Source of the DNA: an uncultured Treponema sp.
GTDB lineage: Bacteria; Spirochaetota; Spirochaetia; Treponematales; Treponemataceae
DNA: 64,000 nucleotides
Assembly (NCBI GenBank): GCA_947177175.1
Contig: CAMWTK010000001.1
Span: forward strand, 1-64,000
Direction: 5' to 3'
In this document: piece after piece, positions 1 through 64,000 of the stretch
How the letters are laid out: each line of letters opens with the position of its first letter
Numbering within the stretch: the first letter of the stretch is position 1
Made by a program: the position numbers and the translations under genes
The notes under the pieces: generated by a model
What the model was told of the DNA's origin: nothing
Databases searched by the model: none
Seen by the model: only the letters and a program-made list of their open reading frames with translations

Positions 1-316
1 CCGGGTTAGGTTTATACCCTCCCGCAACCACACCGCCCCACAGGCCGCCGGGCCAAGCCCAATGCTTTTTTACAAACCAATCCGCGTAAAAAAAAAAAAA
101 ACAGTGCCCTATATTACCCCCCCCCGTCATCTTGTCAAGAGGTTTCGCACTTTTTTTGAGGATTTTTATGAAAAAATTATTTTTTTTGAAAAATGCTGTT
201 TTTTATGGACGATTTGCGGCGCGGATGCTGTTCTCATGCACCCGTGCCGCAGGCGGCAGCTTTGGCTGGCCGCCGTGCAAACGAAAACTCGTCGGCACGG
301 TCGTGTCCCGGTGTCC
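1..316. other. Non-coding left edge with homopolymer runs
   Basis: I see no credible gene here. ORFs crossing it on the plus strand are antisense shadows of the next gene. It holds an A14 run (88-101), a C9 run (117-125) and several T runs. The only supported element is a leftward promoter at 111-138, whose target would lie beyond the window edge. GC-rich inverted sequence near 240-285 could act as a weak hairpin after the 317-1009 gene, but no T-run follows it, so I do not call a terminator. Confidence 0.5.
111..138 (-). promoter_or_regulatory. Promoter with poly-G spacer, reading off the left edge
   Basis: Read on the minus strand this is TTGACA, a 16-bp spacer containing nine consecutive G, then TAATAT. 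Loss or gain of one G would move the spacer between 15 and 17 bp. A T14 run (minus strand, 101-88) follows in the presumed 5' leader. The regulated gene lies outside the window. The arrangement matches promoters that switch by slipped-strand mispairing; switching itself is inferred. Confidence 0.6.
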
Positions 317-1009
317 CTACTCCTCCTTCTTCCCCTCCTTTTTCGTGCGGCGTTCCGAAGCAGCGTTCGCATGGGCGATTTCGGCCTCCGCCTGTGCCGC
401 GAACTCCTGGTACGCCGCCGCGCTGCCTACCGCGCCCAGGTACGGCACGATCTTCAGGTTCACCAAAGCAGTCAGTTCCTTTTTCACCTGCGTCGCGCTC
501 TCGCTCCGGGCAGCCTTTGCCGCCGTAAAGTCGTCGTTCGCCGCGTTGAATTCGTCCTGCGCCGTGCGCAGCCCCGCCACCAGCGCCGCCACGCCCTCAA
601 GCAGCGTCGTCTCCGCCTCCAGCGCGCCCAGATCCTCCAGCAGGCTTTCGATGAGCGAAGACTCCGCAGCGTAGGTTTCGTTCACGATTTTCTTTCCGTA
701 CTTGGAGAACACCGCGTCCAGCCGCCGCGCCGCCGCCTTCTTTTCCGCCACGGGAATCGCCGTGTAGCCCTGAATCAGCGTGCCCAGGTCGCGCACGGCG
801 GCATCCCGCGCGGCATCCTTTTCGTCAAGCCGCGAATCCGCCGTGTCCTGCCGGATTGCGGTCGTCAGCCGCGCGCTCAAGTCCGCAAGCTCGGCAAACG
901 CGCCGCACAGGAACTCGTCCTTCAGCCCCGCCGCCTTGAAAAGCCGCACGAGCGCGTCGCTCGCCGCATCCGCCTCCGTAATGCGAAGCCGGGAAGAAAG
1001 TTTTGTCAT
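317..1009 (-). CDS. Hypothetical helical/coiled-coil protein (230 aa)
   Basis: I do not recognise this protein with certainty. It is a 230-residue, Ala- and Glu-rich, almost wholly helical protein without signal peptide or membrane segment. It starts MTKLSSRLRITEADAASDAL and ends in a Lys/Glu-rich tail (RRTKKEGKKEE). The start at 1009 is chosen because a clear GGAGG lies just upstream; the longer ORF in the track (to 1321) runs into a tandem repeat array in the same frame and is unlikely to be used. The start codon overlaps the stop of the repeat-encoded ORF by four bases (ATGA), so translation may be coupled to it. The general style resembles small conserved helical proteins of Bacteroidetes and spirochaetes, but that is only an impression. 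The long plus-strand ORFs opposite are shadows. Confidence 0.7.
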   Translation of the reverse strand: MTKLSSRLRITEADAASDALVRLFKAAGLKDEFLCGAFAELADLSARLTTAIRQDTADSRLDEKDAARDAAVRDLGTLIQGYTAIPVAEKKAAARRLDAVFSKYGKKIVNETYAAESSLIESLLEDLGALEAETTLLEGVAALVAGLRTAQDEFNAANDDFTAAKAARSESATQVKKELTALVNLKIVPYLGAVGSAAAYQEFAAQAEAEIAHANAASERRTKKEGKKEE

Positions 1010-1407
1010 ACACACCTCCGTGTTTTGTTCGTATAAAACCGCGCGTCCTTGTCCTGCAAAAACCAAACGCAAGCCCCCTTTTGCATGGAGACCGACGTTT
1101 GCCGTCCGGCAACGCGCCGGAATTCCGTGTGGAAGCCCTTTTGCGTTCTGACAATGCGCCGAAACTGCGTGTAAACGGCTTTTGCAATCCGACAATGCGA
1201 CGAAATTCCGTGTGGAAGCCCTTTTTGTAGTCCGACAATACGCTGAAATCGCGTGTGGAAGCCCTTTTGCAATCCGACAACGCGCCGAAATTCCGTGTGG
1301 AAGCCCTTTGCATTCTGACAATGCGCTGAAATCGCGTGTGGATGGCTTTTGTACGCTAACAATGCGACGGAATTGCGTGTGAAATCAGCGAATGCTGCGT
1401 CAGACAT
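1006..1407 (-). CDS. Short ORF made of 14-residue tandem repeats
   Basis: The ORF begins MSDAAFADFTRNSVALLAYK and then consists of about seven 14-residue repeats of the type QKGFHTEFRRIVGL, ending KTRRCV. Its ATG at 1407 is preceded by a strong ribosome site (AAGGAGG) and by a good promoter at 1428-1457. Its TGA overlaps the ATG of the next gene (ATGA). Those signals argue it is translated. Against a functional protein: the 42-bp DNA repeat is stop-free in several other frames as well, and the sequence has an odd, low-complexity, basic composition. It may be an ordinary gene start into which a repeat array expanded, or a leader ORF that couples translation into the downstream gene. Confidence 0.45.
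   Translation of the reverse strand: MSDAAFADFTRNSVALLAYKSHPHAISAHCQNAKGFHTEFRRVVGLQKGFHTRFQRIVGLQKGLPHGISSHCRIAKAVYTQFRRIVRTQKGFHTEFRRVAGRQTSVSMQKGACVWFLQDKDARFYTNKTRRCV
1095..1385. repeat. 42-bp imperfect tandem repeat array, about 7 copies
   Basis: The core unit on the plus strand is close to GACAATGCGNCGAAATTCCG followed by TGTGGAAGCCCTTTTGCAATCC, 42 bp long. Copies start near 1108, 1149, 1190, 1233, 1275, 1316 and 1358, with substitutions and one-base length differences. Because 42 is divisible by three, each reading frame repeats a 14-residue word, and most frames remain free of stops. The array lies between a strong promoter/start at 1407-1457 and the gene at 317-1009. Confidence 0.85.
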
Positions 1408-1427
1408 GGCTGTTTCCTCCTTGCCGT

Positions 1428-1457
1428 ATTCTAGCGGAAAAATCGGAGGCGTGTCAA
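1428..1457 (-). promoter_or_regulatory. Promoter for the repeat ORF and the gene after it
   Basis: On the minus strand TTGACA, an 18-bp spacer and TAGAAT. The predicted start of transcription is near 1421, giving a 14-base leader that contains AAGGAGG ahead of the ATG at 1407. It sits directly after the stop of the thioesterase gene. Confidence 0.7.
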
Positions 1458-1477
1458 ACCGCAGCGGACGGGTTGCG

Positions 1478-2218
1478 TCAGAATGTTGCCTGCATGGCAA
1501 AGACCGGGCGGCCGCCCTCGTGGATGCCCGCGAGCGTCGTCGCGCCGTCCGTGCGACTGAACACGCGCAGGACCTGCCCCTCGCGGCTTTCGCCCGTGTA
1601 GTGAACCTCAAGCGATTTCGGCTCGTGCGTCTGGAGGAAGTCGTCGGAGAGGACGCTGAGCGCGAGCCTGATGTACTCGATGTTGTTCATGTGGCGCGAC
1701 ATGTCGATGTGCTGCGAGCGGACGGCCTGCTCGAACGCGAAGTCGTCCTCGGAAAAGTCCTGCGGGAATTTGCTGAACGGGCTTTCGCAGGCGCGCGCGG
1801 GGAACGACCCGGACGGGAACGGGAGCGCGGCAAGCTTGACGGGACGGTGTTTTTCTAGGTCGAGTACGCACGCCTCCTGATTCGCCGCGGCAAGGACAGT
1901 TCCGTCCAAATCCGAAAGCACCGTGTTCACCTCGGCGCGGAATCCGGCATTGGCGACCGGGAACGTCCGCACCAAAATCCGGTCGCGCCAGCACGGGCGG
2001 CGGAAGAAATCGACCCGCGTCTTCGTGAACACCCAGAACACGCCGAACCGCTCGCGCCAGGTGATGCCGTCGCAGCCGAGCGCGGCAAAGCATTCGGTGA
2101 GGTTGTCCTGCACCATCAGCACCGTCTGCGCGATGCCGAGCTTTGTGGAGCTGTCGATGAACGCCGAAGAGACGCTCCGCTCCCGTGAGAATGTCAGGCC
2201 GTCCGTTGTTCCGGGCAT
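1478..2218 (-). CDS. Acyl-ACP thioesterase (FatA/FatB family)
   Basis: The 246-aa cytosolic protein has the double hot-dog layout of acyl-ACP thioesterases, which release free fatty acids from acyl carrier protein and so end chain elongation. The N-terminal half carries the family pattern ITWRERFGVFWVFTKTRVDF and the C-terminal half holds the active-site stretch DMSRHMNNIEYI. In plant FatB and many bacterial homologues this reads D-x-N-x-H-V-N-N; here the Asn is Ser while Asp and His are kept. A GGAGG precedes the ATG. It is the last gene of a minus-strand run with rnz and the lipoprotein gene (14-bp gap to rnz). Confidence 0.85.
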   Translation of the reverse strand: MPGTTDGLTFSRERSVSSAFIDSSTKLGIAQTVLMVQDNLTECFAALGCDGITWRERFGVFWVFTKTRVDFFRRPCWRDRILVRTFPVANAGFRAEVNTVLSDLDGTVLAAANQEACVLDLEKHRPVKLAALPFPSGSFPARACESPFSKFPQDFSEDDFAFEQAVRSQHIDMSRHMNNIEYIRLALSVLSDDFLQTHEPKSLEVHYTGESREGQVLRVFSRTDGATTLAGIHEGGRPVFAMQATF

Positions 2219-2232
2219 ACGATCCTCCGTCT

Positions 2233-3159
2233 TTAGTCCACATACGGAATGTCAAAGTGCATGCGGTCGTGCGTCAGCTCGGCGGCGGGGAACACGGCGC
2301 GCGCCTGCTGCAATATGCCGTCAAGCTCGCGGTCGGTGTAGCGCGGGCTGTAATGGATCATCGCCATGCGCCGCACACCCGCGTCGCGCGCGACGGTCGC
2401 CGCCTGCCGCGCGGTCATGTGCTTCTTTTCTTTCGCCTGGTCGGCAAGGTCGTCCGCGAACATTCCCTCGCAGATCAGCAGGTCTGACCCGCGCACTTCC
2501 TTTGCGATTGACGGCAGGTACTGCGTGTCCGTCACGAAGCTGAACTTGCGCCCGCTCCGCTTTGCGCCGAGCACCTGCTCCGGGGTGACGGTCGAGCCGT
2601 CCGGCGCGGTCACGCATTCGCCGTGCTGCAATTTCCCCCACAGCGGCCCGCGCGGAACGCCGAGCGCGGCCGCCCGTTCCGGGCTGAATTCGCCGGGGCG
2701 GTCAAGCTCCTCAAGCGTGTAGCCGACGCACGTCTTGGTGTGCGACAGCGGGAACGCGCGGATATAGAAGCCGTCGCCCTCATGCACGACGCACGGCGCG
2801 GTGATTTCTTTGACGACCACGGGATAATTGATGTACATATCGAGCACCTTGCGGCTCGTCTCGATGTACTCGGCGATTTTGGGCGGGCCGTAGATGTACA
2901 GCGGCTCGGTGCGGTCAACCTGCGCGGACAGCATCATAATGCCGGGCAGCCCCGTCACGTGGTCGGCATGCGTGTGCGACACGAAAATCGCGTCGATTTT
3001 TTTCCATTTGAGGTTGAGCCGCCGCAGGCTGACCTGCGTCCCCTCCCCGCCGTCAAACAGGAACAGGTCGCCCTCGCGCCGCAGCAGCACCGACGTAAGG
3101 TGGCGGTACGGCAGCGGCATCATGCCCCCGCAGCCCAAGACGAACGCTTCCATATTCAT
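2233..3159 (-). CDS. rnz: Ribonuclease Z (tRNA 3'-processing endonuclease)
   Basis: A 308-aa metallo-beta-lactamase fold protein. It has the zinc-binding SHTHADHVTGLPG motif near residues 60-72, a later histidine in PLSHTKT, the aspartate of FVTDTQYLP and the C-terminal IHYSPRY histidine, all typical of RNase Z. The enzyme cuts the 3' trailer of tRNA precursors. Its length is normal for the short, homodimeric bacterial form. The start is one base after the stop of the upstream lipoprotein gene, so the two are probably translated from one message. Confidence 0.93.
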   Translation of the reverse strand: MNMEAFVLGCGGMMPLPYRHLTSVLLRREGDLFLFDGGEGTQVSLRRLNLKWKKIDAIFVSHTHADHVTGLPGIMMLSAQVDRTEPLYIYGPPKIAEYIETSRKVLDMYINYPVVVKEITAPCVVHEGDGFYIRAFPLSHTKTCVGYTLEELDRPGEFSPERAAALGVPRGPLWGKLQHGECVTAPDGSTVTPEQVLGAKRSGRKFSFVTDTQYLPSIAKEVRGSDLLICEGMFADDLADQAKEKKHMTARQAATVARDAGVRRMAMIHYSPRYTDRELDGILQQARAVFPAAELTHDRMHFDIPYVD

Positions 3160-3160
3160 G

Positions 3161-4030
3161 TCAGTTTCCTTTTGCCCAGGGATCTTCCGTGCCGCCTTTC
3201 AGCAGCTCGCCCATGTTCACGCCGTAGCGCGAGCCGGAACGGACACCGCGCAGGTCGGGCGCGCGCAGGCGCACGTATGCGCCCGCCGGTTTGGGCGCGG
3301 GCGGCGGATTGAGTGCCGTCCGCGCGTCCTGTATCATGCCGCGCACCTGGGGCGAAAGCCCGTCCAATGCGAGCGCGCGGTCAAGCAGCGACTTTTTCGC
3401 TTCCTTTTCGTCGTCGCCGAGCGCGGCGGCATCCTGGTACAGGCGGACTGCCTGCGCGTCGTTCCCGTTCGTGCTGAAAAACGGGTGCGGGTTCTCGATG
3501 AATCCCGTCCGCACCGCGCCGCCGTCGAGCCAGGAGACTTGCAGGTAGTCGAGCATCATGCCGTTATGGTGCACGGCGACGATTGTCTGCGCGGGAATGA
3601 GCGCGTCCGCCCGCGCGAACTGTTCCGGGTCGTCCGTGAGCGCGAAGCAGGCGGGCTTTGCCTCCAGCAGCACGACGGGAGACGCGTTGAGCACGACCAT
3701 TTCCTCGCGCGCCCAGTAATCCGTGCCGTCGTCGGACGAAAACACGTGCACTAGGGCGACCGCTTCGCCGCCGTCAGACGGCTCGGTGCGGCAGACTTCC
3801 GCCACGGAATACGGCGCGGCGCGGTCGGCGTTCAGGTAGGCAAGTACGCCCGTCCCCCGCGCCGCAATGCCGGACGCGAACAGACCGCCCGCCTCGTCCT
3901 GCGCGAAGAAATCCCCCGCAAGCACGACGGACGGAATGCTCGGCACGTGCGGCAGCTCCCCGGCTTTCTTGCAGCCGGCAGCGAGCAGCACGAACGCGGC
4001 GCAGAGCGCGCGCGAAAGCAGCCGTCTCAT
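3161..4030 (-). CDS. Predicted lipoprotein of unknown function (289 aa)
   Basis: The N-terminus MRRLLSRALCAAFVLLAAGCKK is a lipoprotein signal peptide with a good lipobox (LLAAGC, Cys near residue 20). The mature protein is soluble-looking and begins with a Pro-rich stretch. The middle part, with YWAREEMVVLNASPVVLLE and LQVSWLDGGAVRTGFIENPHP, resembles SH3-like beta modules, and the C-terminus has an Ala-rich helical stretch and a Pro-rich linker. I do not recognise the family. It is packed between the aldolase-like gene (adjacent stop and start) and rnz. Confidence 0.8.
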   Translation of the reverse strand: MRRLLSRALCAAFVLLAAGCKKAGELPHVPSIPSVVLAGDFFAQDEAGGLFASGIAARGTGVLAYLNADRAAPYSVAEVCRTEPSDGGEAVALVHVFSSDDGTDYWAREEMVVLNASPVVLLEAKPACFALTDDPEQFARADALIPAQTIVAVHHNGMMLDYLQVSWLDGGAVRTGFIENPHPFFSTNGNDAQAVRLYQDAAALGDDEKEAKKSLLDRALALDGLSPQVRGMIQDARTALNPPPAPKPAGAYVRLRAPDLRGVRSGSRYGVNMGELLKGGTEDPWAKGN

Positions 4031-5005
4031 CTAGAGTTCCTGTATTTCCCGGTAGAATTCGGCATAGTCGGTGCGCTTTGCCCCCGTAAAGGCGATCGCC
4101 GTGCGCGGGTGCTGGTTGAGCAGCCCCGTCGCCAGATACTGCAAGTCGTAGCCCCACTGCACGCCGTCTTTCTTCAGCTTGAGCATGTAATCCTCGATAA
4201 ATTTGAGCACGGGATACACGCTGTACTTGGGATTGTGCAAAAAGCCGAGCAGGTTCTCCATGGCGCAGTTCCCCGCGCCGCGTCCCATGCCGTTGTACGT
4301 CGCGTCGAGCCAGTCCACGCCGTCGCCCACCGCCTCAATCGTATTCGCAAAGGCAAGCTGCTGGTTGTTGTGCGCGTGGATGCCGAGCGCCTTGCCGTAT
4401 TTTTCGGCATACTCGCGGTACAGCAGCGCGATGCGCTGCATCTGCTCCGGGTAAATCGAGCCGAAGCTGTCCACGATATAGATTGCGTCCACGGGAGACT
4501 TGCCGAGCATGTCCAACGCCACGCGGATGTCGCCCTCCTGCGCCGTGGAAATCGCCATGATATTGCAGCTCACCTCGTAGCCCTTTTTCTTGGCGTCCTC
4601 AATCATCTCAAGCGCGCCCGCAATCTGGTGCACGTAGCACGCCACGCGGATCAGGTCGAGCGGGGAATCCGCGCGGTTGCGGATATCTTCCTTATAGTCG
4701 CACCGCCCCACGTCCGCCATTGCCGCCAGCTTGATGTTCTTTTCGGCGTTGTCGCCGATGACCTTGACGATCGCGTCGTCGTCGCAGAATTTCCACGCGC
4801 CGAACTTGTCCGTGTCGAACATCTTTTTGGAGGCCTTGTAGCCCACTTCCATGTAGTCCACGCCCGCGGCGATGTTCGCCCGGTACAAATCCCGGACGAA
4901 TTCGTCCGTAAAATAGAAGTCGTTGCACAGACCGCCGTCACGCAGCGTCGCGTCCACTACCCGAATCGAATCGCGGTAGCCAAGCAGTGAAGAAATCTCT
5001 TTCAT
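4031..5005 (-). CDS. Aldolase/HMG-CoA-lyase-like DRE-TIM enzyme
   Basis: A 324-aa TIM-barrel protein of the DRE-TIM metallolyase superfamily (HMG-CoA lyase, isopropylmalate synthase, 4-hydroxy-2-oxovalerate aldolase). It shows the metal-binding VDATLRDGG motif near residue 17, the HAHNN histidines near residue 215 and the NGMGRGAGN loop. The substrate cannot be read from sequence; the closest general type is the 4-hydroxy-2-oxovalerate aldolase-like group that often sits in surface-sugar or nucleotide-sugar loci. A GGGG-type ribosome site precedes the ATG. It starts a four-gene run with the lipoprotein, rnz and thioesterase genes, 60 bp after the FemX-like gene. Confidence 0.8.
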   Translation of the reverse strand: MKEISSLLGYRDSIRVVDATLRDGGLCNDFYFTDEFVRDLYRANIAAGVDYMEVGYKASKKMFDTDKFGAWKFCDDDAIVKVIGDNAEKNIKLAAMADVGRCDYKEDIRNRADSPLDLIRVACYVHQIAGALEMIEDAKKKGYEVSCNIMAISTAQEGDIRVALDMLGKSPVDAIYIVDSFGSIYPEQMQRIALLYREYAEKYGKALGIHAHNNQQLAFANTIEAVGDGVDWLDATYNGMGRGAGNCAMENLLGFLHNPKYSVYPVLKFIEDYMLKLKKDGVQWGYDLQYLATGLLNQHPRTAIAFTGAKRTDYAEFYREIQEL

Positions 5006-5065
5006 TGTCGTTCCCCTTTCTGTAGTAGCGATTATTTTAGCGCATTTCCGCGCCTTTGGGAATAG

Positions 5066-6118
5066 TCACCGCCCCCGCAGGCGTTTCATCACTTTTTTGT
5101 GCCAGAACGCGCGGAATTTTTCGGCGGCGGCGTAGATGCCGTACCAGCGGCTCAGCGGAATGTCGTAGCTGCCGGGACGGTGGACTTCCGCGCCGCCCCA
5201 GCCCGTCTTGAACAGGTACAGCCCGTGCATGGGGTGCGCGGGATCGTCCGTGGGCGGAATGCCGTAGAAGTCGTAGGCGGTGCAGCCGAACCGCTTTGCA
5301 TCGCAGATTGCCGTCCACTGCACGAGGTAGTTGGGCATGAGGTTGCGCTTTTCGTTGCCGGAGCAGCCGTACAGGTAGACCGCGCTTTCCCCGGCGCAGA
5401 GCGTGATGATTGCCGCAAGGTCGTCGCCCTCATGGGAAGCGACATAGAGCGTGACCCGTGCCATGCTGCCGACCGCCGCGCCGCGTTCAAGCAGGTCGCG
5501 GTAATAGGCCGCCGGGTGGATGCCGATGCCGTCACGCGCGGCGGTCGTCCGGTAGAGCGCGTAGAACGAGGCGAAATCCTGCTCGAATCCGGGGTCGCCT
5601 GCCGTAACCGCGCGGACGGTCACGCCGTGTTTCTGCGCGTAGCGCACGTTGTACCGCCACTTGCTTTTCATTGCGGCGAGCAGATCGTCCTCGCTTTTGG
5701 TGATGTCGAGCACCACGGTGTCCGGCGGCTGCACGTCCACGCGCGATTTCCTGATGTCCGTCTGCGCGAGCGCCGCCATGTCGGCGACAGATTCGTTGTA
5801 TGCGTCGCGGTCCGCCACGCGCGCAAAGTCAACCGGCAGGTCGTAGCGCGCGCAGAGCGTGTGCTTGGGGAGCAAAAACTGGATTTCCTCGGTAAAATAG
5901 TCCAGCTGCTTGATATAGGCGAGGTCTTTCCCCGCCGTGGGTGTCTGCACGCGCTCGTCGGGTACGGGCGCCATGGGTATGTACGCAAGGGACACGGAGA
6001 ACGGTCCCGCGCGGAACGTGCGGACAAGCACCGAAACGTCGTTGTGTTTGATATGCCGCCATCCATGGGCGCACTTGAACTGCACCCAGAAATCGGTCTG
6101 CTGAAAATGCCGTGCCAC
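5066..6118 (-). CDS. FemAB/FemX-like peptidyltransferase
   Basis: A 350-aa protein of the FemABX family (double GNAT fold), which uses aminoacyl-tRNA to add amino acids to lipid II side chains. Recognisable stretches are the N-terminal QTDFWVQFK, the KSKWRYNVRYAQKHGV segment typical of the second acyltransferase domain, and YLYGCSGNEKRNLMPNYLVQW followed by YDFYGIPP and FKTGWGG, which form the family's C-terminal signature. No membrane segment. It begins 19 bp after metG ends and is likely co-transcribed with it. The amino acid transferred is unknown. Confidence 0.85.
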   Translation of the reverse strand: MARHFQQTDFWVQFKCAHGWRHIKHNDVSVLVRTFRAGPFSVSLAYIPMAPVPDERVQTPTAGKDLAYIKQLDYFTEEIQFLLPKHTLCARYDLPVDFARVADRDAYNESVADMAALAQTDIRKSRVDVQPPDTVVLDITKSEDDLLAAMKSKWRYNVRYAQKHGVTVRAVTAGDPGFEQDFASFYALYRTTAARDGIGIHPAAYYRDLLERGAAVGSMARVTLYVASHEGDDLAAIITLCAGESAVYLYGCSGNEKRNLMPNYLVQWTAICDAKRFGCTAYDFYGIPPTDDPAHPMHGLYLFKTGWGGAEVHRPGSYDIPLSRWYGIYAAAEKFRAFWHKKVMKRLRGR

Positions 6119-6137
6119 GCGTTCCGTCCGTACGGGA

Positions 6138-8459
6138 TCAGCCGATCTCCGCGTTCACGGCATACTCAGTCCTGATTTCACGCCCGGCCGCAAGCAGTTT
6201 TTTCCCCGCCACCTGCACGATGCCGTCCTTCGCCTCAATCGCCACCGAAAAGAACTCGTCGCCCGTAATCTCGGCTTTTTTCGCCGCGTGCTCGTCCGCG
6301 CCCGCAAGCACGACCTTCGTTCCCGGCGCGGCCCAGCCCGCGTCAAGCACTTCCACGCGGGGCTTCCCGTCCTGCTCGTAGTCGCCCGCGAGCAGCATGC
6401 CACGGCTCTCCACGCCGCGCATCGTGCGCGGGGCAAGGTTCGCCGCGATGATGACGTGCTTGCCGAGCAGCTCCGCCTCCGTCAGGTAGGGGCGCAGCCC
6501 GGACTGAATCGTGCGCGGCGTGCCGGATCCGTCGTCCAGCGTCTCGATATACAACTTGTCGCCGTCAGGATTGGGCTTGATGTCGGTGATTTTCGCCACG
6601 CGCAGCTCGATGTTCGCGTTGAAGAACGCGACCTGCTGCTCGCCCGTGAGCGCGGGTTGCTCCGCCTTTTTCTCCTGCTTGGGCTTCGGCTTTGCCGCCT
6701 GCGCCTGTTTTCCGCCCGCCATGCCGTCCTGTTTGCCGCTGAACTTCGCGCGGAACGCGTCCGCCGTCTTGTTGTCGAGCGGCGTAAAGAACACGGCAGT
6801 CGGCGCGATCGTGTCAAGCCCTTCCATCGTGCCGAGGTCGCCCCAGCGCAGGCTGCCCGGTTTGGCATCCGTGCCGTAGCGCGCGTCGTACACCGTCTTG
6901 CCGAGGTAACCGGCGACCGTCTGCGCGTACTGCGGCAGGTACGGGTGCAGCATGATTGTCAGATCCTTGATGACGTAGGCGAGGTTGTAAAGCACATTGT
7001 CGGCGACCGCCTTGTCGGTCTTGACTGTCTTCCACGGCTCCGCCGCCTGGAACGCCTTGTTGCAGAGGTCGCTTATGGCGAACAGCTCGTGGAACGCATC
7101 CTTCAGCTCCGCCCATTCGAGGTGCTCGGTCGCCTTTTTCTCGTGCGCGAGCACCTGCTCCCACAGCGCGTCGTCCTTTTTTCCCGCCGGAATCTTTCCG
7201 CCGTAGTTTTTGTTGATGAACAGGAGCGTACGGTTCACCAGGTTGCCGAGGTTGCCGATCAGCTCCTTGTTGTATTTTTCCTGAAAATCCTTCCAGGTGA
7301 ACTGGTAGTCCTGGCTTTCGGGGCGGTTATAATAGATGTAAAAACGCCATGCATCCGCCGGAATGCCGCTGTCCTTCGCGTCCGAGCCGAACACGCCCAC
7401 GCCTTTCGACTTGGAGAACTTGCCGTCCTCGTAGTTCAGGAATTCCGTGGAGCTCATGTGGAACAGCTTGGTATAGTCGCGCCCCGTGCCGATCTCGCTG
7501 CACGGGAAGACGACTGTATGGAACGGGATATTGTCCTTGCCGATAAACTGGAACAGGTCGATTTTTTCCGCTGATGCCTCCGCGCTCTCCGACGGCAGCC
7601 ACCATTTTTTCCAGTCGAACGACGGCCTGCCCGCCGCCCGCATCTCGTCGGCGAGCTGCTTGGTGATTGACATATAGCCGATGGGCGCGTTGAACCACAC
7701 GTAGAACACCTTGCCCTCGTAGCCTTGCTTGGGAACGGGGATGCCCCAGGTGAGGTCGCGCGTGATTGCCCGCTCGTTCAGCCCGTCGCGAATCCACGCC
7801 TTGGTCATCTGGACGGCGTTCGCGCTCCACCTGCCCTCCACGCTCGCCCGCTCCATCCACGCCTCAAGCCGGGGCGCAATGGCGGGCAGGTTGATGTACA
7901 GGTGCGTCGTCTCGCGCGCCTCCGGGGTCGCGCCGCAGGTATGGCAGCGCGGGCGGAGCAACTGAGTCGGGTCGAGCAGCGTGCCGCATGAATCGCACTG
8001 GTCGCCGCGCGCGTCGGCGGCATGGCACTTGGGGCACTCGCCGTCCACATAGCGGTCGGCAAGGAACATCCGGCACTGCGGGCAGTACAGCTGCGTGGTC
8101 GTGTGCTCCGTGATAAAGCCGTTCCGATCAAGGTCGGCGAACACCGACTGCGTAATCTCGGTGCATTCGTCGTTGGAGGTGCGCCCGAATTTGTCGAACG
8201 CAATGCCGAACCAGTCGTAGATTTCCCGGTGGATGGCGTAATAATAGTCGCACAGCGCGCGCGGCGATTTCTTCTCTTCCATCGCCTTTGTCTCGGTCGC
8301 CGTGCCGTACTCGTCCGTGCCGCAGACATACAGCGTCTCGTAGCCGCGGCTGCGACAGAACCGCGCGAACACGTCCGCGCTGAGCATCTGGATAAGGTTT
8401 CCCAGATGCGGGATATTGTTGACATACGGCAATGCCGATGTGATAAGCCTCTTGTTCAT
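6138..8459 (-). CDS. metG: Methionyl-tRNA synthetase with C-terminal tRNA-binding domain
   Basis: A 773-aa class I synthetase. It has the HIGH-type motif (NIPHLGNL) near residue 15, two zinc knuckles with CPQC, CPKC, CDSC and CHTC pairs around residues 145-190, the WFNAPIGY segment, and the KMSKS equivalent KFSKSKG. After the anticodon-binding domain comes a Lys/Pro/Gln-rich linker and a Trbp111-like tRNA-binding domain (ELRVAKITDIKPNPDGDKLY) that ends the protein. The start at MNKRLITSALPYVNN is canonical; the longer ORF is not needed. There is no ribosome site: a promoter at 8466-8494 predicts transcription starting exactly at this ATG. Confidence 0.96.
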   Translation of the reverse strand: MNKRLITSALPYVNNIPHLGNLIQMLSADVFARFCRSRGYETLYVCGTDEYGTATETKAMEEKKSPRALCDYYYAIHREIYDWFGIAFDKFGRTSNDECTEITQSVFADLDRNGFITEHTTTQLYCPQCRMFLADRYVDGECPKCHAADARGDQCDSCGTLLDPTQLLRPRCHTCGATPEARETTHLYINLPAIAPRLEAWMERASVEGRWSANAVQMTKAWIRDGLNERAITRDLTWGIPVPKQGYEGKVFYVWFNAPIGYMSITKQLADEMRAAGRPSFDWKKWWLPSESAEASAEKIDLFQFIGKDNIPFHTVVFPCSEIGTGRDYTKLFHMSSTEFLNYEDGKFSKSKGVGVFGSDAKDSGIPADAWRFYIYYNRPESQDYQFTWKDFQEKYNKELIGNLGNLVNRTLLFINKNYGGKIPAGKKDDALWEQVLAHEKKATEHLEWAELKDAFHELFAISDLCNKAFQAAEPWKTVKTDKAVADNVLYNLAYVIKDLTIMLHPYLPQYAQTVAGYLGKTVYDARYGTDAKPGSLRWGDLGTMEGLDTIAPTAVFFTPLDNKTADAFRAKFSGKQDGMAGGKQAQAAKPKPKQEKKAEQPALTGEQQVAFFNANIELRVAKITDIKPNPDGDKLYIETLDDGSGTPRTIQSGLRPYLTEAELLGKHVIIAANLAPRTMRGVESRGMLLAGDYEQDGKPRVEVLDAGWAAPGTKVVLAGADEHAAKKAEITGDEFFSVAIEAKDGIVQVAGKKLLAAGREIRTEYAVNAEIG

Positions 8460-8465
8460 AGGGAA

Positions 8466-8494
8466 AGTATACCGATTTTCCCGCGCTTGTGCAA
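8466..8494 (-). promoter_or_regulatory. metG promoter, predicted leaderless start
   Basis: Minus-strand TTGCAC, a 17-bp spacer, TATACT. With the usual six bases between -10 and +1 the transcript begins at 8459, the A of the metG ATG. No Shine-Dalgarno sequence is present (TTTCCCT precedes the ATG). Confidence 0.75.
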
Positions 8495-8601
8495 TCGGAC
8501 GGGGGTGCTGCCGCTGCCGGCTCTCTGATAGGGCATTATTTTTGCCACAGCTTGACGGGGTGAACATTATCAGAATTCCGCAAAAAAATCGGAAGGGTCA
8601 A

Positions 8602-8627
8602 GGAGCGGTGCGGACACGCACCGTTCC
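8602..8627 (-). terminator. Hairpin terminator after the small membrane protein gene
   Basis: GGAGCGGTGCG and CGCACCGTTCC form an 11-bp stem (with a G-T pair) around a four-base loop. Reading on the minus strand it lies about 40 bases after the stop of the 8668-8934 gene; a T7 run follows some 15 bases further on. The rest of the 8460-8667 gap shows nothing else I can support. Confidence 0.55.
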
Positions 8628-8667
8628 TCTCTGCCGCTTCGCTTTAGAAAACCGTACGGAAACGCCG

Positions 8668-8934
8668 TCAGCAGTCAATGCCGAGGTCGTCTAGCGCGTC
8701 GAAGTCGCCGTCCGCTTCCCTCTCATTCCACAACAACTCTTCTTCCATGCTCAGTTCGTCGTCGTACAGCCCGTAAGCCGCTTCGTACAGTGCCCCCGGC
8801 GGAATCTCCGGCGAAAGCAACCGCTCCATACCAAAGTCCGCGTCCCCGCCACTGTCCGTGGATTGCGCCAAACGCCCGACGTTCAGCAGAATGAGCATGA
8901 GCACGACAAAAAACAGCACCGCAAAAATGACCAT
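8668..8934 (-). CDS. Small single-pass membrane protein with acidic tail (88 aa)
   Basis: The protein starts MVIFAVLFFVVLMLILLNVGRL, a single N-terminal membrane helix, followed by a strongly acidic soluble tail rich in Asp and Glu (DDELSMEEELLWNEREADGD) ending GIDC. I do not recognise a family. The ATG at 8934 is preferred over the longer ORF because the upstream part crosses into the AT-rich island and a -10-like TATATT (8955-8960) and a GAAGG lie just before it. It is host-like in base composition and marks the left edge of the foreign block. Confidence 0.55.
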   Translation of the reverse strand: MVIFAVLFFVVLMLILLNVGRLAQSTDSGGDADFGMERLLSPEIPPGALYEAAYGLYDDELSMEEELLWNEREADGDFDALDDLGIDC

Positions 8935-9008
8935 GGGAGCGTACCTTCTGCGACAATATAGCACTGATTGGTGCGCAGACGCAAGCGTTTTTGTCGGACT
9001 CGTGTTAA

Positions 9009-9716
9009 TCACAATTTGATTGTTTTTATTAAATTTGACCAATCCCTATACGTCATGCATGGATACTTATCTTGATAGAAATTTTGAACAAGTTGAATTG
9101 CCTCCAAGGTATGAAGATTTCCGCCGACTAATAAGGGAGTTAACTTTCTCAATAATTCAACGTCGGTAATTTTATATAATTTATCATTAGTAGTAAGCAT
9201 TTTTGCACTGTTTTTGTTTTCAGAAAGAATTATAGGTATGCCGAAAAATATATCAATCTGCTCAAAAAACTTAACGACAGATTTTCTTTTGAATAAAACT
9301 ACCTTATCGCCATTTCTGAGATTCTTTTGCAAAAAAACATTTTCTAGCACATGGTTCTGCCAACTCTGACGCGAATAAAACGAGACGTTATCCTGCACAT
9401 TTAGCCTTTGTTTCGTAGTATAGTAATTCCAACAGACATACACATCGTTTTCTGCATCATATCCCAAAAACACAAAGGGAATGTCAGATTGCTTTATAAA
9501 ATCAAATTCTTCTCGCAGTGGCAGTTGTGCTCTGTTAATATCGGGTCTGTCTTTAAAATATGCCGATGAAATATTTTTTATATATATGAAATACTCTTTC
9601 TCTGCAAAAGAAATCTTGAAGGGCTGACATCCTGTTATGAAAGAAAAATCTTTTGAAGCGTTCATTTCATGCATAAACAGCGAAAGCAATTTATTTCCGC
9701 TAATCTTTCTGTTCAT
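9009..9716 (-). CDS. Unknown fifth component of the Z1/MORC defence operon
   Basis: A 235-aa, AT-rich gene whose start directly abuts the stop of the PD-(D/E)XK gene. I do not recognise a named domain. The N-terminal half is beta-rich, with FIYIKNISSAYFKDRPDINR, FVFLGYDAENDVYVCWNYYT and NVSFYSRQSWQ, and looks like a compact DNA- or ligand-binding fold; the C-terminal half has a helical ending (YPCMTYRDWSNLIKTIKL). Position as the last gene of a tight restriction-type operon suggests a specificity, sensor or inhibitor role, which is inference. No catalytic motif of known nucleases is evident. Confidence 0.75.
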   Translation of the reverse strand: MNRKISGNKLLSLFMHEMNASKDFSFITGCQPFKISFAEKEYFIYIKNISSAYFKDRPDINRAQLPLREEFDFIKQSDIPFVFLGYDAENDVYVCWNYYTTKQRLNVQDNVSFYSRQSWQNHVLENVFLQKNLRNGDKVVLFKRKSVVKFFEQIDIFFGIPIILSENKNSAKMLTTNDKLYKITDVELLRKLTPLLVGGNLHTLEAIQLVQNFYQDKYPCMTYRDWSNLIKTIKL

Positions 9717-10697
9717 TTACAGACTCCTGAACAAATTGCTCTTGCTCGATTCTAATGCTTCCCTCGGAATAGAAGATACGTTTGCCAAGCAGCATGAGAA
9801 TTTCACATCCGAAACTTCGGGCGGAACATCCGTATCTTTTATTTTGGGAATCGCTCTTGAATCAAAAAAGCGAAGCGTGTCTGCCGCCGCCTGATAATCA
9901 TAACAAAAATCAAATGCGTTTTCCAAATCGCTTCCCAAAGCCTTGAAAACTATGGAATCAAAGACAGTTTGAATCTGTATATCAGATATTCGAGAGAAAA
10001 TCATTGAACGCAAATCACTGATATTTTTGCCAATTCCAGTCTGAGTCGTAAATATGGAGGCAACAATAAGTCCTGAATGTTCATTCTGATTTAGCTGTTC
10101 CAAAGAAAAGGTATGGATTCTTTCCTTTTTGCCAGTGCTTTTTACTTCAATCTTGTCAGTTCCATCATTGAAATCAAACTTGCTCTCAGGACTGCAATGC
10201 CATGCCTTTATCATATATTCAGGATTCTGTGATTGCGAGATTAGGAACATTTCCGCCCATAATCCTTGAACCGTTTTTTCCGTGGGTTTTGACGCATGAC
10301 TGAACAATGCGATAATTTTATCTATTTCTTTACTTATTTGCTTTAGGGAGGGATTTTTAGGAATGTTTTGCAACAACAAATATATGACTTCAAGAAAATA
10401 GTTCTGAAAATCATAACTTTCCGAATTAAGCATTATGATGGAACACACCTTCAAGGATTCTTCGTTATCATCTCCAATCAACTTGCAATTCTTGTTAAAC
10501 AAGATAGAAATAAATTTCAGTTTCAAGTCTGCGACAACATTCTCAAATTTACAGTCAATCAGAAACATAGGCGTTCTATTTTCCGAAATACCCAAAAGAA
10601 ATTTTTTAGAGAGGCACAATTCTGTAACCGGCGTAAAGTTGTTTTTCAAAGAATGTCTATTTTGTAACTCGGAATACAGTTCGCAGATTTTATCCAT
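9717..10697 (-). CDS. PD-(D/E)XK-type nuclease protein of Z1 systems
   Basis: A 326-aa protein with a restriction-endonuclease-like core in its middle. The helix GLWAEMFLIS provides the leading Glu, and KFDFNDGTDKIEVKST carries the D...(E)xK catalytic pair, at roughly residues 145-190. This matches the PD-(D/E)XK motif proteins repeatedly found next to Z1-domain and MORC-type ATPase genes. It most likely supplies the DNA-cutting activity of the operon. The N- and C-terminal parts are unassigned. Seven bases separate it from the Z1 gene; the next gene follows with no gap. Confidence 0.8.
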   Translation of the reverse strand: MDKICELYSELQNRHSLKNNFTPVTELCLSKKFLLGISENRTPMFLIDCKFENVVADLKLKFISILFNKNCKLIGDDNEESLKVCSIIMLNSESYDFQNYFLEVIYLLLQNIPKNPSLKQISKEIDKIIALFSHASKPTEKTVQGLWAEMFLISQSQNPEYMIKAWHCSPESKFDFNDGTDKIEVKSTGKKERIHTFSLEQLNQNEHSGLIVASIFTTQTGIGKNISDLRSMIFSRISDIQIQTVFDSIVFKALGSDLENAFDFCYDYQAAADTLRFFDSRAIPKIKDTDVPPEVSDVKFSCCLANVSSIPREALESSKSNLFRSL

Positions 10698-10704
10698 AAG
10701 TAAA

Positions 10705-12903
10705 CTATCCTACATAATTAACCGCAAAATCGTCAGGATAATAAATTGCCAGCGTATAAGCCGTTTTTCCTTTCCATTTTTTGGATTCACAACTCAACTC
10801 TATATTATGTATCTGAATGCAAATTGAGTCTTCAAAACAAATTTTCATATCACCGGGATAGACATTTTTTCCGCTCGGCGAATGTCCGGAAAACAAATAT
10901 GTGCTTAACCTTTCCGTGTTTGTGTCAAATGCTCGTTTTCTCGGTTCGCTTTTGTAAGCCATTTGAATTATATACGCAAATTTCAACGGATTCCCGTTTT
11001 CCAATGAAGAAAGATATTTTAAATATCGCACTGTAGCCTGTTTGCGTGCGGCATCGGGCATGTTCTGACATCTAAAATCAGAAAGAAACTGAATTACTTC
11101 GTCAATATCCAATTTCAAGTAACGATGGTCTCTGTCGTCTGTGCCGAATTTTTTATATAATTTGAAATCGTCTTCATGTTTAGAAAAAAGAGTATCAACT
11201 GTGTTTTTATTCCCTTCAATACTGTTTGTCTGAAAAGCATTCATCTTTCTCCAACCGTTCAGTTTGTTGATGACGACTTCCTTTGTAAGAATATTCCTGC
11301 GCGTCGCATTTAGTGATGGACTTGTCAAAAGCAAGTGCTCCACATTCTCAAGACTGTCATTTCCTTTAAGCCATTTGCGCATTTCTTCTTCATGGTCAAC
11401 ATATTCCGTATACTCCTGCCGCACATCGCGCGGCAAAAACACCCTGCATGACAAAAGGTATTTTTGCTTGTAGCCAAAGAATCGACACCGCTGCTGAATA
11501 GTGTCGGCATTTGATTTTCCGATTGTGTATCGTGGCATATATGTGGTAGCAAGATTCTCAACTGTAAAACCTCGGTTCAGCATATCTGCACCAACAAGAA
11601 TATGAGAAGAATAATCATTCCATGGAATTTCTTTGTTTTCCCCATTTTTCTTGTTTCTGCTTATGATCAGCTCAATATTTGTGTCTTTTATTATATCTGG
11701 AATAAAAGACGCGATGTCAGAAAAAACTGGATATTCTATATTTTTCGCTTTGTATTCTTGTATTGCCATTGGATATGTGTTTTCAAAATCTGAGAGTAAC
11801 TCTCTGAAAGCAATGTCATTCTTATCCAAATTAAAAGTAGTTATCCAGCCGTTTATTATATTTGACACCCAATTATGAAATTTCTCGCTTGCATCCTGTT
11901 CTTTGTCTGCATGAACCATCATTGAAAGAAATTTCTCATCCTCTTTGTATTGCACGACAACAGCAACTGAAAGAATATGAAGTTGCAGCGCGGTTATAAG
12001 GGTTTTTGGTGGCTGTGAAAGATTATTGCGCTTTGAATGATATGTTTCTTCTTTTGGGATTTCAATTATAAGACCAGGATTTTCCTTAAAAAATGTTTTT
12101 CCGCCTGTGTATGATTTTCCGGGCGTTAAGACAGTATGGTGTTTCGGAGAGAGCAAATCCATTATACTGATAAGGAGAGGTCCTTGCGGAGTCGCTGTAT
12201 ACTGGATATAAGAATGGTTTGGCAAAGAACTTCTTAATTCTGTGATTCGTCTATAAGTTGTTGTATATTCATCATCTTCCCACTCTTCGGACTTGCTGTT
12301 TTTGTACGCATATCCGTTAAGGCTTGCCTGGTCTGCCTCATCATCAATTATCATTACGCCGTCATTTTTTAATACATTTTTCATTCTTGAAGTACCGAAC
12401 ATATCTGAGATGTCTTTGATATGTTGATGCTGTTTTAAAACCGTTATTAAAACTGTAGGATTGGTGCTCATCTGTAACTCATTTGCAATTCTGTCCAAAT
12501 CCTCTAACTTTGGATTCTGGTGAAGTTTATACCACTTACGATTATTTCCTTCGTTTATCAGGTCTTTTCTTAGGCGCTTTGTTGTTTGTTCGAGGAGATT
12601 ATTTTTGTTTCCCGCAAAATAAATGATGATTCTGTAACCGCTGTCGCTCGCAAGTGCTGAAAGAGCGGTAAAAGACATTGTTTTTCCGCTCTGAACATAA
12701 CCAACAACAAGACTGGTAACAGATTGCGGTTTACCTGATTTTGGATCTGCACAATTTGATAGAATAGAAATGGTTTCGTTTTTGGAAGTCTCCAATTCTT
12801 CCGCAGAAAGTTTAGTGAAACGGCTGTATAATTCAGTTGCTCTTTCACCAAAAACAGGCGTGAAAGAATCTGGCTTGTTTTCTTTTTGAATCCGCACTTC
12901 CAT
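10705..12903 (-). CDS. Z1-domain SF2 helicase-like ATPase
   Basis: A 732-aa superfamily II-type NTPase. Walker A is GYVQSGKT near residue 68, the DEAD-like Walker B is IIDDEAD near residue 190, and motif III-like SYIQYTATPQ follows. The C-terminal RecA-like domain carries the Z1 signature GADMLNRGFTVENLATTYMPR and the arginine-finger region DTIQQRCRFFGYK. In the analysis of prokaryotic MORC ATPases by Iyer, Abhiman and Aravind, Z1 proteins are the motor partners of MORC ATPases, methylases and PD-(D/E)XK nucleases in restriction-like operons. Two bases separate it from the GHKL gene. Confidence 0.88.
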   Translation of the reverse strand: MEVRIQKENKPDSFTPVFGERATELYSRFTKLSAEELETSKNETISILSNCADPKSGKPQSVTSLVVGYVQSGKTMSFTALSALASDSGYRIIIYFAGNKNNLLEQTTKRLRKDLINEGNNRKWYKLHQNPKLEDLDRIANELQMSTNPTVLITVLKQHQHIKDISDMFGTSRMKNVLKNDGVMIIDDEADQASLNGYAYKNSKSEEWEDDEYTTTYRRITELRSSLPNHSYIQYTATPQGPLLISIMDLLSPKHHTVLTPGKSYTGGKTFFKENPGLIIEIPKEETYHSKRNNLSQPPKTLITALQLHILSVAVVVQYKEDEKFLSMMVHADKEQDASEKFHNWVSNIINGWITTFNLDKNDIAFRELLSDFENTYPMAIQEYKAKNIEYPVFSDIASFIPDIIKDTNIELIISRNKKNGENKEIPWNDYSSHILVGADMLNRGFTVENLATTYMPRYTIGKSNADTIQQRCRFFGYKQKYLLSCRVFLPRDVRQEYTEYVDHEEEMRKWLKGNDSLENVEHLLLTSPSLNATRRNILTKEVVINKLNGWRKMNAFQTNSIEGNKNTVDTLFSKHEDDFKLYKKFGTDDRDHRYLKLDIDEVIQFLSDFRCQNMPDAARKQATVRYLKYLSSLENGNPLKFAYIIQMAYKSEPRKRAFDTNTERLSTYLFSGHSPSGKNVYPGDMKICFEDSICIQIHNIELSCESKKWKGKTAYTLAIYYPDDFAVNYVG

Positions 12904-12905
12904 GG

Positions 12906-14420
12906 TCAGTCATTCTCCAAAATATACTGATTGAACAAATTCCTGACATTTCCCACATTAGTAGTTCCGCTATCAGGCGCTTTTATCTCTGCTTTTGCAA
13001 AAGCCATAAGAATTCTTATGACAGGCTCATAGTCTTTGTCTTTCTTAAACTGCGGATAACAATCAAAAAAAGAATGATTTAAGTTAATCTTACATACAAA
13101 CACATCTTCTTCTTTCCGCACAGAATACAAGGCCATGCTTTCTGTATCGGTAATCAGCTCATATTTTAATTCACATTCTTTGCTTCCAATTAAAATAGGT
13201 TCTGTATATGTTTCCGCAGGTTTTGAATTATTGATTAACTCCTCGTTCTTTTTTATTGCGGCAACATTATTGATTTTCAATTCTTCCTGCTCAATTTTTT
13301 CCTTTTTGAACAAGGCGGAGGTATTTTTCTTCTCAAAGGTTTCTTTTATCTCCTGCGCTATCTCTTCTTTTTTCACACGGCTTCGCTGTCGATACCCGTC
13401 TGCCTGCAAAAAGATATTTGGTTCATTTTTTCTTATTTCATCGCGGATATCTTCAAGAAGTGCCTGCAAATCATCTTCAGCTTTGAAACTGTTTTTATTG
13501 AATGTAACCTCAAATCCATCCAATTCAAGTTCGCCAAACAAGCGTTTATATTTAAATGTACCGACAGATCCAAAAATGCAGGTTGGAAAATAATGCTCGT
13601 CACCACCCCCTACAATAACACGTCCACGTCGGAGCAAGACAAGTCCGTTCGCGCCCTGTTGAATCTCATCTAAAATGGCGATAAAACCGTTTGCCTTGTA
13701 TTTCCCCGCATTAAAATGAATTTCTTTTTTCCATAAGATACTTCCGCCGTCAGGGTTTTTATAAAATGGCGCGTTTAATATTTTATAATTCGGAGCAGTA
13801 AGTTTTTCTTCATTCACAAAAATTTCAATTTCATCATTTCGGAGATAATAACGATAGATACTCGACAAATGTTTTTTCACCCTTTCCAAAGAATTTGGCT
13901 TAGGTGCATTTTTTGAGAGATTTGTAAGTATAATTTTTGTATAATGCTCCTTTTGAGATTTTGTCTTTTCAGTTATAGCCAGCACCTCTTTTTCTTCTTC
14001 AACGACTTTGTTCAAATCAAACGAAAGAATTCTTTCCTTGCTTTCACCTAGGGCTTTTGTCGTTATTGTCCAATTATCGGCAAGCCAAACGGAGGCCGTC
14101 TTCATACCCATTCCGTACTCATTAAGTCCCGCCCTGTTCTCGGGAATATTCGCCGGCTCAAATGCGCGCAAATAATTTTTCTCGTTTATGCCAGCCGCAT
14201 TATCAACTATGGTCAGAGTTTTCTGTTCCCAGTCCATTGTTATTCGGATGCAAAGTTTGTAATCAGGCTCATAAGATTGTAAGAGATTTTTATTATCAAA
14301 ATAATTCTGAACTGCATTATCAACATATTCGCCAAGCGTATTCGAAAGCGTATTGGACAAATCCCTGAATGTGGTGTATACATTCGGTTTCAACGCGATT
14401 GAAACTTGTTTTATTTCCAT
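12906..14420 (-). CDS. MORC-type GHKL ATPase of a restriction system
   Basis: A 504-aa protein with an N-terminal GHKL (Hsp90/MutL-type) ATP-binding domain. The N-box is LGEYVDNAVQ near residue 30, the G1 box is IVDNAAGI near 72 and the G2 box is NEYGMGMKTAS near 100. An S5-like second domain follows, then a charged coiled-coil region (about 340-400) and a small C-terminal domain. This is the layout of bacterial MORC proteins, thought to clamp or remodel DNA in an ATP-dependent way. Start and stop overlap the methyltransferase stop by one base (TAATG), so the genes are translationally coupled. Confidence 0.88.
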   Translation of the reverse strand: MEIKQVSIALKPNVYTTFRDLSNTLSNTLGEYVDNAVQNYFDNKNLLQSYEPDYKLCIRITMDWEQKTLTIVDNAAGINEKNYLRAFEPANIPENRAGLNEYGMGMKTASVWLADNWTITTKALGESKERILSFDLNKVVEEEKEVLAITEKTKSQKEHYTKIILTNLSKNAPKPNSLERVKKHLSSIYRYYLRNDEIEIFVNEEKLTAPNYKILNAPFYKNPDGGSILWKKEIHFNAGKYKANGFIAILDEIQQGANGLVLLRRGRVIVGGGDEHYFPTCIFGSVGTFKYKRLFGELELDGFEVTFNKNSFKAEDDLQALLEDIRDEIRKNEPNIFLQADGYRQRSRVKKEEIAQEIKETFEKKNTSALFKKEKIEQEELKINNVAAIKKNEELINNSKPAETYTEPILIGSKECELKYELITDTESMALYSVRKEEDVFVCKINLNHSFFDCYPQFKKDKDYEPVIRILMAFAKAEIKAPDSGTTNVGNVRNLFNQYILEND

Positions 14421-15766
14421 TACTCTATCTCCAGCAGTCTTTCCGCGATTCGTCTTACGACTTCGACATTAATCGCGTTTCCAAAAGCCCGAAACGCTTC
14501 CGCCACAGTATCAGGATAGTACTCCAAATCACCCATGCATTGTAACTTAGCAGCCTCTTTGCTTGTCATGTATCGTCCTTTTTCACCATTAGGAGTTTCT
14601 ACCCACGGGAATATTGGAATTTGGGTTGTTGTTAATACAAGAGCGGGAGAGTATGTCGGCAATTTTACGCGAATCCCAGAAGGCCTGAATTGTACTATTT
14701 TGTCATACAATGTATGTTTTACCCCCTTGTCATGACCGCAATTCCATTCAAATTTTTGGTGGCTGTTTTTGAAGCCATGTTGCTTCAACTTCTCCAGCCA
14801 TGGATCTAATATCTGCTTATGTGCCTGATAAAATTCCCTGTTCCACTTTATGAAATTTTTTTTCCAGTCAGGAAAATTATGATTTTTTTCAGTTTTATTA
14901 GTTTGCGCATATATTGGAAGGCAACCAAGCAAATCATCCTTCGAATTTCCTTGAACATGACAACCAAATTTTCCTTTTTTCCCTTCAAGTGATTTTGTAT
15001 GCTGATAGAATGGCGCGACAGTCTCATACTTATAATCCGCCCCCCATTCCATAGCCCATACAGGAAAAGTTGGAATGGGAATGTCGTGCGCTGTCAATAA
15101 ATCAAGAAATTCTTGCCATACTTGCATATGTATTCTCGTTTGAGGTTTCAATGTCATATAAACGGTATCATTTTTGTCTATAATATCTTCAATACTACAT
15201 TTTGTACTTTTTTTATACGGGGGAAAAGAAAAGCCCCTCAGCCCACCTTTATCTATCAGCCGCCCTACAATATAAATTCTTGTACGGTGCTGTGGAATTC
15301 CAAAATAATGAGGAGATATAATTTCATCACGTATATCATACAGTTCTGAAAGTTGTGCTGAAATAACTTTATAGGTATTTCCCCCATCGTGTGATTTTAA
15401 ATTGGGAACATTTTCAATGAAAACATACTCAGGCTTACATTTTTTCAATATTTCCATAATTTTATAAAACAGGTTTCCTCTTTCTTTATCATCATCGAAT
15501 CCCTGCTGTTTCCCTGCCTTTGAAAACGGCTGGCAGGGAAACCCCGCACATAAAACCTGCGGCTGATATGGCAATATATCTTTTTCTATGTCTACTTTAT
15601 TTATATCGCCGGCACATTTCATTTTAAAATTTTTCTCATAGAATTGTTGCAGTTCCGGTTTTATTTCGCTTGCAAACACACATCTGCCGCCAAGCTTTTT
15701 CATTGCAAGATGAAAACCGCCTATTCCAGCAAATAAGTCTATAAATGTAAAAGATTTATCTCCCAT
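14420..15766 (-). CDS. DNA (cytosine-5) methyltransferase
   Basis: A 448-aa C5 methyltransferase. It shows motif I DLFAGIGGFHLAMKK, catalytic motif IV GFPCQPFSKAG (Cys near residue 79), motif VI ENVPNL, motif VIII QHRTRIY, a target-recognition region between about residues 190 and 370, and motifs IX/X ending in GNAINVEVVRRIAERL. It would mark host DNA and protect it from the nuclease encoded downstream. It is the promoter-proximal gene of the five-gene operon, so the protective activity would be made first. Base composition is far more AT-rich than in flanking genes, a sign of horizontal transfer. The recognition sequence cannot be read. Confidence 0.93.
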   Translation of the reverse strand: MGDKSFTFIDLFAGIGGFHLAMKKLGGRCVFASEIKPELQQFYEKNFKMKCAGDINKVDIEKDILPYQPQVLCAGFPCQPFSKAGKQQGFDDDKERGNLFYKIMEILKKCKPEYVFIENVPNLKSHDGGNTYKVISAQLSELYDIRDEIISPHYFGIPQHRTRIYIVGRLIDKGGLRGFSFPPYKKSTKCSIEDIIDKNDTVYMTLKPQTRIHMQVWQEFLDLLTAHDIPIPTFPVWAMEWGADYKYETVAPFYQHTKSLEGKKGKFGCHVQGNSKDDLLGCLPIYAQTNKTEKNHNFPDWKKNFIKWNREFYQAHKQILDPWLEKLKQHGFKNSHQKFEWNCGHDKGVKHTLYDKIVQFRPSGIRVKLPTYSPALVLTTTQIPIFPWVETPNGEKGRYMTSKEAAKLQCMGDLEYYPDTVAEAFRAFGNAINVEVVRRIAERLLEIE

Positions 15767-15786
15767 AGTTTATAAAACACCGAGAT

Positions 15787-15816
15787 ATTATACCATAGGA
15801 CTATCCTTCCTGTAAA
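15787..15816 (-). promoter_or_regulatory. Promoter of the defence operon
   Basis: Minus-strand TTTACA, an 18-bp spacer, TATAAT. The predicted start is near 15780, leaving a 14-base leader before the methyltransferase ATG, which lacks a clear ribosome site. The 45-bp inverted-repeat array begins about 20 bp upstream, in position to bind a regulator. Confidence 0.6.
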
Positions 15817-15837
15817 CCTCCCATCGCATACCATATC

Positions 15838-16011
15838 CCATCAAGCCCCCTGCGTCCGTCCGTCTTGACGGACGCGCCCATTTATCAAGACAACGGTTTC
15901 CGTTTGTCTTGATGAACGAACCATATCCATCAAGATGAATGCATCCTGTTTGTCTTGATGAACATACCGCGTTTATCAAGACAAATGTATCTATTTTATC
16001 AAGATAAAAGT
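15838..16011. repeat. 45-bp tandem array of TTATCAAGACAA / TTGTCTTGAT inverted repeats
   Basis: ATCAAG recurs at about 15840, 15884, 15929 and 15975, and its complement (CTTGAT or the variant CTTGAC) at about 15863, 15908 and 15954. Each 44-46 bp unit is therefore an inverted repeat. The best is ATCAAGACAACGG with CCGTTTGTCTTGAT. The last half-site pair is TTTATCAAGACAA and TTTTATCAAGATAA, in direct orientation. GTTTGTCTTGATGAAC occurs twice. The array separates the AT-rich defence operon from the HU gene's terminator. Confidence 0.8.
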
Positions 16012-16085
16012 AAAAAAAAGCGGGATTTTTTCAAGAAAAACGGGCACAAATTCGGGATAAAATCGTACCAAAGGTGGGATAAAAA

Positions 16086-16120
16086 ACGAGACCCGCACGC
16101 CGAAAAAGGTGCGGGTCTCT
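16086..16120 (-). terminator. Rho-independent terminator of the HU-like gene
   Basis: GAGACCCGCAC and GTGCGGGTCTC form a perfect 11-bp stem. On the minus strand it is followed at once by GTTTTTTAT. It lies about 55 bases after the HU-like gene's stop. Confidence 0.9.
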
Positions 16121-16172
16121 GAATGGTTATGACGGCTTCATGCTGCCCGGACACTCTGGGCAGGTCCGCCTC

Positions 16173-16658
16173 CTACGCGCTTTCGGCGGAATTTCCGGGG
16201 AAGTCCGCCGGGACTTCGGACGGCACGGGCACTTCTTCGCCGCTGTCGTCGGTCAAGTACCGTGCGTCCAGCTTGACATACGCGGGTTTTTCAAGCTTGC
16301 GCTTGAGCATGATGTCGGGCGTGAACATCACTCGCACCCCCTCAATGTCGTTAGCGGTCACTTCGGTCGCCCGCTCATAGCCGCTGCACTGGGGATTAAC
16401 TTTCAGCCCGACCTTGAAGATGCCGAACGAGTTGAGCCGCACTTTGTAGCCGAGCAGCAGATACTTGGGCAACGTCCGAAGCAGGCTGCTGATAACGCCC
16501 AGCACCTCCGTCGGGGTGAGCGTGGTGTTTTCGGAAATCTCTTCCGCCAGCTGGTGTATGTCAATCTCTGAGATATATGCCGGGGCAGGATAGAACTTGC
16601 CTTCGGCATCCATGTCGCGCGGATTCAACCGCTTCCTAGAAACAAATGGGATTGCCAT
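16173..16658 (-). CDS. HU-family DNA-binding protein with C-terminal extension
   Basis: A 161-aa protein of the longer HU-related type common in Bacteroidetes and some spirochaetes. The core runs from about residue 25 to 125 with ELAEEIS-like helices, LNSFGIFKVGLKVNP (the beta-arm region) and a divergent arm tip rather than the classical RNPxTG. The C-terminal 35 residues are acidic and Pro-rich (SGEEVPVPSEVPADFPGNS). A strong GGAAGGAGG precedes the ATG. A promoter at 16815-16843 predicts a long leader of about 150 bases. Confidence 0.85.
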   Translation of the reverse strand: MAIPFVSRKRLNPRDMDAEGKFYPAPAYISEIDIHQLAEEISENTTLTPTEVLGVISSLLRTLPKYLLLGYKVRLNSFGIFKVGLKVNPQCSGYERATEVTANDIEGVRVMFTPDIMLKRKLEKPAYVKLDARYLTDDSGEEVPVPSEVPADFPGNSAESA

Positions 16659-16814
16659 TTTTTTCCTCCTTCCTATTCCGCTCCCCTGCGCTTCCCGTCC
16701 GGGATTGCGCGCCGTCCGCCTGACAGACTTCCGCCCACGCTGTTTTCGGCCGCAGGATTGCGTTTTTTTTATTCATAATGTCGTATAATATTGACATCGC
16801 AAAAATACAAACGT

Positions 16815-16843
16815 AATATATATCATACACACAATAAAGTCAA
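16815..16843 (-). promoter_or_regulatory. Promoter of the HU-like gene, long 5' leader
   Basis: Minus-strand TTGACT, 17-bp spacer, TATATT; predicted start near 16808. The resulting leader of about 150 nt turns GC-rich close to the gene and may be structured. The gap 16659-16956 holds this promoter and the divergent xre promoter and no gene. Confidence 0.65.
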
Positions 16844-16920
16844 GCAAAAATGACCCTAAATTACATAAAGTATTATTTTTACGACTTTTTATAAAAATTC
16901 TGATTTTTGCTGTCTGAAAC

Positions 16921-16949
16921 ATGACTTTTTCTGCGATATGCGGTATAGT
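16921..16949 (+). promoter_or_regulatory. xre promoter, predicted near-leaderless start
   Basis: ATGACT, 17-bp spacer, TATAGT. The predicted +1 at 16956 lies one base before the ATG at 16957. No convincing ribosome site is present. Confidence 0.55.
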
Positions 16950-16956
16950 AAGAGCC

Positions 16957-17277
16957 ATGAACGATATGAGACCGACCATAAAAGAAATTGCCCGGAACGT
17001 TGCGGACAGGCGGAAAGCACTCGGCCTAACGCAGGCACAGATTGCTGAGCGGCTGCAAAAAAGCCGCGCCTATGTCATCGCGCTAGAGGCCGGGGACGTG
17101 CAGCCGACCGTCTCAGTCATCTACGAGCTTGCGGAGATTTTCGCTTGCACCGCGCACGACCTGATGCCCCCGAAGCCGCTTGACGAAGAGCGACCTGAAA
17201 TGCGCGGCAGCCGCGTCAGCGCTGAGACGGAAGATGCGGTTGCCCGGATGCTCAAGGAGGAACGCGATGCATGGTGA
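16957..17277 (+). CDS. Xre-family helix-turn-helix regulator
   Basis: A 106-aa protein starting MNDMRPTIKEIARNV. A Cro/C1-type HTH occupies about residues 10-65: RRKALGLTQAQIAERLQKSRAYVIALEAGDVQPTVSVIYELAEIF. The last 40 residues are charged. The first ATG in the ORF track (16921) lies in the -35 region of the predicted promoter and is not used here. The 3' end overlaps the ImmA-like gene by 11 bases, with that gene's AAGGAGG inside this coding region. Such Xre-ImmA pairs control mobile elements and stress responses; the Xre member is the repressor. Confidence 0.85.
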   Translation: MNDMRPTIKEIARNVADRRKALGLTQAQIAERLQKSRAYVIALEAGDVQPTVSVIYELAEIFACTAHDLMPPKPLDEERPEMRGSRVSAETEDAVARMLKEERDAW

Positions 17278-17818
17278 GACACGGAATTATGAGACGCAAG
17301 TTGCCAAAGACATCCTGAACGAATTCGGTATCACGACTAGGGATAAACTGCCGGTCGATATGGACGCAATCCTTACGGCAAAGGGCTTTACCGTGAGCGA
17401 GCGCAATCTTCCCGAAGACCTCGCCGCCGTCCTTGACACGCGCACCGCAGGAAAACCGATCCTGCTGGTGGACAGGCATTTGGATCTCCCCAAAAAACGC
17501 TTCGTGAAAGCATGCGAGCTGGGGCATTTCCTGTTGGACGGAGACTTCACGGGCGTACGGATGGACAAAAAGGCATTTTTCTCGCAAGCCCTGAGCGGCC
17601 TGCCGGCAGACGAATCCGAGCGCAGGGCAAACCGTTTTGCCTATGCCCTGCTCATGCCAAAAAAAATCCTCGAAGAGCAGGCGCAGAAAAACAACGGCAA
17701 AAGCGACGACGATTTTGCAAGCACGCTCGCGGCCGTTTTCGGCGTGAGCGTGCTTGCGGTCGCCGTCGGCTTTGTTATCTCCGCGCTGCTGAGTGACAAC
17801 AAAGGCAAGAAAAAATAG
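17267..17818 (+). CDS. ImmA/IrrE-like protein with altered HExxH motif
   Basis: A 183-aa protein of the ImmA/IrrE type, whose members are zinc peptidases that cleave the partner Xre repressor. The fold is recognisable: ETQVAKDILNEFGI, ILLVDRHLDLPKKRFVKACELGHFLL and ERRANRFAYALLMPK. The expected HELGH reads CELGH, so the first zinc-ligand His is Cys, while Glu and the second His remain, as does the later Glu of ERRANRFA. The C-terminus (LAAVFGVSVLAVAVGFVISALLS) is hydrophobic enough for a membrane helix, then KGKKK. A clear AAGGAGG lies six bases before the ATG at 17267. It converges on the activase gene (11-bp gap). Confidence 0.8.
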   Translation: MHGETRNYETQVAKDILNEFGITTRDKLPVDMDAILTAKGFTVSERNLPEDLAAVLDTRTAGKPILLVDRHLDLPKKRFVKACELGHFLLDGDFTGVRMDKKAFFSQALSGLPADESERRANRFAYALLMPKKILEEQAQKNNGKSDDDFASTLAAVFGVSVLAVAVGFVISALLSDNKGKKK

Positions 17819-17829
17819 CCCCCGCCCCG

Positions 17830-20800
17830 CTACGCCTCTTTCCGACGCTCCTGCGCGAGCATCACTTCCTGCGCCGCAACCTGGTCGGCGTTGAGCGGCG
17901 GCCTGCCGTCAATCAGCCCGCGCTCATCCTCGTCGGGGTGCTTTCCGTAGGGGGCGTTCGCGAGCAGCAGTTTCAGGCGGTTCAGCTGGTTGACCTCGCT
18001 CGAGCCGGGGTCGTAGTCGATGGCGGCAATGTTCGCCTCAGGGTAGCGCCGCTTGAGTTCCTTGATGACCCCGCGCCCGCAGATATGGTTGGGCATACAG
18101 GCGAACGGCTGCACGCAGGCAAAACTCTGCACGCCCTCGCGGATCAGATCCACGATTTCGCCCGTCAAAAACCAGCCCTCGCCCGTCACGTTGCCGAGCG
18201 AAATGATGTCCTTCGCATAGTCCATCTTCTCGTAAATCGACGTGGGCGGCACGAACCGGCGGCTCTTGGCGAGCGTCCGCTTCACGTACCCGCGGAACGT
18301 CTCGGTCAGGGCGATGAGCAGCCGCGCGATCCGCTCGCCGCTTTTGGGGACGGCAAGGTTCTTGTGCTTGAAGATATTGTCCGAAAAATTGTACAGCAGG
18401 AAGTCGATGAAGCCCGGCTGCACGCATTCCGCGCCCTCCGCCTCGATCGTCTCCACCAGATTGTTGTTCGCCGTGGGGTGCAGCTTGACCAGAATCTCAC
18501 CGACCACCGCCACGCGCGGCTTCTTGACCGGCATCAGCTCAAGGTGGTCAAAGTCCCGGACGATGCCGCGCACGATTTTATGGTAGGTGTGCAGCGACAT
18601 GCCTTTCAGGGCGCGCCCGATGATGTCGTTCCATTTCTCATAGAGCGCGTCCGCGCTGCCCGGCACTTTCTCGTAGGGGCGCGTGCGGTACAGCACCTGA
18701 ATGAGCAGGTCGCCAAGGATGAACGCGAGCACGATGCCCTTTCCGAGTGAGAACGTCAGTTTGAATCCGGGATTCGATTCCAGCCCCTGCGCGCTCAGGC
18801 TGATGACCGGGATATGCCCCCACCCCGCGTCGTTGAGCGCGCGGCGGATAAAGCCGATGTAGTTGGTCATGCGGCAGCCGCCGCCCGTCTGGATAATCGC
18901 GAGGCTCACGCGGTTCAGGTCATACGCGCCGCTTTCGAGCGCGCTCATCAGCTGCCCCGTCACCAGTATGGCGGGATAGCACGCATCGTTGTTCACGTAT
19001 TTCAGCCCCACATCGACGGCTTTCTTGTCCACTTCGGGCAAAAAGACGATATTGTAGCCCTCATGCTCGAACACTTTCTGGTGCAGGCGCATGTGAATCG
19101 GGCTCATCTGCGGGGCAAGAATCGTGTGCGTCCGCTTGAAGTCCTTCTCAAACGGCTTGCGGTGGTACGCGGACGACCGGGACGGCAGTTTCTTGCGGTT
19201 GCGCTGGCGTTCCCGCACCGCGGCGATGAGCGAGCGGATACGGATGCGCACCGCGCCGAGGTTCGAGCCTTCGTCAATCTTGATGAGCGTGTACATCCGT
19301 CCTTTCGCCTTCAGGATTTCGTCCACCTGGTCGGAGGAGATCGCATCCAGCCCGCAGCCGAACGAGGTGAGCTGCACCAGCTCAAGGTCGGGCATACCCG
19401 CCACGAACGCGCCCGCACGGTACAGGCGGCTGTGATACGTCCACTGATCGACGATACGGAGGGGTCGCTCCACCCGGGCAAGGTGCGCCACGGATTCTTC
19501 GGTAAAGACCGCAAGCCCCAGCCCGTTTATCATCTCCGGGATGCCGTGGTTGATTTCGGGGTCGAGGTGGTAGGGGCGGCCGGAAAGCACGATGCCGTTC
19601 GCGCCACGCAGAATCATCTCCTCCAGCGCCTCCTCGCCTGCCTGCCGCACCTCGGCGCGGAATTTCTCCTGCTCTTTCCAGCCCGCGTCCACGGCAGACT
19701 CGACCTGCGCGCGCGTCACGGGGAAATGCGGCGAAAGCTCCTCGAACAGCCGCTCGGCAAGACGTTTTTTGTCCTCAATCGGCAGGAACGGGTTCATGAA
19801 CAACAGGTTCTTGTCCTGCCGCAGCGCGTCCACGTTGTTCTTGAGGACTTCGGAATAGCTCGTGACGATCGGGCAGTTGTAATGGTTGTCCGCGCCCGCA
19901 TCCTCCACCTGCTCGTACGGAGCGCACGGGTAGAAGATGAACGGGCAGCCCACTTTGAGCAGGTGCATGATGTGCCCGTGCGTAATCTTCGCCGGATAGC
20001 AGACCGACTCGGACGGAATCGTCTCCAGCCCGGACTCGTACACGGCACGCGACGAACGCGGCGACAGCCGTACGCGGAATCCCAGCTCGGTAAAGAACGT
20101 GAACCACAGCGGATAGTTCTCGTACATATTGAGCACGCGCGGAATGCCCACCTCGCCCAGCGACGCATCGGAAAGCGCGCACGGACGGTAGCCGAACAGG
20201 CGGTCGTACTTCCATTTGAACAGGTTGGGCAGATTTTTGTTCTCGTCGGTCGCGCCGCTCGCCTTCGCGTTGCCCGCGTCAAGGACAGTGCCCCCGAGCG
20301 CCGCACGTTCCGCGCCGCGCTCGCAGCGGTTTCCCGTCACGAACGTGCGCGTCCGGGAGTTCTCCCCGTCGCCGTCCGCGGAGAACGTGTTCACCGTCAG
20401 CAGGCAGTTGTTCTGGCAGCCGCCGCAGCGGCGCAGGTCAAGCGAAACGCTGAAATGGTCGAGCTGGTCAGGTCCGGCAATGCCCGAGCGGATAACGGGC
20501 GGCACGAAGCCGGCCTCCTCGCCGGGCTTGGGGGCGGTCAGGTCGCGCCACTGGTCATAGGCAATCAGTGCCGCGCCGTACGCGCCCATCAGCCCCGCCA
20601 CGTCGGGGCGGTAGACGTTCACGCCCGCGATTTTCTCGAACGCGCGCAGCACGGCATTGTTGTTGAACGTGCCGCCCTGCACCACCACTTTCGTGCCGAT
20701 TTCGCCCGCGCTGCGCAGTTTTATCACCTTGAACAGCGCGTTCTTGATGACCGAATACGACAGCCCGGCGGAGATGTCGGCAATGGTCGCGCCCTCTTTC

Positions 20801-22359
20801 TGCGCCTGCTTGACGCGGCTGTTCATAAAGACCGTGCAGCGGCTGCCCAAATCCACCGGCTTCTGCGCGAGCAGTGCCTTCTGGCTGAACTCCTGCACGG
20901 AAAGCCCCATGCTCCGCGCGAAGTTGTCAAGGAACGACCCGCAGCCCGACGAGCATGCCTCGTTGAGCTGGATGGACACAATCGCGCCGTCTTTCATGCG
21001 CAGGCACTTCATGTCCTGCCCGCCGATGTCCAGCAGGAATTCCACGCCGGGAACGAAAAAATCGGCGGCGCGGTAATGCGTGATTGTCTCCACCTCGCCC
21101 GCGTCCACACCGAGCGCCGCCTGAAACAACGCCTCGCCATAGCCCGTGGACACCGACCGCGCGATGTAGGCATGGCGGGGAAGTATGGCATACAAGTCCT
21201 TGAGCACGCGCACCGCCAAATCGACCGGGTTGCCCGCGTTCACGTCGTAGAAACGCCACAGGATGCGCCCGTTCTGGTCGATGAGGACGGCCTTGGTCGT
21301 CGTCGATCCGGCATCAAGCCCGAGGAACACCGGGCCGCTCGCCTCGGCAAGCGGGGCTGTCTCCGTCGTCTCCTTTGCGTGCCGCGCGGTGAATTCGTCA
21401 AGCTCCGCCTGATCCCTGAACAGCGGCTCAAGCCGGGCGACCTCGTTCAGCTCCGCGCCCACCAGATTTTTGAGGCTTTCGCGCACCTGCGCGATCGTCG
21501 GGCAGGTTTCCGTCCGTTCCGCGCGCGGCACACGGTCGCGCCCCGCGTTGAACGCGCTTCCCGCCGCCACGAACAGCTGCGAGTTCTGCGGGACGATAAT
21601 CGCGTCGCCCTCCAGGTGCAACGTCTCGACGAAACGATGGCGGAGCTGGTCAAGGAAGTGCAGCGGTCCGCCCAAAAACGCCACGTTGCCGCGAATCGGC
21701 TTTCCGCACGCAAGCCCGCCGATTGTCTGGCTCACCACCGCCTGAAAAATGGACGCGGCGATGTCCTCGCGGCGAGCGCCCTCGTTGATGAGCGGCTGCA
21801 CGTCCGTCTTGGCGAACACGCCGCAACGCGCCGCAATCGGGTAAATCGTCGTCGCGCCTTTTGCCAGCTCGTTCAGCCCGGTCGCGTCCGTCTCAAGCAG
21901 CGCCGCCATCTGGTCGATGAACGCGCCCGTGCCGCCCGCGCACGTGCCGTTCATGCGCTGGTCAACGCCGCCCGTAAAATACGTGATTTTCGCGTCCTCG
22001 CCGCCCAGCTCAATCACCACGTCCGTCTGCGGGATGAGTTTCCTGACAGAGGTCGTGGCGGCGACCACTTCCTGTATGAACGGAATGCCCAGCCACTGCG
22101 AAACCGCAAGCCCGCCCGACCCGGTTACCCTGAGGCTGACGGCGCGGCGGTCCTTTTCCGGCAGGACGGATTCCAGCACGTCGAGCGCGCGGCCGACCAC
22201 CGTGATAATCGTGCTGCGGATGTCGGCGCGATGCCGCTCGTACGCTTCAAACAGAAAAGAATCGTCATCGTCAAGCGCGACGACTTTTACCGTGGTAGAA
22301 CCGACATCGATTCCCATGCGGACAGGCTCTGCTGCCGGCGAAAAGTGCATTTCAGACAT
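17830..22359 (-). CDS. Giant 2-hydroxyacyl-CoA dehydratase activase-like fusion (1509 aa)
   Basis: The protein joins two BadF/BcrA/HgdC-type activase domains, a DUF2229-type domain and a C-terminal region related to the dehydratase D-component. Domain 1 (about 15-285) has [15 protein letters not shown] and [15 protein letters not shown]. Domain 2 (about 340-620) has [16 protein letters not shown], the cluster-type [14 protein letters not shown] and [14 protein letters not shown] Cys-rich patch [12 protein letters not shown] follows, then the dehydratase-like part with [31 protein letters not shown] and [13 protein letters not shown]. Classic activases are Fe-S ATPases that inject electrons into dehydratases. 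Large fusions of this kind occur in anaerobes but their substrate is unknown. ATG at 22359 follows GGTGGA and a promoter at 22387-22415. Confidence 0.88.
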
Positions 22360-22386
22360 AATATCCACCAGAATGAGGTTACGGAC

Positions 22387-22415
22387 AGTGTACCTCAAAC
22401 GCGGAGATTAGGCAA
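22387..22415 (-). promoter_or_regulatory. Promoter of the activase fusion
   Basis: Minus-strand TTGCCT, 17-bp spacer, TACACT; predicted start near 22380, leader of about 21 bases with GGTGGA before the ATG. The -35 overlaps the last codons of the GH57-like gene, so the activase can be expressed on its own. Confidence 0.55.
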
Positions 22416-24414
22416 TGTCATGCCGCTTGCGGCCTTTCCGTTTTTTGGGGGTGATGATCGTGAAGACAATTGTTTTTTCCATCTCGCCGCCGGCGGCAAG
22501 ATCGACGTTCCAGCAGAGCGCGGCGACGAAGGTCGTGCCCGCGACGCGCACCGTGCCGTCCGCGCCCGGCCGGCGGAAAAACAGGGGCATACCGGTGACG
22601 GAGGCGTTCTCGTTCGGCTCGTAGACGAACGACACGTCGTTTGCCCGGTCGGTTATCTGGAGATAGGACACGTCGTTCCTGCTCCCGGGCTTTGCCGTCG
22701 CGTCAAGGTCGTCCTTTTCGCCCCCGGAGATGACCGCGACCGTATAGCCGTTGCAGTCCGCGCGGGAAAAATCGGTCTGCGCGAAGTTGGATTCCACCAC
22801 CAACTGCGCCCGGAGCGCGAGCGGGCTTTCGTTCCTGAGGATATACTGCACGGTAAAGCCGTTTGAGTTGATGCTATAGTTCTTCCGCAGCGTGACCGGC
22901 TGCCGCAGCGCACCGAATTCGTCCGTGCCGGTCAGCCGAATCTCATGGCGGCGGCGGTCAAACTTTGCCTGCGCGAACACGACCCGCGAGAAAATGCCGC
23001 TGCCCGTGGGCGCGCCTTTCTTATATGCCCGGTATTCTTCCGGCGTGAAGAGGTGATCGACGAACAGCCCGCGCTCGTAGGTGTCGCTCACGCGGTCGAA
23101 TTTCTCAATGCGCTTCAGGTTGTCGGCGTAGTTCCCCGTGTTGTGCATGACATCAAGCTCGGTGATGCTCGCGCCCCGGCGCGAGATACACGCATCGAAC
23201 GACTGCATCTGGCAGACATACTCGTCGTTGCCGTCCGCGTCATAGTCGTAGCTCGTCACGCATTCGGTGAACGTGTCCAGCCCCTCGCGCAGGATTTTCT
23301 CCGCCTCGGTCAGCGCACGGTAGGCGTTCTGCCGGATCGCGTTGGTGGCGAAGATGCCCTGCGGATTGCACACGAACGCCTCGCCCGTCTGCGCCTGCCA
23401 CAGTTTTTCCCGCGCGCTTTTCTTGCGCACCTTGTCGCCGTGGTAGTTCGCGATGAGCGTGCTGATGTAGAGCATACGGTCATACAGGGCATGGTTGCGC
23501 GGATAGGTCTCCAAGAAATCGTACATCGTCACCGGGTAGCCCGCCGCACGCTCCTGCGGCGTATACGGCACCAGCCCCCACTGCGCGATGTCGGAGCGCA
23601 CGCCCGCCGCGATGTATGCCGGTCGCACCGCCGCATGCAGCTTGCGGTATTCCTGCGGGGTCGTCAGCGCGATGCCGCCGTCTGCGTCAGACTGAAGCGC
23701 GCCGAGCAGTCCGCTCATCCAACCGTCCTCACAGCGGGCGGCGAACGATTCCACGTCGCACATGAGGGTGAGCACGGGAACATCCGTCGCGGGCGCGGCC
23801 GTTTTTGCGGACGACGACAGCGCCGCCGCCTTGAGTGAAGCAAGATAGTCCGCCGCCGAAACGGAATTGTCATGCGGCAGCCCCTCGCGCGAGACGGGAA
23901 ACACGACGACCGACTTTCCCTGCTCGGTGACCAGCAGCGGCTCGCCCGTCCGTTTCTCCGGCGCGACCAGCGAGCTGTCCAGCAGCACGTACTCCATGCC
24001 GCTGTTGTGCAGCCCCGGCACGATGCCGCCGTCCCATACCGAGCCGTACACGGTCATGCCGCGCGGACGCTTCCCGATCGCGCCGCTTAAGGCGGCGGTG
24101 TACAGCTCAATCTGCCCGTTCCTGTCCATGGGAAGCAGCAGCGGGAACGGCGGATTATAATAGCCGCCGCCCAGCAGCTCAATCTGCTTGCGGTGCAGCA
24201 GCTCTTTCAGGAGCGTCACGCATTCGGGATGCTTTTTTGCCAGCCAGGAGAACGTCGGTCCGAAAAATGAGAAAGACACCTTACACGCAGGATTCGCATA
24301 GAGAAACGAGACGATTTTTTTATATGACCGCTGGTACGCCGCCTCCAACGAATCGGGCGAACTGATACCCAGCGAACCGGCCGTAACCGCCATGCAGATA
24401 TGCAACACTTTCAT
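22408..24414 (-). CDS. GH57-like glycosidase family protein, active site altered
   Basis: The 668-aa protein follows the plan of GH57 4-alpha-glucanotransferases/amylases: an N-terminal barrel (KVSFSFFGPTFSWLAKKHPE, LLGGGYYNPPFPLLLP) and a C-terminal beta-sandwich half (about 400-668). The usual nucleophile segment TERVWEPE corresponds to YGSVWDGGIVPGLHNSGMEYVLLD, with Gly where the catalytic Glu is expected. The N-terminal HQP histidine is not visible either. An Asp-containing VLTLMCDVESFA could be the acid/base strand. It may bind glucan or glycogen without hydrolysing it. The start is uncertain: ATG at 24414 fits the family, GTG at 24450 is possible; neither has a good ribosome site. It follows rnfB by 47 bp. 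Confidence 0.7.
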   Translation of the reverse strand: MKVLHICMAVTAGSLGISSPDSLEAAYQRSYKKIVSFLYANPACKVSFSFFGPTFSWLAKKHPECVTLLKELLHRKQIELLGGGYYNPPFPLLLPMDRNGQIELYTAALSGAIGKRPRGMTVYGSVWDGGIVPGLHNSGMEYVLLDSSLVAPEKRTGEPLLVTEQGKSVVVFPVSREGLPHDNSVSAADYLASLKAAALSSSAKTAAPATDVPVLTLMCDVESFAARCEDGWMSGLLGALQSDADGGIALTTPQEYRKLHAAVRPAYIAAGVRSDIAQWGLVPYTPQERAAGYPVTMYDFLETYPRNHALYDRMLYISTLIANYHGDKVRKKSAREKLWQAQTGEAFVCNPQGIFATNAIRQNAYRALTEAEKILREGLDTFTECVTSYDYDADGNDEYVCQMQSFDACISRRGASITELDVMHNTGNYADNLKRIEKFDRVSDTYERGLFVDHLFTPEEYRAYKKGAPTGSGIFSRVVFAQAKFDRRRHEIRLTGTDEFGALRQPVTLRKNYSINSNGFTVQYILRNESPLALRAQLVVESNFAQTDFSRADCNGYTVAVISGGEKDDLDATAKPGSRNDVSYLQITDRANDVSFVYEPNENASVTGMPLFFRRPGADGTVRVAGTTFVAALCWNVDLAAGGEMEKTIVFTIITPKKRKGRKRHDIA

Positions 24415-24461
24415 ACCAAAACGAAACGAGTGCTGCGCCCCACCCTGCACAACCTACAACG

Positions 24462-25010
24462 CTAACTCCTTCCAGACCTCGCTTGTATCATTCTATACCA
24501 AGCGCGCCAAAATGTAAAATGCTTTTTCGCCGGAATGTCCGCCTCCGCGCCCGTTTTTTCCGCCAGCGAAATCAGCCCGGCAGGACAAGACGGGACGCAC
24601 GCGCCGCAGCCGTCGCACAAATCGGTCACTACGGCAACGCTGCCGTCCAGCTGGATTGCCTTCTGGTGGCAGACCGCCATGCAGTCGCCAAAGCCCGCGC
24701 AGCCGTGGAAACCGTGGTATTCGGTCTCATACGCCGCATGGAACACGGCGCAGTTTTTCAGCCCCGCGTAGGTGAGCCGCCGCACGGACTCGTCTTTTGG
24801 CGCGGAGTCAATGACCGCCCGCCGCGACGGGTCGCTTTTGACCGCGTCCTCTTTTTCGACCTCATAGCTCACGTTCTTTTCGGCAGAAAGCACCGACGCA
24901 ACACCGTAATACTTTGACTTGAGCGCGGGCACGAAAAAGCAGAAGAAGAAAAACAGGCAGCCCGTCGCCAACAGCAGAAAGACGACGAGCAGCAGCACGG
25001 CAAGAATCAT
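24462..25010 (-). CDS. rnfB: RnfB-like subunit, truncated (182 aa)
   Basis: One N-terminal membrane helix (MILAVLLLVVFLLLATG) is followed by a linker and a ferredoxin-like region. The first cluster reads HGCAGFGDCMAVCH, matching RnfB's GCLGLGDC...C but without its leading Cys; the second, CDGCGACVPSCP, is complete. The Cys-rich FeS domain that normally follows the membrane helix in RnfB is absent, and the protein is clearly shorter than usual RnfB. GGAGG precedes the ATG, which overlaps the rnfA stop (ATGA). The longer frame in the ORF track runs antiparallel to rnfA coding and is not used. Last rnf gene of the operon. Confidence 0.8.
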   Translation of the reverse strand: MILAVLLLVVFLLLATGCLFFFFCFFVPALKSKYYGVASVLSAEKNVSYEVEKEDAVKSDPSRRAVIDSAPKDESVRRLTYAGLKNCAVFHAAYETEYHGFHGCAGFGDCMAVCHQKAIQLDGSVAVVTDLCDGCGACVPSCPAGLISLAEKTGAEADIPAKKHFTFWRAWYRMIQARSGRS

Positions 25011-25573
25011 CGTCCCACCTCCAGTTGCATGAGCCATGACACGTTGAACGCGCCCAGCGCAATCAGGATGACCGCAAGGCTCACGAGCAGCAGACAGTAG
25101 ACCCGCAGTCCCTGAACCGGCGCGAACAACGAGAAACGGTTGCGCAGCGCAAAGACAATGCCGCACAGCAGATAGAACGCCGCGACGCACGAAACGGCAA
25201 TGATGACCGCCACGCCGACGGACGATGCCTCGTTGAGCGCGAGCAGCACGCACAGCAGGGGCACGCCGAATTCCGTCGCCGAATTCTGCAAGCCGATAGT
25301 CACGAACACTTCGATGACCGCGGAGAACAGGACGAACACGATGACCGCCACCAGCGGGTACAGCTCGGCAAGGCGCACCGGGACGAACAGGGCATTGACG
25401 ATCAGGTAGGAGACCGTCGTCGTAGTCGCCACCGTAATGAGCGATTTCGTGCCCGTCAGGACAAGGTTTCCGTAGCCGCCGCTGCCCGCAGAAATCAGGT
25501 TGTGCAGCCCAATCCCATAGAACAGGAACGCCGACGCGGAGAACGCATAATAGACAATCGTGGCGAAAATCAT
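25007..25573 (-). CDS. rnfA: RnfA-like membrane subunit
   Basis: A 188-aa, six-helix membrane protein in the RnfA position. RnfA and RnfE form the pseudo-symmetric core of the Rnf/NQR pump and together hold a [2Fe-2S] cluster through one Cys pair each. The usual GICPxxxVS and NCA(I/V)LG Cys motifs are not visible: the matching regions read FYGIGLHNLISAG and VTIGLQNSATEFG. Start and stop overlap both neighbours by four bases. Assigned mainly by operon order and topology. Confidence 0.7.
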   Translation of the reverse strand: MIFATIVYYAFSASAFLFYGIGLHNLISAGSGGYGNLVLTGTKSLITVATTTTVSYLIVNALFVPVRLAELYPLVAVIVFVLFSAVIEVFVTIGLQNSATEFGVPLLCVLLALNEASSVGVAVIIAVSCVAAFYLLCGIVFALRNRFSLFAPVQGLRVYCLLLVSLAVILIALGAFNVSWLMQLEVGR

Positions 25574-26187
25574 CGCTCGACTCCCGCGCGCCTGAGAGCC
25601 GCAAACTGCCCCGTCACGAGCAGGTAGAGCGCGAGCAAGACGGCGACAAGCACGAACGCGCCCGGAATCGTCGCGAAAAACGCGCCTGCGGCAGTCGCCT
25701 GTGCGCCGAACGGCACGTGCGCCGCGGCAATCCTGCGCCAGACGGGAAAGGTCACCGTGCCGAAACCCACGAGGTCGCGCACCAGGTAGATGCCGAGCGC
25801 GACGGCGGAGAACACCGCGTTCCGCAACGCCTTCTCCTGTATGTCCGCCGCGAGCGACGGTGCGGCATATTTATAGGAAAACTCAATGATTGCCGAAGCC
25901 AGCGCGGGAAGATAGAACGAGAATCCCAACGTGAGCGCGACGACGGGACAGAAAAAGATGACCAGCTGCTTGAACAGAATGGTCACCGCAACCAGCTCCA
26001 CCGACACGATCACGTTCTTCAAATCGTCCAAATGCAACCGCTCCGTCAGATGCCCGACAAGCACGCCCGTCAAAACCTGCACGTTGAACACCACGACCAT
26101 CAGCAGCCCGAACGCCAGCCGCCCGGGAACGGGAACGACGACCGTAAGGACGGCCGCGAGATAAAAATAAATCGTCCTGTCTTTCAT
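25570..26187 (-). CDS. rnfE: RnfE-like membrane subunit
   Basis: A 205-aa polytopic membrane protein. The end RDLVGFGTVTFPVW corresponds to the RExxGFGTL segment of RnfE, and FYLPALASAIIEF to the helix that normally reads FIPLIxTNC; the Asn-Cys pair is Ser-Ala here. The first-half GLCP motif is also missing. It overlaps rnfG and rnfA by four bases each. The membrane core seems kept while the iron ligands are lost. Confidence 0.7.
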   Translation of the reverse strand: MKDRTIYFYLAAVLTVVVPVPGRLAFGLLMVVVFNVQVLTGVLVGHLTERLHLDDLKNVIVSVELVAVTILFKQLVIFFCPVVALTLGFSFYLPALASAIIEFSYKYAAPSLAADIQEKALRNAVFSAVALGIYLVRDLVGFGTVTFPVWRRIAAAHVPFGAQATAAGAFFATIPGAFVLVAVLLALYLLVTGQFAALRRAGVER

Positions 26188-26657
26188 TGTACTCCCGCCT
26201 TTTCCAGCATGAGCGGAATCCGCTTCTGCCAGTACGCAATCGTACTGCCCTGCACGGTGCGGTTGAGGACGTGCGCCGCCGTGCCCAGGTCAAGCGCATA
26301 GCCGACGAACTGTACGCCGGAGCGCGGTTCATACAGGAACAGCGCGGGCAACGCCCCCGCAACCGTGGGAATGCGCACGATCACGCAGCAGACCGGCCGC
26401 TCCGCCGCATCCGCGCGCCGGACCGCGAACACCGCCGCGCTCGTCGCCATCGTCGATTTAATCTCCAAAAAGTCGCCGACCACATAAGCGCCGGGGAAAT
26501 ACGTGTCGAGCGTCGCCTGCGCAGTCTGCGCAAGCCCGTGCCGCCATGAGCCGTGCGCGAGCAGGCTGACGCACAGGACGACCGCCGTCATGCCGGCCAT
26601 TATGCCGAAAAAGATGCCGTATTTCTTGCAGGCCGCTTTCAGTTCGTTGTCAGGCAT
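26184..26657 (-). CDS. rnfG: RnfG-like subunit without FMN attachment motif
   Basis: A 157-aa protein with one N-terminal helix (GIFFGIMAGMTAVVLCVSLLA) and a periplasmic domain (LDTYFPGAYVVGDFLEIK and later FLYEPRSGVQFVGYAL). RnfG normally carries a covalent FMN on an SGAT threonine near its C-terminus; here the matching place reads VLNRTVQGSTIAYWQ, with no (S/T)GA(S/T). It is also shorter than most RnfG proteins. The ATG at 26657 has AAGGATGG at a good distance; ATG 26666 is an alternative. It overlaps the rnfD end. Confidence 0.65.
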   Translation of the reverse strand: MPDNELKAACKKYGIFFGIMAGMTAVVLCVSLLAHGSWRHGLAQTAQATLDTYFPGAYVVGDFLEIKSTMATSAAVFAVRRADAAERPVCCVIVRIPTVAGALPALFLYEPRSGVQFVGYALDLGTAAHVLNRTVQGSTIAYWQKRIPLMLEKAGVQ

Positions 26658-27723
26658 GATGACCATCCTTGTGCGCCTGCACCCGCGGCAACAGCACCGT
26701 ATGCAGGTACTGCCGCTCAGCCGCTGTCTCCGCCGCGACGATGACCGGCGCGACCACGTTCATGACCAGCACCGTGAACGCCGACCCCGCGCCCGAATCC
26801 CCCACGCCGATGATGAGAAACGCGACGATGCCCGCAAAAAAGCCATAGACCACCTTCCCCGCCGCCGTCACGGGTGTCGTACCGTACCATTGCAGCAGGA
26901 ACAGCGTACAGAACAGCGTACCGCTCGTCAGCAGCGCGAACAGCATATCGCCCTGCCCGACCGTGCCGCCGTACCACACCGGGGCGAGGAATCGGACAAG
27001 CAGGCAGTAAACGGCAAGGTAGACCGCCGGAATGAGCGCCTTGACGAGGTCGAACGAAATGAGGAAAATCGACGTGACCAGCGTAATCAGGTTGAAGCGG
27101 AACGCCGGGACGGACGCATGGGAATCCCACAGCAGCGACACGTAGCCTTCGGGAACGGACACGCCGAACAGACCGAACACGTTCCTGTTCAGGAACGCCG
27201 TAATCCGCGCGTCAATGCCCATCGTGGGGAACGTGCCGTCCTGAATGAGCGTGAGCGCGACGTTCTTCACCTGCAAGTCCTCCGCAGACAGCGAGAACGC
27301 GGGGAACAGGTCGGTGCGCACGAGCCAGCAGACCGCCACCGTCAGCGCGACGGGATTCACCCAGGTGTCCGCAAAGCCGCCGAGGATATGCTCGCAGACC
27401 AGAAGCACGCACAGCGCGATCAGAAAGACGGATGCCGCCGGATACGACGACGGAATGAGCAGGCCGATGACCAGCCCGCGCACGAGCGCGGCAATCCAGC
27501 CGAACGTCCGGGGCGGCGAAAAGAAACAGGCGATGCCCGCCACGGCAGCAGACGCGAGCACCGCGCCCGCGACCACGCCCAGCGCGCCCCAGCTCCGCGT
27601 CAGAAAAAGCATGAGCACGTGCGGCAGCAGGACAAGCAGGAACGCATATCCCTTGGCGTGCACGGACGGCGTGAGGGTGGCATACGGTCGCAGCGAGACG
27701 GTCGTATAATTATGTTTCATCAT
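26650..27723 (-). CDS. rnfD: RnfD-like membrane subunit without FMN attachment motif
   Basis: A 357-aa, about nine-helix membrane protein with the NqrB/RnfD pattern: HVLMLFLTRSWGALG, VRGLVIGLLIPSSYP, FADTWVNPVALTVAV and a C-terminal SAFTVLVMNVVAPVI. The SGAT sequence that bears covalent FMN in RnfD is absent from the periplasmic loop (QDGTFPTMGIDARITAF). It overlaps rnfC by 14 bases and rnfG by a few. AAGGATAAC precedes the ATG. Confidence 0.8.
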   Translation of the reverse strand: MMKHNYTTVSLRPYATLTPSVHAKGYAFLLVLLPHVLMLFLTRSWGALGVVAGAVLASAAVAGIACFFSPPRTFGWIAALVRGLVIGLLIPSSYPAASVFLIALCVLLVCEHILGGFADTWVNPVALTVAVCWLVRTDLFPAFSLSAEDLQVKNVALTLIQDGTFPTMGIDARITAFLNRNVFGLFGVSVPEGYVSLLWDSHASVPAFRFNLITLVTSIFLISFDLVKALIPAVYLAVYCLLVRFLAPVWYGGTVGQGDMLFALLTSGTLFCTLFLLQWYGTTPVTAAGKVVYGFFAGIVAFLIIGVGDSGAGSAFTVLVMNVVAPVIVAAETAAERQYLHTVLLPRVQAHKDGHHA

Positions 27724-29008
27724 AGTTATCCTTTATCAGCGCGGCTATCTGGCTGAGCGGCAGCCGCGACGGGCAGACCGCATTGCACAGCGCGCAGCCC
27801 GTGCAGAGCACGGTCGTCGCCGCATAACGTTTTTCCAGCTCGGTGGCGTCCGCCCCATGCATGAACGCGCGGTAGAACATATCGGGATACAGGGCGACCG
27901 GGCAGACATTCCGGCAGCCGCCGCAGCGGACGCACGGCTCATCATGCTGGCGTTTTGCCCGGCGCGGCGGCAGGAACGCCACGGACTTGACCATCGCAGT
28001 CACCGGCACGTCAAGGCTGCTCACGGAAAAGCCCGTCACGATGCCGTTGATTACGATACCCGCGACGGGGCGTTTGAATCCGCCGCACTGCGCCGCAAGC
28101 TCGCCCAGCGTCGTGCCGATTTTGACATTCATAATCGCGCCCGCGTTCAGGCAGTCGCCGGTCACGTGCACGTACGTCTCCAAAAGCGGGGTCGAAAGCG
28201 CGACCGCGCGGTATGCCGCCAGTGCCGTCTGCACGTCGATGAACAGGTCGCGGTTGCCGATGCCCGAAAACGGCTGTTCCGGCAGCTGCTTTCGGATAGC
28301 AGCCACCAGCTCATGCCGCGTGCCCGCCGGATAGCGCGCCGTAGTACAGGCAATGTCATAGGCAGGAACGCCGAACATCGCGTCGTCCCGCCGGTGCACG
28401 GCAGCGTCTTTTCCGCCCGCGCGCCGCACGAACACCACGCCGTTCGCCCGCATCGCTTTCGCGATGATCGCGGCCCCCTCGGCGACCTCCGCCGCATGGT
28501 GCGCGGCAACGAACGTCTCCGTCACGCGGCTGGGATCGTCGTCAAAGAGCCGCACCACCAGAATCCGCGCGCTCTGGGGATGCAGCTGTTTTATCTGCGC
28601 GCACAGCGACGTGCACCGCGAGAACGTGCTGACCACGCCGCGCTCGGCAAAGAACAGTTGCAGCATACCGGCTTCATAGACAGTCCAGTCAATCTTCCAC
28701 GACCGCCTGCCGCTGTAGGAGAACGAGCCGCCCAGCGCGATGTTCGCCGCCTTGCCCAGCTTTCCGTCGGGGAGCTGCACGACCGAAAGCTCCCGCACCG
28801 TCCCCGGAATCGATGCCTGCACCGAGCCGGACCTGCCCTGCGCAATCGTCTGCCCTTCCTGCACGACATCGCCTTCCCTGACGAGGATTTCCATGCGCTC
28901 GCCCTTGTCATACCCGAACGGCACGACGGCGACGCGCGGCATGAATCCGTTGACCGAAAGGGAAAACGCCCCGCTGTCCTCGGAGAGAAAATCAGAAACC
29001 GATGCCAT
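27710..29008 (-). CDS. rnfC: RnfC-like subunit, nucleotide-binding motif lost
   Basis: The 432-aa protein keeps the N-terminal barrel-sandwich (RVAVVPFGYDKGERMEILVREGDVV) and the C-terminal two-cluster ferredoxin part (CVRCGGCRNVCP and CTGCALCNAVCP). Between them, the Gly-rich GxGGAxFPTHVK motif that binds FMN/NADH in RnfC, and the following NGAECEP, cannot be found; the region reads AERGVVSTFSRCTSLC. Electron input from NADH at this site therefore looks unlikely. The start at 29008 follows AAGAAGG and overlaps the preceding membrane protein gene by 17 bases. Confidence 0.82.
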   Translation of the reverse strand: MASVSDFLSEDSGAFSLSVNGFMPRVAVVPFGYDKGERMEILVREGDVVQEGQTIAQGRSGSVQASIPGTVRELSVVQLPDGKLGKAANIALGGSFSYSGRRSWKIDWTVYEAGMLQLFFAERGVVSTFSRCTSLCAQIKQLHPQSARILVVRLFDDDPSRVTETFVAAHHAAEVAEGAAIIAKAMRANGVVFVRRAGGKDAAVHRRDDAMFGVPAYDIACTTARYPAGTRHELVAAIRKQLPEQPFSGIGNRDLFIDVQTALAAYRAVALSTPLLETYVHVTGDCLNAGAIMNVKIGTTLGELAAQCGGFKRPVAGIVINGIVTGFSVSSLDVPVTAMVKSVAFLPPRRAKRQHDEPCVRCGGCRNVCPVALYPDMFYRAFMHGADATELEKRYAATTVLCTGCALCNAVCPSRLPLSQIAALIKDNYDET

Positions 29009-30386
29009 AATGCCTTCTTACCAACACAACATATCCGATAATTCCCGCAGGAATCAGCATGAACACCACCAGCAGCGCCGGACCGAACCGCTCGCCCGTC
29101 GACCTGCCGCCGCGCGCATACGAATAGCGCGCGTCCTTGCCCTGCCGGAGCAGCATTTTCTCCAGCGCGGGATACGGCAAGCGCCGCACCGAATCATACA
29201 CGGAACTGCGGAACGCGCCGTTGTACACGAACACCGTCTTCCCGCGCTCCGTAATAACGCCGTTCTCCTCCGCGTACTCCGGCATGACAACGGTGTCTCC
29301 GTCAACGGGCGGCTGCGCGTTTCCGTCCGACAGGCGGCGGTACGGGAACGTCACGGTCTGCCAGCTCCAGGCAAGGAAATCGTCCAGATCGGGCAGCCGC
29401 GCCGAACCCGCGACAGGTGCCGGAACGGCCGGGACGATTCCTTCCGATACCGGCGACTGCACCATCGTCCCCGCAAGCGACACCAACAGCATGACCGCCG
29501 TCGCAAACACAAGCAGCGCGATGACCTTGACATCCCTACGCTCCACGAGCGGAATGAACCGCGCGCCCCGGATCAGCACGGGCGCGAACGGATGTCGCTT
29601 GCGTTTCTCATCATACACGGTTTTGAGCAGCGCGACAAGCACGAGCGCAGCCCCCCCCGCCACAAGCGCGACGACGTAAAAAAGCACGTTCAGCGGCGAC
29701 GACACGAACAGCAGCACTGCCGGCGCGAACAGGCAGATGACGACCAGCGGACTGCCCGCGCCTTTCAGAAAGCCGTGCCGCCCCCATATCTTTTGCAGCA
29801 TGAAAAAACCGTAGCTTGCCAGGCATGCCGCCGCGCCCGTCGTGAACTGCGGGCGGCTCAGCATAAAGGCGAGCAGGAACAGGAGCGCGGGCGCAATGGC
29901 AAGCCGCTGCCGGGCAAAGACAATGCAGACAAGCGCGAATGCCGCATAGACAATCGGGCTTGTCCAGGGAAACGATGCCGTGCCGTCCGTCCCCACGACC
30001 GCGCCCGGCACTGACTGCAACTCGTCAATTGCGCGCGACAACGCCCGGTCCTGCCCCTCGGGAACATAGCACAGCAGCGCAGTATTGCTCTCGTCGCGGA
30101 AAAAAACGTTGCGCTTCGTTATATAGGAATCCGCGCCCTGCATCTGCACGGGGCTGTAACGGGAGACAATCGGAATGCCCTGATTCGACCGTGCCACCAC
30201 GTCCCGGCATCCGTTCCGCGCCAGCACCGCATGGACCTGCGCGTCCGTCAGCGAATCGGAAATGACGTACAGCACCCGGTAGCCTTTCCACAGGCGGCTG
30301 ACCGGAACGATACGGAACACGGCGAACGCGCCGAGCGCGACGGCACAGAGCGCGGCCGTCATGATTATCGTCCGAATTGGTTTCAT
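28992..30386 (-). CDS. Unknown membrane protein heading the rnf-like operon (464 aa)
   Basis: I do not recognise this protein. It starts with a membrane helix (MKPIRTIIMTAALCAVALGAF), then an extracytoplasmic domain of about 120 residues (YRVLYVISDSLTDAQVHAVL ... YSPVQMQGADSYI), four to five more helices in the middle, a soluble stretch (DGDTVVMPEYAEENGVITER) and a last helix near the C-terminus followed by VRRHYGIGF. Its coding strand holds a G8 run (29651-29658), where slippage would truncate it. It overlaps rnfC by 17 bases, so it is likely an accessory part of that complex. GGGAG precedes the ATG. Confidence 0.75.
   Translation of the reverse strand: MKPIRTIIMTAALCAVALGAFAVFRIVPVSRLWKGYRVLYVISDSLTDAQVHAVLARNGCRDVVARSNQGIPIVSRYSPVQMQGADSYITKRNVFFRDESNTALLCYVPEGQDRALSRAIDELQSVPGAVVGTDGTASFPWTSPIVYAAFALVCIVFARQRLAIAPALLFLLAFMLSRPQFTTGAAACLASYGFFMLQKIWGRHGFLKGAGSPLVVICLFAPAVLLFVSSPLNVLFYVVALVAGGAALVLVALLKTVYDEKRKRHPFAPVLIRGARFIPLVERRDVKVIALLVFATAVMLLVSLAGTMVQSPVSEGIVPAVPAPVAGSARLPDLDDFLAWSWQTVTFPYRRLSDGNAQPPVDGDTVVMPEYAEENGVITERGKTVFVYNGAFRSSVYDSVRRLPYPALEKMLLRQGKDARYSYARGGRSTGERFGPALLVVFMLIPAGIIGYVVLVRRHYGIGF
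29651..29658 (-). repeat. G8 run inside the rnf-linked membrane protein gene
   Basis: Eight consecutive C on the plus strand, G8 on the coding strand, encoding Gly-Gly in LVAGGAALVLV. A one-base change would frameshift the second half of the protein. Confidence 0.9.
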
Positions 30387-30404
30387 CGCTCCCACCACCC
30401 GCGC

Positions 30405-30884
30405 TCACAAGACCGAGAATGCCACGCCGACAAAAAAGCCGAGCAGCACGCCCACGCACACCTCAAGCGGCGTATGCCCCTGCACTTCCTTTATCGGGCG
30501 GTACGCATGAATCTGCTGCTCCTGCAACGCCGCCCCGATTTCGTTCAGCTTCCGCGCCTGAATGCCGCTCGCCCGCCGGACTCCCAGCGCGTCACGGACT
30601 GTTACGAAGAAGAAACAGGCAGAAAGCATGAAAACGTCGGAGGCAATGCCCGAACGGAAGCCGATGGACGTGCACAGCGACGAGACCAGCGCCGAATGCG
30701 CCGAAGGCATGCTCCCCGTGCGCCAGATGAGCAGCTCGAACAGCTCGCCGATACTGCGTATCTTTCCGCTGAACAACTTGATGACCGTCTTGATGACCTG
30801 CGCGCTCAGCCAGCTGAACACACACGCCAAAAATACCGGGGAAGAAAAAAACTGCTGCACCTGATCACGAAGACTTGCATCCAT
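30405..30884 (-). CDS. Divergent PAP2 family (DUF212) membrane protein
   Basis: A 159-aa membrane protein with the DUF212/divergent PAP2 signature: WLSAQVIKTVIKL, RTGSMPSAHSALVSSL, RDALGVRRASGIQARKLN and the C-terminal VQGHTPLEVCVGVLLG. The family is related to PAP2 phosphatases and is thought to act on lipid phosphates, but no member is well characterised. ATG at 30884 is chosen because a TATAAT at 30892-30897 predicts transcription from 30885. It is divergent from rluA and precedes the rnf-like operon by 18 bases. Confidence 0.85.
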   Translation of the reverse strand: MDASLRDQVQQFFSSPVFLACVFSWLSAQVIKTVIKLFSGKIRSIGELFELLIWRTGSMPSAHSALVSSLCTSIGFRSGIASDVFMLSACFFFVTVRDALGVRRASGIQARKLNEIGAALQEQQIHAYRPIKEVQGHTPLEVCVGVLLGFFVGVAFSVL

Positions 30885-30891
30885 ACGCTTC

Positions 30892-30919
30892 ATTATATCC
30901 GTATGGCGGTTTTCGTCTA
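30892..30919 (-). promoter_or_regulatory. Promoter of the PAP2-like gene, near-leaderless
   Basis: Minus-strand TAGACG, 16-bp spacer, TATAAT; predicted +1 at 30885, one base before the ATG at 30884. It overlaps the upstream region of the divergent rluA promoter. Confidence 0.6.
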
Positions 30920-30920
30920 G

Positions 30921-30949
30921 TAGCAAAAGACGGATTTTCCCGGTAGGAT
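30921..30949 (+). promoter_or_regulatory. rluA promoter, predicted leaderless
   Basis: TAGCAA (weak), 17-bp spacer, TAGGAT; predicted +1 at 30956, the A of the rluA ATG. The -35 is poor, so this is less certain than its neighbours. Confidence 0.4.
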
Positions 30950-30955
30950 ACTGCC

Positions 30956-31918
30956 ATGAACTTCACGCACGTAACCGCAGGGCAGGACGACGACGGCCGC
31001 CGCCTTGACACCATTATCCGGCGATACCTGCCGGGACAGCCGCTGTCGCGCGTGTACGGCGCGCTCCGCAAGGGACTGATTTGCGTGGACGGCAGGCGGC
31101 GGCGGCAGGATTTCCGCGTGCGCGCCGGAAGCGACATCGCAATCGCCCGCGTCCTGCTGGGCGAAGCAAAAAACGCCCCAAAAACACCCGCCACCCCGCT
31201 CCCGGACGACCTCGTGCTGTTCAGGAACGGCGACCTCCTGATCCTGAACAAGCCCTATGACCTCCCCGTGCAGAAAGCACGGCGCGACGGACAATCGCTC
31301 GCGGACATGGTGCGGGACGACTTCGCGTTCCGCCACGGCAACGACGGCAGCTCGCTTTCGTTCCGCTGCGGACCGCTGCACCGGCTTGACCGCAAGACCA
31401 CGGGAATCGTCGTGTTCTCGCAGAGCCTGCGCGGCGCGCAGTGGTTCTCGCAGGCGATCCGGGCGCACGCCGTCCAGAAAAAATACCTCGCGCTCGTGCA
31501 GAACGCGCTGAATCACGCACAGACGTGGGAAGACACTGTTGCAGAAAAAGATACACCATCACATCGTTTCCACACCGTCTCGGTCGGCGGGGACGGAAAG
31601 CACGCGCAGACGACGGTCGAGCCGCTTGCTGCCGGCATGTTCCGCGGCATGCCCGTGACGCTCGTGGAGTGCGCCATCACGACGGGACGCAAGCACCAGA
31701 TCCGCGCGCAGGCAGCGGCGCACGGATTCCCCCTGCTCGGGGACACGGCCTACGGCGGCAGCGAAATTGCCGGGACGCAGGATTTTTTCCTGCACGCGCA
31801 CCAGATCGTCATCGGCAAGAACCCGCTCGGCGTTCCGCCCGACATCCGCGCCGCTATCCCGGACAATTTCGCAAAAATGCTGCGCACCTGCTTGATAAAG
31901 TCTGACGCACGGTTATAA
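30956..31918 (+). CDS. RluA-family pseudouridine synthase
   Basis: A 320-aa RNA pseudouridine synthase. The N-terminal 60 residues form an S4-type RNA-binding domain (RRLDTIIRRYLPGQPLSRVYGALRKGLICVDG). The catalytic HRLDRKTTGIVVF motif is near residue 140 and the C-terminal GRKHQIRAQAAAHGFPLLGD is typical of RluC/RluD-like enzymes that modify 23S rRNA. The exact uridine is unknown. The ATG at 30956 has no ribosome site. Confidence 0.92.
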   Translation: MNFTHVTAGQDDDGRRLDTIIRRYLPGQPLSRVYGALRKGLICVDGRRRRQDFRVRAGSDIAIARVLLGEAKNAPKTPATPLPDDLVLFRNGDLLILNKPYDLPVQKARRDGQSLADMVRDDFAFRHGNDGSSLSFRCGPLHRLDRKTTGIVVFSQSLRGAQWFSQAIRAHAVQKKYLALVQNALNHAQTWEDTVAEKDTPSHRFHTVSVGGDGKHAQTTVEPLAAGMFRGMPVTLVECAITTGRKHQIRAQAAAHGFPLLGDTAYGGSEIAGTQDFFLHAHQIVIGKNPLGVPPDIRAAIPDNFAKMLRTCLIKSDARL

Positions 31919-31919
31919 T
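31892..31919 (+). promoter_or_regulatory. Promoter of the P-loop protein gene
   Basis: TTGATA, 16-bp spacer, TATAAT, overlapping the end of rluA; predicted start near 31926, leader of 14 bases containing GGAAGAG. Confidence 0.65.
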
Positions 31920-31939
31920 CAATAGGAAGAGTTCTTGCC

Positions 31940-32851
31940 ATGCACCTTCTCGAACTTTTGGGCTTGCAGTCAAAACAGATTCAGGTTTTCGCATTCGTCG
32001 GGCCGAGCGGCACGGGAAAGAGTTTCCGCGCGAAGCTGGTCGCGCAGCGGTACGGCATCCGGGCGATCATCGACGACGGGCTGCTGATTTACGACGACGA
32101 AATCATATCGGGGCATTCGGCAAAACTGGAGCAGACCTACATGGGCGCGGTCAGGATCGCGCTTTTTGACGGCAAGGAAGAGCGCGACGAGGCGGCGCGC
32201 GCAATCCGCAGCCTGCGGCTCAAAAAACTGCTCATTTTGGGAACGTCGGAAAAAATGGCGGGAAAAATTGCGACGAGGCTACAGCTCCCGCCCATCCAGA
32301 AATTCATCCACATCGAAGAGCTTGCCACCAAGGAGCAGATGGAGCAGGCGCGGCGGAGCCGCATCATCGAGGGAAAGCACGTCATTCCCGTGCGCTCGAA
32401 CGAGGTCAAGAAAGGATACACCAAGATTTTCGTCAACGCGGTGCGCGTCTCGCTCACGCGGAAAAAATGGATCGCGCGTCTCTTCCCGTCGGCGCAGGCA
32501 CCGAACGAACCGTCCGCGAACGCAAAGCAGTTCGAAAAATCGGTCGTCCGCCCCGAATTCTCGCGCGTCAACCGCAAGGACATCCCGCAGGCGGCGCTCG
32601 CCCGCATGACGGAGCACTACACGAAGCAGTACCACGCGGGAATCAGCCTCAAGAAACTGTCGGTCTCGTTCGACGCGAGCGGCTACCGGCTCGTGCTCAC
32701 CGTGGACATTCCGTTCGGCCAGCAGCTCACCGCGTTCACGGGCGGGCTGAAGACGTTCATCACGGACATGATTGAAAAAGTGACCGGCACGCTCATCGAG
32801 GACATCGCCATCATCGTGGACAAAATCCTGCCGCCACAGGCGTCAATTTGA
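31940..32851 (+). CDS. P-loop protein with possible Asp23/Gls24-like C-terminus
   Basis: A 303-aa protein. Residues 14-30 (QVFAFVGPSGTGKSFRA) form a classic Walker A. The rest of the N-terminal 170 residues includes RLKKLLILGTSEKMAGKIATRL and a helical, charged part with a basic patch. After a linker, residues about 215-300 (ISLKKLSVSFDASGYRLVLTVDIPFGQQ ... GTLIEDIAIIVDKI) resemble the Asp23/Gls24 alkaline-shock fold. I do not know a named function; an ATPase linked to envelope or stress response is one guess. It converges on pcnB with an 18-bp gap. Confidence 0.75.
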   Translation: MHLLELLGLQSKQIQVFAFVGPSGTGKSFRAKLVAQRYGIRAIIDDGLLIYDDEIISGHSAKLEQTYMGAVRIALFDGKEERDEAARAIRSLRLKKLLILGTSEKMAGKIATRLQLPPIQKFIHIEELATKEQMEQARRSRIIEGKHVIPVRSNEVKKGYTKIFVNAVRVSLTRKKWIARLFPSAQAPNEPSANAKQFEKSVVRPEFSRVNRKDIPQAALARMTEHYTKQYHAGISLKKLSVSFDASGYRLVLTVDIPFGQQLTAFTGGLKTFITDMIEKVTGTLIEDIAIIVDKILPPQASI

Positions 32852-32869
32852 CGCACAGGACTGCGCGGG

Positions 32870-33961
32870 CTATTTCTTGTCCGCAAACATCCGCTTGGGA
32901 ATCTTGACCGACACGCCGAGCGCGCGCAGCGACTCGCGGATAGCGTATTCCAGCTCGGTGCGCTGCGGGTTGATCGGCAGCACGAACTGGCGCACCTGCG
33001 TCCAGGTCTTCAGGTACAGCTCGCCTGCCGCCGCCTTCGACTCGGCCTCTTTCTGCCAGTCGGTCAGCCCGGCGATGAAATCGCGCACGAAGAACATGAG
33101 TTTCTTTCCCAGCCGAGCGTCGCTTTCCCGCGCGACCAGCTCGTCCAGCGCACGGAGACTTTCCATATAGGCGCGCTCGAAATGCTTGTCGGCATACATC
33201 ATGGCGCACGCCGCCGGCTGCAAGTGCATGTACAGGTCGGTGTCAAGGGCCTCGCGAACGATGTCGTAGGAATGCCCGCCGTTGACGATCTTGAGCATCT
33301 CCTCGGTCAGGCGGGACGGCGAGACGGGCGACAGCAGGGGCGCACACCGGCGGATTTTATGGCGCAGGGCGAACGGAATGCGGCATCCCGTCGTGACGCT
33401 GTACTTGACGGCGCGCAGCATGCGCACGGGATCTTCCTCAAAAATACGGTCCAGCGGAATGACGGGGCGCAGAATGCCTTTCCTGATGTCGCTCACGCCG
33501 CCCACGTAATCGATGACCTGCTCGCGGAGCGGGTCGTAATACAGCGCGTTGAGCGTAAAGTCGCGCCGCTGTACGTCCTCGTCCATCGTGCCGAATTCGT
33601 TCCCGACGCTGCCCGACTTTGTTGAGCGGAACGTGCTGACCTCAAAAATCTTCTCACCGAAGAACACGTGCACCAGCCGGAATCGCCGCCCGATGATCCG
33701 TGAGTTACGGAACAGCCGCTTGATGCGCGACGGCGTGGCCTCGGTCACGATGTCAAAATCCTTGGGATTCCTGCCGACAAGCAGGTCGCGCACCGCGCCG
33801 CCCACGATGTAGGCATCGTACCCGCACTCACGCAGGTGCGAGACGACGAAATACGCGTCTTTGTCAATGGTCTCTACCGGTATCCGATGCTCTTCTTTCG
33901 TATAAACGACGGCTTTCTGCCGCAGCCTGCCGCGGGCATCGGTCGAATAACGTGTCAGCAC
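32870..33961 (-). CDS. pcnB: Poly(A) polymerase I / PcnB-type nucleotidyltransferase
   Basis: A 363-aa class II nucleotidyltransferase. It has the GGAVRD motif near residue 54 and the catalytic DFDIVTEATP pair, then RRFRLVHVFFGEKIFEVSTFR, which marks the PcnB branch rather than CCA-adding enzymes, followed by QRRDFTLNAL and EDPVRMLRAVKYS. It adds 3' A tails to RNA and so promotes decay. The GTG start at 33961 is supported by a promoter that predicts a +1 two bases upstream. The Lys-rich C-terminal tail is short compared with E. coli PcnB. Confidence 0.88.
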   Translation of the reverse strand: MLTRYSTDARGRLRQKAVVYTKEEHRIPVETIDKDAYFVVSHLRECGYDAYIVGGAVRDLLVGRNPKDFDIVTEATPSRIKRLFRNSRIIGRRFRLVHVFFGEKIFEVSTFRSTKSGSVGNEFGTMDEDVQRRDFTLNALYYDPLREQVIDYVGGVSDIRKGILRPVIPLDRIFEEDPVRMLRAVKYSVTTGCRIPFALRHKIRRCAPLLSPVSPSRLTEEMLKIVNGGHSYDIVREALDTDLYMHLQPAACAMMYADKHFERAYMESLRALDELVARESDARLGKKLMFFVRDFIAGLTDWQKEAESKAAAGELYLKTWTQVRQFVLPINPQRTELEYAIRESLRALGVSVKIPKRMFADKK

Positions 33962-33969
33962 AATGCCTT

Positions 33970-33998
33970 ATCATAATTTTTTCCCGCGCATTAGTCAA
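33970..33998 (-). promoter_or_regulatory. pcnB promoter, near-leaderless GTG start
   Basis: Minus-strand TTGACT, 17-bp spacer, TATGAT; predicted +1 at 33963, two bases before the GTG. It is back-to-back with the rfbA promoter. Confidence 0.65.
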
Positions 33999-34014
33999 TC
34001 CGCGCGGGGCTCTC

Positions 34015-34044
34015 TTGCCGTGACGGCGGGATTTATGGTAGAAT
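34015..34044 (+). promoter_or_regulatory. rfbA operon promoter, near-leaderless
   Basis: TTGCCG, 18-bp spacer, TAGAAT; predicted +1 at 34051, one base before the canonical rfbA ATG at 34052. The alternative ATG at 34043 lies in the -10 itself and is therefore rejected. Confidence 0.6.
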
Positions 34045-34051
34045 GGGCGGC

Positions 34052-34927
34052 ATGAAAGGTATCATTCTTGCGGGCGGTTCGGGCACGCGACTGTATCCGC
34101 TCACACGCGCCGTGAGCAAGCAGATTCTGCCGGTATACGACAAGCCGATGATTTACTATCCGCTGAGCGTCCTCATGCTCGCCGGAATCCGCGACGTGCT
34201 CGTCATCTCCACGCCGCGCGACCTCCCCGTCTTCGAGTCGCTGTTCGGCGACGGCGGCTGGCTCGGCATGCGGTTCGAGTACGCCGTGCAGGAGCAGCCG
34301 CGCGGGCTTGCCGACGCATTTATCGTGGGAAAAGACTTTATCGGGGACGATACCATCGCGCTCGTGCTCGGCGACAATATCTTCTACGGGCAGAATTTCT
34401 CCGAGACGCTCAAGAACGCCGCGCATACCGTGGACACGCGCGGCGGAGCGGTCATTTTCGGCTATTATGTCAAAGACCCGTCGGCATACGGCGTGGTGGA
34501 GAGCGACGCGGACGGCAGGGTCATCGGCATTGAAGAGAAGCCCGCGCACCCGAAGTCGAACTATGCCGTTCCCGGGCTGTATTTTTATGACAACGCCGTG
34601 ACACAGATCGCGCGGGAAGTCAAGCCGTCAGCGCGCGGCGAAATCGAGATTACGGCAGTGAACAACGCGTACCTCGCCAAATCCGCGCTCACCGTGGAGC
34701 TGCTCGGACGCGGCATGGCATGGCTCGACACGGGAACGTACGACGGCTTGCAGGAAGCAGGCGATTTCGTCAAAACTATCCAGAAGCGGCAGGGATTTTA
34801 CGTGAGCTGCATCGAGGAAATCGCCTACCGCAACGGCTGGATCGATAATAATCAGCTGACGGCACTGGCGGCGCAGTACAAGACCGACTACGGCACCTAC
34901 CTTCAGTTCATCGCGGAGCATTTCTGA
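34052..34927 (+). CDS. rfbA: Glucose-1-phosphate thymidylyltransferase
   Basis: A 291-aa nucleotidyltransferase that makes dTDP-glucose from glucose-1-phosphate and dTTP, first step of dTDP-L-rhamnose synthesis. It starts [18 protein letters not shown], with the signature GGSGTRL, followed by [47 protein letters not shown] and [14 protein letters not shown]. Length and motifs are normal. It begins a four-gene operon with one- to four-base overlaps. Confidence 0.97.
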
Positions 34928-35517
34928 TGGCATTCGACTTTACCCCCTGTGCGATCCAAGGGCTGTGGGAAATCCAGCCCAAACGATTCGGCGACGCGCG
35001 CGGCTATTTTCTGGAATCCTACAGCGAAAAGGACTTCTTTGCGGCAGGGCTGACGATGCGCTTCGTGCAGGACAACCAGAGCGCGTCAAAGGGCGGCGTG
35101 CTGCGCGGCATGCACTGGCAGACGAACCACCCGCAGGGAAAGCTCGTGCGCGCGTTGCAGGGAACGGTCTATGACGTGGCGGTCGATCTGCGCAACGATT
35201 CGCCCACGTTCGGCGCGTATCACGGCGTACTGCTTGACGGCGAAAAACAGAATATGTTCTATATTCCCGAAGGATTCGCCCACGGATTCTACGTCCTGAG
35301 CGACTTTGCCGTGTTCACCTACAAGTGCACCGACTTCTACCACCCCGAGGATGAGGCGGGGCTGATGTGGGACGACCCCGCGATCGCGATTGACTGGAAC
35401 GCCGTCGCCCCCGCGCGGCAGCCGCTCCTGAGCGAGAAAGACAAGAAGCACCCGGCGTTCGACCGGGACAAGCGGTATTTTGACATGGACGGCCATTGGG
35501 CAGAAGGTACGCGATGA
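34927..35517 (+). CDS. rfbC: dTDP-4-dehydrorhamnose 3,5-epimerase
   Basis: A 196-aa cupin epimerase. It has FGDARGYFLESY, the catalytic His in LRGMHWQ, VYDVAVDLRNDSPTFG, FAHGFYVLSD and the catalytic Tyr in TYKCTDFYHPEDE. It converts dTDP-4-keto-6-deoxyglucose to the L-configuration. Its ATG overlaps the rfbA stop (TGATG), and its stop overlaps the rfbD ATG (ATGA). Confidence 0.96.
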   Translation: MAFDFTPCAIQGLWEIQPKRFGDARGYFLESYSEKDFFAAGLTMRFVQDNQSASKGGVLRGMHWQTNHPQGKLVRALQGTVYDVAVDLRNDSPTFGAYHGVLLDGEKQNMFYIPEGFAHGFYVLSDFAVFTYKCTDFYHPEDEAGLMWDDPAIAIDWNAVAPARQPLLSEKDKKHPAFDRDKRYFDMDGHWAEGTR

Positions 35518-36422
35518 TCTGGCTTATCGGCGCGAGCGGCATGCTCGGCAGCGAAGTCGCCGCGCACTTGACTGCCGCAAAAATTCCGTTCGCCGCGTCG
35601 GATTCCGACGTGGACATCACCGACTACGACGCGCTCGAACAGTTCGCCCTGCGCGTCAGCTCGCAGAACCCCGGGCACACGCTCGAATATATCATCAACT
35701 GCGCGGCATACACCGACGTGAACAATGCCGAGGACGAGGCGGAAAAAGCCGCCGCCGTCAACGCGAAAGGCGTGGAGAACATCGCGCGCGTGGCGCGCAA
35801 CAACGGCGCGACGCTCATCCATATCAGCACGGACTACGTGTTCGATGGCACGGGTACGCGCCCCTACGCCGAGGACGACGCAAAAGCACCGCTCGGCGTG
35901 TACGGCAGGACCAAAAGCGACGGCGAGGACGCAATCGCGAAAGAGATGACCAAATTCTACATCCTGCGCACGGCATGGCTCTACGGGCGGCACGGGCGCA
36001 ACTTTGTCGCCACGATGCTCAGCCTGACGGGCAGTAAGGACGAGGTTAAGGTGGTCGCCGACCAGAAAGGCACGCCCACCAACGCGGACACGCTCGCCTC
36101 GGTCATCACCGCGCTGGTCACGGCGAACGCGAAAGGGCATTTCGTGCCGTTCGGCATCTACCACGTGACCGACGAGGGCGAAACAAACTGGCACGAATTC
36201 GCGGAAGAAATCTACCGGCTGGGCAAAAAGCACAAGCGGATTGCCGCGGAACACGCATGCCGTATCGTGCCGTGCACGACCGCCGAGTATCCCACGAAAG
36301 CGAAACGCCCGGCCTACAGCGTACTCGACAAGACGAAGATACAGGACGCGCTGCGCATCAAGCTGCCGCACTGGCAGAAATCGCTCGAACGCTTCATGAA
36401 AGACACGGAGGCACAGCAATGA
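35514..36422 (+). CDS. rfbD: dTDP-4-dehydrorhamnose reductase
   Basis: A 302-aa short-chain dehydrogenase. The N-terminal LIGASGMLGSEVAAHL binds NAD(P)H, YINCAAYTDVNNAE-like sequence follows, the catalytic STDYVFDG and YGRTKSDGE (YxxxK) are intact, and the end has the reductase pattern RPAYSVLDKTKIQ. It completes dTDP-L-rhamnose. It overlaps both neighbours by four bases. Confidence 0.95.
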   Translation: MIWLIGASGMLGSEVAAHLTAAKIPFAASDSDVDITDYDALEQFALRVSSQNPGHTLEYIINCAAYTDVNNAEDEAEKAAAVNAKGVENIARVARNNGATLIHISTDYVFDGTGTRPYAEDDAKAPLGVYGRTKSDGEDAIAKEMTKFYILRTAWLYGRHGRNFVATMLSLTGSKDEVKVVADQKGTPTNADTLASVITALVTANAKGHFVPFGIYHVTDEGETNWHEFAEEIYRLGKKHKRIAAEHACRIVPCTTAEYPTKAKRPAYSVLDKTKIQDALRIKLPHWQKSLERFMKDTEAQQ

Positions 36423-37567
36423 AACGGAAGCTCCATACGATACTGGTCACCGGCGGTGCCGGATTCATCGGCTCGAATTTCATCCACTATTTGTTCGGGA
36501 AATCAACGAGCGGCGCGGCAGCATTTGAGGACGCGCGCTTCTCCGGCAGAATCGTGAACCTGGACGCGCTCACCTATGCGGGAAACGGCGAGTCGTTGGA
36601 CGACATCGATGCCGAATTCGGCACGGGCGCGCGCGGCGAGCGGCGGTTTTTCTTTGAGAAAGCCGACATCTGCAATCGCGCGGCAGTTGAGCGGATATTC
36701 AGGCAGTACGACATCGACACCGTGGTGCATTTCGCCGCCGAAAGCCACGTTGACCGATCGATTGTCGGGCCGGAAGCCTTTGTCAGGACGAACGTGCTCG
36801 GCACGTACACGCTGCTCGACGTAGCGCGCACGTACTGGGGCGTCTCCCTGGACAACCCACGCGACGACGTGTTGTTCCACCACATCTCCACCGACGAAGT
36901 GTACGGATCGCTCGGTCCGACGGGCTACTTCACCGAGACCACGCCCTACGACCCGCGCTCGCCCTACTCGGCATCCAAGGCCTCAAGCGACCATATCGTC
37001 ATGGCGTATTACCACACCTACGGGCTGCCGGTCACGCTCTCCAACTGCACGAACAACTACGGTCCGTTCCAGTTCCCCGAAAAACTGATTCCGCTGATGA
37101 TCCTCAACATGCAGCAGGGAAAGAGCCTGCCCGTCTACGGCGCGGGCACGAACATCCGCGACTGGATTTACGTGGAGGATCACAACCGCGCCGTCTGGCT
37201 CATCCTGCAAAACGGCGCGGCAGGGGAAAAATACAACATCGGCGGCGAGAACGAATGGCAGAACATCACGCTGCTGGAAAAACTGATCGAGACGGCCGCT
37301 CCCGAACTCGGAAAATCCGCGGACGACATCAGAAAGACGATAACGCACGTCAAGGACCGGCCGGGGCACGACCTGCGCTACGCGATTGACTGCGCGAAAA
37401 TCAAGCGGGAGCTGGGCTGGGAGCGCAAGATGACCTTTGAGCGCGGGCTTGCGCTCACCGTGCGCTGGAACCTGACCCATCCCGACTGGATACGCCGTAT
37501 CCTGAGCGGCGAATACATGCAGTGGGTCGAAAAAAACTATGGGGAGCGGGGCAATCCGGGCGCATGA
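36419..37567 (+). CDS. rfbB: dTDP-glucose 4,6-dehydratase
   Basis: A 382-aa extended SDR enzyme, with ILVTGGAGFIGSNFIHYL, FAAESHVDRSI, HISTDEVYGSLG and the catalytic YSASKASSDH. It makes dTDP-4-keto-6-deoxyglucose. It is slightly longer than usual because of an insertion after residue 25 (KSTSGAAAFEDARFSG). The ATG at 36419 overlaps the rfbD stop; the longer frame in the track starts inside rfbD. Confidence 0.96.
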   Translation: MKRKLHTILVTGGAGFIGSNFIHYLFGKSTSGAAAFEDARFSGRIVNLDALTYAGNGESLDDIDAEFGTGARGERRFFFEKADICNRAAVERIFRQYDIDTVVHFAAESHVDRSIVGPEAFVRTNVLGTYTLLDVARTYWGVSLDNPRDDVLFHHISTDEVYGSLGPTGYFTETTPYDPRSPYSASKASSDHIVMAYYHTYGLPVTLSNCTNNYGPFQFPEKLIPLMILNMQQGKSLPVYGAGTNIRDWIYVEDHNRAVWLILQNGAAGEKYNIGGENEWQNITLLEKLIETAAPELGKSADDIRKTITHVKDRPGHDLRYAIDCAKIKRELGWERKMTFERGLALTVRWNLTHPDWIRRILSGEYMQWVEKNYGERGNPGA

Positions 37568-37604
37568 GCGCGGGATTCCGTTCCGTCAGCGGCACGTGCC
37601 GCGT

Positions 37605-38375
37605 ATGCGAATCCTGCCGATTGCCGCGTTCCTCCTGCTTGCCGCCAGCGCGCCGGCGGAACTGTTCAACGACCAGCTGTCAAATGACGAGCGCGAGCGG
37701 CTGTACCGGGGCGAAATCGTCATCCGCCACATCAACACGAGCGAAAAAATCTGCGTCGTGCCGGGCGCGTCGCCGGAGACCGATACGGTCGCCGATGCCA
37801 TGCGCGGCGCACGGGTGAACTATCTTTCCGAAGTGCTGTGGGCACTGCCCCTTGCCTACGACGGGCAGCTGACCGACCTTGCCGAATCGTTCTTCCGCGA
37901 CATGGACACGTTCCGTGAGATTCCGTATTATTCGGAATCCTCCGGCAAAACCGAGCCGCTTTTTACGGTCGCCGATCTGATTGAGACGGAGACGGACGGC
38001 ACGGAGACGCGCAGCACCGCCCGCTTCTGCATGGAACCGTTCGAGCCGTACCCCGCCCGCCTGTCCATGCGCAAGACACCGGACGCTTTCGTATTCCTGC
38101 ACACGAACACCGAAAAAATCAGGCTGGCAATCGTCCGCGCCATCGCGAAAGACACGATGAAAGCCGGCGTGGCAATCGTGCAGGACGGCGGCTACTGGAT
38201 TGTCTACGGCGCGGGCGGCATCCGCGGACCGAAGCCGCCGTTCCTCAAAAAATCGCTGGAAAAAGCCTTCAACAACCGGATTAAGGATTTTGCGACATTC
38301 TACATCAGGAAAGTGCAGGACGCGGAGGCTAATGCTCTTCCTGCGGCTCTGCGGCAAGATGACCCCGGAACTTGA
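37605..38375 (+). CDS. Exported protein of unknown function (256 aa)
   Basis: The start at 37605 gives a signal peptide MRILPIAAFLLLAASAPAE with a likely cleavage after APA. The mature part is soluble and includes ERERLYRGEIVIRHINTSEK, VLWALPLAYDGQLTDLAES, ARLSMRKTPDAFVFLHTNTEKIRLAIV and AIVQDGGYWIVYGAGGI. I do not recognise the family; it looks like other secreted spirochaete proteins of about 250-300 residues. It follows the rhamnose operon by 37 bp and its last 47 bases overlap the convergent wecA-like gene. Confidence 0.7.
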   Translation: MRILPIAAFLLLAASAPAELFNDQLSNDERERLYRGEIVIRHINTSEKICVVPGASPETDTVADAMRGARVNYLSEVLWALPLAYDGQLTDLAESFFRDMDTFREIPYYSESSGKTEPLFTVADLIETETDGTETRSTARFCMEPFEPYPARLSMRKTPDAFVFLHTNTEKIRLAIVRAIAKDTMKAGVAIVQDGGYWIVYGAGGIRGPKPPFLKKSLEKAFNNRIKDFATFYIRKVQDAEANALPAALRQDDPGT

Positions 38376-39399
38376 TGTTCACCGCGCGGTTGACATAGTG
38401 GATGGTGATAAAAAACAGCCAGACAAATCCGAGGACGACAAGCACGAGGCTTATGGAAGCCTTGCGCGTCCGCATGAAGACTGCGCCGATTGCGGAAAGG
38501 CAAATCAGTAGCTGCAAACACAGCAGGAACGCGACCGTCGCCCCCTCCGAAAGCCCGATATTGATCAGCTTGTGGTGGATATGCGCCCGGTCGGCGCTGA
38601 AAATGGCGCGGTGGTCACGAGTCCGCCGGATTACCGCCGCAATCACGTCGGTCACGGGAATGGACATGAGCAGGAGCATGAGGACGGACTTCACCTCCTC
38701 GAACCGCGCGTCGGCGAACGTGCCGGACGGCGCGAACAGCGGCGCGACGGCGATAAAATAGCCGAGCGTCTGACTGCCGCCGTCGCCCAGAAAAATCTTC
38801 GCCTTCGGCTTGTTGTACACGAGGAAGCCCGCGAGCGCGGCGCACAGCACGAAATAGACGTTGCCCGCGTCGCTCCCGTAGTACGCGAGCAGCAGCCCCA
38901 CCGTCAGCAGCGTCAGGAACGAAAGCCCGCCGCACAGCCAGTCCAGCCCGTCAATCAGATTGTATGCGTTCATCAGCACGATTATCCAGAAGAACGTGCC
39001 GACCCGCCCCAGCACCGGCGGAATGGCGAGCGAGAGAACATGCCGGAAATACAGCGGGCTGAGCGCGACGATGAGGGCGACCGCTATCTGCATGACGAAC
39101 TTGAGCCGGGCGCGCAGGTCAAAGAAATCGTCGATGATGCCGGTCAGAAAGATGACAAGCCCGCCCACAAAAAGCGGCACGGCGAACGCATACCCGCCGC
39201 CGGAAAAAAAGCGGACATACACCGCGGCGGCAATGAAGAACGCGAAGAACACGCAGAAGCCGCCCAAACGGGGAACGGCACTGTCGTGCATCTTGCGCGC
39301 GCCCGGCTCGTCGTACCAGTTGTTCTTTTTGCAGAGGAAGATGACGACCGGCGTAAACGCCACGCTGATGAAAAACGCAATTCCCGCAGAAACGATCAT
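38329..39399 (-). CDS. WecA/MraY-like polyprenyl-phosphate GlcNAc-1-P transferase
   Basis: A 356-aa polytopic membrane enzyme of the glycosyl-1-phosphate transferase family. It has the Asp-rich LTGIIDDFFDLRARLKF, NAYNLIDGLDWLCGG, KAKIFLGDGGSQTLGY and the His-rich DRAHIHHKLINIGLS loop. These features fit WecA/TagO-type enzymes, which start a lipid-linked glycan on undecaprenyl phosphate. The ATG at 39399 is chosen because the promoter at 39407-39435 predicts +1 at 39400; an in-frame ATG at 39414 and a GTG at 39444 lie upstream. A C9 run lies at 39444-39452. Confidence 0.88.
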   Translation of the reverse strand: MIVSAGIAFFISVAFTPVVIFLCKKNNWYDEPGARKMHDSAVPRLGGFCVFFAFFIAAAVYVRFFSGGGYAFAVPLFVGGLVIFLTGIIDDFFDLRARLKFVMQIAVALIVALSPLYFRHVLSLAIPPVLGRVGTFFWIIVLMNAYNLIDGLDWLCGGLSFLTLLTVGLLLAYYGSDAGNVYFVLCAALAGFLVYNKPKAKIFLGDGGSQTLGYFIAVAPLFAPSGTFADARFEEVKSVLMLLLMSIPVTDVIAAVIRRTRDHRAIFSADRAHIHHKLINIGLSEGATVAFLLCLQLLICLSAIGAVFMRTRKASISLVLVVLGFVWLFFITIHYVNRAVNIKFRGHLAAEPQEEH

Positions 39400-39406
39400 G
39401 GTGAAG

Positions 39407-39435
39407 ATTATCATATATGCGCACAAAAAAGTCAA
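39407..39435 (-). promoter_or_regulatory. Promoter of the wecA-like gene, near-leaderless
   Basis: Minus-strand TTGACT, 17-bp spacer, GATAAT; predicted +1 at 39400, one base before the ATG at 39399. Confidence 0.65.
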
Positions 39436-39443
39436 TATTTTCA

Positions 39444-39452
39444 CCCCCCCCC
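39444..39452 (-). repeat. G9 run just upstream of the wecA-like promoter
   Basis: Nine C on the plus strand (G9 on the wecA-like coding strand). It abuts the -35 of the near-leaderless promoter. It could also be the spacer of an upstream, weaker promoter: TTGAAA (39455-39460), 17 bp including the run, TATTGA. Confidence 0.7.
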
Positions 39453-39513
39453 TATTTCAATTTTTTCTTGCGCTTTTTTTTCGCCCCGACCGCGCGAACC
39501 GACCGACGACGCA

Positions 39514-39542
39514 TTGCAAGCGGGCGCGATTTTCTGTATACT
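39514..39542 (+). promoter_or_regulatory. Promoter of the ugd-glycosyltransferase operon
   Basis: TTGCAA, 17-bp spacer, TATACT; predicted start near 39549, leader of about 22 bases with AAGGAG before the ugd ATG at 39571. Confidence 0.75.
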
Positions 39543-39570
39543 TGCCGCAACGGAGACAAGGAGCGTCAGT

Positions 39571-40755
39571 ATGAAAATCACGGTCGCCGGCACGGGATAT
39601 GTCGGGCTTTCCCTCGCGGTGCTGCTCGCGCAGCATCAGGAAGTGTATGCGATGGACATCATGCAGTCCAAGATCGACCTGATCGCCGCACGGAAATCGC
39701 CAATTCGCGACAAAGAAATCGAGGCGTACCTCGCCGGAAAGAACCTGAACCTCAAGGCGACCACGGACGCGCGCGCGGCATACACGGACGCGCAGTTCGT
39801 CATCATCGCCACGCCCACGAACTACGACCCGGCGAAAAACTATTTCGACACGTCAAGCGTGGAGGCGGTCATCGCGCTCGCGCAGGAATACGCGCCGCAG
39901 GCGGTCATCGTCATAAAATCGACCGTCCCCGTGGGATATACCGAAAGCGTCTGCCAGAAATTCGGCATCAGGAACGTGCTGTTCGCGCCGGAATTCCTGC
40001 GTGAGGGACACGCGCTCTTCGACAACCTTTGGCCGACCCGCATCGTCGTGGGAACGCCCCGGGACACCCCGGAACTGCAAGCGGCGGCACGCACGTTCGC
40101 CGGGCTGTTGCAGCAGGGCGCGGAAAAGCAGGACGTGCCCATCCTGTACACGCACGCGACCGAGGCCGAGGCGATCAAACTGTTCGCCAACACGTACCTC
40201 GCCCTGCGCGTGAGCTACTTCAACGAGCTGGACACCTACGCGGAGATGCACGGGCTGGACACGCGGGCAATCATCGGCGGCGTGTGCCTTGACCCCCGTA
40301 TCGGCGACGGCTACAACAACCCGAGTTTCGGGTACGGCGGCTACTGCCTCCCCAAGGACACCAAGCAGCTCCTCGCGAACTACGCAAACATCCCGCAGAA
40401 CCTCATGACGGCGATCGTCGAATCGAACCGCACGCGCAAGGAATATATCGCGCACCACGTGCTGAGCCGTAACCCGCGCACCGTGGGCATCTTCCGCCTG
40501 ACGATGAAAGCAAACAGCGACAACTTCCGCCAAAGCTCCATCCAGGACGTGATGAAGCTGCTGCGCGGCGAGGGCGTTGACGTGGTAATTTACGAGCCGA
40601 CCATAGCGCAGGACGAATTCGAGCGTTTCCGCGTGGATCACGACTTCGCCGCGTTCAAGGCCGGCTGCGACATCATCCTCGCGAACCGCATCACCGACGA
40701 ACTTGCGGACGTACGGGACAAAGTGTACACGCGCGATATTTACCTGCGGGATTAG
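39571..40755 (+). CDS. UDP-glucose 6-dehydrogenase
   Basis: A 394-aa NAD-dependent dehydrogenase of the short UDP-glucose/UDP-sugar dehydrogenase class. It has the N-terminal Rossmann motif VAGTGYVGLSLAVLLA, IIATPTNYDPAKNYFDTSSVE, STVPVGYTE, EFLREGHALFDNLWPTRIVVG and the catalytic Cys in NPSFGYGGYCLPKDTKQL. It makes UDP-glucuronate for surface polysaccharide. AAGGAG precedes the ATG; the 727-aa frame in the track is an upstream extension through the divergent gene. It is followed by three glycosyltransferase genes. Confidence 0.93.
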   Translation: MKITVAGTGYVGLSLAVLLAQHQEVYAMDIMQSKIDLIAARKSPIRDKEIEAYLAGKNLNLKATTDARAAYTDAQFVIIATPTNYDPAKNYFDTSSVEAVIALAQEYAPQAVIVIKSTVPVGYTESVCQKFGIRNVLFAPEFLREGHALFDNLWPTRIVVGTPRDTPELQAAARTFAGLLQQGAEKQDVPILYTHATEAEAIKLFANTYLALRVSYFNELDTYAEMHGLDTRAIIGGVCLDPRIGDGYNNPSFGYGGYCLPKDTKQLLANYANIPQNLMTAIVESNRTRKEYIAHHVLSRNPRTVGIFRLTMKANSDNFRQSSIQDVMKLLRGEGVDVVIYEPTIAQDEFERFRVDHDFAAFKAGCDIILANRITDELADVRDKVYTRDIYLRD

Positions 40756-40769
40756 GGAGGATTTTCGCC

Positions 40770-41852
40770 ATGCCCGCGCCCGTGCTCATCAATGGAAATT
40801 TTCTCTGCCGCAGCCTGACGGGCATCGAGCGTTTCGCGTGGGAAGTCTGTGCGCGGCTCGACGCACTGCTTACCGCCGATGACGCGGTTGCCCTGCTCGT
40901 GCCGGCAAACGCGCGCGCCATGCCCGCATACACGCACATAACGCTCGTCCGCTCGGAAAAGGCAATCCGCGCCTTTCCGTTCTGGGACATGGGGACCTTT
41001 GCCCGGTCGTGCCGGAAACGGCATGCGACCGCGCTGTCTTTCTCCAACACCGCGCCGCTCGGAAAACGCTGCGGAATCGCGTTCCTGCACGACATCTATG
41101 CGCACGACTGCCCGCAGGATTTTTCGACGCGCAAGGACCGGCTTATCCGCGCCTACAGCCTGCTGCACTACCGGAACATCGCGCTGAACGCGCGGACGCT
41201 CATCACCGTCTCCGCATTCAGCAGGCGGCGCATCATGGACGCATACCGCGTGCCGGAATCGCGCATCCGCGTCATCGGGAACGGCTGGGAACACTTCGCT
41301 TCCGTACAGGCGGACGACGGCATTTTCACCCGCTTTCCGATTTTGCGGGCGGGAACGTATTTTTTCACGCTCGGCTCGCTCAGCAGGCGCAAGAACCTCG
41401 CCTGGATTGCCGACTATGCCGAAAGTCATCCCGACGAAACCTTTGCCGTCAGCGGAAAGGCAATCAGCGGGCTTGTCCCAGACGAACTCAAAAAAATGCA
41501 GTCGCTCAAAAACGTCGTCCTGCTCGGCTATGTGTCCGACGGCGAAGTGAAGGCGCTGATGCAACGCTGCAAGGCGTTCGTCTTTCCGTCGTATTACGAG
41601 GGATTCGGCATTCCCCCGCTTGAGGCGCTCTCCGTCGGCGCGGCGGTCATCTGCGCGCACGGCGCGAGCCTTGACGAAATCTACCGGGATACGGTGCGCT
41701 ACATTGACGCGCACGACACCGACTGCGACCTGAACGCATTGCTCGCAGAGCCGGTCGCCGCGCCAGATGCCGTGCTCGCGCAGTACACGTATCAGCACGC
41801 GGCGGAACAATTGTACGCGGTCATCAGAGACACGCAAGGAGCAGGCCGATGA
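40770..41852 (+). CDS. GT4-type glycosyltransferase
   Basis: A 360-aa GT-B glycosyltransferase. The acceptor half includes FLHDIYAHDCP, and the nucleotide-sugar half has LGSLSRRKNLAWI and the GT4 signature FVFPSYYEGFGIPPLEALSVGAAVI. The sugar is unknown. It is 14 bp after ugd and overlaps the next glycosyltransferase gene by four bases. Confidence 0.88.
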   Translation: MPAPVLINGNFLCRSLTGIERFAWEVCARLDALLTADDAVALLVPANARAMPAYTHITLVRSEKAIRAFPFWDMGTFARSCRKRHATALSFSNTAPLGKRCGIAFLHDIYAHDCPQDFSTRKDRLIRAYSLLHYRNIALNARTLITVSAFSRRRIMDAYRVPESRIRVIGNGWEHFASVQADDGIFTRFPILRAGTYFFTLGSLSRRKNLAWIADYAESHPDETFAVSGKAISGLVPDELKKMQSLKNVVLLGYVSDGEVKALMQRCKAFVFPSYYEGFGIPPLEALSVGAAVICAHGASLDEIYRDTVRYIDAHDTDCDLNALLAEPVAAPDAVLAQYTYQHAAEQLYAVIRDTQGAGR

Positions 41853-42967
41853 AAGTCGCAATCGTGCATGACTGGCTGGTAACGTACGGCGGCGGCGAGC
41901 GCGTGGTCGAGCAGATACTCGCGCTCTATCCCGATGCCGACATCTACACACTCGTCTACGACAAAAAAAAGATGGCGTCCCATTTTCCCCCGGAGAAAGT
42001 GCGCGCTTCGTTCATGCAGAAGATTCCGTGCGCCACGAAGTTGTACACAAAACTGCTCAACTGGATGCCGAAAGCGTTCGAGTCGTTCGATTTTTCCGGG
42101 TACGCTCTCGTGATCGCAAGCTCGTCGTCATGCGCCAAGGGCATCATCACGCCGCCTGCCGTTCCCTACCTCGCGTACATTCACTCGCCCATGCGCTACG
42201 CATGGGATGCGTACTTTGACTATTACCGCGCCTCGGGCACGCTCACGCGCTTTTTCATGCGCCGGTGGATGCCGTTCCTCCGGCAGTGGGATTACGTGTC
42301 GAGCCAGCGGATTGACACGGTGGTGGCGAATTCGCGGTACATCGCGCGGCGAATCAAGAAATTCTGGAACCGCGACGCGCAGGTCATCCATCCGCCGGTG
42401 GACGTGGAGCGGCTTTCGCCGGACGGCAGCCCCGCCGACGATTTTTACGTGGCATTCAGCCGTTTCGTGCCGTACAAACGACTCGACCTCGCCATCACCG
42501 CCTGCGGCGAGCTGGGGCGGAAACTCGTCGTCATCGGCGGCGGAAGCCAGGAAAAGGAACTGAGGGCACTCGCCGCGCGGTACGAGGGCATCTCGTTCAC
42601 GGGCAGAATCAGCGATGACGAGGTGCGCCGACGACTGCAACGCTGCCGCGCGCTCATTTTTTGCGCGGAAGAGGACTTCGGCATTATCCCGGTGGAGGCG
42701 CAGGCATGCGGCCGTCCCGTCATCGCCTACGGAAGAGGCGGCGCGAATGAGACGGTCATCGACGGCAAGACCGGCGTTTTCTTTGACGCGCAGTCAGCCG
42801 ATTCGCTCATGCAGGCAGTCCGCCGCTTTGAGCGGCTGGAGCAGGACGGCGCATTTGACGCGCAGGAAATCGCCGCGCACGCGCAGCAGTTTTCCGCCGC
42901 GCGATTCCGCCGTGAACTGCAAGCCGCCGTGGAAGCGACGCGCCGCCGCGTCGCGGAGTCGCTATGA
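41849..42967 (+). CDS. GT4-type glycosyltransferase (mannosyltransferase-like)
   Basis: A 372-aa GT4 enzyme. The N-terminus KVAIVHDWLVTYGGGERVVE and the central YIHSPMRYAWDAYFDYY are characteristic of the WbaZ-like mannosyltransferase group. The donor site has FVPYKRLDLAI and the ending is EEDFGIIPVEAQACGRPVIAYGRGG. It overlaps both neighbours by four bases. Confidence 0.88.
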   Translation: MKVAIVHDWLVTYGGGERVVEQILALYPDADIYTLVYDKKKMASHFPPEKVRASFMQKIPCATKLYTKLLNWMPKAFESFDFSGYALVIASSSSCAKGIITPPAVPYLAYIHSPMRYAWDAYFDYYRASGTLTRFFMRRWMPFLRQWDYVSSQRIDTVVANSRYIARRIKKFWNRDAQVIHPPVDVERLSPDGSPADDFYVAFSRFVPYKRLDLAITACGELGRKLVVIGGGSQEKELRALAARYEGISFTGRISDDEVRRRLQRCRALIFCAEEDFGIIPVEAQACGRPVIAYGRGGANETVIDGKTGVFFDAQSADSLMQAVRRFERLEQDGAFDAQEIAAHAQQFSAARFRRELQAAVEATRRRVAESL

Positions 42968-44016
42968 GGATCGCCATAGACTGCCGGATGCTCGGCTCGG
43001 GCGGCATCGGCTCGTACCTCAGCGGGCTGCTCCCGTCCTTTCTTGCCGAGCACCATTGCCTGCTGATTGCAGCCCGCGGGCAGTGCGCGGCGTTCCGTTC
43101 CCACCCGAACGCCGAATACTGCGAATGTGCCGTGCCGCCGTTCTCGCTCAAGGAGCTGTGCTTTTTCCCGCGCGACATCGTGCAGAAAATAAACGAATGC
43201 GACGCGTACTTCACGCCGTACTGCAATATTCCGCGCGGCATCCGTGTGCCGGTTTTCGCCACGATCCATGACATCGTGTTCCTTGACGTGCCCGACCTCA
43301 CCTCCGCGCTCGGCCGGCTCGTGCGCAAATGGTTCTATCAGCACGCCATCAACCGATCGCGGACCGTCTTTACCGTGTCGGAATTCTCGCGGGAACGCAT
43401 CATGGCAAAACTGCGGTGCAACCGTCCGCCCGTCGTCACGTACAATGCCGCCCCCGCCTACCTACGCGAGCCGTTCCCGCATCCCGTCGAAAAAAACGGC
43501 ACGATTCTGTTCGTGGGCAACATCAAGCGGCACAAAGGGCTTGCCGCGCTGCTTGCCGCCTACGACCGCGCGCGCGCGCAGGGACTTTCCGCGACGCTCA
43601 CAATCGTCGGCAATGCCGAAAACTTCCGCACCGGGGACGACAAGACTGCCCGGCAGCTGACCGGCGCGGCAGTGCGCGGCATCACCTTTACGGGAAAAAT
43701 CAGCGACGAACAGCTTAAATACGTGTACGCGCAGGCACGGGTTCTGGTGCAGCCGTCGTGCTACGAGGGATTCGGCATGCCGCCCCTTGAGGCGATGACC
43801 GTGGGAACGGAGGCAATCGTCTCCGATATCCCCGTGTTCCGGGAAATCTACCGCGACTTTCCCGTCACCTACTTTGCCGTGGGGAACGCGGACGACCTCG
43901 CGGAGAAACTGATCGCCGTCATCAAAAAGCCCGCGCGGAGCATCGCCGTGCCCGCCGTCTATTCCTACGAGAAATCGGCGGCAATCATCATGCGCTGCAT
44001 ACGGGACGCGCGCTGA
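42964..44016 (+). CDS. GT4-type glycosyltransferase
   Basis: A 350-aa GT4 enzyme starting RIAIDCRMLGSGGIGSYLSG. It shows FATIHDIVFLDVP, the donor-site FVGNIKRHKGLAALLAAY and LVQPSCYEGFGMPPLEAMTVG. It ends the ugd glycosyltransferase run. It resembles the 40770-41852 enzyme in layout, so the two may add similar residues. Confidence 0.88.
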   Translation: MRIAIDCRMLGSGGIGSYLSGLLPSFLAEHHCLLIAARGQCAAFRSHPNAEYCECAVPPFSLKELCFFPRDIVQKINECDAYFTPYCNIPRGIRVPVFATIHDIVFLDVPDLTSALGRLVRKWFYQHAINRSRTVFTVSEFSRERIMAKLRCNRPPVVTYNAAPAYLREPFPHPVEKNGTILFVGNIKRHKGLAALLAAYDRARAQGLSATLTIVGNAENFRTGDDKTARQLTGAAVRGITFTGKISDEQLKYVYAQARVLVQPSCYEGFGMPPLEAMTVGTEAIVSDIPVFREIYRDFPVTYFAVGNADDLAEKLIAVIKKPARSIAVPAVYSYEKSAAIIMRCIRDAR

Positions 44017-44056
44017 CGCGGGCACGGCCAGTTTTCCCGCCAAAGCACACGGGTAC

Positions 44057-44086
44057 TTGACAAAACCAAAACGGGGGGGGTAAAAT
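44057..44086 (+). promoter_or_regulatory. Poly-G spacer promoter upstream of the wbaP-like gene
   Basis: TTGACA, 18-bp spacer ending in eight G, TAAAAT. Losing one G gives the optimal 17 bp, gaining one gives 19. The transcript would carry a leader of about 95 bases with an inverted repeat near 44093-44121. The region 44017-44187 contains no gene. Confidence 0.7.
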
Positions 44087-44146
44087 ACAGGCGGGTTTTC
44101 TGCGGAACGCTCCGAAAAACGGGACTGCCGACATTCGGTTTAGATA

Positions 44147-44175
44147 TAGACAATCCACGCATATTGTTCTAAAAT
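44147..44175 (+). promoter_or_regulatory. Second, proximal promoter of the wbaP-like gene
   Basis: TAGACA, 17-bp spacer, TAAAAT; predicted start near 44182, six bases before the ATG at 44188. The AAGGA before the gene would be upstream of this start, so only the distal poly-G transcript would carry a ribosome site. Confidence 0.5.
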
Positions 44176-44187
44176 AAGGAAATCGCT

Positions 44188-45612
44188 ATGACAGAACAGG
44201 AATTGAAAGACGTTTTCCGACGGAAATATTACCGGACCAGTTCGTTCACTTCAGGCGTGTCGCTGATGATTACCGACGCGGTGTTCGTCATGCTTTCTAT
44301 CGGCGCAAGTTTTTTCATCATCAACCTCATCAACCACCACTGGATAAATTTCCGCTCGTTCGTGGAGTACGCCGCATACCTGCCGCCGACGCTCGCGGTG
44401 TTCTACGTGGCGGGACTGTACCCGGGCATCTCAATGCCGCCGGGCGAGGAAATCAAGAAATTCGCGCTCTGCGTGTTCTTCATATTCGCCGGCATCGCGC
44501 TCTCCATCACCGTGGAAGAGGCGGACGAGAAAATCCCGCTGGTCGCCGCGTTCCTGCTCGCAACGCCAATCGCATCCCTCGCGCTCCCGGTCAGCAGGGA
44601 AATCGCGCGGCACTTCTTCGTACGCCAGCGGTGGTTCGGCGTACCTGCCGTCATCTACGTGGACGGCGACAGCGGCAACATCATCATCACGCGCCTGCTG
44701 AACCGCCCCGACCTCGGCTACCGTCCGGCAATCATCATTGACGGCAGCGCGTCCGCCCCCTCCATGTTCATGGACGTACCCGTCTTTCCGCCGAACAAAG
44801 AAATCGCGGACTTCATCAGGCAGACGGGCATAAAAGTCGCCATCATCAGCGGGTACACGAAAGACACCACGGCAATCGATATGCACTACCGCTACACCAT
44901 CAATTTCCCGCGGACGCATGACAACAACACGATTACCACGTCGGTGCGCGACTTCGGCGGATTCCTCGGCTTCTCCTCGACGCACAACCTGACCAAAAAG
45001 GCCGCCCGCGCCATGAAACGCCTCGTCGATATCTTCCTCATCCTCCTGTCCGCGCCTCTCGTCATTCCGCTGACGCTCATCGTCGCGCTCATCATAAAGC
45101 GATCCGATCCCGGTCCGGTATTCTACGGGCATACCCGCGTCGGCAGGAACGGACGGTCGTTCAAATGCTGGAAATTCCGCTCAATGTGCGCCGACGCGGA
45201 CAAGCAGCTGGAAAAAATCCTCGCGGAGAGCCCGGAAATGCGCGCGGAATGGGAAAAAGACCGCAAACTGACGAACGACCCGCGCATCACCAAAATCGGC
45301 AAATTCCTGCGCAAGACGAGCATCGACGAGATTCCGCAGCTCTTCAACATTCTGACCGGCGAGATGAGCTTTATCGGGCCGCGGCCGGTCACCGAGCCGG
45401 AGCTGTCCAAGTACGGCGACAAGTCGCACCTGATCCTTTCCGTGCAGCCGGGGCTGAGCGGTATGTGGCAGATTTCCGGGCGGTCGGACACCGGCTATGA
45501 AGACCGCATCGTCCTCGACTCCTACTACATACAGAACTGGTCGATCTGGCTTGACCTGTGGATAATCATCAAGACGATTCATGTCGTCCTCAAGGGAAAA
45601 GGCGCGTACTGA
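44188..45612 (+). CDS. WbaP/WcaJ-like polyprenyl-phosphate sugar-1-P transferase
   Basis: A 474-aa membrane enzyme. The N-terminal half has about four membrane helices and a CoA-binding-like cytosolic domain; the C-terminal half is a bacterial sugar transferase domain with KRLVDIFLILLSAPLVIPLT, DPGPVFYGHTRVGRNGRSFKCWKFRSM, LRKTSIDEIPQLFNIL, MSFIGPRPVTEPE and QPGLSGMWQISGRS. It transfers the first sugar phosphate to undecaprenyl phosphate and so starts a surface glycan. Its stop overlaps the next gene's ATG (TGATG). Confidence 0.93.
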   Translation: MTEQELKDVFRRKYYRTSSFTSGVSLMITDAVFVMLSIGASFFIINLINHHWINFRSFVEYAAYLPPTLAVFYVAGLYPGISMPPGEEIKKFALCVFFIFAGIALSITVEEADEKIPLVAAFLLATPIASLALPVSREIARHFFVRQRWFGVPAVIYVDGDSGNIIITRLLNRPDLGYRPAIIIDGSASAPSMFMDVPVFPPNKEIADFIRQTGIKVAIISGYTKDTTAIDMHYRYTINFPRTHDNNTITTSVRDFGGFLGFSSTHNLTKKAARAMKRLVDIFLILLSAPLVIPLTLIVALIIKRSDPGPVFYGHTRVGRNGRSFKCWKFRSMCADADKQLEKILAESPEMRAEWEKDRKLTNDPRITKIGKFLRKTSIDEIPQLFNILTGEMSFIGPRPVTEPELSKYGDKSHLILSVQPGLSGMWQISGRSDTGYEDRIVLDSYYIQNWSIWLDLWIIIKTIHVVLKGKGAY

Positions 45613-47174
45613 TGAAACCGGCAGCCCCACTCGCAATCCTTGCCTGCCTGTTTGCGGCGCAGGCAGAGACATACCGCATAACCGATGTCGCGTATGACAT
45701 CACGGGAAAGACAAAGGAATATGCCATCCAGAATGCCGTTGATATCGACACGACGCGCGTGTTCAATTCTGCCGACGAGCTGGACGTATACGTGCAGGAC
45801 TTGCAGCAGCAGTTCAACAACCAGCGGGAATTTGAATCCGCCGCGGTCGAGACCATATACGGCAACACGGACGCCGAGGGCACGACCCCCGTCTCGCTGC
45901 GCGTCGTCACCAAGGATTCCTATAGTTTTATCGCCGTACCATACCCGAAGTACAATTCCAACGACGGCTTCGACTTCAAGCTCAAGATGAAGGACATGAA
46001 TTTCCTGGGCACGATGAGCATCATGGATTTTGACGTGAATTTCGCCATAGAAAATGACGAGGACGATTCCGAAAAGCACGATTATGTCGTCGGACTCAAT
46101 TTCTCCTACGACTATCCGTTCAAGCTCGGTCCGTTCAAGTCATCATGGAACAACAATTTCGGCATCAACTACACGTTCGGCACGACAAAGCCCGAATTCG
46201 ATGTCTCCACGGGGCTGTCCTTTGAGCTGCCGTTCGACCAGTTCTCGGTCTGCCTGTCGCTCACGCAGTCAGCCACCCGCGACGTTGACTACGAAAAATA
46301 CGGCGACGAGTTGTATTTTACGGAAGCCGCCGCGCTCTCGCTGCCGGTCACGCTCGCCAAAATCGACGGCTGGGGCAAAGTGAGCTGGACTCCCTCGCTC
46401 TCGTATGAGTGGAACTGGGACAAAAACGGCATCAACAAAGAAAACGACGATTTGAGCAGTCCGCTGCTTACCGTCGCGCACAGCGTCTCCACGTCCCGCG
46501 TGGACTGGATCGGCAATTTCAGGGACGGGCTTTCCGTGGAGCTGGGGCAGTCAATCGGCTATAATTTTCAGCGCAAAGAATTCGTCCCCAAAGTGTGGGC
46601 GACTTTCATGGGCTACAAGGCGTTTTCCTACGTCGGCGTGACCGGGCGGCTGTACGGATTTGCCATGCACAACGGCGACGAAGAAATCGGCTCGCTCCTG
46701 CGCGGCATCCGGGACAACGTGAAGTACGCCAGCGACGACGCAAAGCTCAGCGCGAAAAAGGCGGCGGAAGTTCCCGCAGCGTTCGTGGCGAACATCGACG
46801 TTCCGATTCATATCGTAACGACGCACTGGAACGACTGGTTCGCCGCGCTGTTCGGCGAGGACGCGGGCATAACGCGCGCGCTCAGGTTCATGCGCTACCT
46901 CGATTTTGAACTGCAGTTCTCGCCGTTCATCGACATCGCGCTCACCAAAAACGCCGCGACCGGACGGCTGTTCAGCATACAGGATGGATTTTATACGGGC
47001 GGACTTGAAGTGCTTGTGTTCCCGGCAAAATGGCGGAGCCTTGAAATCCGCGCGAGCGTCGGCGTTGACGTGGGAAGAAAAATCATCCACAAAATCGTGC
47101 CCAAGTTAATCGACACCAACTGGCGGCATGGCTCTGCCTATGAAATTTCCGTCGGTATCGGACTGCACTACTGA
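45612..47174 (+). CDS. Predicted outer-membrane beta-barrel protein
   Basis: A 520-aa protein with signal peptide MKPAAPLAILACLFAAQAE. Residues about 20-110 (YRITDVAYDITGKTKEYAIQ ... FNNQREFESAAVE) look like a POTRA-type module, and the rest alternates as amphipathic strands ending in an aromatic residue (ISVGIGLHY), as in outer-membrane barrels. This suggests an Omp85-like or porin-like product. It is coupled to the glycan-initiating transferase by a one-base overlap, which hints at a role in exporting or anchoring the glycan. The last seven bases overlap the convergent gene. Confidence 0.7.
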   Translation: MKPAAPLAILACLFAAQAETYRITDVAYDITGKTKEYAIQNAVDIDTTRVFNSADELDVYVQDLQQQFNNQREFESAAVETIYGNTDAEGTTPVSLRVVTKDSYSFIAVPYPKYNSNDGFDFKLKMKDMNFLGTMSIMDFDVNFAIENDEDDSEKHDYVVGLNFSYDYPFKLGPFKSSWNNNFGINYTFGTTKPEFDVSTGLSFELPFDQFSVCLSLTQSATRDVDYEKYGDELYFTEAAALSLPVTLAKIDGWGKVSWTPSLSYEWNWDKNGINKENDDLSSPLLTVAHSVSTSRVDWIGNFRDGLSVELGQSIGYNFQRKEFVPKVWATFMGYKAFSYVGVTGRLYGFAMHNGDEEIGSLLRGIRDNVKYASDDAKLSAKKAAEVPAAFVANIDVPIHIVTTHWNDWFAALFGEDAGITRALRFMRYLDFELQFSPFIDIALTKNAATGRLFSIQDGFYTGGLEVLVFPAKWRSLEIRASVGVDVGRKIIHKIVPKLIDTNWRHGSAYEISVGIGLHY

Positions 47175-48271
47175 TTACTGATAGAACGCAGCCGGTTTGC
47201 CGCCTCTTCGCGCCAGTACGCATCGGGCATGGACTCCGCCATGATTGCGTACAGCGTCCGCGCAAAAACCGTATCGCCCCGCGCGGCAACGCGCCCGGCA
47301 AACTGGAACATCAAATCCCACACGTGCATCCGGCTTCCCCACTCCACAATGTCCGCGTACCGTGCCGTCTGCCTCAGAAACGCGCCGTAATCGGTATAGG
47401 AAAAACTGGCATCGCGCTCGTCGAGCGATCCTAAGATATGCGTGAATGCCTCTATCGTACCGAGCGCGGCACATTTGAGCGCCTGCTCAGCCTCGCCGTT
47501 GCGCTCGTAGATGTTCCCCAGCTCATACAAAGCCCGCAAAGAATGGTGCGGCTCACAGCGGAACAGCATGAAAAACCGCTCCACGTGCTTTTCGGTATCG
47601 TAATCAATGGTGCGCACCAACGCCATCAGCAGCACCTCGTCCTTGAAATTCGGATCGTTGTCCAAAATCAGCAGTAACGTCTGCTCGTACACCTCGTCCT
47701 TTTTCTGCTGCTTGGCAAGGTCAGCCATCGCATACAGAATGTCGAACAATTCTTCGGGAATGTCAAGATACGCCGATTCCTTGCGCGCGCGCTCGTAAAA
47801 ATCAAGCGCGATGTCGAACTCGCCCTCCAGCTGATAAATCCTACCGATCAGAAAATCCGCCTCCGGGTAGACAGCCTTTTCCTTTATCCAAGAGACCATC
47901 CGATCGACGGAACGAGAGAAATAGTCTTGCCCGAACCGCCTCAGATACCGGTTGATAATGGCAATCGCCTCGTATTCGTCGCGCTCGCCGAGCACCGCAA
48001 GCACGTCCCGAAAGTCCGTCCCCACCCGCTTGACGGCACGGGGCGACAGCGCATTCTCCAAAACAGAGGTCTCGTATTCGGCTTCCGCGTTGCGGAGATC
48101 CTTCGCCTTGTTTGCCAGCTGCAACGCGTTCCCGTAAAGCCCCGCGTCAAAGGCGACGACCGCCTCCTCGAACACCCGATAGGCAAATACGTCCTGAGGC
48201 TTTTTGGGCGCGCGCGCAAACGACACCGCCACAGACAAAGCAAAATAGATAACCGCCGCCGTTTTTTTCAT
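47168..48271 (-). CDS. Exported TPR-like helical repeat protein (367 aa)
   Basis: The start at 48271 gives a signal peptide MKKTAAVIYFALSVAVSFARA. The remainder is all-helical with TPR-like periodicity: YRVFEEAVVAFDAGLYGNALQLANKA, ADFLIGRIYQLEGEFDIALDFYERA, ELFDILYAMADLAKQQ and LYELGNIYERNGEAEQALKCA. It is probably a periplasmic scaffold protein. Its ATG overlaps the ispG stop (ATGA). The long upstream frame in the track is an extension and not used. Confidence 0.82.
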   Translation of the reverse strand: MKKTAAVIYFALSVAVSFARAPKKPQDVFAYRVFEEAVVAFDAGLYGNALQLANKAKDLRNAEAEYETSVLENALSPRAVKRVGTDFRDVLAVLGERDEYEAIAIINRYLRRFGQDYFSRSVDRMVSWIKEKAVYPEADFLIGRIYQLEGEFDIALDFYERARKESAYLDIPEELFDILYAMADLAKQQKKDEVYEQTLLLILDNDPNFKDEVLLMALVRTIDYDTEKHVERFFMLFRCEPHHSLRALYELGNIYERNGEAEQALKCAALGTIEAFTHILGSLDERDASFSYTDYGAFLRQTARYADIVEWGSRMHVWDLMFQFAGRVAARGDTVFARTLYAIMAESMPDAYWREEAANRLRSISNQ

Positions 48272-49362
48272 AGCGAGTCCAATTCCTCTCTGAATACAGT
48301 ATCGGCATCCTTTTCGTCCACCGTGCGCACTATTTTCCCCTTTTTGAAGATAATCGCGCGCCCGTCTCCGCCCGCAATCCCGATGTCGGCGTGTTTTCCT
48401 TCTCCCGGTCCATTCACCACGCAGCCCATGACCGCGACGGTAATGTCCTTTTTCATGGACAGCAGCTCCTGCTGCCAACGGTCCACAAACCCGTGCACGT
48501 CAAAGCCGATCCTTCCGCAGCGCGGGCAGGAGATAATCTGCACGCCGCCCGTACGCAGCGCGCATTCTTTGAGGATAGTCACTCCCGTGCAGATTTCGTT
48601 TTCGGGCGTGGAAGAAAGGCTCACGCGGATAGTCGAGCCGATTCCCTGTTTGAGCAAATGCGTCAGCGCCATCGTGCTTTTTACCACGCCGATAATCAGC
48701 GGTCCCGCCTCGGTCACGCCCAGATGCAGCGGAATATCATACTTGCTCGCAAAAGCCTCGTTCGCCTCAATCGTCTCCTGTACGCTCGAGGCCTTCATGC
48801 TCACCACCACCTGATCGAAGTGCAGCTCGTCGAACACGGCGACCTCACGCGCGGCCGCCGCGCACAGCGCAAGCGCGCGGGTCATCCTGCCCTCCGCAAC
48901 CTGATCCGCCAGATCTTTCGGCAGGCTTCCCGAATTTACGCCAATCCGTATGGCAACGCCCTTGTCCTTGCAGGCATTCACCACGGCTTCCACGTTCTCG
49001 CGCTTTCCGATATTCCCCGGATTGATCCTGATAGCGGCGACCGGGCCTTCCAGCGACGCAAGCGCAAGCCGGTAGTCAAAATGAATGTCCGCAATGAGCG
49101 GCACGGGAGCGTATTTGCAGATTTCCTTAAAACTTTCCGCGCTCGCCATGTCAGGAACGGCAAATCGGATAACATCACAGCCAAGGGATTGCATATTACC
49201 CATGCGGTCGATGATACGGGAAAGGGCACTACTGTCGTCCTTAACGCCAATAATGCCCTCTTTCCACATGGTCTGCACCGTAACCGGGGCGTTACCCCCG
49301 ATTGCGATGCGTTTCGTTTCCCCCTGACCGCCAATCGTGACGACTCTAGGAGTTCTGTACAT
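48268..49362 (-). CDS. ispG: 4-hydroxy-3-methylbut-2-enyl diphosphate synthase
   Basis: A 364-aa IspG (GcpE), the Fe-S enzyme that converts MEcPP to HMBPP in the non-mevalonate isoprenoid route. It begins YRTPRVVTIGG, has PLIADIHFDYRLAL, AIRINPGNIG, VVSMKASSV and the cluster Cys in SCPRCGRIGFDV and AVMGCVVNGPGE. The ATG at 49362 is preferred to a TTG at 49386 that overlaps atpK. It follows atpK by 16 bp and is likely part of the V-ATPase transcript. Confidence 0.96.
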   Translation of the reverse strand: MYRTPRVVTIGGQGETKRIAIGGNAPVTVQTMWKEGIIGVKDDSSALSRIIDRMGNMQSLGCDVIRFAVPDMASAESFKEICKYAPVPLIADIHFDYRLALASLEGPVAAIRINPGNIGKRENVEAVVNACKDKGVAIRIGVNSGSLPKDLADQVAEGRMTRALALCAAAAREVAVFDELHFDQVVVSMKASSVQETIEANEAFASKYDIPLHLGVTEAGPLIIGVVKSTMALTHLLKQGIGSTIRVSLSSTPENEICTGVTILKECALRTGGVQIISCPRCGRIGFDVHGFVDRWQQELLSMKKDITVAVMGCVVNGPGEGKHADIGIAGGDGRAIIFKKGKIVRTVDEKDADTVFREELDSL

Positions 49363-49378
49363 AGTGTCCCGTTCCGGC

Positions 49379-49813
49379 TCACGCAATCATGCCGAATACC
49401 ATGGCGAACAGCGCGATAGTCTCACACAGACCGACGACCATGATATAGTTGGTAAAGCCCTTGCCCGTCTCTGCCAGCGCGTCAGAGCCAGCGGCACCCG
49501 CCTTGCCCTGCGAAACGGCAGACATACACATCGCAAGACCACACGCAATGCCCAAGCCCAGATAGAAAAGCTGCGTCGCAACATCGGCACCAGCAGAAGC
49601 GACCTTGAGCGTGTTCATCAGCAGAAATCCGTAGATTGTCTGCGTCAGCGGCGCGCCCGCAAAGACGACCAGCAGGAACGGCGCCGCTTTGTTCGCCTGA
49701 TAGCAGCGTTTCCACGCACCGATCGCAGCCTGTCCTGCAATGCCGATTCCGATTGCACTGCCCATAGCGGCAATACCCATAACCAAGCCTGCGCCCAAAA
49801 TACCCCAGTTCAT
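49379..49813 (-). CDS. atpK: V-type ATPase subunit K (rotor ring)
   Basis: A 144-aa, four-helix proteolipid, the ion-carrying ring subunit. The ion-binding Glu lies in helix 4 (VGLCETIALF). Helix 2 reads APLTQTIYGF and helix 3 ends SAVSQGKAG, so Thr-Gln, Gln and Glu match the residues that bind sodium in Enterococcus hirae NtpK. AAGGAG precedes the ATG. A 73-bp gap to atpI holds a hairpin and a promoter, which would help make the extra K copies the ring needs. Confidence 0.94.
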   Translation of the reverse strand: MNWGILGAGLVMGIAAMGSAIGIGIAGQAAIGAWKRCYQANKAAPFLLVVFAGAPLTQTIYGFLLMNTLKVASAGADVATQLFYLGLGIACGLAMCMSAVSQGKAGAAGSDALAETGKGFTNYIMVVGLCETIALFAMVFGMIA

Positions 49814-49845
49814 AAAAACTCCTTCAACGGCCTCTCACCGTCAAT

Positions 49846-49874
49846 TGTATACGAAATATTTTCAGGGGAAGCAA
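49846..49874 (-). promoter_or_regulatory. Internal promoter for atpK
   Basis: Minus-strand TTGCTT, 17-bp spacer, TATACA; predicted start near 49839, leader of about 26 bases with AAGGAG. It overlaps the intercistronic hairpin. Confidence 0.5.
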
Positions 49875-49882
49875 CCTTCCCC
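49865..49882 (-). terminator. Intercistronic hairpin between atpI and atpK
   Basis: GGGGAAG and CTTCCCC form a seven-bp stem with a four-base loop, directly after the atpI stop. Only TGAAAATATTT follows on the minus strand, so it is a weak terminator or an mRNA-stabilising/processing structure rather than a full stop. Confidence 0.5.
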
Positions 49883-49886
49883 GTCA

Positions 49887-51809
49887 TTACTTATCCGAAA
49901 ACGGCCTGAATTTCGAGCCGCTCCACGTCATGCCCAAGTGCTGGCTGAATTCCAGCGTATTCAGGCGCACGCCATGAACGATAACTGAAAGCAAGTTCAG
50001 TATCATATTCAGCCCGTGCCCGAATACCAGCAAAATCACGCCGAACACAAAGAGTGCCATTTTCCCAAACATCGGTCCTGCCATCGTGTTGACGGTACTG
50101 CTGATTGCCGCACCCGCCAGCGCGACCGCCCACAGGCGGATGTAGGAGACAATATCGCTGAACTGGTTCACCACGCCCAGCAACACGGAAATAATGTTCT
50201 TCACGCTCTCAAGGATGGACTTGCCCACACTGCCCTCGTAATTCGCAAAGACAAAGTTGAGGACAAAGCCCAAGCCCAGCACCCCCAGACAGATGAACGG
50301 CAACGGGAAATCGCAGACAAACAGCGTATGCTCCGTAATTCCCAGCGGAAAACGCACGCTGTCCACCACCATATTCATGACGACATAGAACATTCCCCAA
50401 ATCATGAAGAGCGACCCCATGTCGCCAAAGAATTTCAGGCTTCGGCGATCCGCCACCATGCACTTGAGGTGCGCGATGCTCAGCTGGATAAGCGCGAGCG
50501 CGAAGCAGAAGATTTTCTGATTCGTGTTCGCCACGTCAGGCGACCCGCTCTTTGCCGCAGAGAACGGCGCGAACGAAATGTCCTTCAACAGTGGCGGCAG
50601 TTTTTCCGGCTCGATGCCGAACCAAGAGCAAGTGACCACGCCCCAGCCCATCGTACACAGCCCGAGCAATGTCACCAGTACGCCCAGCGAACGTCCGCCT
50701 TTCTTGCTTTTTGCCAAAGCGACTAAGCCCGCAATCGTAATCAGCGCGCCGTAGCAGGCATCGCCAAAAATCATCGCAAAGAAAATGCAGAAGAACAGCA
50801 GGAACCAGCCCGAAATATCGAACTCGCGGTAGCCCGGCGTTACGTCAAGGAAGTCCGTCAGCGGATAAATCACGCTCACGAGCCTGTTGTTCTTGAGCTT
50901 CGTCGGCACGAACTCATCTTCCGAAGGCTCTCCGACCGCCAAACCCCAGTTCGCTTCCTTTGCGGCCGCCTGCAACGTCGCCAAATCGTCCACCGGCACA
51001 AAGCCCGTCACCCAGGCAAGCGGAACGGATGTTTGCGGCAAAGCCGCCTCATCGTCTCCCGCCGCCTTGCTTTCGTAGCCCATGCCGCTGTAAATATTCT
51101 CAAATTCGATGTCCTTCGCAAGCAAAGGCACATAACGCTTGAGCGAATCCACATACTGCACGCTGTCAGCAACCTGCGCGTCAATCGCGGCAATCTGCTT
51201 CTGGCAGTCCGCAATTTCCTGCGTCAGCTCCGCCGTCGATTTTTGCGGCAACACCACCTGATACGCCTCCGGCGGCATACCCACGGGACGGTCGGCATCC
51301 GCGCTGTCCGCAATGAGCAGAAAACGAGCCTTCGCCTTGTCGCGGTTGACAAGCAACGTCCGCGCGTCTGCGCCAATCGCATGGTATTTGGCAAGCGGAA
51401 TCTCATAGAGCGACACGTACACGCCTTTTTCCGCGAGCGCGGCAATTTCTTCGGGAACAACACTGCCCCAGCCCGAAAGCCGCTCCAACTCATTGCGGTT
51501 CGCCGTAATGCGGTCGTAGCAGCTCTTCTTTTGCTCCGCCTGCTGCACGAGCGTCGCGGCAAGCTCTAGCGCGGCATCTTTTTCCAAGTCTTTCTGATGC
51601 TTCAGCACCTTTTTGGGAACTTTGGTATCTGACAACAGCGAAATCGCCTTTGCCAGCTTGTTGCTCTGGTCGCGGTAGGTCTGCAGCTCGTCACTTGCCC
51701 CCTGCACGTCCTCCAGCTGCACCACGCCGAGCTTGCGCAGACGGCGCAACGCCTCTTTCCGCTCTTTCTCAAGGACGACGAGCGCGATTTTCTTCATGGG
51801 AACTATCAT
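49887..51809 (-). CDS. atpI: V-type ATPase subunit I (stator a-subunit)
   Basis: A 640-aa protein with a long coiled-coil N-terminal half (KKIALVVLEKERKEALRRLRKLGVVQLEDV) and a C-terminal half with about seven membrane helices, including FFAMIFGDACYGALITIAGL and SYIRLWAVALAGAAIS, whose Arg faces the rotor ring. The start at 51809 overlaps the atpD stop by four bases; an internal ATG at 51797 (MKKIAL) is also possible. Confidence 0.93.
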   Translation of the reverse strand: MIVPMKKIALVVLEKERKEALRRLRKLGVVQLEDVQGASDELQTYRDQSNKLAKAISLLSDTKVPKKVLKHQKDLEKDAALELAATLVQQAEQKKSCYDRITANRNELERLSGWGSVVPEEIAALAEKGVYVSLYEIPLAKYHAIGADARTLLVNRDKAKARFLLIADSADADRPVGMPPEAYQVVLPQKSTAELTQEIADCQKQIAAIDAQVADSVQYVDSLKRYVPLLAKDIEFENIYSGMGYESKAAGDDEAALPQTSVPLAWVTGFVPVDDLATLQAAAKEANWGLAVGEPSEDEFVPTKLKNNRLVSVIYPLTDFLDVTPGYREFDISGWFLLFFCIFFAMIFGDACYGALITIAGLVALAKSKKGGRSLGVLVTLLGLCTMGWGVVTCSWFGIEPEKLPPLLKDISFAPFSAAKSGSPDVANTNQKIFCFALALIQLSIAHLKCMVADRRSLKFFGDMGSLFMIWGMFYVVMNMVVDSVRFPLGITEHTLFVCDFPLPFICLGVLGLGFVLNFVFANYEGSVGKSILESVKNIISVLLGVVNQFSDIVSYIRLWAVALAGAAISSTVNTMAGPMFGKMALFVFGVILLVFGHGLNMILNLLSVIVHGVRLNTLEFSQHLGMTWSGSKFRPFSDK

Positions 51810-52450
51810 GCGTCAGCCCCCTCATCCGCACCAATGGCGTTTTCGGCGGCGGCATTGCGCGCGTCAATCTTCTTTTTGGAGATTTTTGACCGCACGACCG
51901 CACTGACCTGCTGATCGCCCAAGTATACCGATATTTTCTTGATATTCTGCTTCGCTTCAGGAATTTTCACTTTCTCAAACAAGTTGACGCGCTGTGTCGT
52001 CGTCCGCAGCTCACGGGAAAGCAGGCGCACCTGCTCGTCAAGCACGCTCGCTTCCAAATCCAGCGACAGCGCTTTCTCCATGCGGTCGGCGGCCAAGTCA
52101 ATCCACAGCGGGGTCGCATACAAGTCGTAATCGCCGCGGCTGAACTCCGCGCCTTCATACACGGGAATGTTCACGCCGGCAATGTTGCCGATTCCTTTCT
52201 TGATGTTGCGCACCGTCACCATGTCGGGCGTAAAGGCATTCTCCTCCCCGAACACGCTGATCCACACCTTGAATTCTTTTTCAAGCTGCACACGCTGCTC
52301 GCGGACTGCCTTCGCCTTCGCGTCAATCGTCCGAATTTCGGTCTGAAGCTGCTGTTTTTTGAGCGTGAGCGTCGGAAGATAACGCTGGTACATTTTCAGC
52401 GAGTCTTTCTGCGCTTTCTGCTCGTTTTTAGTCAGCTTAATCTTCGCCAT
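51806..52450 (-). CDS. atpD: V-type ATPase subunit D (central shaft)
   Basis: A 214-aa, mostly alpha-helical protein. Its start, AKIKLTKNEQKAQKDSLKMYQRYLPTLTLKKQQLQ, and C-terminal half (RRTTQRVNLFEKVKIPEAKQNIKKI) match subunit D, whose coiled coil forms the rotating shaft. The last 20 residues are acidic and Ala-rich. It follows atpB by 12 bp. Confidence 0.93.
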   Translation of the reverse strand: MAKIKLTKNEQKAQKDSLKMYQRYLPTLTLKKQQLQTEIRTIDAKAKAVREQRVQLEKEFKVWISVFGEENAFTPDMVTVRNIKKGIGNIAGVNIPVYEGAEFSRGDYDLYATPLWIDLAADRMEKALSLDLEASVLDEQVRLLSRELRTTTQRVNLFEKVKIPEAKQNIKKISVYLGDQQVSAVVRSKISKKKIDARNAAAENAIGADEGADA

Positions 52451-52462
52451 GCCGTGCCCCGA

Positions 52463-53752
52463 TTACTTCCAGAACTCATCCAGCAGCTCCGTCTTGATGC
52501 CCGTCTCCGAGCGGTCAAAACAATCTGCCAGAATCTTCCAGCCCAAATCCAACGCCTCTTCCAAAGAAATGTTGACGGACAAATCCATCATTTTCTTCTC
52601 GAACTGCTCGCCGTATTTCAGCAGTTTCTCGTCCCACTTCGACATCATAAAGCCCATGGATTTTTTCTCCACGGTGTCCTTGTAAGACGAATACAGACGA
52701 ATCATCGCGTCCATGAGCGCACGGTGATCCTTGCGGGTCTTGCCGTTGACGTTCTGCTTCAGGCGGGACAACGAGCCGAACGGTTCGATACGACCGCCCT
52801 TCAGATAGTACTGCCCCTCGGTGATATAGCCCGTGTTGTCGGGAACGGGATGCGTCACGTCGTCGCCCGGCATCGTCGTGACCGCCAAAATCGTCACCGA
52901 CCCCGAATCGGCAAAGTCAACCGCCTTCTCATACCGCGCCGCCAACTGCGAGTACAAATCGCCCGGATAACCGCGGTTTGACGGCACCTGCTCCTGCGTA
53001 ATCGCAATTTCCTTCATGCTGTCGGCATAGTTCGTCATGTCGGTCAGCAGCACCAGCACGTCCTTCCCCTGCAACGCGAACTGCTCCGCGACCGCAAGCG
53101 ACATATCAGGAATCTTGATACATTCGACCGTCGGATCCGCCGCCGTATGAATGAACATGACCGTCTTGCTCAGCGATCCGCCCTCCTCAAGCGTCTTCTT
53201 GAAGAAGAGGAAGTCGTCGTATTTCAGTCCCATGCCGCCAAGGATGATAACGTCCGCTGCCGCCTGCATCGCAATGCGCGCGAGCAGCTGATTGTACGGC
53301 TCGCCCGAAATAGAGAAAATCGGCAGTTTCTGAGAGACGACCAGCGTGTTGAACATATCAATCATCGGGATATTCGTCCTCATCATGCGCTCCGCCAAAA
53401 TACGCTTTGACGGATTGACCGACGGACCGCCAATCGGCTTGAGGTTTTCTGCCAGCGTCGGGCCGTTGTCGCGCGGGTCACCCGAACCGTTGAAAATGCG
53501 CCCGAGCAGATCATCGGTGAACGACACTTCCATTTCGTGTCCCAAAAAGCGAATCTGATCGCCCGTCGAGACACCGCGTCCGCCCGCAAACACCTGCAAA
53601 GAAACCAAATCGCCGTCAATCTTGTTGACTTCGGCAAGCGACTTGCCGAACCGCGTCGTGATTTCCGCAAGCTCGTTGTATTTTACGCCATCAGCACGAA
53701 CGGTGATGACGGAACCCGCGATAGATTCAATCTTGCTATAAACTTTGTTCAT
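52463..53752 (-). CDS. atpB: V-type ATPase subunit B (non-catalytic)
   Basis: A 429-aa subunit with [55 protein letters not shown] and [40 protein letters not shown]. The Walker A Lys is absent, as expected for the regulatory B subunit. It is adjacent to atpA with a two-base gap. Confidence 0.96.
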
Positions 53753-53754
53753 CG

Positions 53755-55527
53755 TTATTCACCGTCCTTTTTGAGCAGGTTTTCCGCTTCCGCCGTCAAC
53801 GTGCCGGATTTCGACGCATACAGCTCGTCGATTTCGGTCTCCGTTTTTTTGAAAGCGTCGCTTTCAAATTCAGTGTAGTTCCAGTCCAGGAATTTCTGGC
53901 GCAGCGCGTTGAAATAGGTACGCGCCTCTTCCTTGTCCGCCAACTTGAATTCCGATCCGAGCACTTTAAGGATTTTCGCCAAGTCGTACCGCTGACGCTC
54001 AACCGTCGCGTTCGCGTCCGTATCGTCAAAGGAGTTCTGCTGGAAATACACCGCGTCAAGCATCTCTTCTTTAAGATACACGATATAATCTTCCAGCGAT
54101 GTGCCTTCCTCACCGACGACCTTCATCATCTGCCCGACTTCCACGCCGCGCAACAAAATGCCCCGGCAGTACGCGACGCGATCGTCATCGATAACGCCGT
54201 GATACTTCGACCAAGAAATGAGCGGATCGATTGCGGGATACTTACGCGCATCAGAACGCTCGCGGCTCAGCCCGTGGAACGCGCCCACGACTTTCAAAGT
54301 CGCCTGCGTGACCGGCTCCTCAAAGTTGCCGCCGGCAGGAGAAACCGTGCCGCCAATCGTAACCGAGCCTTTGCTGCCGTCAGGCAGACGCACCTGCCCG
54401 GCGCGCTCGTAGAATGCCGCGATATAACTTTCCAGATACGCCGGGAACGCCTCCTCGCCCGGAATCTCTTCCAGACGACCAGACATCTCGCGCATGGCCT
54501 GCGCCCAACGGGACGTAGAATCCGCCAGCATCAGGACGTTCAGCCCCATCTGGCGGTAGTATTCCGCCAGCGTCACCGCCGTGTACACGGACGCTTCGCG
54601 GGAAGCGACCGGCATTGACGAGGTATTGCAGATGATAATCGTGCGCTCCATCAAGGACTTGCCCGTCTTGGGATCTTTGAGTTCGGGGAATTCGGTCAAC
54701 GTCTCCACGACCTCGCCCGCACGTTCGCCACACGCCGCGATGATAACAATGTCAACGTCGGCATATTTTGATGTCGTGTGCTGCAAAACCGTCTTTCCCG
54801 CACCGAACGGACCGGGAATACAGTACGTGCCGCCACGCGCCACGGGGAAGAACGTGTCGATAAGGCGCACTTTCGTCCCCATTGTCTCTGTCGGTGCAAG
54901 GCGTTCCGCGTAACAATCCACCGCGCGTTTTACCGGCCAGCGGAAAGACATCGTAATGTCATAATCCTTGCCTTTCTCGTCGGTGACGGTCGCAACCGTG
55001 TCGCGGATAGTGTAACTGCCCGCAGCAGCGATTTTTTTGACCGTGTACGTGCCGTACATATCGAACGGAACGAAAATCTTGTGCGTGAACGGTCCCTCGG
55101 GCACCGTCCCCACATATTCGCCGCGGCGCACCACATCGCCCTCTTTTACCGTCGGCGTGAAATCCCATTTTTTCTGCGCGTCCAGCGGGTCAACATAAAT
55201 GCCGCGCTCCAAGAAATATCCCGCCTTTTCCGCAAGCAGGGGCAACGGATTCTGCAAACCGTCATACACCTGACCGAGCAGTCCCGGCCCAAGCTCCGCA
55301 GAAAGCAGGTCGCCCGTAAACTCGACCGGGTCGCCCGCCTTGATGCCTTTCGTCATCTCGTAGACCTGCATCTGCGCCGTATTTCCGCGAATGCGGATCA
55401 CTTCGCTTTTGAGGCTTGAGCCATCAACTTTGACGTAGCCAACTTCGTTCATAGTAATCGTTCCGCTGAATTCGACCGAAACCATATTACCATTGACGGC
55501 AACTACCTTACCTTTTGTATCCGTCAT
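53755..55527 (-). CDS. atpA: V-type ATPase subunit A (catalytic)
   Basis: A 590-aa catalytic subunit. Walker A is [21 protein letters not shown] near residue 240, followed by [11 protein letters not shown]-type sequence, [25 protein letters not shown] and [32 protein letters not shown]. The characteristic A-type non-homologous insert lies before the P-loop. The start overlaps the DUF2764 gene's stop by four bases. Confidence 0.97.
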
Positions 55528-56090
55528 TTCGTATCTCCTGATGCCCCTGCCGTTCCAGCAGCAAGGATTCTATCGTAAATTTTATGGTAGGAAGCCATAC
55601 CTATCTCCGCGCTGAACTTCTTCATGCGTGCCGCCAGCTTGAGCTTAATGCCGTAGGCGAACACGGCATCGGTGGAAAACCCGTCCAACGGCGTGATGTT
55701 CTCAATGACGCGCACACGGTATTGATTCAAAAACTGCTCCGCGGCAAGCGGGCTGTCCATGCCGGCCGCCGTCCGGGCAGCCTGCACGGCATCGGGAGAC
55801 AAGGAAAGACCGTTCGCGTCGAATTTTTTCTTCATATTCAGCGCACGAATCTGAGCAAGCGCGACGCGGAGACTGCGCTCCTGACCGTACCATGCGTCTA
55901 CCAATGCAGAACCGGTCTTGGTTTCGTCCCGCGGCGGCTCCAAGGAAAGTTCCTCAAGGATTTTCTGATCATCTCTTGCCAGAAAACGGGAACAGAGCTC
56001 GGTAAAGTTTTCTTCCGTAATGGGCAGCGGCGTTCTGTCATCGCTCACGGAAAACGACGGCAGCTGCGCCACAAGGTAGTACTGCTTCAC
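55524..56090 (-). CDS. DUF2764 V-ATPase-associated protein
   Basis: A 188-aa helical protein between atpE and atpA. It begins KQYYLVAQLPSFSVSDDRTPLPITEENF and has an AWYGQERSLRVALAQIRALNMKK segment. A gene of this kind occupies the same place in the V-ATPase operons of Borrelia and Treponema (DUF2764). No subunit C gene is present, so it may do the job of subunit C (the ring-shaft connector), which is inference. Overlaps of four bases on both sides. Confidence 0.85.
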   Translation of the reverse strand: MKQYYLVAQLPSFSVSDDRTPLPITEENFTELCSRFLARDDQKILEELSLEPPRDETKTGSALVDAWYGQERSLRVALAQIRALNMKKKFDANGLSLSPDAVQAARTAAGMDSPLAAEQFLNQYRVRVIENITPLDGFSTDAVFAYGIKLKLAARMKKFSAEIGMASYHKIYDRILAAGTAGASGDTK

Positions 56091-56701
56091 TCTTGTACTG
56101 CCCCTTTCAGAATCGCGGCGACGCGCGGATTCAAGTATGCCGAGAACAAATCTGCCACCGCCTCGGCGGAATAGTCATAATAGGCAGCCCCGTCTTTCAG
56201 CCCCACATGGAAGCCGCCGCCGATAGCATTGTCCGCTTTGAGCGTAAGCCCTTTGGCAATCTCCGCCTTGAGCGCGGCGGTCAGGTTCGACTCGACAGCC
56301 TTCAAGTCCTTTTCGTTCAGGAGCACCGTCAAATCGCCCGCGTCCGACTTCTTCGCCCATTCCTTGACGGTCTCAGGAATCAGCGCCGCAAGCAGCTTCG
56401 CGTCATAGGCACGTTCCGTCTCCGCGCTGACGATCGCGGAAAGCTCCGCCTCAACGCTCTTGCGGAACGAAAGCACCAAATTCCGGCTTGCCTGCGCGAT
56501 TGCGTCTTCGCTCGCCTTCTCAAAACGCGCCGTCTCGTCTTTTGCCTGCTTGACAATAGCATCCGCTTCTTCTTTTGCCTTGGCAATGATTTTTGCGGCT
56601 TCTTTTTCTGCCGCAGCAATCGTTTCGGAAGCGGACGTTTCTGCAGCGGCGACACCATCTTTTTTAATCTTGTCGATTAATTCCTGTAACTGGACGTCCA
56701 T
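56087..56701 (-). CDS. atpE: V-type ATPase subunit E (peripheral stalk)
   Basis: A 204-aa subunit starting DVQLQELIDKIKKDG, then a long Ala/Glu/Lys coiled coil (about 20-75) and a globular C-terminal domain with GLTLKADNAIGGGFHVGLKDGAAYYDYS, a subunit E signature. It is the first gene of the operon. The promoter at 56762-56790 gives a leader of about 54 bases; GAGCGAGG precedes the ATG. Confidence 0.93.
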   Translation of the reverse strand: MDVQLQELIDKIKKDGVAAAETSASETIAAAEKEAAKIIAKAKEEADAIVKQAKDETARFEKASEDAIAQASRNLVLSFRKSVEAELSAIVSAETERAYDAKLLAALIPETVKEWAKKSDAGDLTVLLNEKDLKAVESNLTAALKAEIAKGLTLKADNAIGGGFHVGLKDGAAYYDYSAEAVADLFSAYLNPRVAAILKGAVQE

Positions 56702-56761
56702 GCGAACCTCGCTCAATATAAATTTGTACAACGATAACAGACGGACTGTATGCAATCCGTT

Positions 56762-56790
56762 ATTATCTATGATACAACAGATTGCGCCAA
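56762..56790 (-). promoter_or_regulatory. Promoter of the V-ATPase operon
   Basis: Minus-strand TTGGCG, 17-bp spacer, GATAAT; predicted start near 56755. The gap 56702-56822 is AT-rich and contains no gene. Confidence 0.5.
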
Positions 56791-56822
56791 AATACAACAA
56801 TTTTTGCAATATTTTTGTATTT

Positions 56823-57551
56823 TTATGCCCCCATATCAAGCGCGAACTGGACTTCCGTGGTAGAACGTCCGAGCGCGGTGGCGATTTCCTCCACCGATTC
56901 CCCGCGGTCGTAGCGTTCGCGGACAAGCGTACCGAAATCTTTCTTCTGCCGCACCGGATCGTCGGCATACGTGACGTTCGGTCCGATGACGGGCATCGAC
57001 GTGTACGACGTGCCGTCCTGCATGACCGTGAACACGTTCGCTTCCGGCAGCACCGGCGCGTCGTCGAACAAATCGCCCTGCTGCGCCACGTTTTTTTTCG
57101 TCTCCATGACGGCAAGCGGCTCATGCACCGGCGGCAATCCCGCCGCCTCACGCAGATATTGTTCCGCGGCACGGCTCGCCATCGCCGCACGACCTTTCTG
57201 CCGCCGGTAACCGTCCTGCAAGGACGCGGTCTGCTGCACCCGTTGGGCAAACAGCTGCGCCTGCAAATGGCTCAGTTTTTCAATCTCGCTTTTTGCGACC
57301 GTCATGTGGCGGTCTGCCTCCGCGACGGCCGCCTTGAACTCGCGCATATAGTCCTGGTACAGCGTGATATTGCGGTCTGTCTGGCGGTTCATGTCGGCGA
57401 TAATCAGATCCATCTCACGCTTTGCCGTGCCGATAACCTCGTCCTTTTTGTCGGAAATCTTTTTTTTGAACGTGAGGACGAGCGCAACATCAAGCACGAT
57501 ATTGCAGACAATCAGAAACCCCGCTAAAAATGCGATGCCAATCCCACCCAT
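56823..57551 (-). CDS. Membrane-anchored coiled-coil protein with C-terminal HTH
   Basis: A 242-aa protein. An N-terminal helix (IAFLAGFLIVCNIVLDVALVLTF) anchors it; a long coiled coil follows to about residue 115, then a linker, and the last 40 residues (LVRERYDRGESVEEIATALGRSTTEVQFALDMG) look like a helix-turn-helix of the DUF6115 kind. Function unknown. It is the last gene of the flagellar regulatory run, eight bases after the preceding gene. Confidence 0.75.
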   Translation of the reverse strand: MGGIGIAFLAGFLIVCNIVLDVALVLTFKKKISDKKDEVIGTAKREMDLIIADMNRQTDRNITLYQDYMREFKAAVAEADRHMTVAKSEIEKLSHLQAQLFAQRVQQTASLQDGYRRQKGRAAMASRAAEQYLREAAGLPPVHEPLAVMETKKNVAQQGDLFDDAPVLPEANVFTVMQDGTSYTSMPVIGPNVTYADDPVRQKKDFGTLVRERYDRGESVEEIATALGRSTTEVQFALDMGA

Positions 57552-57559
57552 GCCCGCGC

Positions 57560-57892
57560 CTACCTCGTCACGTCAACGTGCCGGCCAAGAAACCCCTCGC
57601 GGATCTCCGTTTTTTTCGCCGCAGGGCTGCTTTCCCCGCCGCCATTCGGCTTGCCTTGCCGTTCCTGCTGCTGCGGATCACCGCCCCGGCCGTCGGGGTC
57701 AACGTGCGTGGGCTGTGCCTCCTCGTTCGCGGCGCGCTGCACGGTCTGCGCGCGCTCCTGCTGCTGCTGCACCATGCTCATCTCGCGCATCTGCTGGGCA
57801 AGCTGCGGCTGAAACTGGGCGTTCGCCACGTCGCGCGCGACATTCTGCATCTGCGAGTACATCGTCTGTAAGTCAATCGGCTGAACTGCCAC
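57560..57892 (-). CDS. Small Gln-rich hypothetical protein (110 aa)
   Basis: I do not recognise it. With a GTG start at 57892, chosen for the GGGGAG five bases upstream, it begins VAVQPIDLQTMYSQMQNVARD. The first half is helical and Gln/Met-rich, the second half is a disordered Gly/Gln/Asp stretch (DPDGRGGDPQQQERQGKPNG) and a short basic end. It lies between fapA and the coiled-coil HTH gene in one transcript. Confidence 0.65.
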   Translation of the reverse strand: MAVQPIDLQTMYSQMQNVARDVANAQFQPQLAQQMREMSMVQQQQERAQTVQRAANEEAQPTHVDPDGRGGDPQQQERQGKPNGGGESSPAAKKTEIREGFLGRHVDVTR

Positions 57893-57905
57893 GTGCGCTC
57901 CCCGC

Positions 57906-59876
57906 CTATGCGTAGCCTTCCGGCTGACGGACATCGCTCATGTCAGGCTCTTCATATTTGCCGCGGCGCACGAAACCGTCCTCATAATAGAACGACACGC
58001 TCTTCACTTCCGTGCGGACTTCTTCTTTCTCCTCGCGCACGTAAATCTTGACGCCGCTGTACACCGTTCCGCTCGCAACGACCTTTCCGACTGCCTTGAG
58101 CTCGCGTAGCCGTTCCTGAATCTGCGCGATTTCCTCGTTCAAACTATCATTTTTGAGCAGGATTTCGTCACGCTGCTTGTACAGCGCATGCAACGCATCC
58201 TCCTTATCCTTGGGAAGCGAGCGGCGCGTCTTTTGCAGGTTCTCAAGCGTGGCAATGTTCGGCTCAAGCTCTTCCAGTTTCTTGGCGTTGTCGGTCTGCT
58301 CGGTCTGCAACGCGACCACGCGGAGTTTTGCCTTGGGATCAATGCCCACCTCAAGGATGGTTTCCGTGCCGCCGTCGCGCGCGCCGATATTTTTTGCCGC
58401 GATCAGCTCACACGCGAGCAGATGCCCGCCCGTAATCTGCGCTTTCTTGCCGTGCAGGATAATCTTATGCTGTGCGGACACGTCGCAGTTCATCAGCGAG
58501 TCCGACACCACGACATTCTCGCCCACCGTAATCTTGGTGTTCTGAATGAATTTCGCCCACAGCGTTCCCTCGCAGGTGACCGTTCCCTCGTCGCGCCCCA
58601 TAATACCCTGCGAAACGAAGATATCGGCATCGCTCTGCAAATGGCACGCGCCAACTGCCCCCATGATCTCGATGTTTCCGCTCGCCTTGATATTGAAGCC
58701 GTCCTCCACCGATCCTTTGCAGATGACTTTGCCCAAAAAGTCGATGTTGCCCGTCTTGATGTTCACGCCGTCCACTTCCATGACCGGCTCGACGTAAATC
58801 TTATTGTTGATGAGCAGAACCTGCCCGTTGCAGTCGGCGATAATCGTCGCTCCGTCCTCGCCCACAGAGACATTCTTTCCCAGCGGGAACGCGATGTCGC
58901 GCCCGTCGTCGGCTTCCAGGTACCGGCCGAACACCGTCTTGCCCGCCCGGCCTTTCTCCGCGGGATGCTTGATGGCAAGCGGCTGACCTTGCACGACGTT
59001 CTGCACCTGATTCAGTTCCTTATAATTGACCTGCCCGCTCTCGCTTTCTTTCGCGCGCAGTTTCGTCCGGTCGGTCTCAAAATAGTATTCGATGTAGGCA
59101 TCCTTGCCGTTCTGCGGCACGACCGCCTCCGCGACGACGACCGGCTTGTCATACACGGGCGCGTCCACAAGCGCGGAAATTTTCTCGTCGGAGATACCCG
59201 CGCAGACCCCCTGCGTCTTCAGCGCCTTGACAATCAGCTGCGCGGTAATATCCGAGCCGCTCATCATCGGCGCGTTGATCGTGGCAGTCGCCCGCATTTC
59301 GTCCGACGACACCTCGATGACAAAAATCGCGTCGTTCGCGGCGTTGTGCTCATACGTGCCGACCAGGACATAGCCGTCTCCTGTTCCCCCGGCGACCGCT
59401 TCCTTGATTTTCTTTTCGTCAACCGTCAGCGTATCGGCGCGATTCACCTCAGCCATGACGGCATCGACGGCGACCGGCCGGCCCGCGCCTTCGGGAAGCA
59501 CCACCTTGAGCGCGATGTCCGTGCCAAAATGATGCACGAAAAACACGCCGTCCTTGTCGTGGCTGACCGCTTCCTCGGCGACCGCCTCGCCCGCAGCGTC
59601 CTTCGCCTTTGCTTTCGCCTTGGTCGCGGCGATGACCTCAGAATTCGGATACGCAAGGATCGTCCACGGCTTCTTCGACAGCCCAAGGATGCCCGAAAAC
59701 CCGCGCTCAACCACCTCGTATTCCAGATTGATGACCTTGCAGTCAAGCTGCACGGCGGCATCCGCCAGCGCCTCTTCCAGCGTGTCGGCACAGACTTCCA
59801 CACAGCGGATTTCCCGGTCAGTTTTGAGACGATCAGCCAATTCGGTGCGGATTTTTTCAAGCGTGACTACCGGCAT
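57906..59876 (-). CDS. FapA (DUF342) protein with N-terminal Jag-like domain
   Basis: A 656-aa cytosolic protein. Residues about 30-80 (LEEALADAAVQLDCKVINLE ... RGFSGILGLSKKPW) form a Jag_N-type module. The centre is the FapA/DUF342 right-handed beta-helix (GKTVFGRYLEADDGRDIAFP, NIKTGNIDFLGKVICKGSVE, GTLWAKFIQNTKI), and the end is a coiled coil. FapA proteins in Bacillus and Vibrio are polymerisation/regulatory factors; in treponemes the gene accompanies flagellar regulators. It starts immediately at the sigma-factor stop. Confidence 0.85.
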   Translation of the reverse strand: MPVVTLEKIRTELADRLKTDREIRCVEVCADTLEEALADAAVQLDCKVINLEYEVVERGFSGILGLSKKPWTILAYPNSEVIAATKAKAKAKDAAGEAVAEEAVSHDKDGVFFVHHFGTDIALKVVLPEGAGRPVAVDAVMAEVNRADTLTVDEKKIKEAVAGGTGDGYVLVGTYEHNAANDAIFVIEVSSDEMRATATINAPMMSGSDITAQLIVKALKTQGVCAGISDEKISALVDAPVYDKPVVVAEAVVPQNGKDAYIEYYFETDRTKLRAKESESGQVNYKELNQVQNVVQGQPLAIKHPAEKGRAGKTVFGRYLEADDGRDIAFPLGKNVSVGEDGATIIADCNGQVLLINNKIYVEPVMEVDGVNIKTGNIDFLGKVICKGSVEDGFNIKASGNIEIMGAVGACHLQSDADIFVSQGIMGRDEGTVTCEGTLWAKFIQNTKITVGENVVVSDSLMNCDVSAQHKIILHGKKAQITGGHLLACELIAAKNIGARDGGTETILEVGIDPKAKLRVVALQTEQTDNAKKLEELEPNIATLENLQKTRRSLPKDKEDALHALYKQRDEILLKNDSLNEEIAQIQERLRELKAVGKVVASGTVYSGVKIYVREEKEEVRTEVKSVSFYYEDGFVRRGKYEEPDMSDVRQPEGYA

Positions 59877-60674
59877 TTAAATAATTCCCTTGCGAAGGTT
59901 GGTGAGCTTCGCGCGCAGACGCAGGTTCGCCTTGGTATGCAACTGTGAGATGCGCGACTCGCTCACGTCCAGAACCTGCCCGATTTCCTTGAACGTCAGG
60001 TCCTCGTGATAATACAGCACGATGACCATTTTTTCCTTTTCGGGCAGCTCGTTAATCGCCTCGATAATGACCTTGCGGATTTCTTCCCGCTCCACCTGCA
60101 CGTCAGGATTCAGGCTCGACGGGGATTCAATGGAATCGCCGATTGACATATGGTCGTTGTCGTCCCCCGAATACCACACGTCGTTCAGCGAAAGCACGCT
60201 CGTCCCGCTCACTTTCATCACCGTCTGCTGGAACGCCTCTTCGCTCATGTTCATTTCTTTGGCGACTTCCGCGTCCGTCGCCGGGCGGCCAAGCCGGGAT
60301 TCCAGGTCACCGATGGTGTCCTCAATTTCCTTGGATTTCTGGCGCACCGAACGCGGCACCCAGTCGAGCTGGCGCATCTCGTCAAAAATAGCGCCGCGGA
60401 TGCGCGTGACCGCATACGTCTTGAACTTCACGCCCTTGTCGGGGTCAAATTTGGTAATGGCATCCAGCAGGCCGAACTGCCCGAATCCGACAAGGTCATC
60501 GAATTCAATGCTCGCGGGCAAGCCGACCGAAACCTTGCCGGCAACATATTTCACCAGCGGCATATACTGGCGGATAAACTTATCGCGCAAGGCGGAAGTT
60601 TTTGTCTTCTTGAATTCACGCCAGAGTCTGTTCTCTTCTTCTTCGTCAAGCGGCTGTGTCCGTACAAAATCCAT
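59877..60674 (-). CDS. Flagellar sigma factor sigma-28 (FliA/WhiG family)
   Basis: A 265-aa sigma factor. Region 2 is FIRQYMPLVKYVAGKVSVGLPASIEFDDLVGFGQFGLLDAITKFDP with the promoter-melting stretch after it, VPRSVRQKSKEIEDTIG leads into region 3, and region 4 has YHEDLTFKEIGQVLDVSESRISQLHTKANLRLRAKL. It would direct late flagellar and chemotaxis genes. It is 17 bp after the membrane protein gene. Confidence 0.95.
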   Translation of the reverse strand: MDFVRTQPLDEEEENRLWREFKKTKTSALRDKFIRQYMPLVKYVAGKVSVGLPASIEFDDLVGFGQFGLLDAITKFDPDKGVKFKTYAVTRIRGAIFDEMRQLDWVPRSVRQKSKEIEDTIGDLESRLGRPATDAEVAKEMNMSEEAFQQTVMKVSGTSVLSLNDVWYSGDDNDHMSIGDSIESPSSLNPDVQVEREEIRKVIIEAINELPEKEKMVIVLYYHEDLTFKEIGQVLDVSESRISQLHTKANLRLRAKLTNLRKGII

Positions 60675-60691
60675 CTCTGATTACCCTTGTT

Positions 60692-61486
60692 CTATTCTCT
60701 TACCAATACCGTCCGTATCGCCTGCGCCATCAGCGACGCACTCTGCTCGCTCGCAGGAACGCCATCGGGGAACACCGACGACCGCGCTTTCTGCGGCACG
60801 TCCGCCTCGGCAAATTCGCTGTCTTCCACGACATTTTCCCCCGCCGTGTCTGCGGTATCGCCGCCGCCAAACGTGCTGATGTCGGGAAGCTCGCCCAAAT
60901 CCGCGCCCGCAGCCGGTGCGGCAGTATATGACGGCGCGGACGGCTGCGGCATGACTTTTGCCGGCTTCTGCTCCGGTGCGGCGGAAGCGACCTGCGCAAG
61001 CCCCATCGGCGTAAACCCGGCAGACGATCCTGCCGGCGGCGGCACGGACGCACGATTCCCGTCCGGCACCGAAGCCGGCTCAGATACCGGCGGCGCCGGC
61101 TGAGCGGCATCAGCGGATTCCTGTGCCGCCGTTTCCGTCTGCCGCAGGGCAGGACGGGTCAAAGCCACGTTGAAGCGCGGTCCCTGCTCCTCTTCGGGCA
61201 GGCGGTCGTCATCAACCGTAATATCAATCACGCCGCCGACCCGGGACATTTTCTCCGCAGGAGCGTCCAAATCCGCATCCGCCTGTCCGTCGGAAAGGAA
61301 TTTCTGATTCAGGAACAGTATTCCGACGGTCATCACGCCGAAAAACAGCGCGCAGATGAGCGCGCGCAGCACGACATGACCGAAGCCGATGCCCGAGAAT
61401 ACTCCGACAAGAAATGACACGATGAACCCAAGTCCGGCGGAAATGCTTATGTACTTTGGGCTTATCATTTCTCCCATTCCTCCCAT
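60692..61486 (-). CDS. Two-helix membrane protein with long disordered tail
   Basis: A 264-aa protein with two N-terminal membrane helices (GLGFIVSFLVGVFSGIGFGH and ALICALFFGVMTVGILFL), then about 190 residues rich in Pro, Ala, Ser and Asp. The C-terminus (PQKARSSVFPDGVPASEQSASLMAQAIRTVL) looks folded and may bind a partner. Similar proteins sit between flhG and sigma-28 in treponemes. The ATG at 61486 coincides with the predicted +1; ATG at 61468 has a GGGAG just upstream and is an alternative. Confidence 0.72.
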   Translation of the reverse strand: MGGMGEMISPKYISISAGLGFIVSFLVGVFSGIGFGHVVLRALICALFFGVMTVGILFLNQKFLSDGQADADLDAPAEKMSRVGGVIDITVDDDRLPEEEQGPRFNVALTRPALRQTETAAQESADAAQPAPPVSEPASVPDGNRASVPPPAGSSAGFTPMGLAQVASAAPEQKPAKVMPQPSAPSYTAAPAAGADLGELPDISTFGGGDTADTAGENVVEDSEFAEADVPQKARSSVFPDGVPASEQSASLMAQAIRTVLVRE

Positions 61487-61492
61487 CTATAC

Positions 61493-61521
61493 AGATTACG
61501 GCAAAAATCCCGTTAGGTCAA
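61493..61521 (-). promoter_or_regulatory. Promoter before the 60692-61486 gene
   Basis: Minus-strand TTGACC, 17-bp spacer, TAATCT; predicted +1 at 61486, the A of the first ATG. If real, the sigma-28 gene can be transcribed apart from flhF/flhG. Confidence 0.5.
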
Positions 61522-61535
61522 GTTTTTTTTCCGGC

Positions 61536-62405
61536 TTACTTCTTGCGCATGAATTTCCGCAGGAAGCTCGAAACGCTCTCCGAACTGCCGAAATCGGTTT
61601 TCTCAATCCTGCCGACAATGTGCTTGACGCACTGCGCCGGTTTTGAGGTCGGGTTGACGATGATGAACGGCTTCTGCCGGATGACCGACTGCTGCACCGC
61701 CGCGTCGTCGTAGACGAACCCGATGTAATCGACCTTGAAGTTGAGGAACTGCGCCACGCTCGTGATAATGCGGTCGGAAATGCGCTTCGCCTCGTCCGCG
61801 CTGTGCACACGGTTGACCAGCAGCTTTATGCTGATTTCGCGGGCGGTCAGCTCCGTCGTGATGATTTTTATCATGCCGTATGCATCGGTAATCGCCGTCG
61901 GCTCGGGGGTCGTAACCACGAGCACCTCGTCCGCCGCCGCCACAAAGCGCAGCACGTTCTCCGCAATGCCCGCGCCCGTGTCGATGATGATGATGTCCGC
62001 GTTGGCAAGCTGGCTGAACTGCTCGGCAAAGTAATCCAGCTCGGCGGGCGTGAGGTTCGCGATCTTCGAAAAACCGTTCGCGCCGGCAATAAACCTGATG
62101 CCGAATTCGGTGTCGAGGATGATGTCCCGCATCGTCTTCTGCTTGTTTATCACGTGCATCAGGTTGAACTGCGGCACGATATTCAGCAGCACGTTGACGT
62201 TCGCCATGCCGAGGTCGCCGTCAATCAGGATGACTTTTTTCCCCAGCTGCGCGTAGGCGATCGCCATGTTGACGGAAAGGTTCGTCTTGCCGACGCCGCC
62301 CTTTCCACTCGTGACGGCAATAATCCGTGTTTTGTGACCAGATGATGACGGGCTTCTGCCGTCTCTCTGCATCAGTTCCCTCAATTCCTGCGTCTGATCT
62401 TCCAT
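61536..62405 (-). CDS. flhG: FlhG/YlxH MinD-like ATPase
   Basis: A 289-aa ParA/MinD-family ATPase. The deviant Walker A is SGKGGVGKTNLSVN, followed by LIDGDLGMANVNVLLN and IIDTGAGIAENVL; VTTPEPTAITDAYGMIK is typical of FlhG. Together with FlhF it sets flagellar number and position. The C-terminal amphipathic helix (VSSFLRKFMRKK) could touch membrane. It follows flhF with a one-base overlap. Confidence 0.95.
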   Translation of the reverse strand: MEDQTQELRELMQRDGRSPSSSGHKTRIIAVTSGKGGVGKTNLSVNMAIAYAQLGKKVILIDGDLGMANVNVLLNIVPQFNLMHVINKQKTMRDIILDTEFGIRFIAGANGFSKIANLTPAELDYFAEQFSQLANADIIIIDTGAGIAENVLRFVAAADEVLVVTTPEPTAITDAYGMIKIITTELTAREISIKLLVNRVHSADEAKRISDRIITSVAQFLNFKVDYIGFVYDDAAVQQSVIRQKPFIIVNPTSKPAQCVKHIVGRIEKTDFGSSESVSSFLRKFMRKK

Positions 62406-63622
62406 TATTTTTCTCCTGCAAACATATCGTCAATATGAACCCGATCGATTTTGAAGTCATGCAACCGCGTCAGAAAATACACGGCCGACGCGCGCGCGAT
62501 ATTGCGTGGCACTTTCTGCCCGTCCGTGATATAGGCGATTGCCTTGTGCCGCTCGGCAAGCACGCTGAGCACGTTGCCGAACGAGGCGGTCTCGTCGCAT
62601 TTGGTCACGATGACCGAGGCGATGTTGAACGGCTCGTAATGCTGTATGATAGAAACCAAGTCGCGCGGCTTGGTGGATGCCGCCACCGTCAGGTAGACAT
62701 CGGGATTCAGCCCCGGCACGTCAAGGAGCGCGCACATCTTGGCAATGTTCTCATGGTCATTCGGGCTGTAGCCGCTCGTGTCGATTATGAGCGCGTCCAG
62801 CGAATCTTTGTGCCCGTCAAAAATCTGCCTGAGGTCTTCCGCCGACTCCGCCTTGTCCACGGAGACATTCATAATCTCGCCGTAGCGGCGGAGCTGCTCT
62901 TCCGCGCCGACACGGGTGCGGTCAACCGTAATCATGCGCACGCGCATCGGCGGCTTCCCGCTGTTCTTCGCGTCAAGGATGATATTCGCCGCAATCTTTG
63001 CCACCGTCGTCGTCTTTCCCACGCCCGTCGGTCCGACCAGCACGATGACGTGCGGGCACTTGCGGTAAGGCTTTGGCGCAATGGCGATGGTCTGTCCGAT
63101 CCAGTCCACCACGCTCTGCTCGACTTTCCCGAAATCGTCCAGCTCGTCTAAAGAAAAATGCTCGCGGATACGGGTGGAAATGCCGTTGATGTACGAAAGC
63201 GTGAATTCATTCTCGGCGAGCATCTCCTCAATTTTTTGGATGGCAGGATGCTTGTCGCTTGCCTGCGCCGCCGACGCGGACACCATATCGTCAATCTTTG
63301 AGCCGATGCTGGTCTTCAGCTCCTTTATCTGGTTGAGCATGGCAAACTGAAGCGCGGCGAGGTCGGTGGGGTTGACGCTATCCGCCTTGGGCGGCTCGGC
63401 TGCCGGACGCGGCGGGGCTGCAACGGTGCGCGGCTCGTTCACGAAATACTCCGCCCGGATCCACTGTTTCTGCCCGAACCCAAAAAATCCGCCCTTGAGC
63501 ACGACGTGGTGGTCGCCCAACGTATAATTGTCGCCGTACAGCTGATTCAAGGCTTCCCGGCATTCCTTGAGCGTCGGTTTTTCAATGAAGTGAGCCGTCG
63601 GTTCAATCTTTTCAATCGACAT
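62405..63622 (-). CDS. flhF: FlhF SRP-type GTPase
   Basis: A 405-aa SRP/FtsY-family GTPase. The N-terminal part (FIEKPTLKECREALNQLYGDNYT) is FlhF-specific, then a linker and N-domain, and the G-domain with VLVGPTGVGKTTTVAKIAA, TVDRTRVGAEEQLRRYGEIM, IIDTSGYSPNDHENI and TKCDETASFGNVLS. It recruits the flagellar base to its site. ATG at 63622 follows GGGAG and overlaps the flhA end by 11 bases; the 423-aa frame is an extension into flhA. Confidence 0.95.
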   Translation of the reverse strand: MSIEKIEPTAHFIEKPTLKECREALNQLYGDNYTLGDHHVVLKGGFFGFGQKQWIRAEYFVNEPRTVAAPPRPAAEPPKADSVNPTDLAALQFAMLNQIKELKTSIGSKIDDMVSASAAQASDKHPAIQKIEEMLAENEFTLSYINGISTRIREHFSLDELDDFGKVEQSVVDWIGQTIAIAPKPYRKCPHVIVLVGPTGVGKTTTVAKIAANIILDAKNSGKPPMRVRMITVDRTRVGAEEQLRRYGEIMNVSVDKAESAEDLRQIFDGHKDSLDALIIDTSGYSPNDHENIAKMCALLDVPGLNPDVYLTVAASTKPRDLVSIIQHYEPFNIASVIVTKCDETASFGNVLSVLAERHKAIAYITDGQKVPRNIARASAVYFLTRLHDFKIDRVHIDDMFAGEK

Positions 63623-64000
63623 GAATTTCTCCCAAAATTTCCAGCTGGACGGCATGTCCCGCCGCCATGACTTCATTTATAGAAAGAACGACCGTCCCCG
63701 GCATCTCGCGGTCAATCGAATGATGCACGAGCGCGCGCACCTCGCCCGCGCACAGGATAATCGGCATCATATTGCGCTCACGGACGGCGGCTATCGACGC
63801 GCTCACGGCGCTAATCCACTTGCGCCCGTCCACCGGGTCAAAGGCGACAAAAGGCTGCCCGCCGTCGTTCGGAATGACCTGATGCTGCAAAATCTTTTCC
63901 GACGAGGACTGGTCAAGCTGCAGAACGCTCAGTTTGCGCTCCTGATCGACGTATTGCAGGCAGATTTGCAGCCCCAACGCCTCGCGCACCTTTTCGATAA
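63612..64000 (-). CDS. flhA: FlhA C-terminal part, truncated by window edge
   Basis: Only the last 129 codons are inside the window. They encode the end of the cytoplasmic domain of FlhA, the export-gate protein of the flagellar type III system: LSVLQLDQSSSEKILQHQV, DVDGRKWIS-type sequence, MMPIILCAGEVRALVHHSIDREMPGTVVLSINEV and a short tail. The Met of the ORF track at 63989 is an internal GTG, so the reading frame continues past 64000. Confidence 0.92.
   Translation of the reverse strand, partial: IEKVREALGLQICLQYVDQERKLSVLQLDQSSSEKILQHQVIPNDGGQPFVAFDPVDGRKWISAVSASIAAVRERNMMPIILCAGEVRALVHHSIDREMPGTVVLSINEVMAAGHAVQLEILGEIHVD

Follow-up and report, generated by a model that had tools for sequence, protein, structure and literature searches.

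Leaderless gene starts are already known in spirochaetes, both mapped and predicted. In Leptospira interrogans, dRNA-seq gave 430-450 genes with a primary start at most 10 bases from the start codon; at 30 C, 184 lie exactly on it (PMC5243855). Zheng et al. 2011 predicted TA-led genes from a TANNNT signal that precedes the start codon by about 12 bases; 6 of 18 spirochaete genomes had such genes, at 1.8-6.9% of the total (PMC3160421). The same promoter geometry, and its coexistence with genes led by a Shine-Dalgarno (SD) site, is found in Deinococcus and Mycobacterium; the predicted share in Deinococcus-Thermus is far higher, at 36-46%, and the -10 boxes of the high-GC Deinococcus and Mycobacterium genomes are less complete than those we describe here (PMC3160421). 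The translation of leaderless mRNAs by 70S ribosomes at the 5′ AUG has been reviewed (PMC9031893). Our literature search turned up no study of leaderless transcription for Treponema.

Here we analyze a gut Treponema (source genome G000, a metagenome assembly of 2.38 Mb with 111 contigs), starting from one stretch of 64,000 nucleotides with 57% G+C, which we call the window. We propose, with a probability of about 0.93, that a sizeable minority of the genes in this organism are leaderless, with a sigma-70 type promoter that abuts the start codon. From a housekeeping-type promoter, with a -35 box near TTGAAA or TTGCAA, 17 bases, and a -10 box near TATACT or TATAAT, RNA polymerase would start either at the A of the ATG itself or 1-3 bases upstream of it. 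The mRNA would then open with its start codon and be read with no SD contact, most likely by direct binding of a 70S ribosome to the 5′ AUG, and SD sites would serve other genes of the same genome.

The signature is the one of the TA-led genes, and the share, about 7% as a lower bound, falls at the upper end of the spirochaete range (PMC3160421). L. interrogans belongs to the same phylum, but to another class; there the 5′ ends were mapped and only sigma-54 motifs were reported as identified, whereas here the 5′ ends are predicted from a clear -35/-10 motif (PMC5243855).

Promoters of the window

The initial annotation of the window named six promoters with confidence, and their sequences and spacings are exactly as it gave them. 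The metG promoter, TTGCAC-17-TATACT-6-ATG, lies on the minus strand at 8466-8494 (-35 box at 8489-8494, -10 box at 8466-8471), and its predicted +1 is on the ATG at 8459 of a gene for methionine-tRNA ligase (6138-8459, 773 aa, TIGR00398). We call the number of bases from the end of the -10 box to the start codon, 6 in this case, the gap. On the plus strand, ATGACT-17-TATAGT-7-ATG (16921-16949) precedes the ATG at 16957 of xre, a helix-turn-helix (Xre-type) regulator of 106 aa (16957-17277, Pfam HTH_3), and TTGCCG-18-TAGAAT-7-ATG (34015-34044) precedes the ATG at 34052 of an rfbA-like nucleotidyltransferase gene (34052-34927, 291 aa, Pfam NTP_transferase). The other three are on the minus strand: TTGACT-17-GATAAT-7-ATG (39407-39435) for the wecA-like gene with its ATG at 39399 (38329-39399, 356 aa, Pfam Glycos_transf_4); TAGACG-16-TATAAT-7-ATG (30892-30919) for the PAP2-like gene, a divergent PAP2 family (DUF212) member with its ATG at 30884 (30405-30884, 159 aa, Pfam DUF212); and TTGACT-17-TATGAT-8-GTG (33970-33998) for pcnB, a PolyA_pol-head nucleotidyltransferase that starts with the GTG at 33961 (32870-33961, 363 aa, Pfam PolyA_pol).

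Two more genes had been put forward less surely, and they come out differently. The gene with its ATG at 61486 on the minus strand, which has no Pfam match, has a good candidate promoter, TTGACC-17-TAATCT-6-ATG (61493-61521). The candidate for the rluA-like gene (plus strand, ATG at 30956, Pfam PseudoU_synth_2), TAGCAA-17-TAGGAT-6-ATG (30921-30949), is a weak one, with a poor -35 box and a TAGGAT that overlaps AGGA, a possible ribosome site. In the 21 transcript heads of the window we count 7 promoter pairs with a gap of 5-8, against about 0.95 expected by chance.

Promoters of the leaderless type stand back to back in two divergent pairs, PAP2-like/rluA (30884-30956) and pcnB/rfbA (33961-34052), with intergenic regions of about 71 and 90 bases. 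The genome has two PolyA_pol-type nucleotidyltransferases, a CCA-adding type of 467 aa (L063:12232-13635) and the pcnB type of 363 aa in the window, and the genes for both have leaderless or near-leaderless promoters.

A gap of exactly 6 bases is found in the window for metG only and, less surely, for the rluA-like gene and the 61486 gene. Thus, for most of the noted window genes, +1 may fall just upstream of the start codon and leave a very short leader of 1-5 bases, a possibility to be taken seriously even if we do not favor it. The gaps of 7-8 in xre, rfbA, pcnB, and the wecA-like and PAP2-like genes speak for such leaders, and so does pcnB, where the pyrimidine-purine (YR) rule puts +1 on the A of an ATT and predicts a 3-base leader that its relatives repeat (Y-AYT-GTG at gap 8-9). 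On the other hand, the genome-wide peak has its maximum at gap 6 and a Y|A step on the start codon, and the polymerase is able to start at the eighth base, which in gap-7 genes is the A of the ATG. It had been claimed that +1 falls at the start codon too regularly for chance. The claim stands for the genome-wide peak and for metG, for which the promoter geometry gives good support to a +1 right on the start codon; exact coincidence does not stand for most of the window genes, and those with gaps of 7 or 8 are predicted to be only near-leaderless (0-3 bases).

Start codons across the genome

We analyzed a sample of 864 kb (the window and two further sets of stretches) with 758 gene starts. Genes were called with a home-made finder based on codon-pair statistics, in which starts are chosen from the coding signal and the start codon only, with settings tuned on the number of SD sites; the settings that gave more SD sites also gave more leaderless-class genes. 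A version in which upstream signals were allowed to pick the starts was rejected because the decoy counts rose too (103 vs. 58-76), and the signal-free starts were kept. Transcript heads were defined by distance and strand. Within the window, a run of genes at 9009-15766 escaped the gene model when it was trained on the remainder of the genome, and most of them were recovered with training on the window only; this region is possibly acquired DNA with a different codon usage.

Scoring the start codons for -10 boxes against a shuffled control, as the initial annotation had suggested, gives a sharp peak. A TATAAT-like hexamer starts at -12 (bases -12 to -7) in 61 of the 758 genes, when the mean elsewhere is 11.7 (s.d. 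3.8, maximum 18) and 200 dinucleotide shuffles produce at most 23. The peak is one base wide, with its maximum at gap 6. For transcript heads we observe 53 vs. 8.8 at -12, a small excess at gap 7 (17 vs. 8.8 at -13), and a smaller one still at gap 8; inside operons the counts are 8 vs. 2.9, an excess of about 5. Transcript heads make up 78 of the 89 leaderless candidates. The peak is replicated in data that do not include the window, both in the half of the sample fetched second (22 vs. 4.0) and in the first half minus the window (29 vs. 4.5), and control ATGs from the genome sample, either in-frame internal or off-frame upstream, are flat and have no -10 peak. The excess amounts to 52 of 449 heads and 54 of 758 genes, which are lower bounds, as wrong starts dilute it. 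About 1 gene in 14, and at least 1 in 9 of the genes that start a transcript, has a promoter predicting an mRNA start on the start codon. As far as sequence can tell, the leaderless-type placement of promoters in this Treponema is real and far beyond chance.

The hexamers at -12 come with the rest of a promoter. With a -35 box defined by at least 4 of 6 matches to TTGACA, 31 of the 61 have one at a spacing of 17 bases and 44 at 16-18, and each other spacing has 0-3. The -10 hexamers average TATACT/TATAAT, position -14 is a G in 63% of the leaderless class, and TG is found at -15/-14 in 21 of 52. Of the 52 leaderless-class heads, 51 begin with ATG, and in 49 the base just before the start codon is a pyrimidine, compared to 222 of 363 other heads (61%, p = 3e-7). 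If +1 is the A of the ATG, this pyrimidine is what one expects of the initiator. RNA polymerase prefers a YR step as initiator, and there is one at the seventh base past the -10 box in 49 of 52 cases, compared to 30 of 79 promoter-like pairs further upstream (leadered candidates).

Two start modes coexist in this genome, as had been annotated. Next to the gap-6 class there is a class led by SD sites, with an SD core in 128 of 371 other heads and a peak at -12 to -10. None of the 78 leaderless heads has an SD core. The lack of ribosome sites, which the initial annotation noted for most of its window genes, is not independent evidence, because a -10 box at -12 to -7 occupies the position of the ribosome site and the result is partly forced. 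Secondary structure at the start shows no difference between the leaderless and the other classes.

Could the promoters be real and the start codons misplaced, so that the mRNAs have leaders and translation uses a downstream SD-led ATG? We consider this very improbable. Start calling is imperfect, and two early versions of our caller put metG 9 codons inward; but homology leaves no room for a later MetG start, as the conserved KRLITSALPY follows directly, and PurL, ProS, AsnS, DnaA, and others align to their family models from the first residues. Moreover, the YR initiator falls on the start codon and not on a random base.

The same script run on 150 kb of E. coli K-12 finds one site at -12, zero -35/-10 pairs, and no peak, and on 150 kb of the D. 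radiodurans megaplasmid MP1 it finds TANNNT at -12 in 5 of 75 heads vs. 0.3. In small samples of 200 kb per genome, -35/-10 pairs with a gap of 6-8 are weakly in excess in T. ruminis, T. parvum, and G025, which is from a sister genus; a family member of 1.14 Mb (G048) has little excess, and a G+C-rich genome of the class (G013) has a few pairs; samples of the same size from an AT-rich genome of the same class (G063, main contig 0.92 Mb) and from two genomes of the same phylum (G065 and G011) have no excess. Reciprocal BLAST on the conservation of the leaderless state across the sampled genomes gave too few pairs to use. That AT-rich stretches before the starts produce TATAAT-like words by chance is almost certainly not the explanation, for although AT-rich upstream regions are usual and there is a nonzero background of 11.7 per position, the peak has a width of one base, exceeds every shuffle, is missing from the control ATGs and from the AT-rich spirochaete genomes (G063, G065, and G011), and is coupled to a -35 box at 17 bases.

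Evolution of the metG, pcnB, and rfbA starts

The MetG protein shares 92% identity with its counterpart in Treponema sp. Mgla_MAG_ref_134 and 83% with the one in T. ruminis. In 95 relatives, 60 metG genes combine a -35 box with a -10 box whose gap to the start codon is 6-9, and 21 are SD-led. T. ruminis RU1 and T. berlinense, both cultured, are among the relatives with a leaderless-type metG. The leaderless form is also found in members of the order and of the class, and farther out in the phylum metG is SD-led. Homology fixes the start, in agreement with the initial annotation, since most orthologues have in-frame stop codons 6-45 bases upstream.

Sixteen of the orthologues have an N-terminal extension, such that the protein starts 4-7 codons earlier, and in these the promoter is found 7-9 bases before the new start; mostly, they have no ATG at the old position. 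The -10 box keeps its distance to the start codon (s.d. 0.95 bases) and not to the conserved start of the protein (s.d. 7.8), a comparison that is partly selected, since a gap of 5-9 was a condition for entering the leaderless class. By this comparison of orthologues, the metG promoter has evidently moved along with the new start codon.

In a distant group of treponemes (L031, L033-L036, L038, L039, L042), metG is leadered, with a conserved ATGGTGTT-like block just upstream. In most of these loci an ATG within the block opens a frame of 3-6 codons, whose stop overlaps the metG ATG (for example, ATG GTG TTA TAA TG). This may represent a leader minigene, or else a GGUG ribosome site.

The pcnB promoter is kept in 27 of 30 relatives, mostly at gap 8-9 and with the motif Y-AYT-GTG. 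The gene likely has a leader of 3 bases and a weak start codon, both under constraint. In E. coli, pcnB has an AUU start. We rejected an AUU start for the pcnB described here: ATT is found before the GTG in 19 of the 30 relatives, but 6 have ACT, and 29 keep the GTG. For rfbA, 11 of 30 relatives are leaderless and 14-18 are SD-led, all within one genus. The predicted leaderless state is thus conserved for some genes, and has turned over in others.

Genes predicted to start without a leader

The 46 strictest cases include purL, metG, proS, asnS, thiI, the CCA-adding enzyme, dnaA, and hprK, and also rsgA, an rlmL-like methyltransferase, smpB, yhbY, a pseudouridine synthase, histidinol dehydrogenase, and cheR. 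By our own labelling, which was post hoc, 12 of 43 scanned strict cases belong to translation or RNA modification, compared to 3 of 40 random other heads (p = 0.02). This hints weakly that enzymes of translation and RNA modification are over-represented, which differs from the under-representation of translation genes among leaderless bacterial genes in Zheng et al. (PMC3160421).

One may speculate that in these treponemes enzymes of the translation apparatus are regulated as a class through conserved leaderless starts, such that their synthesis would be independent of SD initiation and could respond to changes in the state of the ribosomes available. The class would consist of metG, proS, asnS, thiI, the CCA-adding enzyme, rsgA, rlmL, yhbY, smpB, and pcnB (with its conserved 3-base leader and GUG). 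We find this proposal doubtful at present.

Gene finders that expect a ribosome site misplace leaderless starts. Most of what is known of host-associated Treponema comes from assemblies that carry no annotation. The metG gene, with a promoter that follows start shifts of 4-7 codons, offers evolutionary evidence for leaderless starts that does not require transcript data. And with rfbA, which has switched between start modes within a single genus, it would be possible to trace directly how leaderless starts are gained and lost.

Follow-up and report, generated by a model that had tools for sequence, protein, structure and literature searches.

Five open reading frames, all on the minus strand, occupy positions 9009–15766 of the window, i.e., the whole 64,000-nt stretch of Treponema DNA analyzed here. 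In the order of transcription, they encode a Dcm-type C5-cytosine DNA methyltransferase, which is the first gene (14420–15766; 448 aa), a MORC-family GHKL–S5 ATPase (12906–14420; 504 aa), a Z1-domain SF2 ATPase (10705–12903; 732 aa), a DUF4420 protein predicted to be a PD-(D/E)XK nuclease (9717–10697; 326 aa), and, as the last gene, an MTaX1 protein (9009–9716; 235 aa). Their Pfam matches all lie above the curated cut-offs, namely PF00145 (E-value 2.2e-65, together with TIGR00675 above its own cut-off), PF13589 (1.1e-13), PF10593 (4.6e-31), PF14390 (8.8e-32), and PF20296 (5.4e-24). These matches confirm the four components named in the initial annotation (Dcm, MORC, Z1, and PD-(D/E)XK), and the fifth gene, which had been left unnamed, is by its sequence MTaX1, with a PF20296 score of 85.3 against a cut-off of 25 bits.

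The stop codon of Dcm and the start codon of MORC overlap by 1 nt (TAATG), and the following genes are separated by 2 nt (MORC/Z1), 7 nt (Z1/DUF4420), and 0 nt (DUF4420/MTaX1), so both the coordinates and the gaps of at most seven bases given earlier are correct. This tight packing suggests that the five genes are carried on one mRNA. Moreover, seven consecutive kb have a GC content of 0.35–0.40, against 0.50–0.67 in the remaining intervals of the 64-kb stretch and about 60% in the surroundings, and the GC3 of the five genes is 0.33–0.39, versus a mean of 0.73 (sd 0.08, minimum 0.57) for the 41 other ORFs in the window, in agreement with the earlier description of the block as far more AT-rich than both flanks.

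Catalytic motifs and related systems

Motif alignments over 10–11 loci find the Dcm motifs FAGIGGF, PCQ, ENV, and QxRxR intact. The N box (EYVDNA), G1 (DNAAG), G2 (GMGMK), and signature GLVLLRRGRVI of MORC are conserved in 11 loci, and the Z1 protein contains Walker A (GYVQSGKT), Walker B (DDEAD), TATPQ, and DTIQQRCRFFG motifs, which are conserved over related loci. DUF4420, described by Pfam as putative PD-(D/E)XK, carries an E-D-ExK pattern (E149, D175, and E184-V-K186) that is invariant in 10 loci; its structure model has low confidence across the predicted nuclease core (pLDDT <50 at residues 168–217) and is too weak for fold assignment. A sequence search against solved structures matched none of the MORC, Z1, and DUF4420 proteins. 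The invariance of the nuclease residues speaks against a BREX-like block without cleavage, in which Z1 and MORC would stall or silence unmethylated DNA and the nuclease would be an accessory. Such a block would be in keeping with eukaryotic MORC, which entraps and compacts DNA (PMC8277788), but it is very improbable here.

The set had been assigned at the outset to the systems described by Iyer, Abhiman and Aravind, and the assignment holds motif by motif. In their 2008 paper (PMC2292703), the third type of MORC operon consists of MORC, an SF2(Z1) protein, and a novel restriction endonuclease, with frequent Dcm. The GHKL N, G1, and G2 motifs and the MORC S5 signature GhXhhpXXRhl given there are all found in the MORC protein of the window, the fixed letters of the Z1-helicase motif DThhQXuRhFG are all matched by DTIQQRCRFFG, and the E-D-ExK pattern of the endonuclease corresponds to E149, D175, and E184xK186 of DUF4420. 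However, the operon of the window has no Vsr gene and adds MTaX1 as the last gene, a component not mentioned for this type in the available text, where Figure 2 depicts an 'X1' domain.

CglI and NgoAVII are ATP-dependent restriction-modification systems in which the R-protein triggers the Z1-containing N-protein, each N monomer then hydrolyzing about 175 ATP per second (PMC4267653). The operon shares with them a C5 methylase and a Z1-domain SF2 ATPase, and the Z1 protein encoded beside a Dcm gene in Neisseria gonorrhoeae (L035) is 25% identical to that of the window (2e-23). By contrast, their cutting subunit is PLD-B3, in place of which the window has DUF4420, MTaX1, and MORC, with no PLD or B3 match by Pfam among the five genes.

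The MZA system (mzaABCDE), described as validated (PMC9523054), is closer in its layout, since it has a MORC/MutL-like ATPase, Z1, and DUF4420 in the same order and Dcm is common. It differs in that its Z1 protein is about 925 aa, against about 730 aa in the window, where Z1 belongs to a separate lineage, and in its fifth component after DUF4420, which is AIPR (MzaE) and not MTaX1. For this comparison, DUF4420 loci were surveyed in two phyla and a Z1 tree was built, in which two lineages appear, with weak support for their deep separation at the root as drawn. The long-Z1 group (about 930 aa; support 100/99) has AIPR after DUF4420 in both members tested. When one member was compared with the MZA models, it matched MzaB, MzaC, MzaD, and MzaE, though with scores below the equivalog cut-offs; this lineage is equivalent to the putative MZA-like systems described in PMC9523054. 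The window falls in the short-Z1 lineage, together with operons without MTaX1 (L033, L042, L045, L056, and L058), and the five-gene operons with MTaX1 form a group with support of 99/98. The MORC signature is present in both Z1 lineages.

Membership of MZA is ruled out by the absence of AIPR and by the equivalog scores, which fall far short of the cut-offs for MzaC (126 bits against 1500) and MzaD (29.7 against 420), and the operon is therefore related but distinct. Among defence models, the Z1 protein matches Helicase_II and MzaC, and MORC, DUF4420, and MTaX1 match none; as regards the hallmarks of Druantia type II and DISARM, only the C5 methylase has matches, to the DruM and DrmMII models. 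An MZA-like abortive or damage-sensing defence without site-specific restriction, in which Dcm would be merely protective or regulatory, could account for the shared core (MzaB-, C-, and D-like proteins) and for the frequent presence of Dcm in the surveyed MZA-type loci. It is nevertheless unlikely in view of the missing AIPR, the separate Z1 lineage, and the fusion of MTaX1 elsewhere to restriction-type domains, mostly beside methylases.

The operon is a well-formed representative of a class that was predicted and has been validated in part. The biochemistry of this class had been called thin, yet it is less untested than that implied, given the description of the related MZA as validated (PMC9523054) and the Z1 biochemistry available for CglI/NgoAVII (PMC4267653). 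A literature search found no experiment on the lineage of this operon.

MTaX1 as a putative reader

The new elements of this operon are MTaX1 as the fifth gene and its predicted PD-(D/E)XK-like shape without an active site. The AlphaFold model of MTaX1 (pLDDT 82, built from five sequences) has restriction-endonuclease-like nucleases as its best matches, and nearly all of the 27 top matches share this fold, with Z-scores of 8.0 for the SPARDA nuclease domain, 7.7 for RecU/PrfA, 7.6 for I-Ssp6803I, 7.2 for Hjc, 5.7 for DpnI, and 4.7 for R.SwaI; the top superpositions give rmsd values of 3.2–5.1 over 105–132 residues, and a Z-score near 8 can also arise from common arrangements. Foldseek alone returned no E-value below 0.001 for the model, and a sequence search of the PDB gave marginal matches only, the best being 2aj7 (E-value 0.015). 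The active-site (D/E/Q)xK, or ExK, of the nucleases is absent, as in most of 11 MTaX1 sequences the strand judged by eye to be equivalent to the ExK strand reads YIKN, YIWN, or FIGN. Without this motif, the modeled restriction-endonuclease-like fold of MTaX1 would have no catalytic activity.

Elsewhere, MTaX1 forms the N-terminal domain of larger proteins with HNH (L028 and L031) or GmrSD_N (L029 and L034), and three of these four adjoin a DNA methylase gene. The operon has the MTaX1 domain in common with these proteins, but its MTaX1 stands alone as a polypeptide with a small helical C-terminal part, and a different gene encodes the nuclease. A role in discriminating modified DNA has been proposed for the MTaX1 domain (PMC10853773). 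The modeled fold without an active site and the fusions elsewhere, mostly beside methylases, argue for a recognition module, and MTaX1 is probably a DNA-recognition or discrimination subunit. Such a subunit could also serve a modification-dependent, type IV-like restriction, in which MTaX1 would sense foreign modified bases and tolerate the cognate Dcm mark; the proposal of PMC10853773 and the two fusions to GmrSD_N are consistent with this. However, the methylase is the first gene in every complete MTaX1-bearing MORC–Z1 operon found, an arrangement that fits self-protection and makes type IV-like restriction quite improbable.

MTaX1 is found in the operon at five of the 11 related short-Z1 loci and is missing from it in the other six, which makes it an accessory and excludes it as the general specificity subunit. 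Thus, MTaX1 may be an added reader, and DNA may be recognized by DUF4420 or by its N-terminal part in operons without MTaX1. An attempt to single out the recognition subunit through covariation of domain identities was dropped as uninformative, as region-by-region identities showed no joint change of the methylase TRD with either MTaX1 or DUF4420. We tentatively propose, with somewhat less than even confidence, that the dead restriction-endonuclease fold of MTaX1 is an exchangeable recognition or methylation-reading module placed on HNH, GmrSD-type, or MORC–Z1–DUF4420 machines. The operon would then pair a dead reader with a live nuclease that shares its fold, the two being linked by two distinct ATPases that handle DNA. 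The operon also provides a testable role for MTaX1, which serves as a domain in different restriction systems.

Proposed restriction mechanism

Altogether, the operon is quite probably a horizontally acquired, ATP-dependent, C5-methylation restriction-modification system of the MORC–Z1 type. Dcm, with its intact motifs, would methylate C5 of a host site, and the restriction side would recognize unmethylated incoming sites, most likely through MTaX1 acting alongside the N-terminal part of DUF4420 or in its place. By homology with CglI/NgoAVII, where the R-protein has this role, recognition would trigger the Z1 SF2 ATPase and ATP-driven movement. MORC, following the MORC/MutL precedent, could dimerize on ATP and clamp or loop the DNA, keeping the cutting complex connected to the distant site, and DUF4420 would cut through E149–D175–E184xK186, residues that are present in the protein. 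A nuclease role for the DUF4420 slot fits the occupation of this slot by an HNH gene on a Hymenobacter plasmid (L034:2853–11087), which carries Dcm–MORC–Z1 and, on the other strand, an MTaX1–GmrSD gene; the Z1 and MORC genes of this locus are apparently split. Compact, complete, motif-intact, and accompanied by four relatives for alignment, the operon is well suited to asking how a MORC clamp contributes to DNA restriction, which is of relevance to the eukaryotic MORC silencing proteins as well.

Distribution, horizontal acquisition, and surroundings

The identical five-gene set and order are found in Treponema sp. RGIG4806 (L015) and T. zioleckii (L016), both assigned to the genus of the window, another member of Spirochaetota (L017), and a Bacteroidaceae MAG (L018), whose proteins show 34–50% identity. 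Because the five genes recur in the same order in these four loci and two phyla, the gene order is not due to chance. In the Bacteroidaceae locus, MTaX1 lies on a 958-aa protein (L018:12857–15733) with a long C-terminal extension without a Pfam match. The distribution is patchy, since PF20296 is found in three of the 59 genomes in a sample of relatives, all three from the genus of the window, which contributes 36 of the 59, and in five of 392 genomes in a phylum sample, and PF14390 (DUF4420) in 13 of 325. Dcm–MORC–Z1–DUF4420 is also present on a plasmid of the actinomycete Rathayibacter (L033), and the operon is again AT-rich in moderately GC-rich hosts (L005 and L018). Flanking genes differ among relatives, except for an HU-type gene in common with T. 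zioleckii; the operon of the latter (L004) has an LlaJI-type restriction gene and a PLD–SF2 gene as neighbors, and that of L017 has a Type ISP gene.

This pattern is that of a horizontally moving defence cassette, and horizontal acquisition is well supported. As to the "foreign island" put forward in the initial annotation, it is composition and patchy occurrence that speak for horizontal acquisition; a mobile element bounded by definite ends is not supported, as no integrase lies inside the block and no convincing direct or att-like repeats were found at its flanks. An empty site was not definable, since the relatives looked at never keep the gene order of the window upstream of metG. A 14-nt inverted match (9067–9080 and 15994–16007), the left arm of which is inside the MTaX1 coding sequence, is taken as chance. 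A viral origin was rejected, with no MORC relative in viral contigs and no clear PHROG match except for the methylase.

A likely operon promoter on the minus strand, TTTACA-18-TATAAT with TG before the -10 element (15787–15816), agrees with the consensus at 11 of 12 positions and ends about 20 nt ahead of the Dcm start; promoter-like matches occur at chance level across the whole region, so support for it is modest. Upstream of it, positions 15863–16010 hold a phased array of TCAAGA-core units, spaced about every 22–24 nt and in both orientations, with five exact copies of WTCAAGAYRAA versus 0.21 expected. Six of the 19 copies of ATCAAGA in the window fall within 130 bp, and units of this array are rare elsewhere in the genome. 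It is perhaps an operator array. The sequence ahead of Dcm lacks it in L016 and L018 and has a single copy in L015, so the array does not belong to the conserved parts of the system.

An Rfam search of the window for non-coding RNA gave no match, and a 94-nt tRNA-His with anticodon ATG called by ARAGORN at 46811–46904 is probably a false call, with no Rfam tRNA in the window. Directly upstream of the operon lies an HU-HIG DNA-binding gene (16173–16658), a homologue of which, 73% identical, precedes the operon in T. zioleckii by about 4.6 kb (L016:1647–2060). Beside the island, an HTH_3 regulator and an IrrE/ImmA-like M78 peptidase form a pair with overlapping frames (16921–17818).

Follow-up and report, generated by a model that had tools for sequence, protein, structure and literature searches.

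A five-gene operon in an uncultured Treponema sp. makes it possible to ask which subunit of MORC-containing restriction-modification systems reads the DNA. The window analysed here, a stretch of 64,000 nucleotides, carries on its minus strand, in operon order, genes for a Dcm C5-methylase, a MORC GHKL ATPase, a Z1 SF2 motor, a DUF4420 PD-(D/E)XK nuclease and, last, a protein of 235 aa (9009..9716) with an MTaX1 domain. PADLOC and NCBIfam return no match for this last protein and place its gene in no defence system, although Pfam has the domain. In the reading that we favour, with a probability a little under 0.6, MTaX1 would be a non-catalytic subunit that recognises the DNA target or its methylation state while docked on a DUF4420/Z1/MORC complex.

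The 235-aa reading frame is a real gene and a conserved fifth subunit of the operon. It runs from its ATG at 9716 to 9009 on the minus strand, and the contact of stop and start by which the earlier note had seen it locked to the nuclease gene is confirmed, as the stop codon of DUF4420 directly adjoins the MTaX1 start (TAA|ATG at 9719-9714). The same two genes abut in L008 and L010; the overlap is 1 base in L009 and 4 bases in L013, and in L070 a gap of 6 bases lies between them. Across the four Treponema copies the gene is under strong purifying selection, with a pN of ~0.2-0.3 against a pS of ~0.72-0.81 that is itself near saturation. Since the three Treponema relatives are 57-67% identical to the window protein and pN lies far below pS, the reading frame is more than a product of chance.

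The product, previously left unassigned as having no recognisable motif, is identified by hmmscan against Pfam as MTaX1 (PF20296; E 5.4e-24; 85.3 bits against a cut-off of 25), with positions 1-110 of the 111-position profile aligned to residues 40-150 (9267..9599, minus strand), which form the domain core. The surmise of a conserved domain was correct, and both stretches highlighted in its support, residues 51-62 and 110-120, lie within the match; in six homologues P58, D59 and R62 of the first stretch and V111, S112, Y114, S115, R116 and Q120 of the second are invariant. In an alignment of 13 diverse MTaX1 members, R62 and G85 are invariant and Q64 nearly so, and the conserved feature of the family is R62-x-Q64 on the strand at 60-65, plus G85. 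MTaX1 denotes a "methylase-associated" X1 domain, for which Aravind and colleagues suggested modified-DNA discrimination (PMC10853773). Both the domain and the operon type have already been described, and the role of the domain is a published suggestion. The window protein shares with the published family a profile match above the cut-off and a methylase partner in the operon, a Dcm heading the operon here and likewise in L008-L010 and L070. However, the published forms are fusions with a nuclease or occur within ABC-ATPase/DndE systems (PMC10853773), whereas the window's is a stand-alone protein with its own C-terminal tail inside a five-gene MORC/Z1 system. Overall, gene identity and operon membership are near certain.

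Membership of a Z1/MORC/PD-(D/E)XK operon, as earlier proposed, is supported by Pfam matches and gene order, and the catalytic motifs of all four partners examined are intact. The Dcm-type C5-cytosine DNA methyltransferase (448 aa, 14420..15766, minus strand; PF00145 2.2e-65) has the motifs PCQP, ENV and QHRTR, and the prokaryotic MORC (GHKL+S5) ATPase (504 aa, 12906..14420, minus strand; PF13589 1.1e-13) has EYVDN, DNAAGI, GMGMKTAS and GLVLLRRGRVI. The Z1-domain SF2 helicase/ATPase (732 aa, 10705..12903, minus strand; PF10593 4.6e-31) has the Walker A motif GYVQSGKT, DDEAD and DTIQQRCRFFG, and the DUF4420 nuclease (326 aa, 9717..10697, minus strand; PF14390 8.8e-32) has the catalytic motif DFNDGTDKIEVK. 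By its G+C profile the operon sits in a low-GC island of 35-40% G+C (9000..16000), with 58-64% on the MetRS side and ~60% from 17,000 on, which fits the expectation for a horizontally acquired defence island. It is most likely a horizontally acquired, DNA-methylation-based, restriction-modification-like system of phage defence. A promoter-like site with an extended -10 just upstream of Dcm (15787..15816, minus strand; 11 of 12 consensus bases) is suggestive only, because the totals for the region are no higher than in shuffles. A 17-pair inverted repeat (TTTGTCTTGAT...ATCAAGACAAA) lies at 15947-15987, just upstream of the operon and near the edge of the island.

PF20296 is rare, occurring in 5 of 393 genomes of the window's phylum and 8 of 200 of its genus, and in 5 of 396 genomes of the phylum and 2 of 380 of the family of L013, a Capnocytophaga canis locus. 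Six stand-alone genes of ~234-242 aa (the window, L008, L009, L010, L013 and L070) come from four Treponema and two Flavobacteriaceae, and hence from two phyla, and MTaX1 is the last gene, directly after DUF4420, in all six. The complete Dcm/MORC/Z1/DUF4420/MTaX1 operon is present in five of them, including L070 from Flavobacteriaceae (58/43/54/40/43% identity to the window). In C. canis the operon is decayed (L013, 4064-10693): a three-gene pAgo (Piwi) cassette stands where most of Dcm, the whole of MORC and the greater part of Z1 would be, an apparent replacement that leaves a truncated Dcm on one side and a Z1 stub of 128 aa on the other, while DUF4420 and MTaX1 downstream are intact. The homologues do not lie mostly outside defence operons, an outcome that would have spoken against the earlier note; nearly all of the ~23 MTaX1 loci inspected have restriction-modification contexts, in a homologue sample that leaves out Bacillota and Pseudomonadota chromosomes. 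Direct search with the window protein found no relatives in viral contigs, plasmids or phages, viral scans with the MTaX1 proteins of L029 and L019 gave no matches, and a plasmid search with that of L022 found nothing. As a separate observation, the same three neighbour genes (HTH, 233-aa and ~255-aa; L009:1136-3233 and L049:14359-16462) border two different Z1 systems in two Treponema genomes, which suggests a shared integration hot spot.

Elsewhere MTaX1 is fused N-terminal to an effector module. The partner is HNH_2 in L028, L031, L065 and L066, GmrSD_N in L029, a McrB-like AAA_5 domain in L019, where an LlaJI-type endonuclease gene adjoins, and, by visible motif only (DFDIFFPKANYYGDLK, VELDFRGRRLTVECK), a PD-(D/E)XK-like region in L011, L020, L021 and L022. 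The neighbouring methylases are of the C5 kind in L011, L021, L022 and L063 and amino-methylases in L028-L030, L060, L061 and L065, while the MTaX1 of L064 is set among DUF499/DUF1156 genes. MTaX1 is strongly tied to restriction-modification with methylases of differing chemistry and, given that the partner may be a C5 methylase or an amino-methylase, it is not simply a reader of 5mC. Several fused loci are two-gene sets of a methylase and an MTaX1-nuclease, in which MTaX1 is the sole evident candidate for target recognition. Pairs of amino-methylase and MTaX1-HNH genes are also seen on viral or prophage contigs of IMG/VR (L065-L067), with a Zot-like neighbour in L065. In L062 and L074 an MTaX1-GmrSD-like gene lies ~2 kb from a convergent Z1, ATP-binding and dcm cluster; on the Hymenobacter plasmid (L074:15534-20211) this cluster is convergent with the MTaX1-GmrSD-like gene and a HEPN gene, so that MTaX1 and Z1 are arranged differently there.

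An AlphaFold2 model of the window protein built from six sequences, including phage-borne MTaX1-HNH relatives, has a pLDDT of 82.4 and a pTM of 0.65. It predicts an alpha/beta core of helix 7-18, strands 24-28, 33-37, 40-48 and 60-65 and helix 70-76, further strands and helices up to 158, a disordered linker at 162-180 and a helical tail at 186-231. Taken together with sequence comparison, the C-terminal helical tail spans residues 183-235 (9012..9170, minus strand), with the disordered linker at ~162-180 before it; only the stand-alone proteins conserve it, and the fused members yield no significant match to it. In the mechanism that we propose, the core with its conserved R-x-Q strand would bind DNA and discriminate sites or methylation state, and the tail would dock MTaX1 on the DUF4420/Z1/MORC complex. 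Recognition in turn would permit Z1 and MORC to carry out ATP-driven movement or clamping and DUF4420 to cut, with host DNA spared through Dcm methylation. This proposal is moderately supported by the PF20296 match and the constant place after DUF4420, by the fused forms, which hold MTaX1 where a recognition domain would be expected, by a well-modelled core that has no catalytic motif, and by a tail that is conserved only where a fused nuclease is missing. The published idea of modified-DNA discrimination (PMC10853773) and, by analogy, the separate DNA-binding B3 domain of CglI/NgoAVII (PMC4267653) point the same way.

The related operons of the genus bear on this from both sides. Z1 is found in 16 of 196 genomes. 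Of these loci 13 have the MORC/Z1/DUF4420 make-up, MTaX1 being present in four and absent from nine; the 13 include L057, whose Dcm end is lost at a contig edge. In the trees of MORC, Z1 and DUF4420 the MTaX1-bearing operons fall on one side of a branch with support of 99-100, so that one change accounts for them, whereas in the Dcm tree they are not grouped (three changes, with 220 of 500 shuffles as low). MTaX1 thus travels with the effector core, which argues that it belongs to the effector complex, while Dcms move between cores. L054 has a Dcm with 83% identity to that of the window, although its MORC, Z1 and DUF4420 reach only 16-26%. More broadly, the part of Dcm that contains the target-recognition region (206-390) is, in six MTaX1-less operons, 68-84% identical to its counterpart in the window, on very diverged cores (16-29% identity), and the site of that methylase is therefore evidently readable without MTaX1. 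The nine loci without MTaX1, these six among them, weigh against the recognition model, and given that sister systems with a similar Dcm work without it, MTaX1 may be an added discriminator and not the sole reader. The sensor or specificity factor envisaged in the earlier note is made plausible by the domain fusions and weakened as a general account by these sister operons; nothing supports the immunity factor offered as its alternative, and a toxin/antitoxin role was likewise considered and rejected.

What follows DUF4420 in the nine MTaX1-less loci is varied: an AspBHI_N + Mrr_cat protein in L058, an AAA/nSTAND3-like protein in L051, L056 and L059, and no evident further operon gene in L052-L055, with L057 reaching the contig end. 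We raise tentatively the possibility that the operon ends in an exchangeable slot, filled like a cartridge by an MTaX1, AspBHI-like/Mrr or AAA/STAND-like protein or left empty, that sets the DNA state attacked, with Dcm independently exchanged among deeply diverged cores. If so, MTaX1 would represent a new type of discrimination subunit, one that stands alone and docks; no description of the stand-alone form or of a variable last slot was found in the accessible literature text. Two Treponema loci, L055 and L056, look like a natural swap of the methylase on a shared effector core, as their MORC and Z1 proteins are 97% and 93% identical, the DNA of MORC and of the N-terminal half of Z1 is for the most part 97-100% identical, and their Dcm target regions are unrelated. 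The two loci diverge as well in DUF4420 and at the C-terminus of Z1, and an additional AAA gene is present in L056; this swap is a lead and not proof, as are Dcm exchange and MTaX1 co-inheritance in general, which come from few cases. The idea that DUF4420 divergence tracks Dcm type was set aside as unsupported: L051 and L056 have the same Dcm type, but the L051 DUF4420 is equally close to the L055 protein. The occurrence of very similar Dcms beside effector cores that are unrelated, and with last genes that differ, amounts to a natural swap experiment for the DNA-reading question, and stand-alone MTaX1 as the constant fifth gene of one MORC/Z1 clade provides a testable list of subunits.

The same slot invites a type IV-like reading, in which MTaX1 reads a phage modification and recruits Z1 and DUF4420, the core dealing with unmethylated DNA on its own. 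MTaX1 is optional on cores sharing a similar Dcm, the AspBHI_N + Mrr_cat protein of L058 matches modification-dependent restriction enzymes, and in one case MTaX1 is joined to a McrB-like AAA domain. We nonetheless regard this reading as unlikely, since most MTaX1 fusions stand in two-gene methylase and nuclease sets that resemble ordinary restriction-modification pairs, where cleavage must depend on a missing methyl mark. It is also rather improbable that MTaX1 is a structural or regulatory subunit (an assembly scaffold, brake or immunity factor) making no contact with DNA. Such a role would agree with the strict co-inheritance of MTaX1 and the effector core, with the close coupling to the nuclease gene, with the tail specific to stand-alone members and with the dispensability of MTaX1 in sister clades, but the MTaX1 core is common to fused effectors of unrelated folds (HNH, GmrSD_N, AAA), so that a scaffold or inhibitor specific to DUF4420 makes little sense.

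Fold searches bear on whether MTaX1 could itself be an enzyme. Foldseek against the PDB gave no match to the model at E<=0.001, the best being SPARDA effector chains (E 0.003-0.02, TM ~0.3), followed by Hjc-/RecU-type resolvases. A first model from three sequences gave a similar list, ThaI included, and is not relied on alone because it is poor (pLDDT 61.8). One structure match in a viral library passes 0.001 (3.3e-4) but has a TM of 0.22 and concerns an uncharacterised protein. No PDB sequence relatives of MTaX1, DUF4420 or the Z1 protein were found, and the fold and PDB sequence searches recognised no DNA-binding fold in MTaX1 with significance, which likewise weighs against the recognition model. 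The weak matches, being PD-(D/E)XK-like nucleic-acid enzymes, hint at a PD-(D/E)XK-like scaffold for the core, and a known enzymatic fold unrelated to DNA, which the earlier note had named as contrary evidence, did not emerge. A second, divergent PD-(D/E)XK-like nuclease is very improbable, for although both models weakly resemble such proteins (E 0.003-0.4) and the order of strands and helices is compatible, the similarity stays below significance, the fused members have a separate nuclease, and no catalytic D...(D/E)xK on the adjacent strands expected is conserved in the 13-member alignment; an active nuclease identity was rejected.

The recognition model, finally, can be set against systems already known. 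Iyer, Abhiman and Aravind (2008; PMC2292703) defined a third type of MORC operon with MORC, an SF2 helicase with DThhQXuRhFG, a D-ExK REase and a C5 methylase, and, going by the accessible part of that paper, all four components are present in the window. The MORC S5 motif GLVLLRRGRVI fits the type-3 GhXhhpXXRhl, DTIQQRCRFFG at 467 of the Z1 protein deviates from the type-3 motif at one position, and these two matches assign the operon to that type; DUF4420 is the additional REase-fold gene with D-ExK, and MTaX1 is extra relative to the type as that part of the text describes it. The window also has the Z1, PD-(D/E)XK and C5 methylase core of a putative defence system (PMC9523054) in which MORC is associated with type II, AIPR occurs in both type II subtypes and MTaX1 goes unmentioned in the section covered; unlike those subtypes, none of the window's five proteins is an AIPR by Pfam. 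The Z1 and PD-(D/E)XK components are distantly related to MzaC and MzaD of MZA (mzaABCDE), and membership of that system was rejected, the scores (126 of 1500 bits for MzaC, 29.7 of 420 for MzaD) being far below the curated cut-offs and AIPR missing. With CglI/NgoAVII (PMC4267653) the window has in common a C5 methylase, a Z1/DEAD motor and a separate nuclease, but its nuclease is DUF4420 and not PLD-B3, no PLD or B3 domain is matched by Pfam in the operon, and MORC and MTaX1 are extra. Biochemical evidence on CglI/NgoAVII shows the site to be bound by the B3 domain of the nuclease and not by the Z1 motor protein, and the Z1-containing motor to be stimulated by the nuclease (PMC4267653); by analogy, MTaX1 could play the part of that B3 domain.
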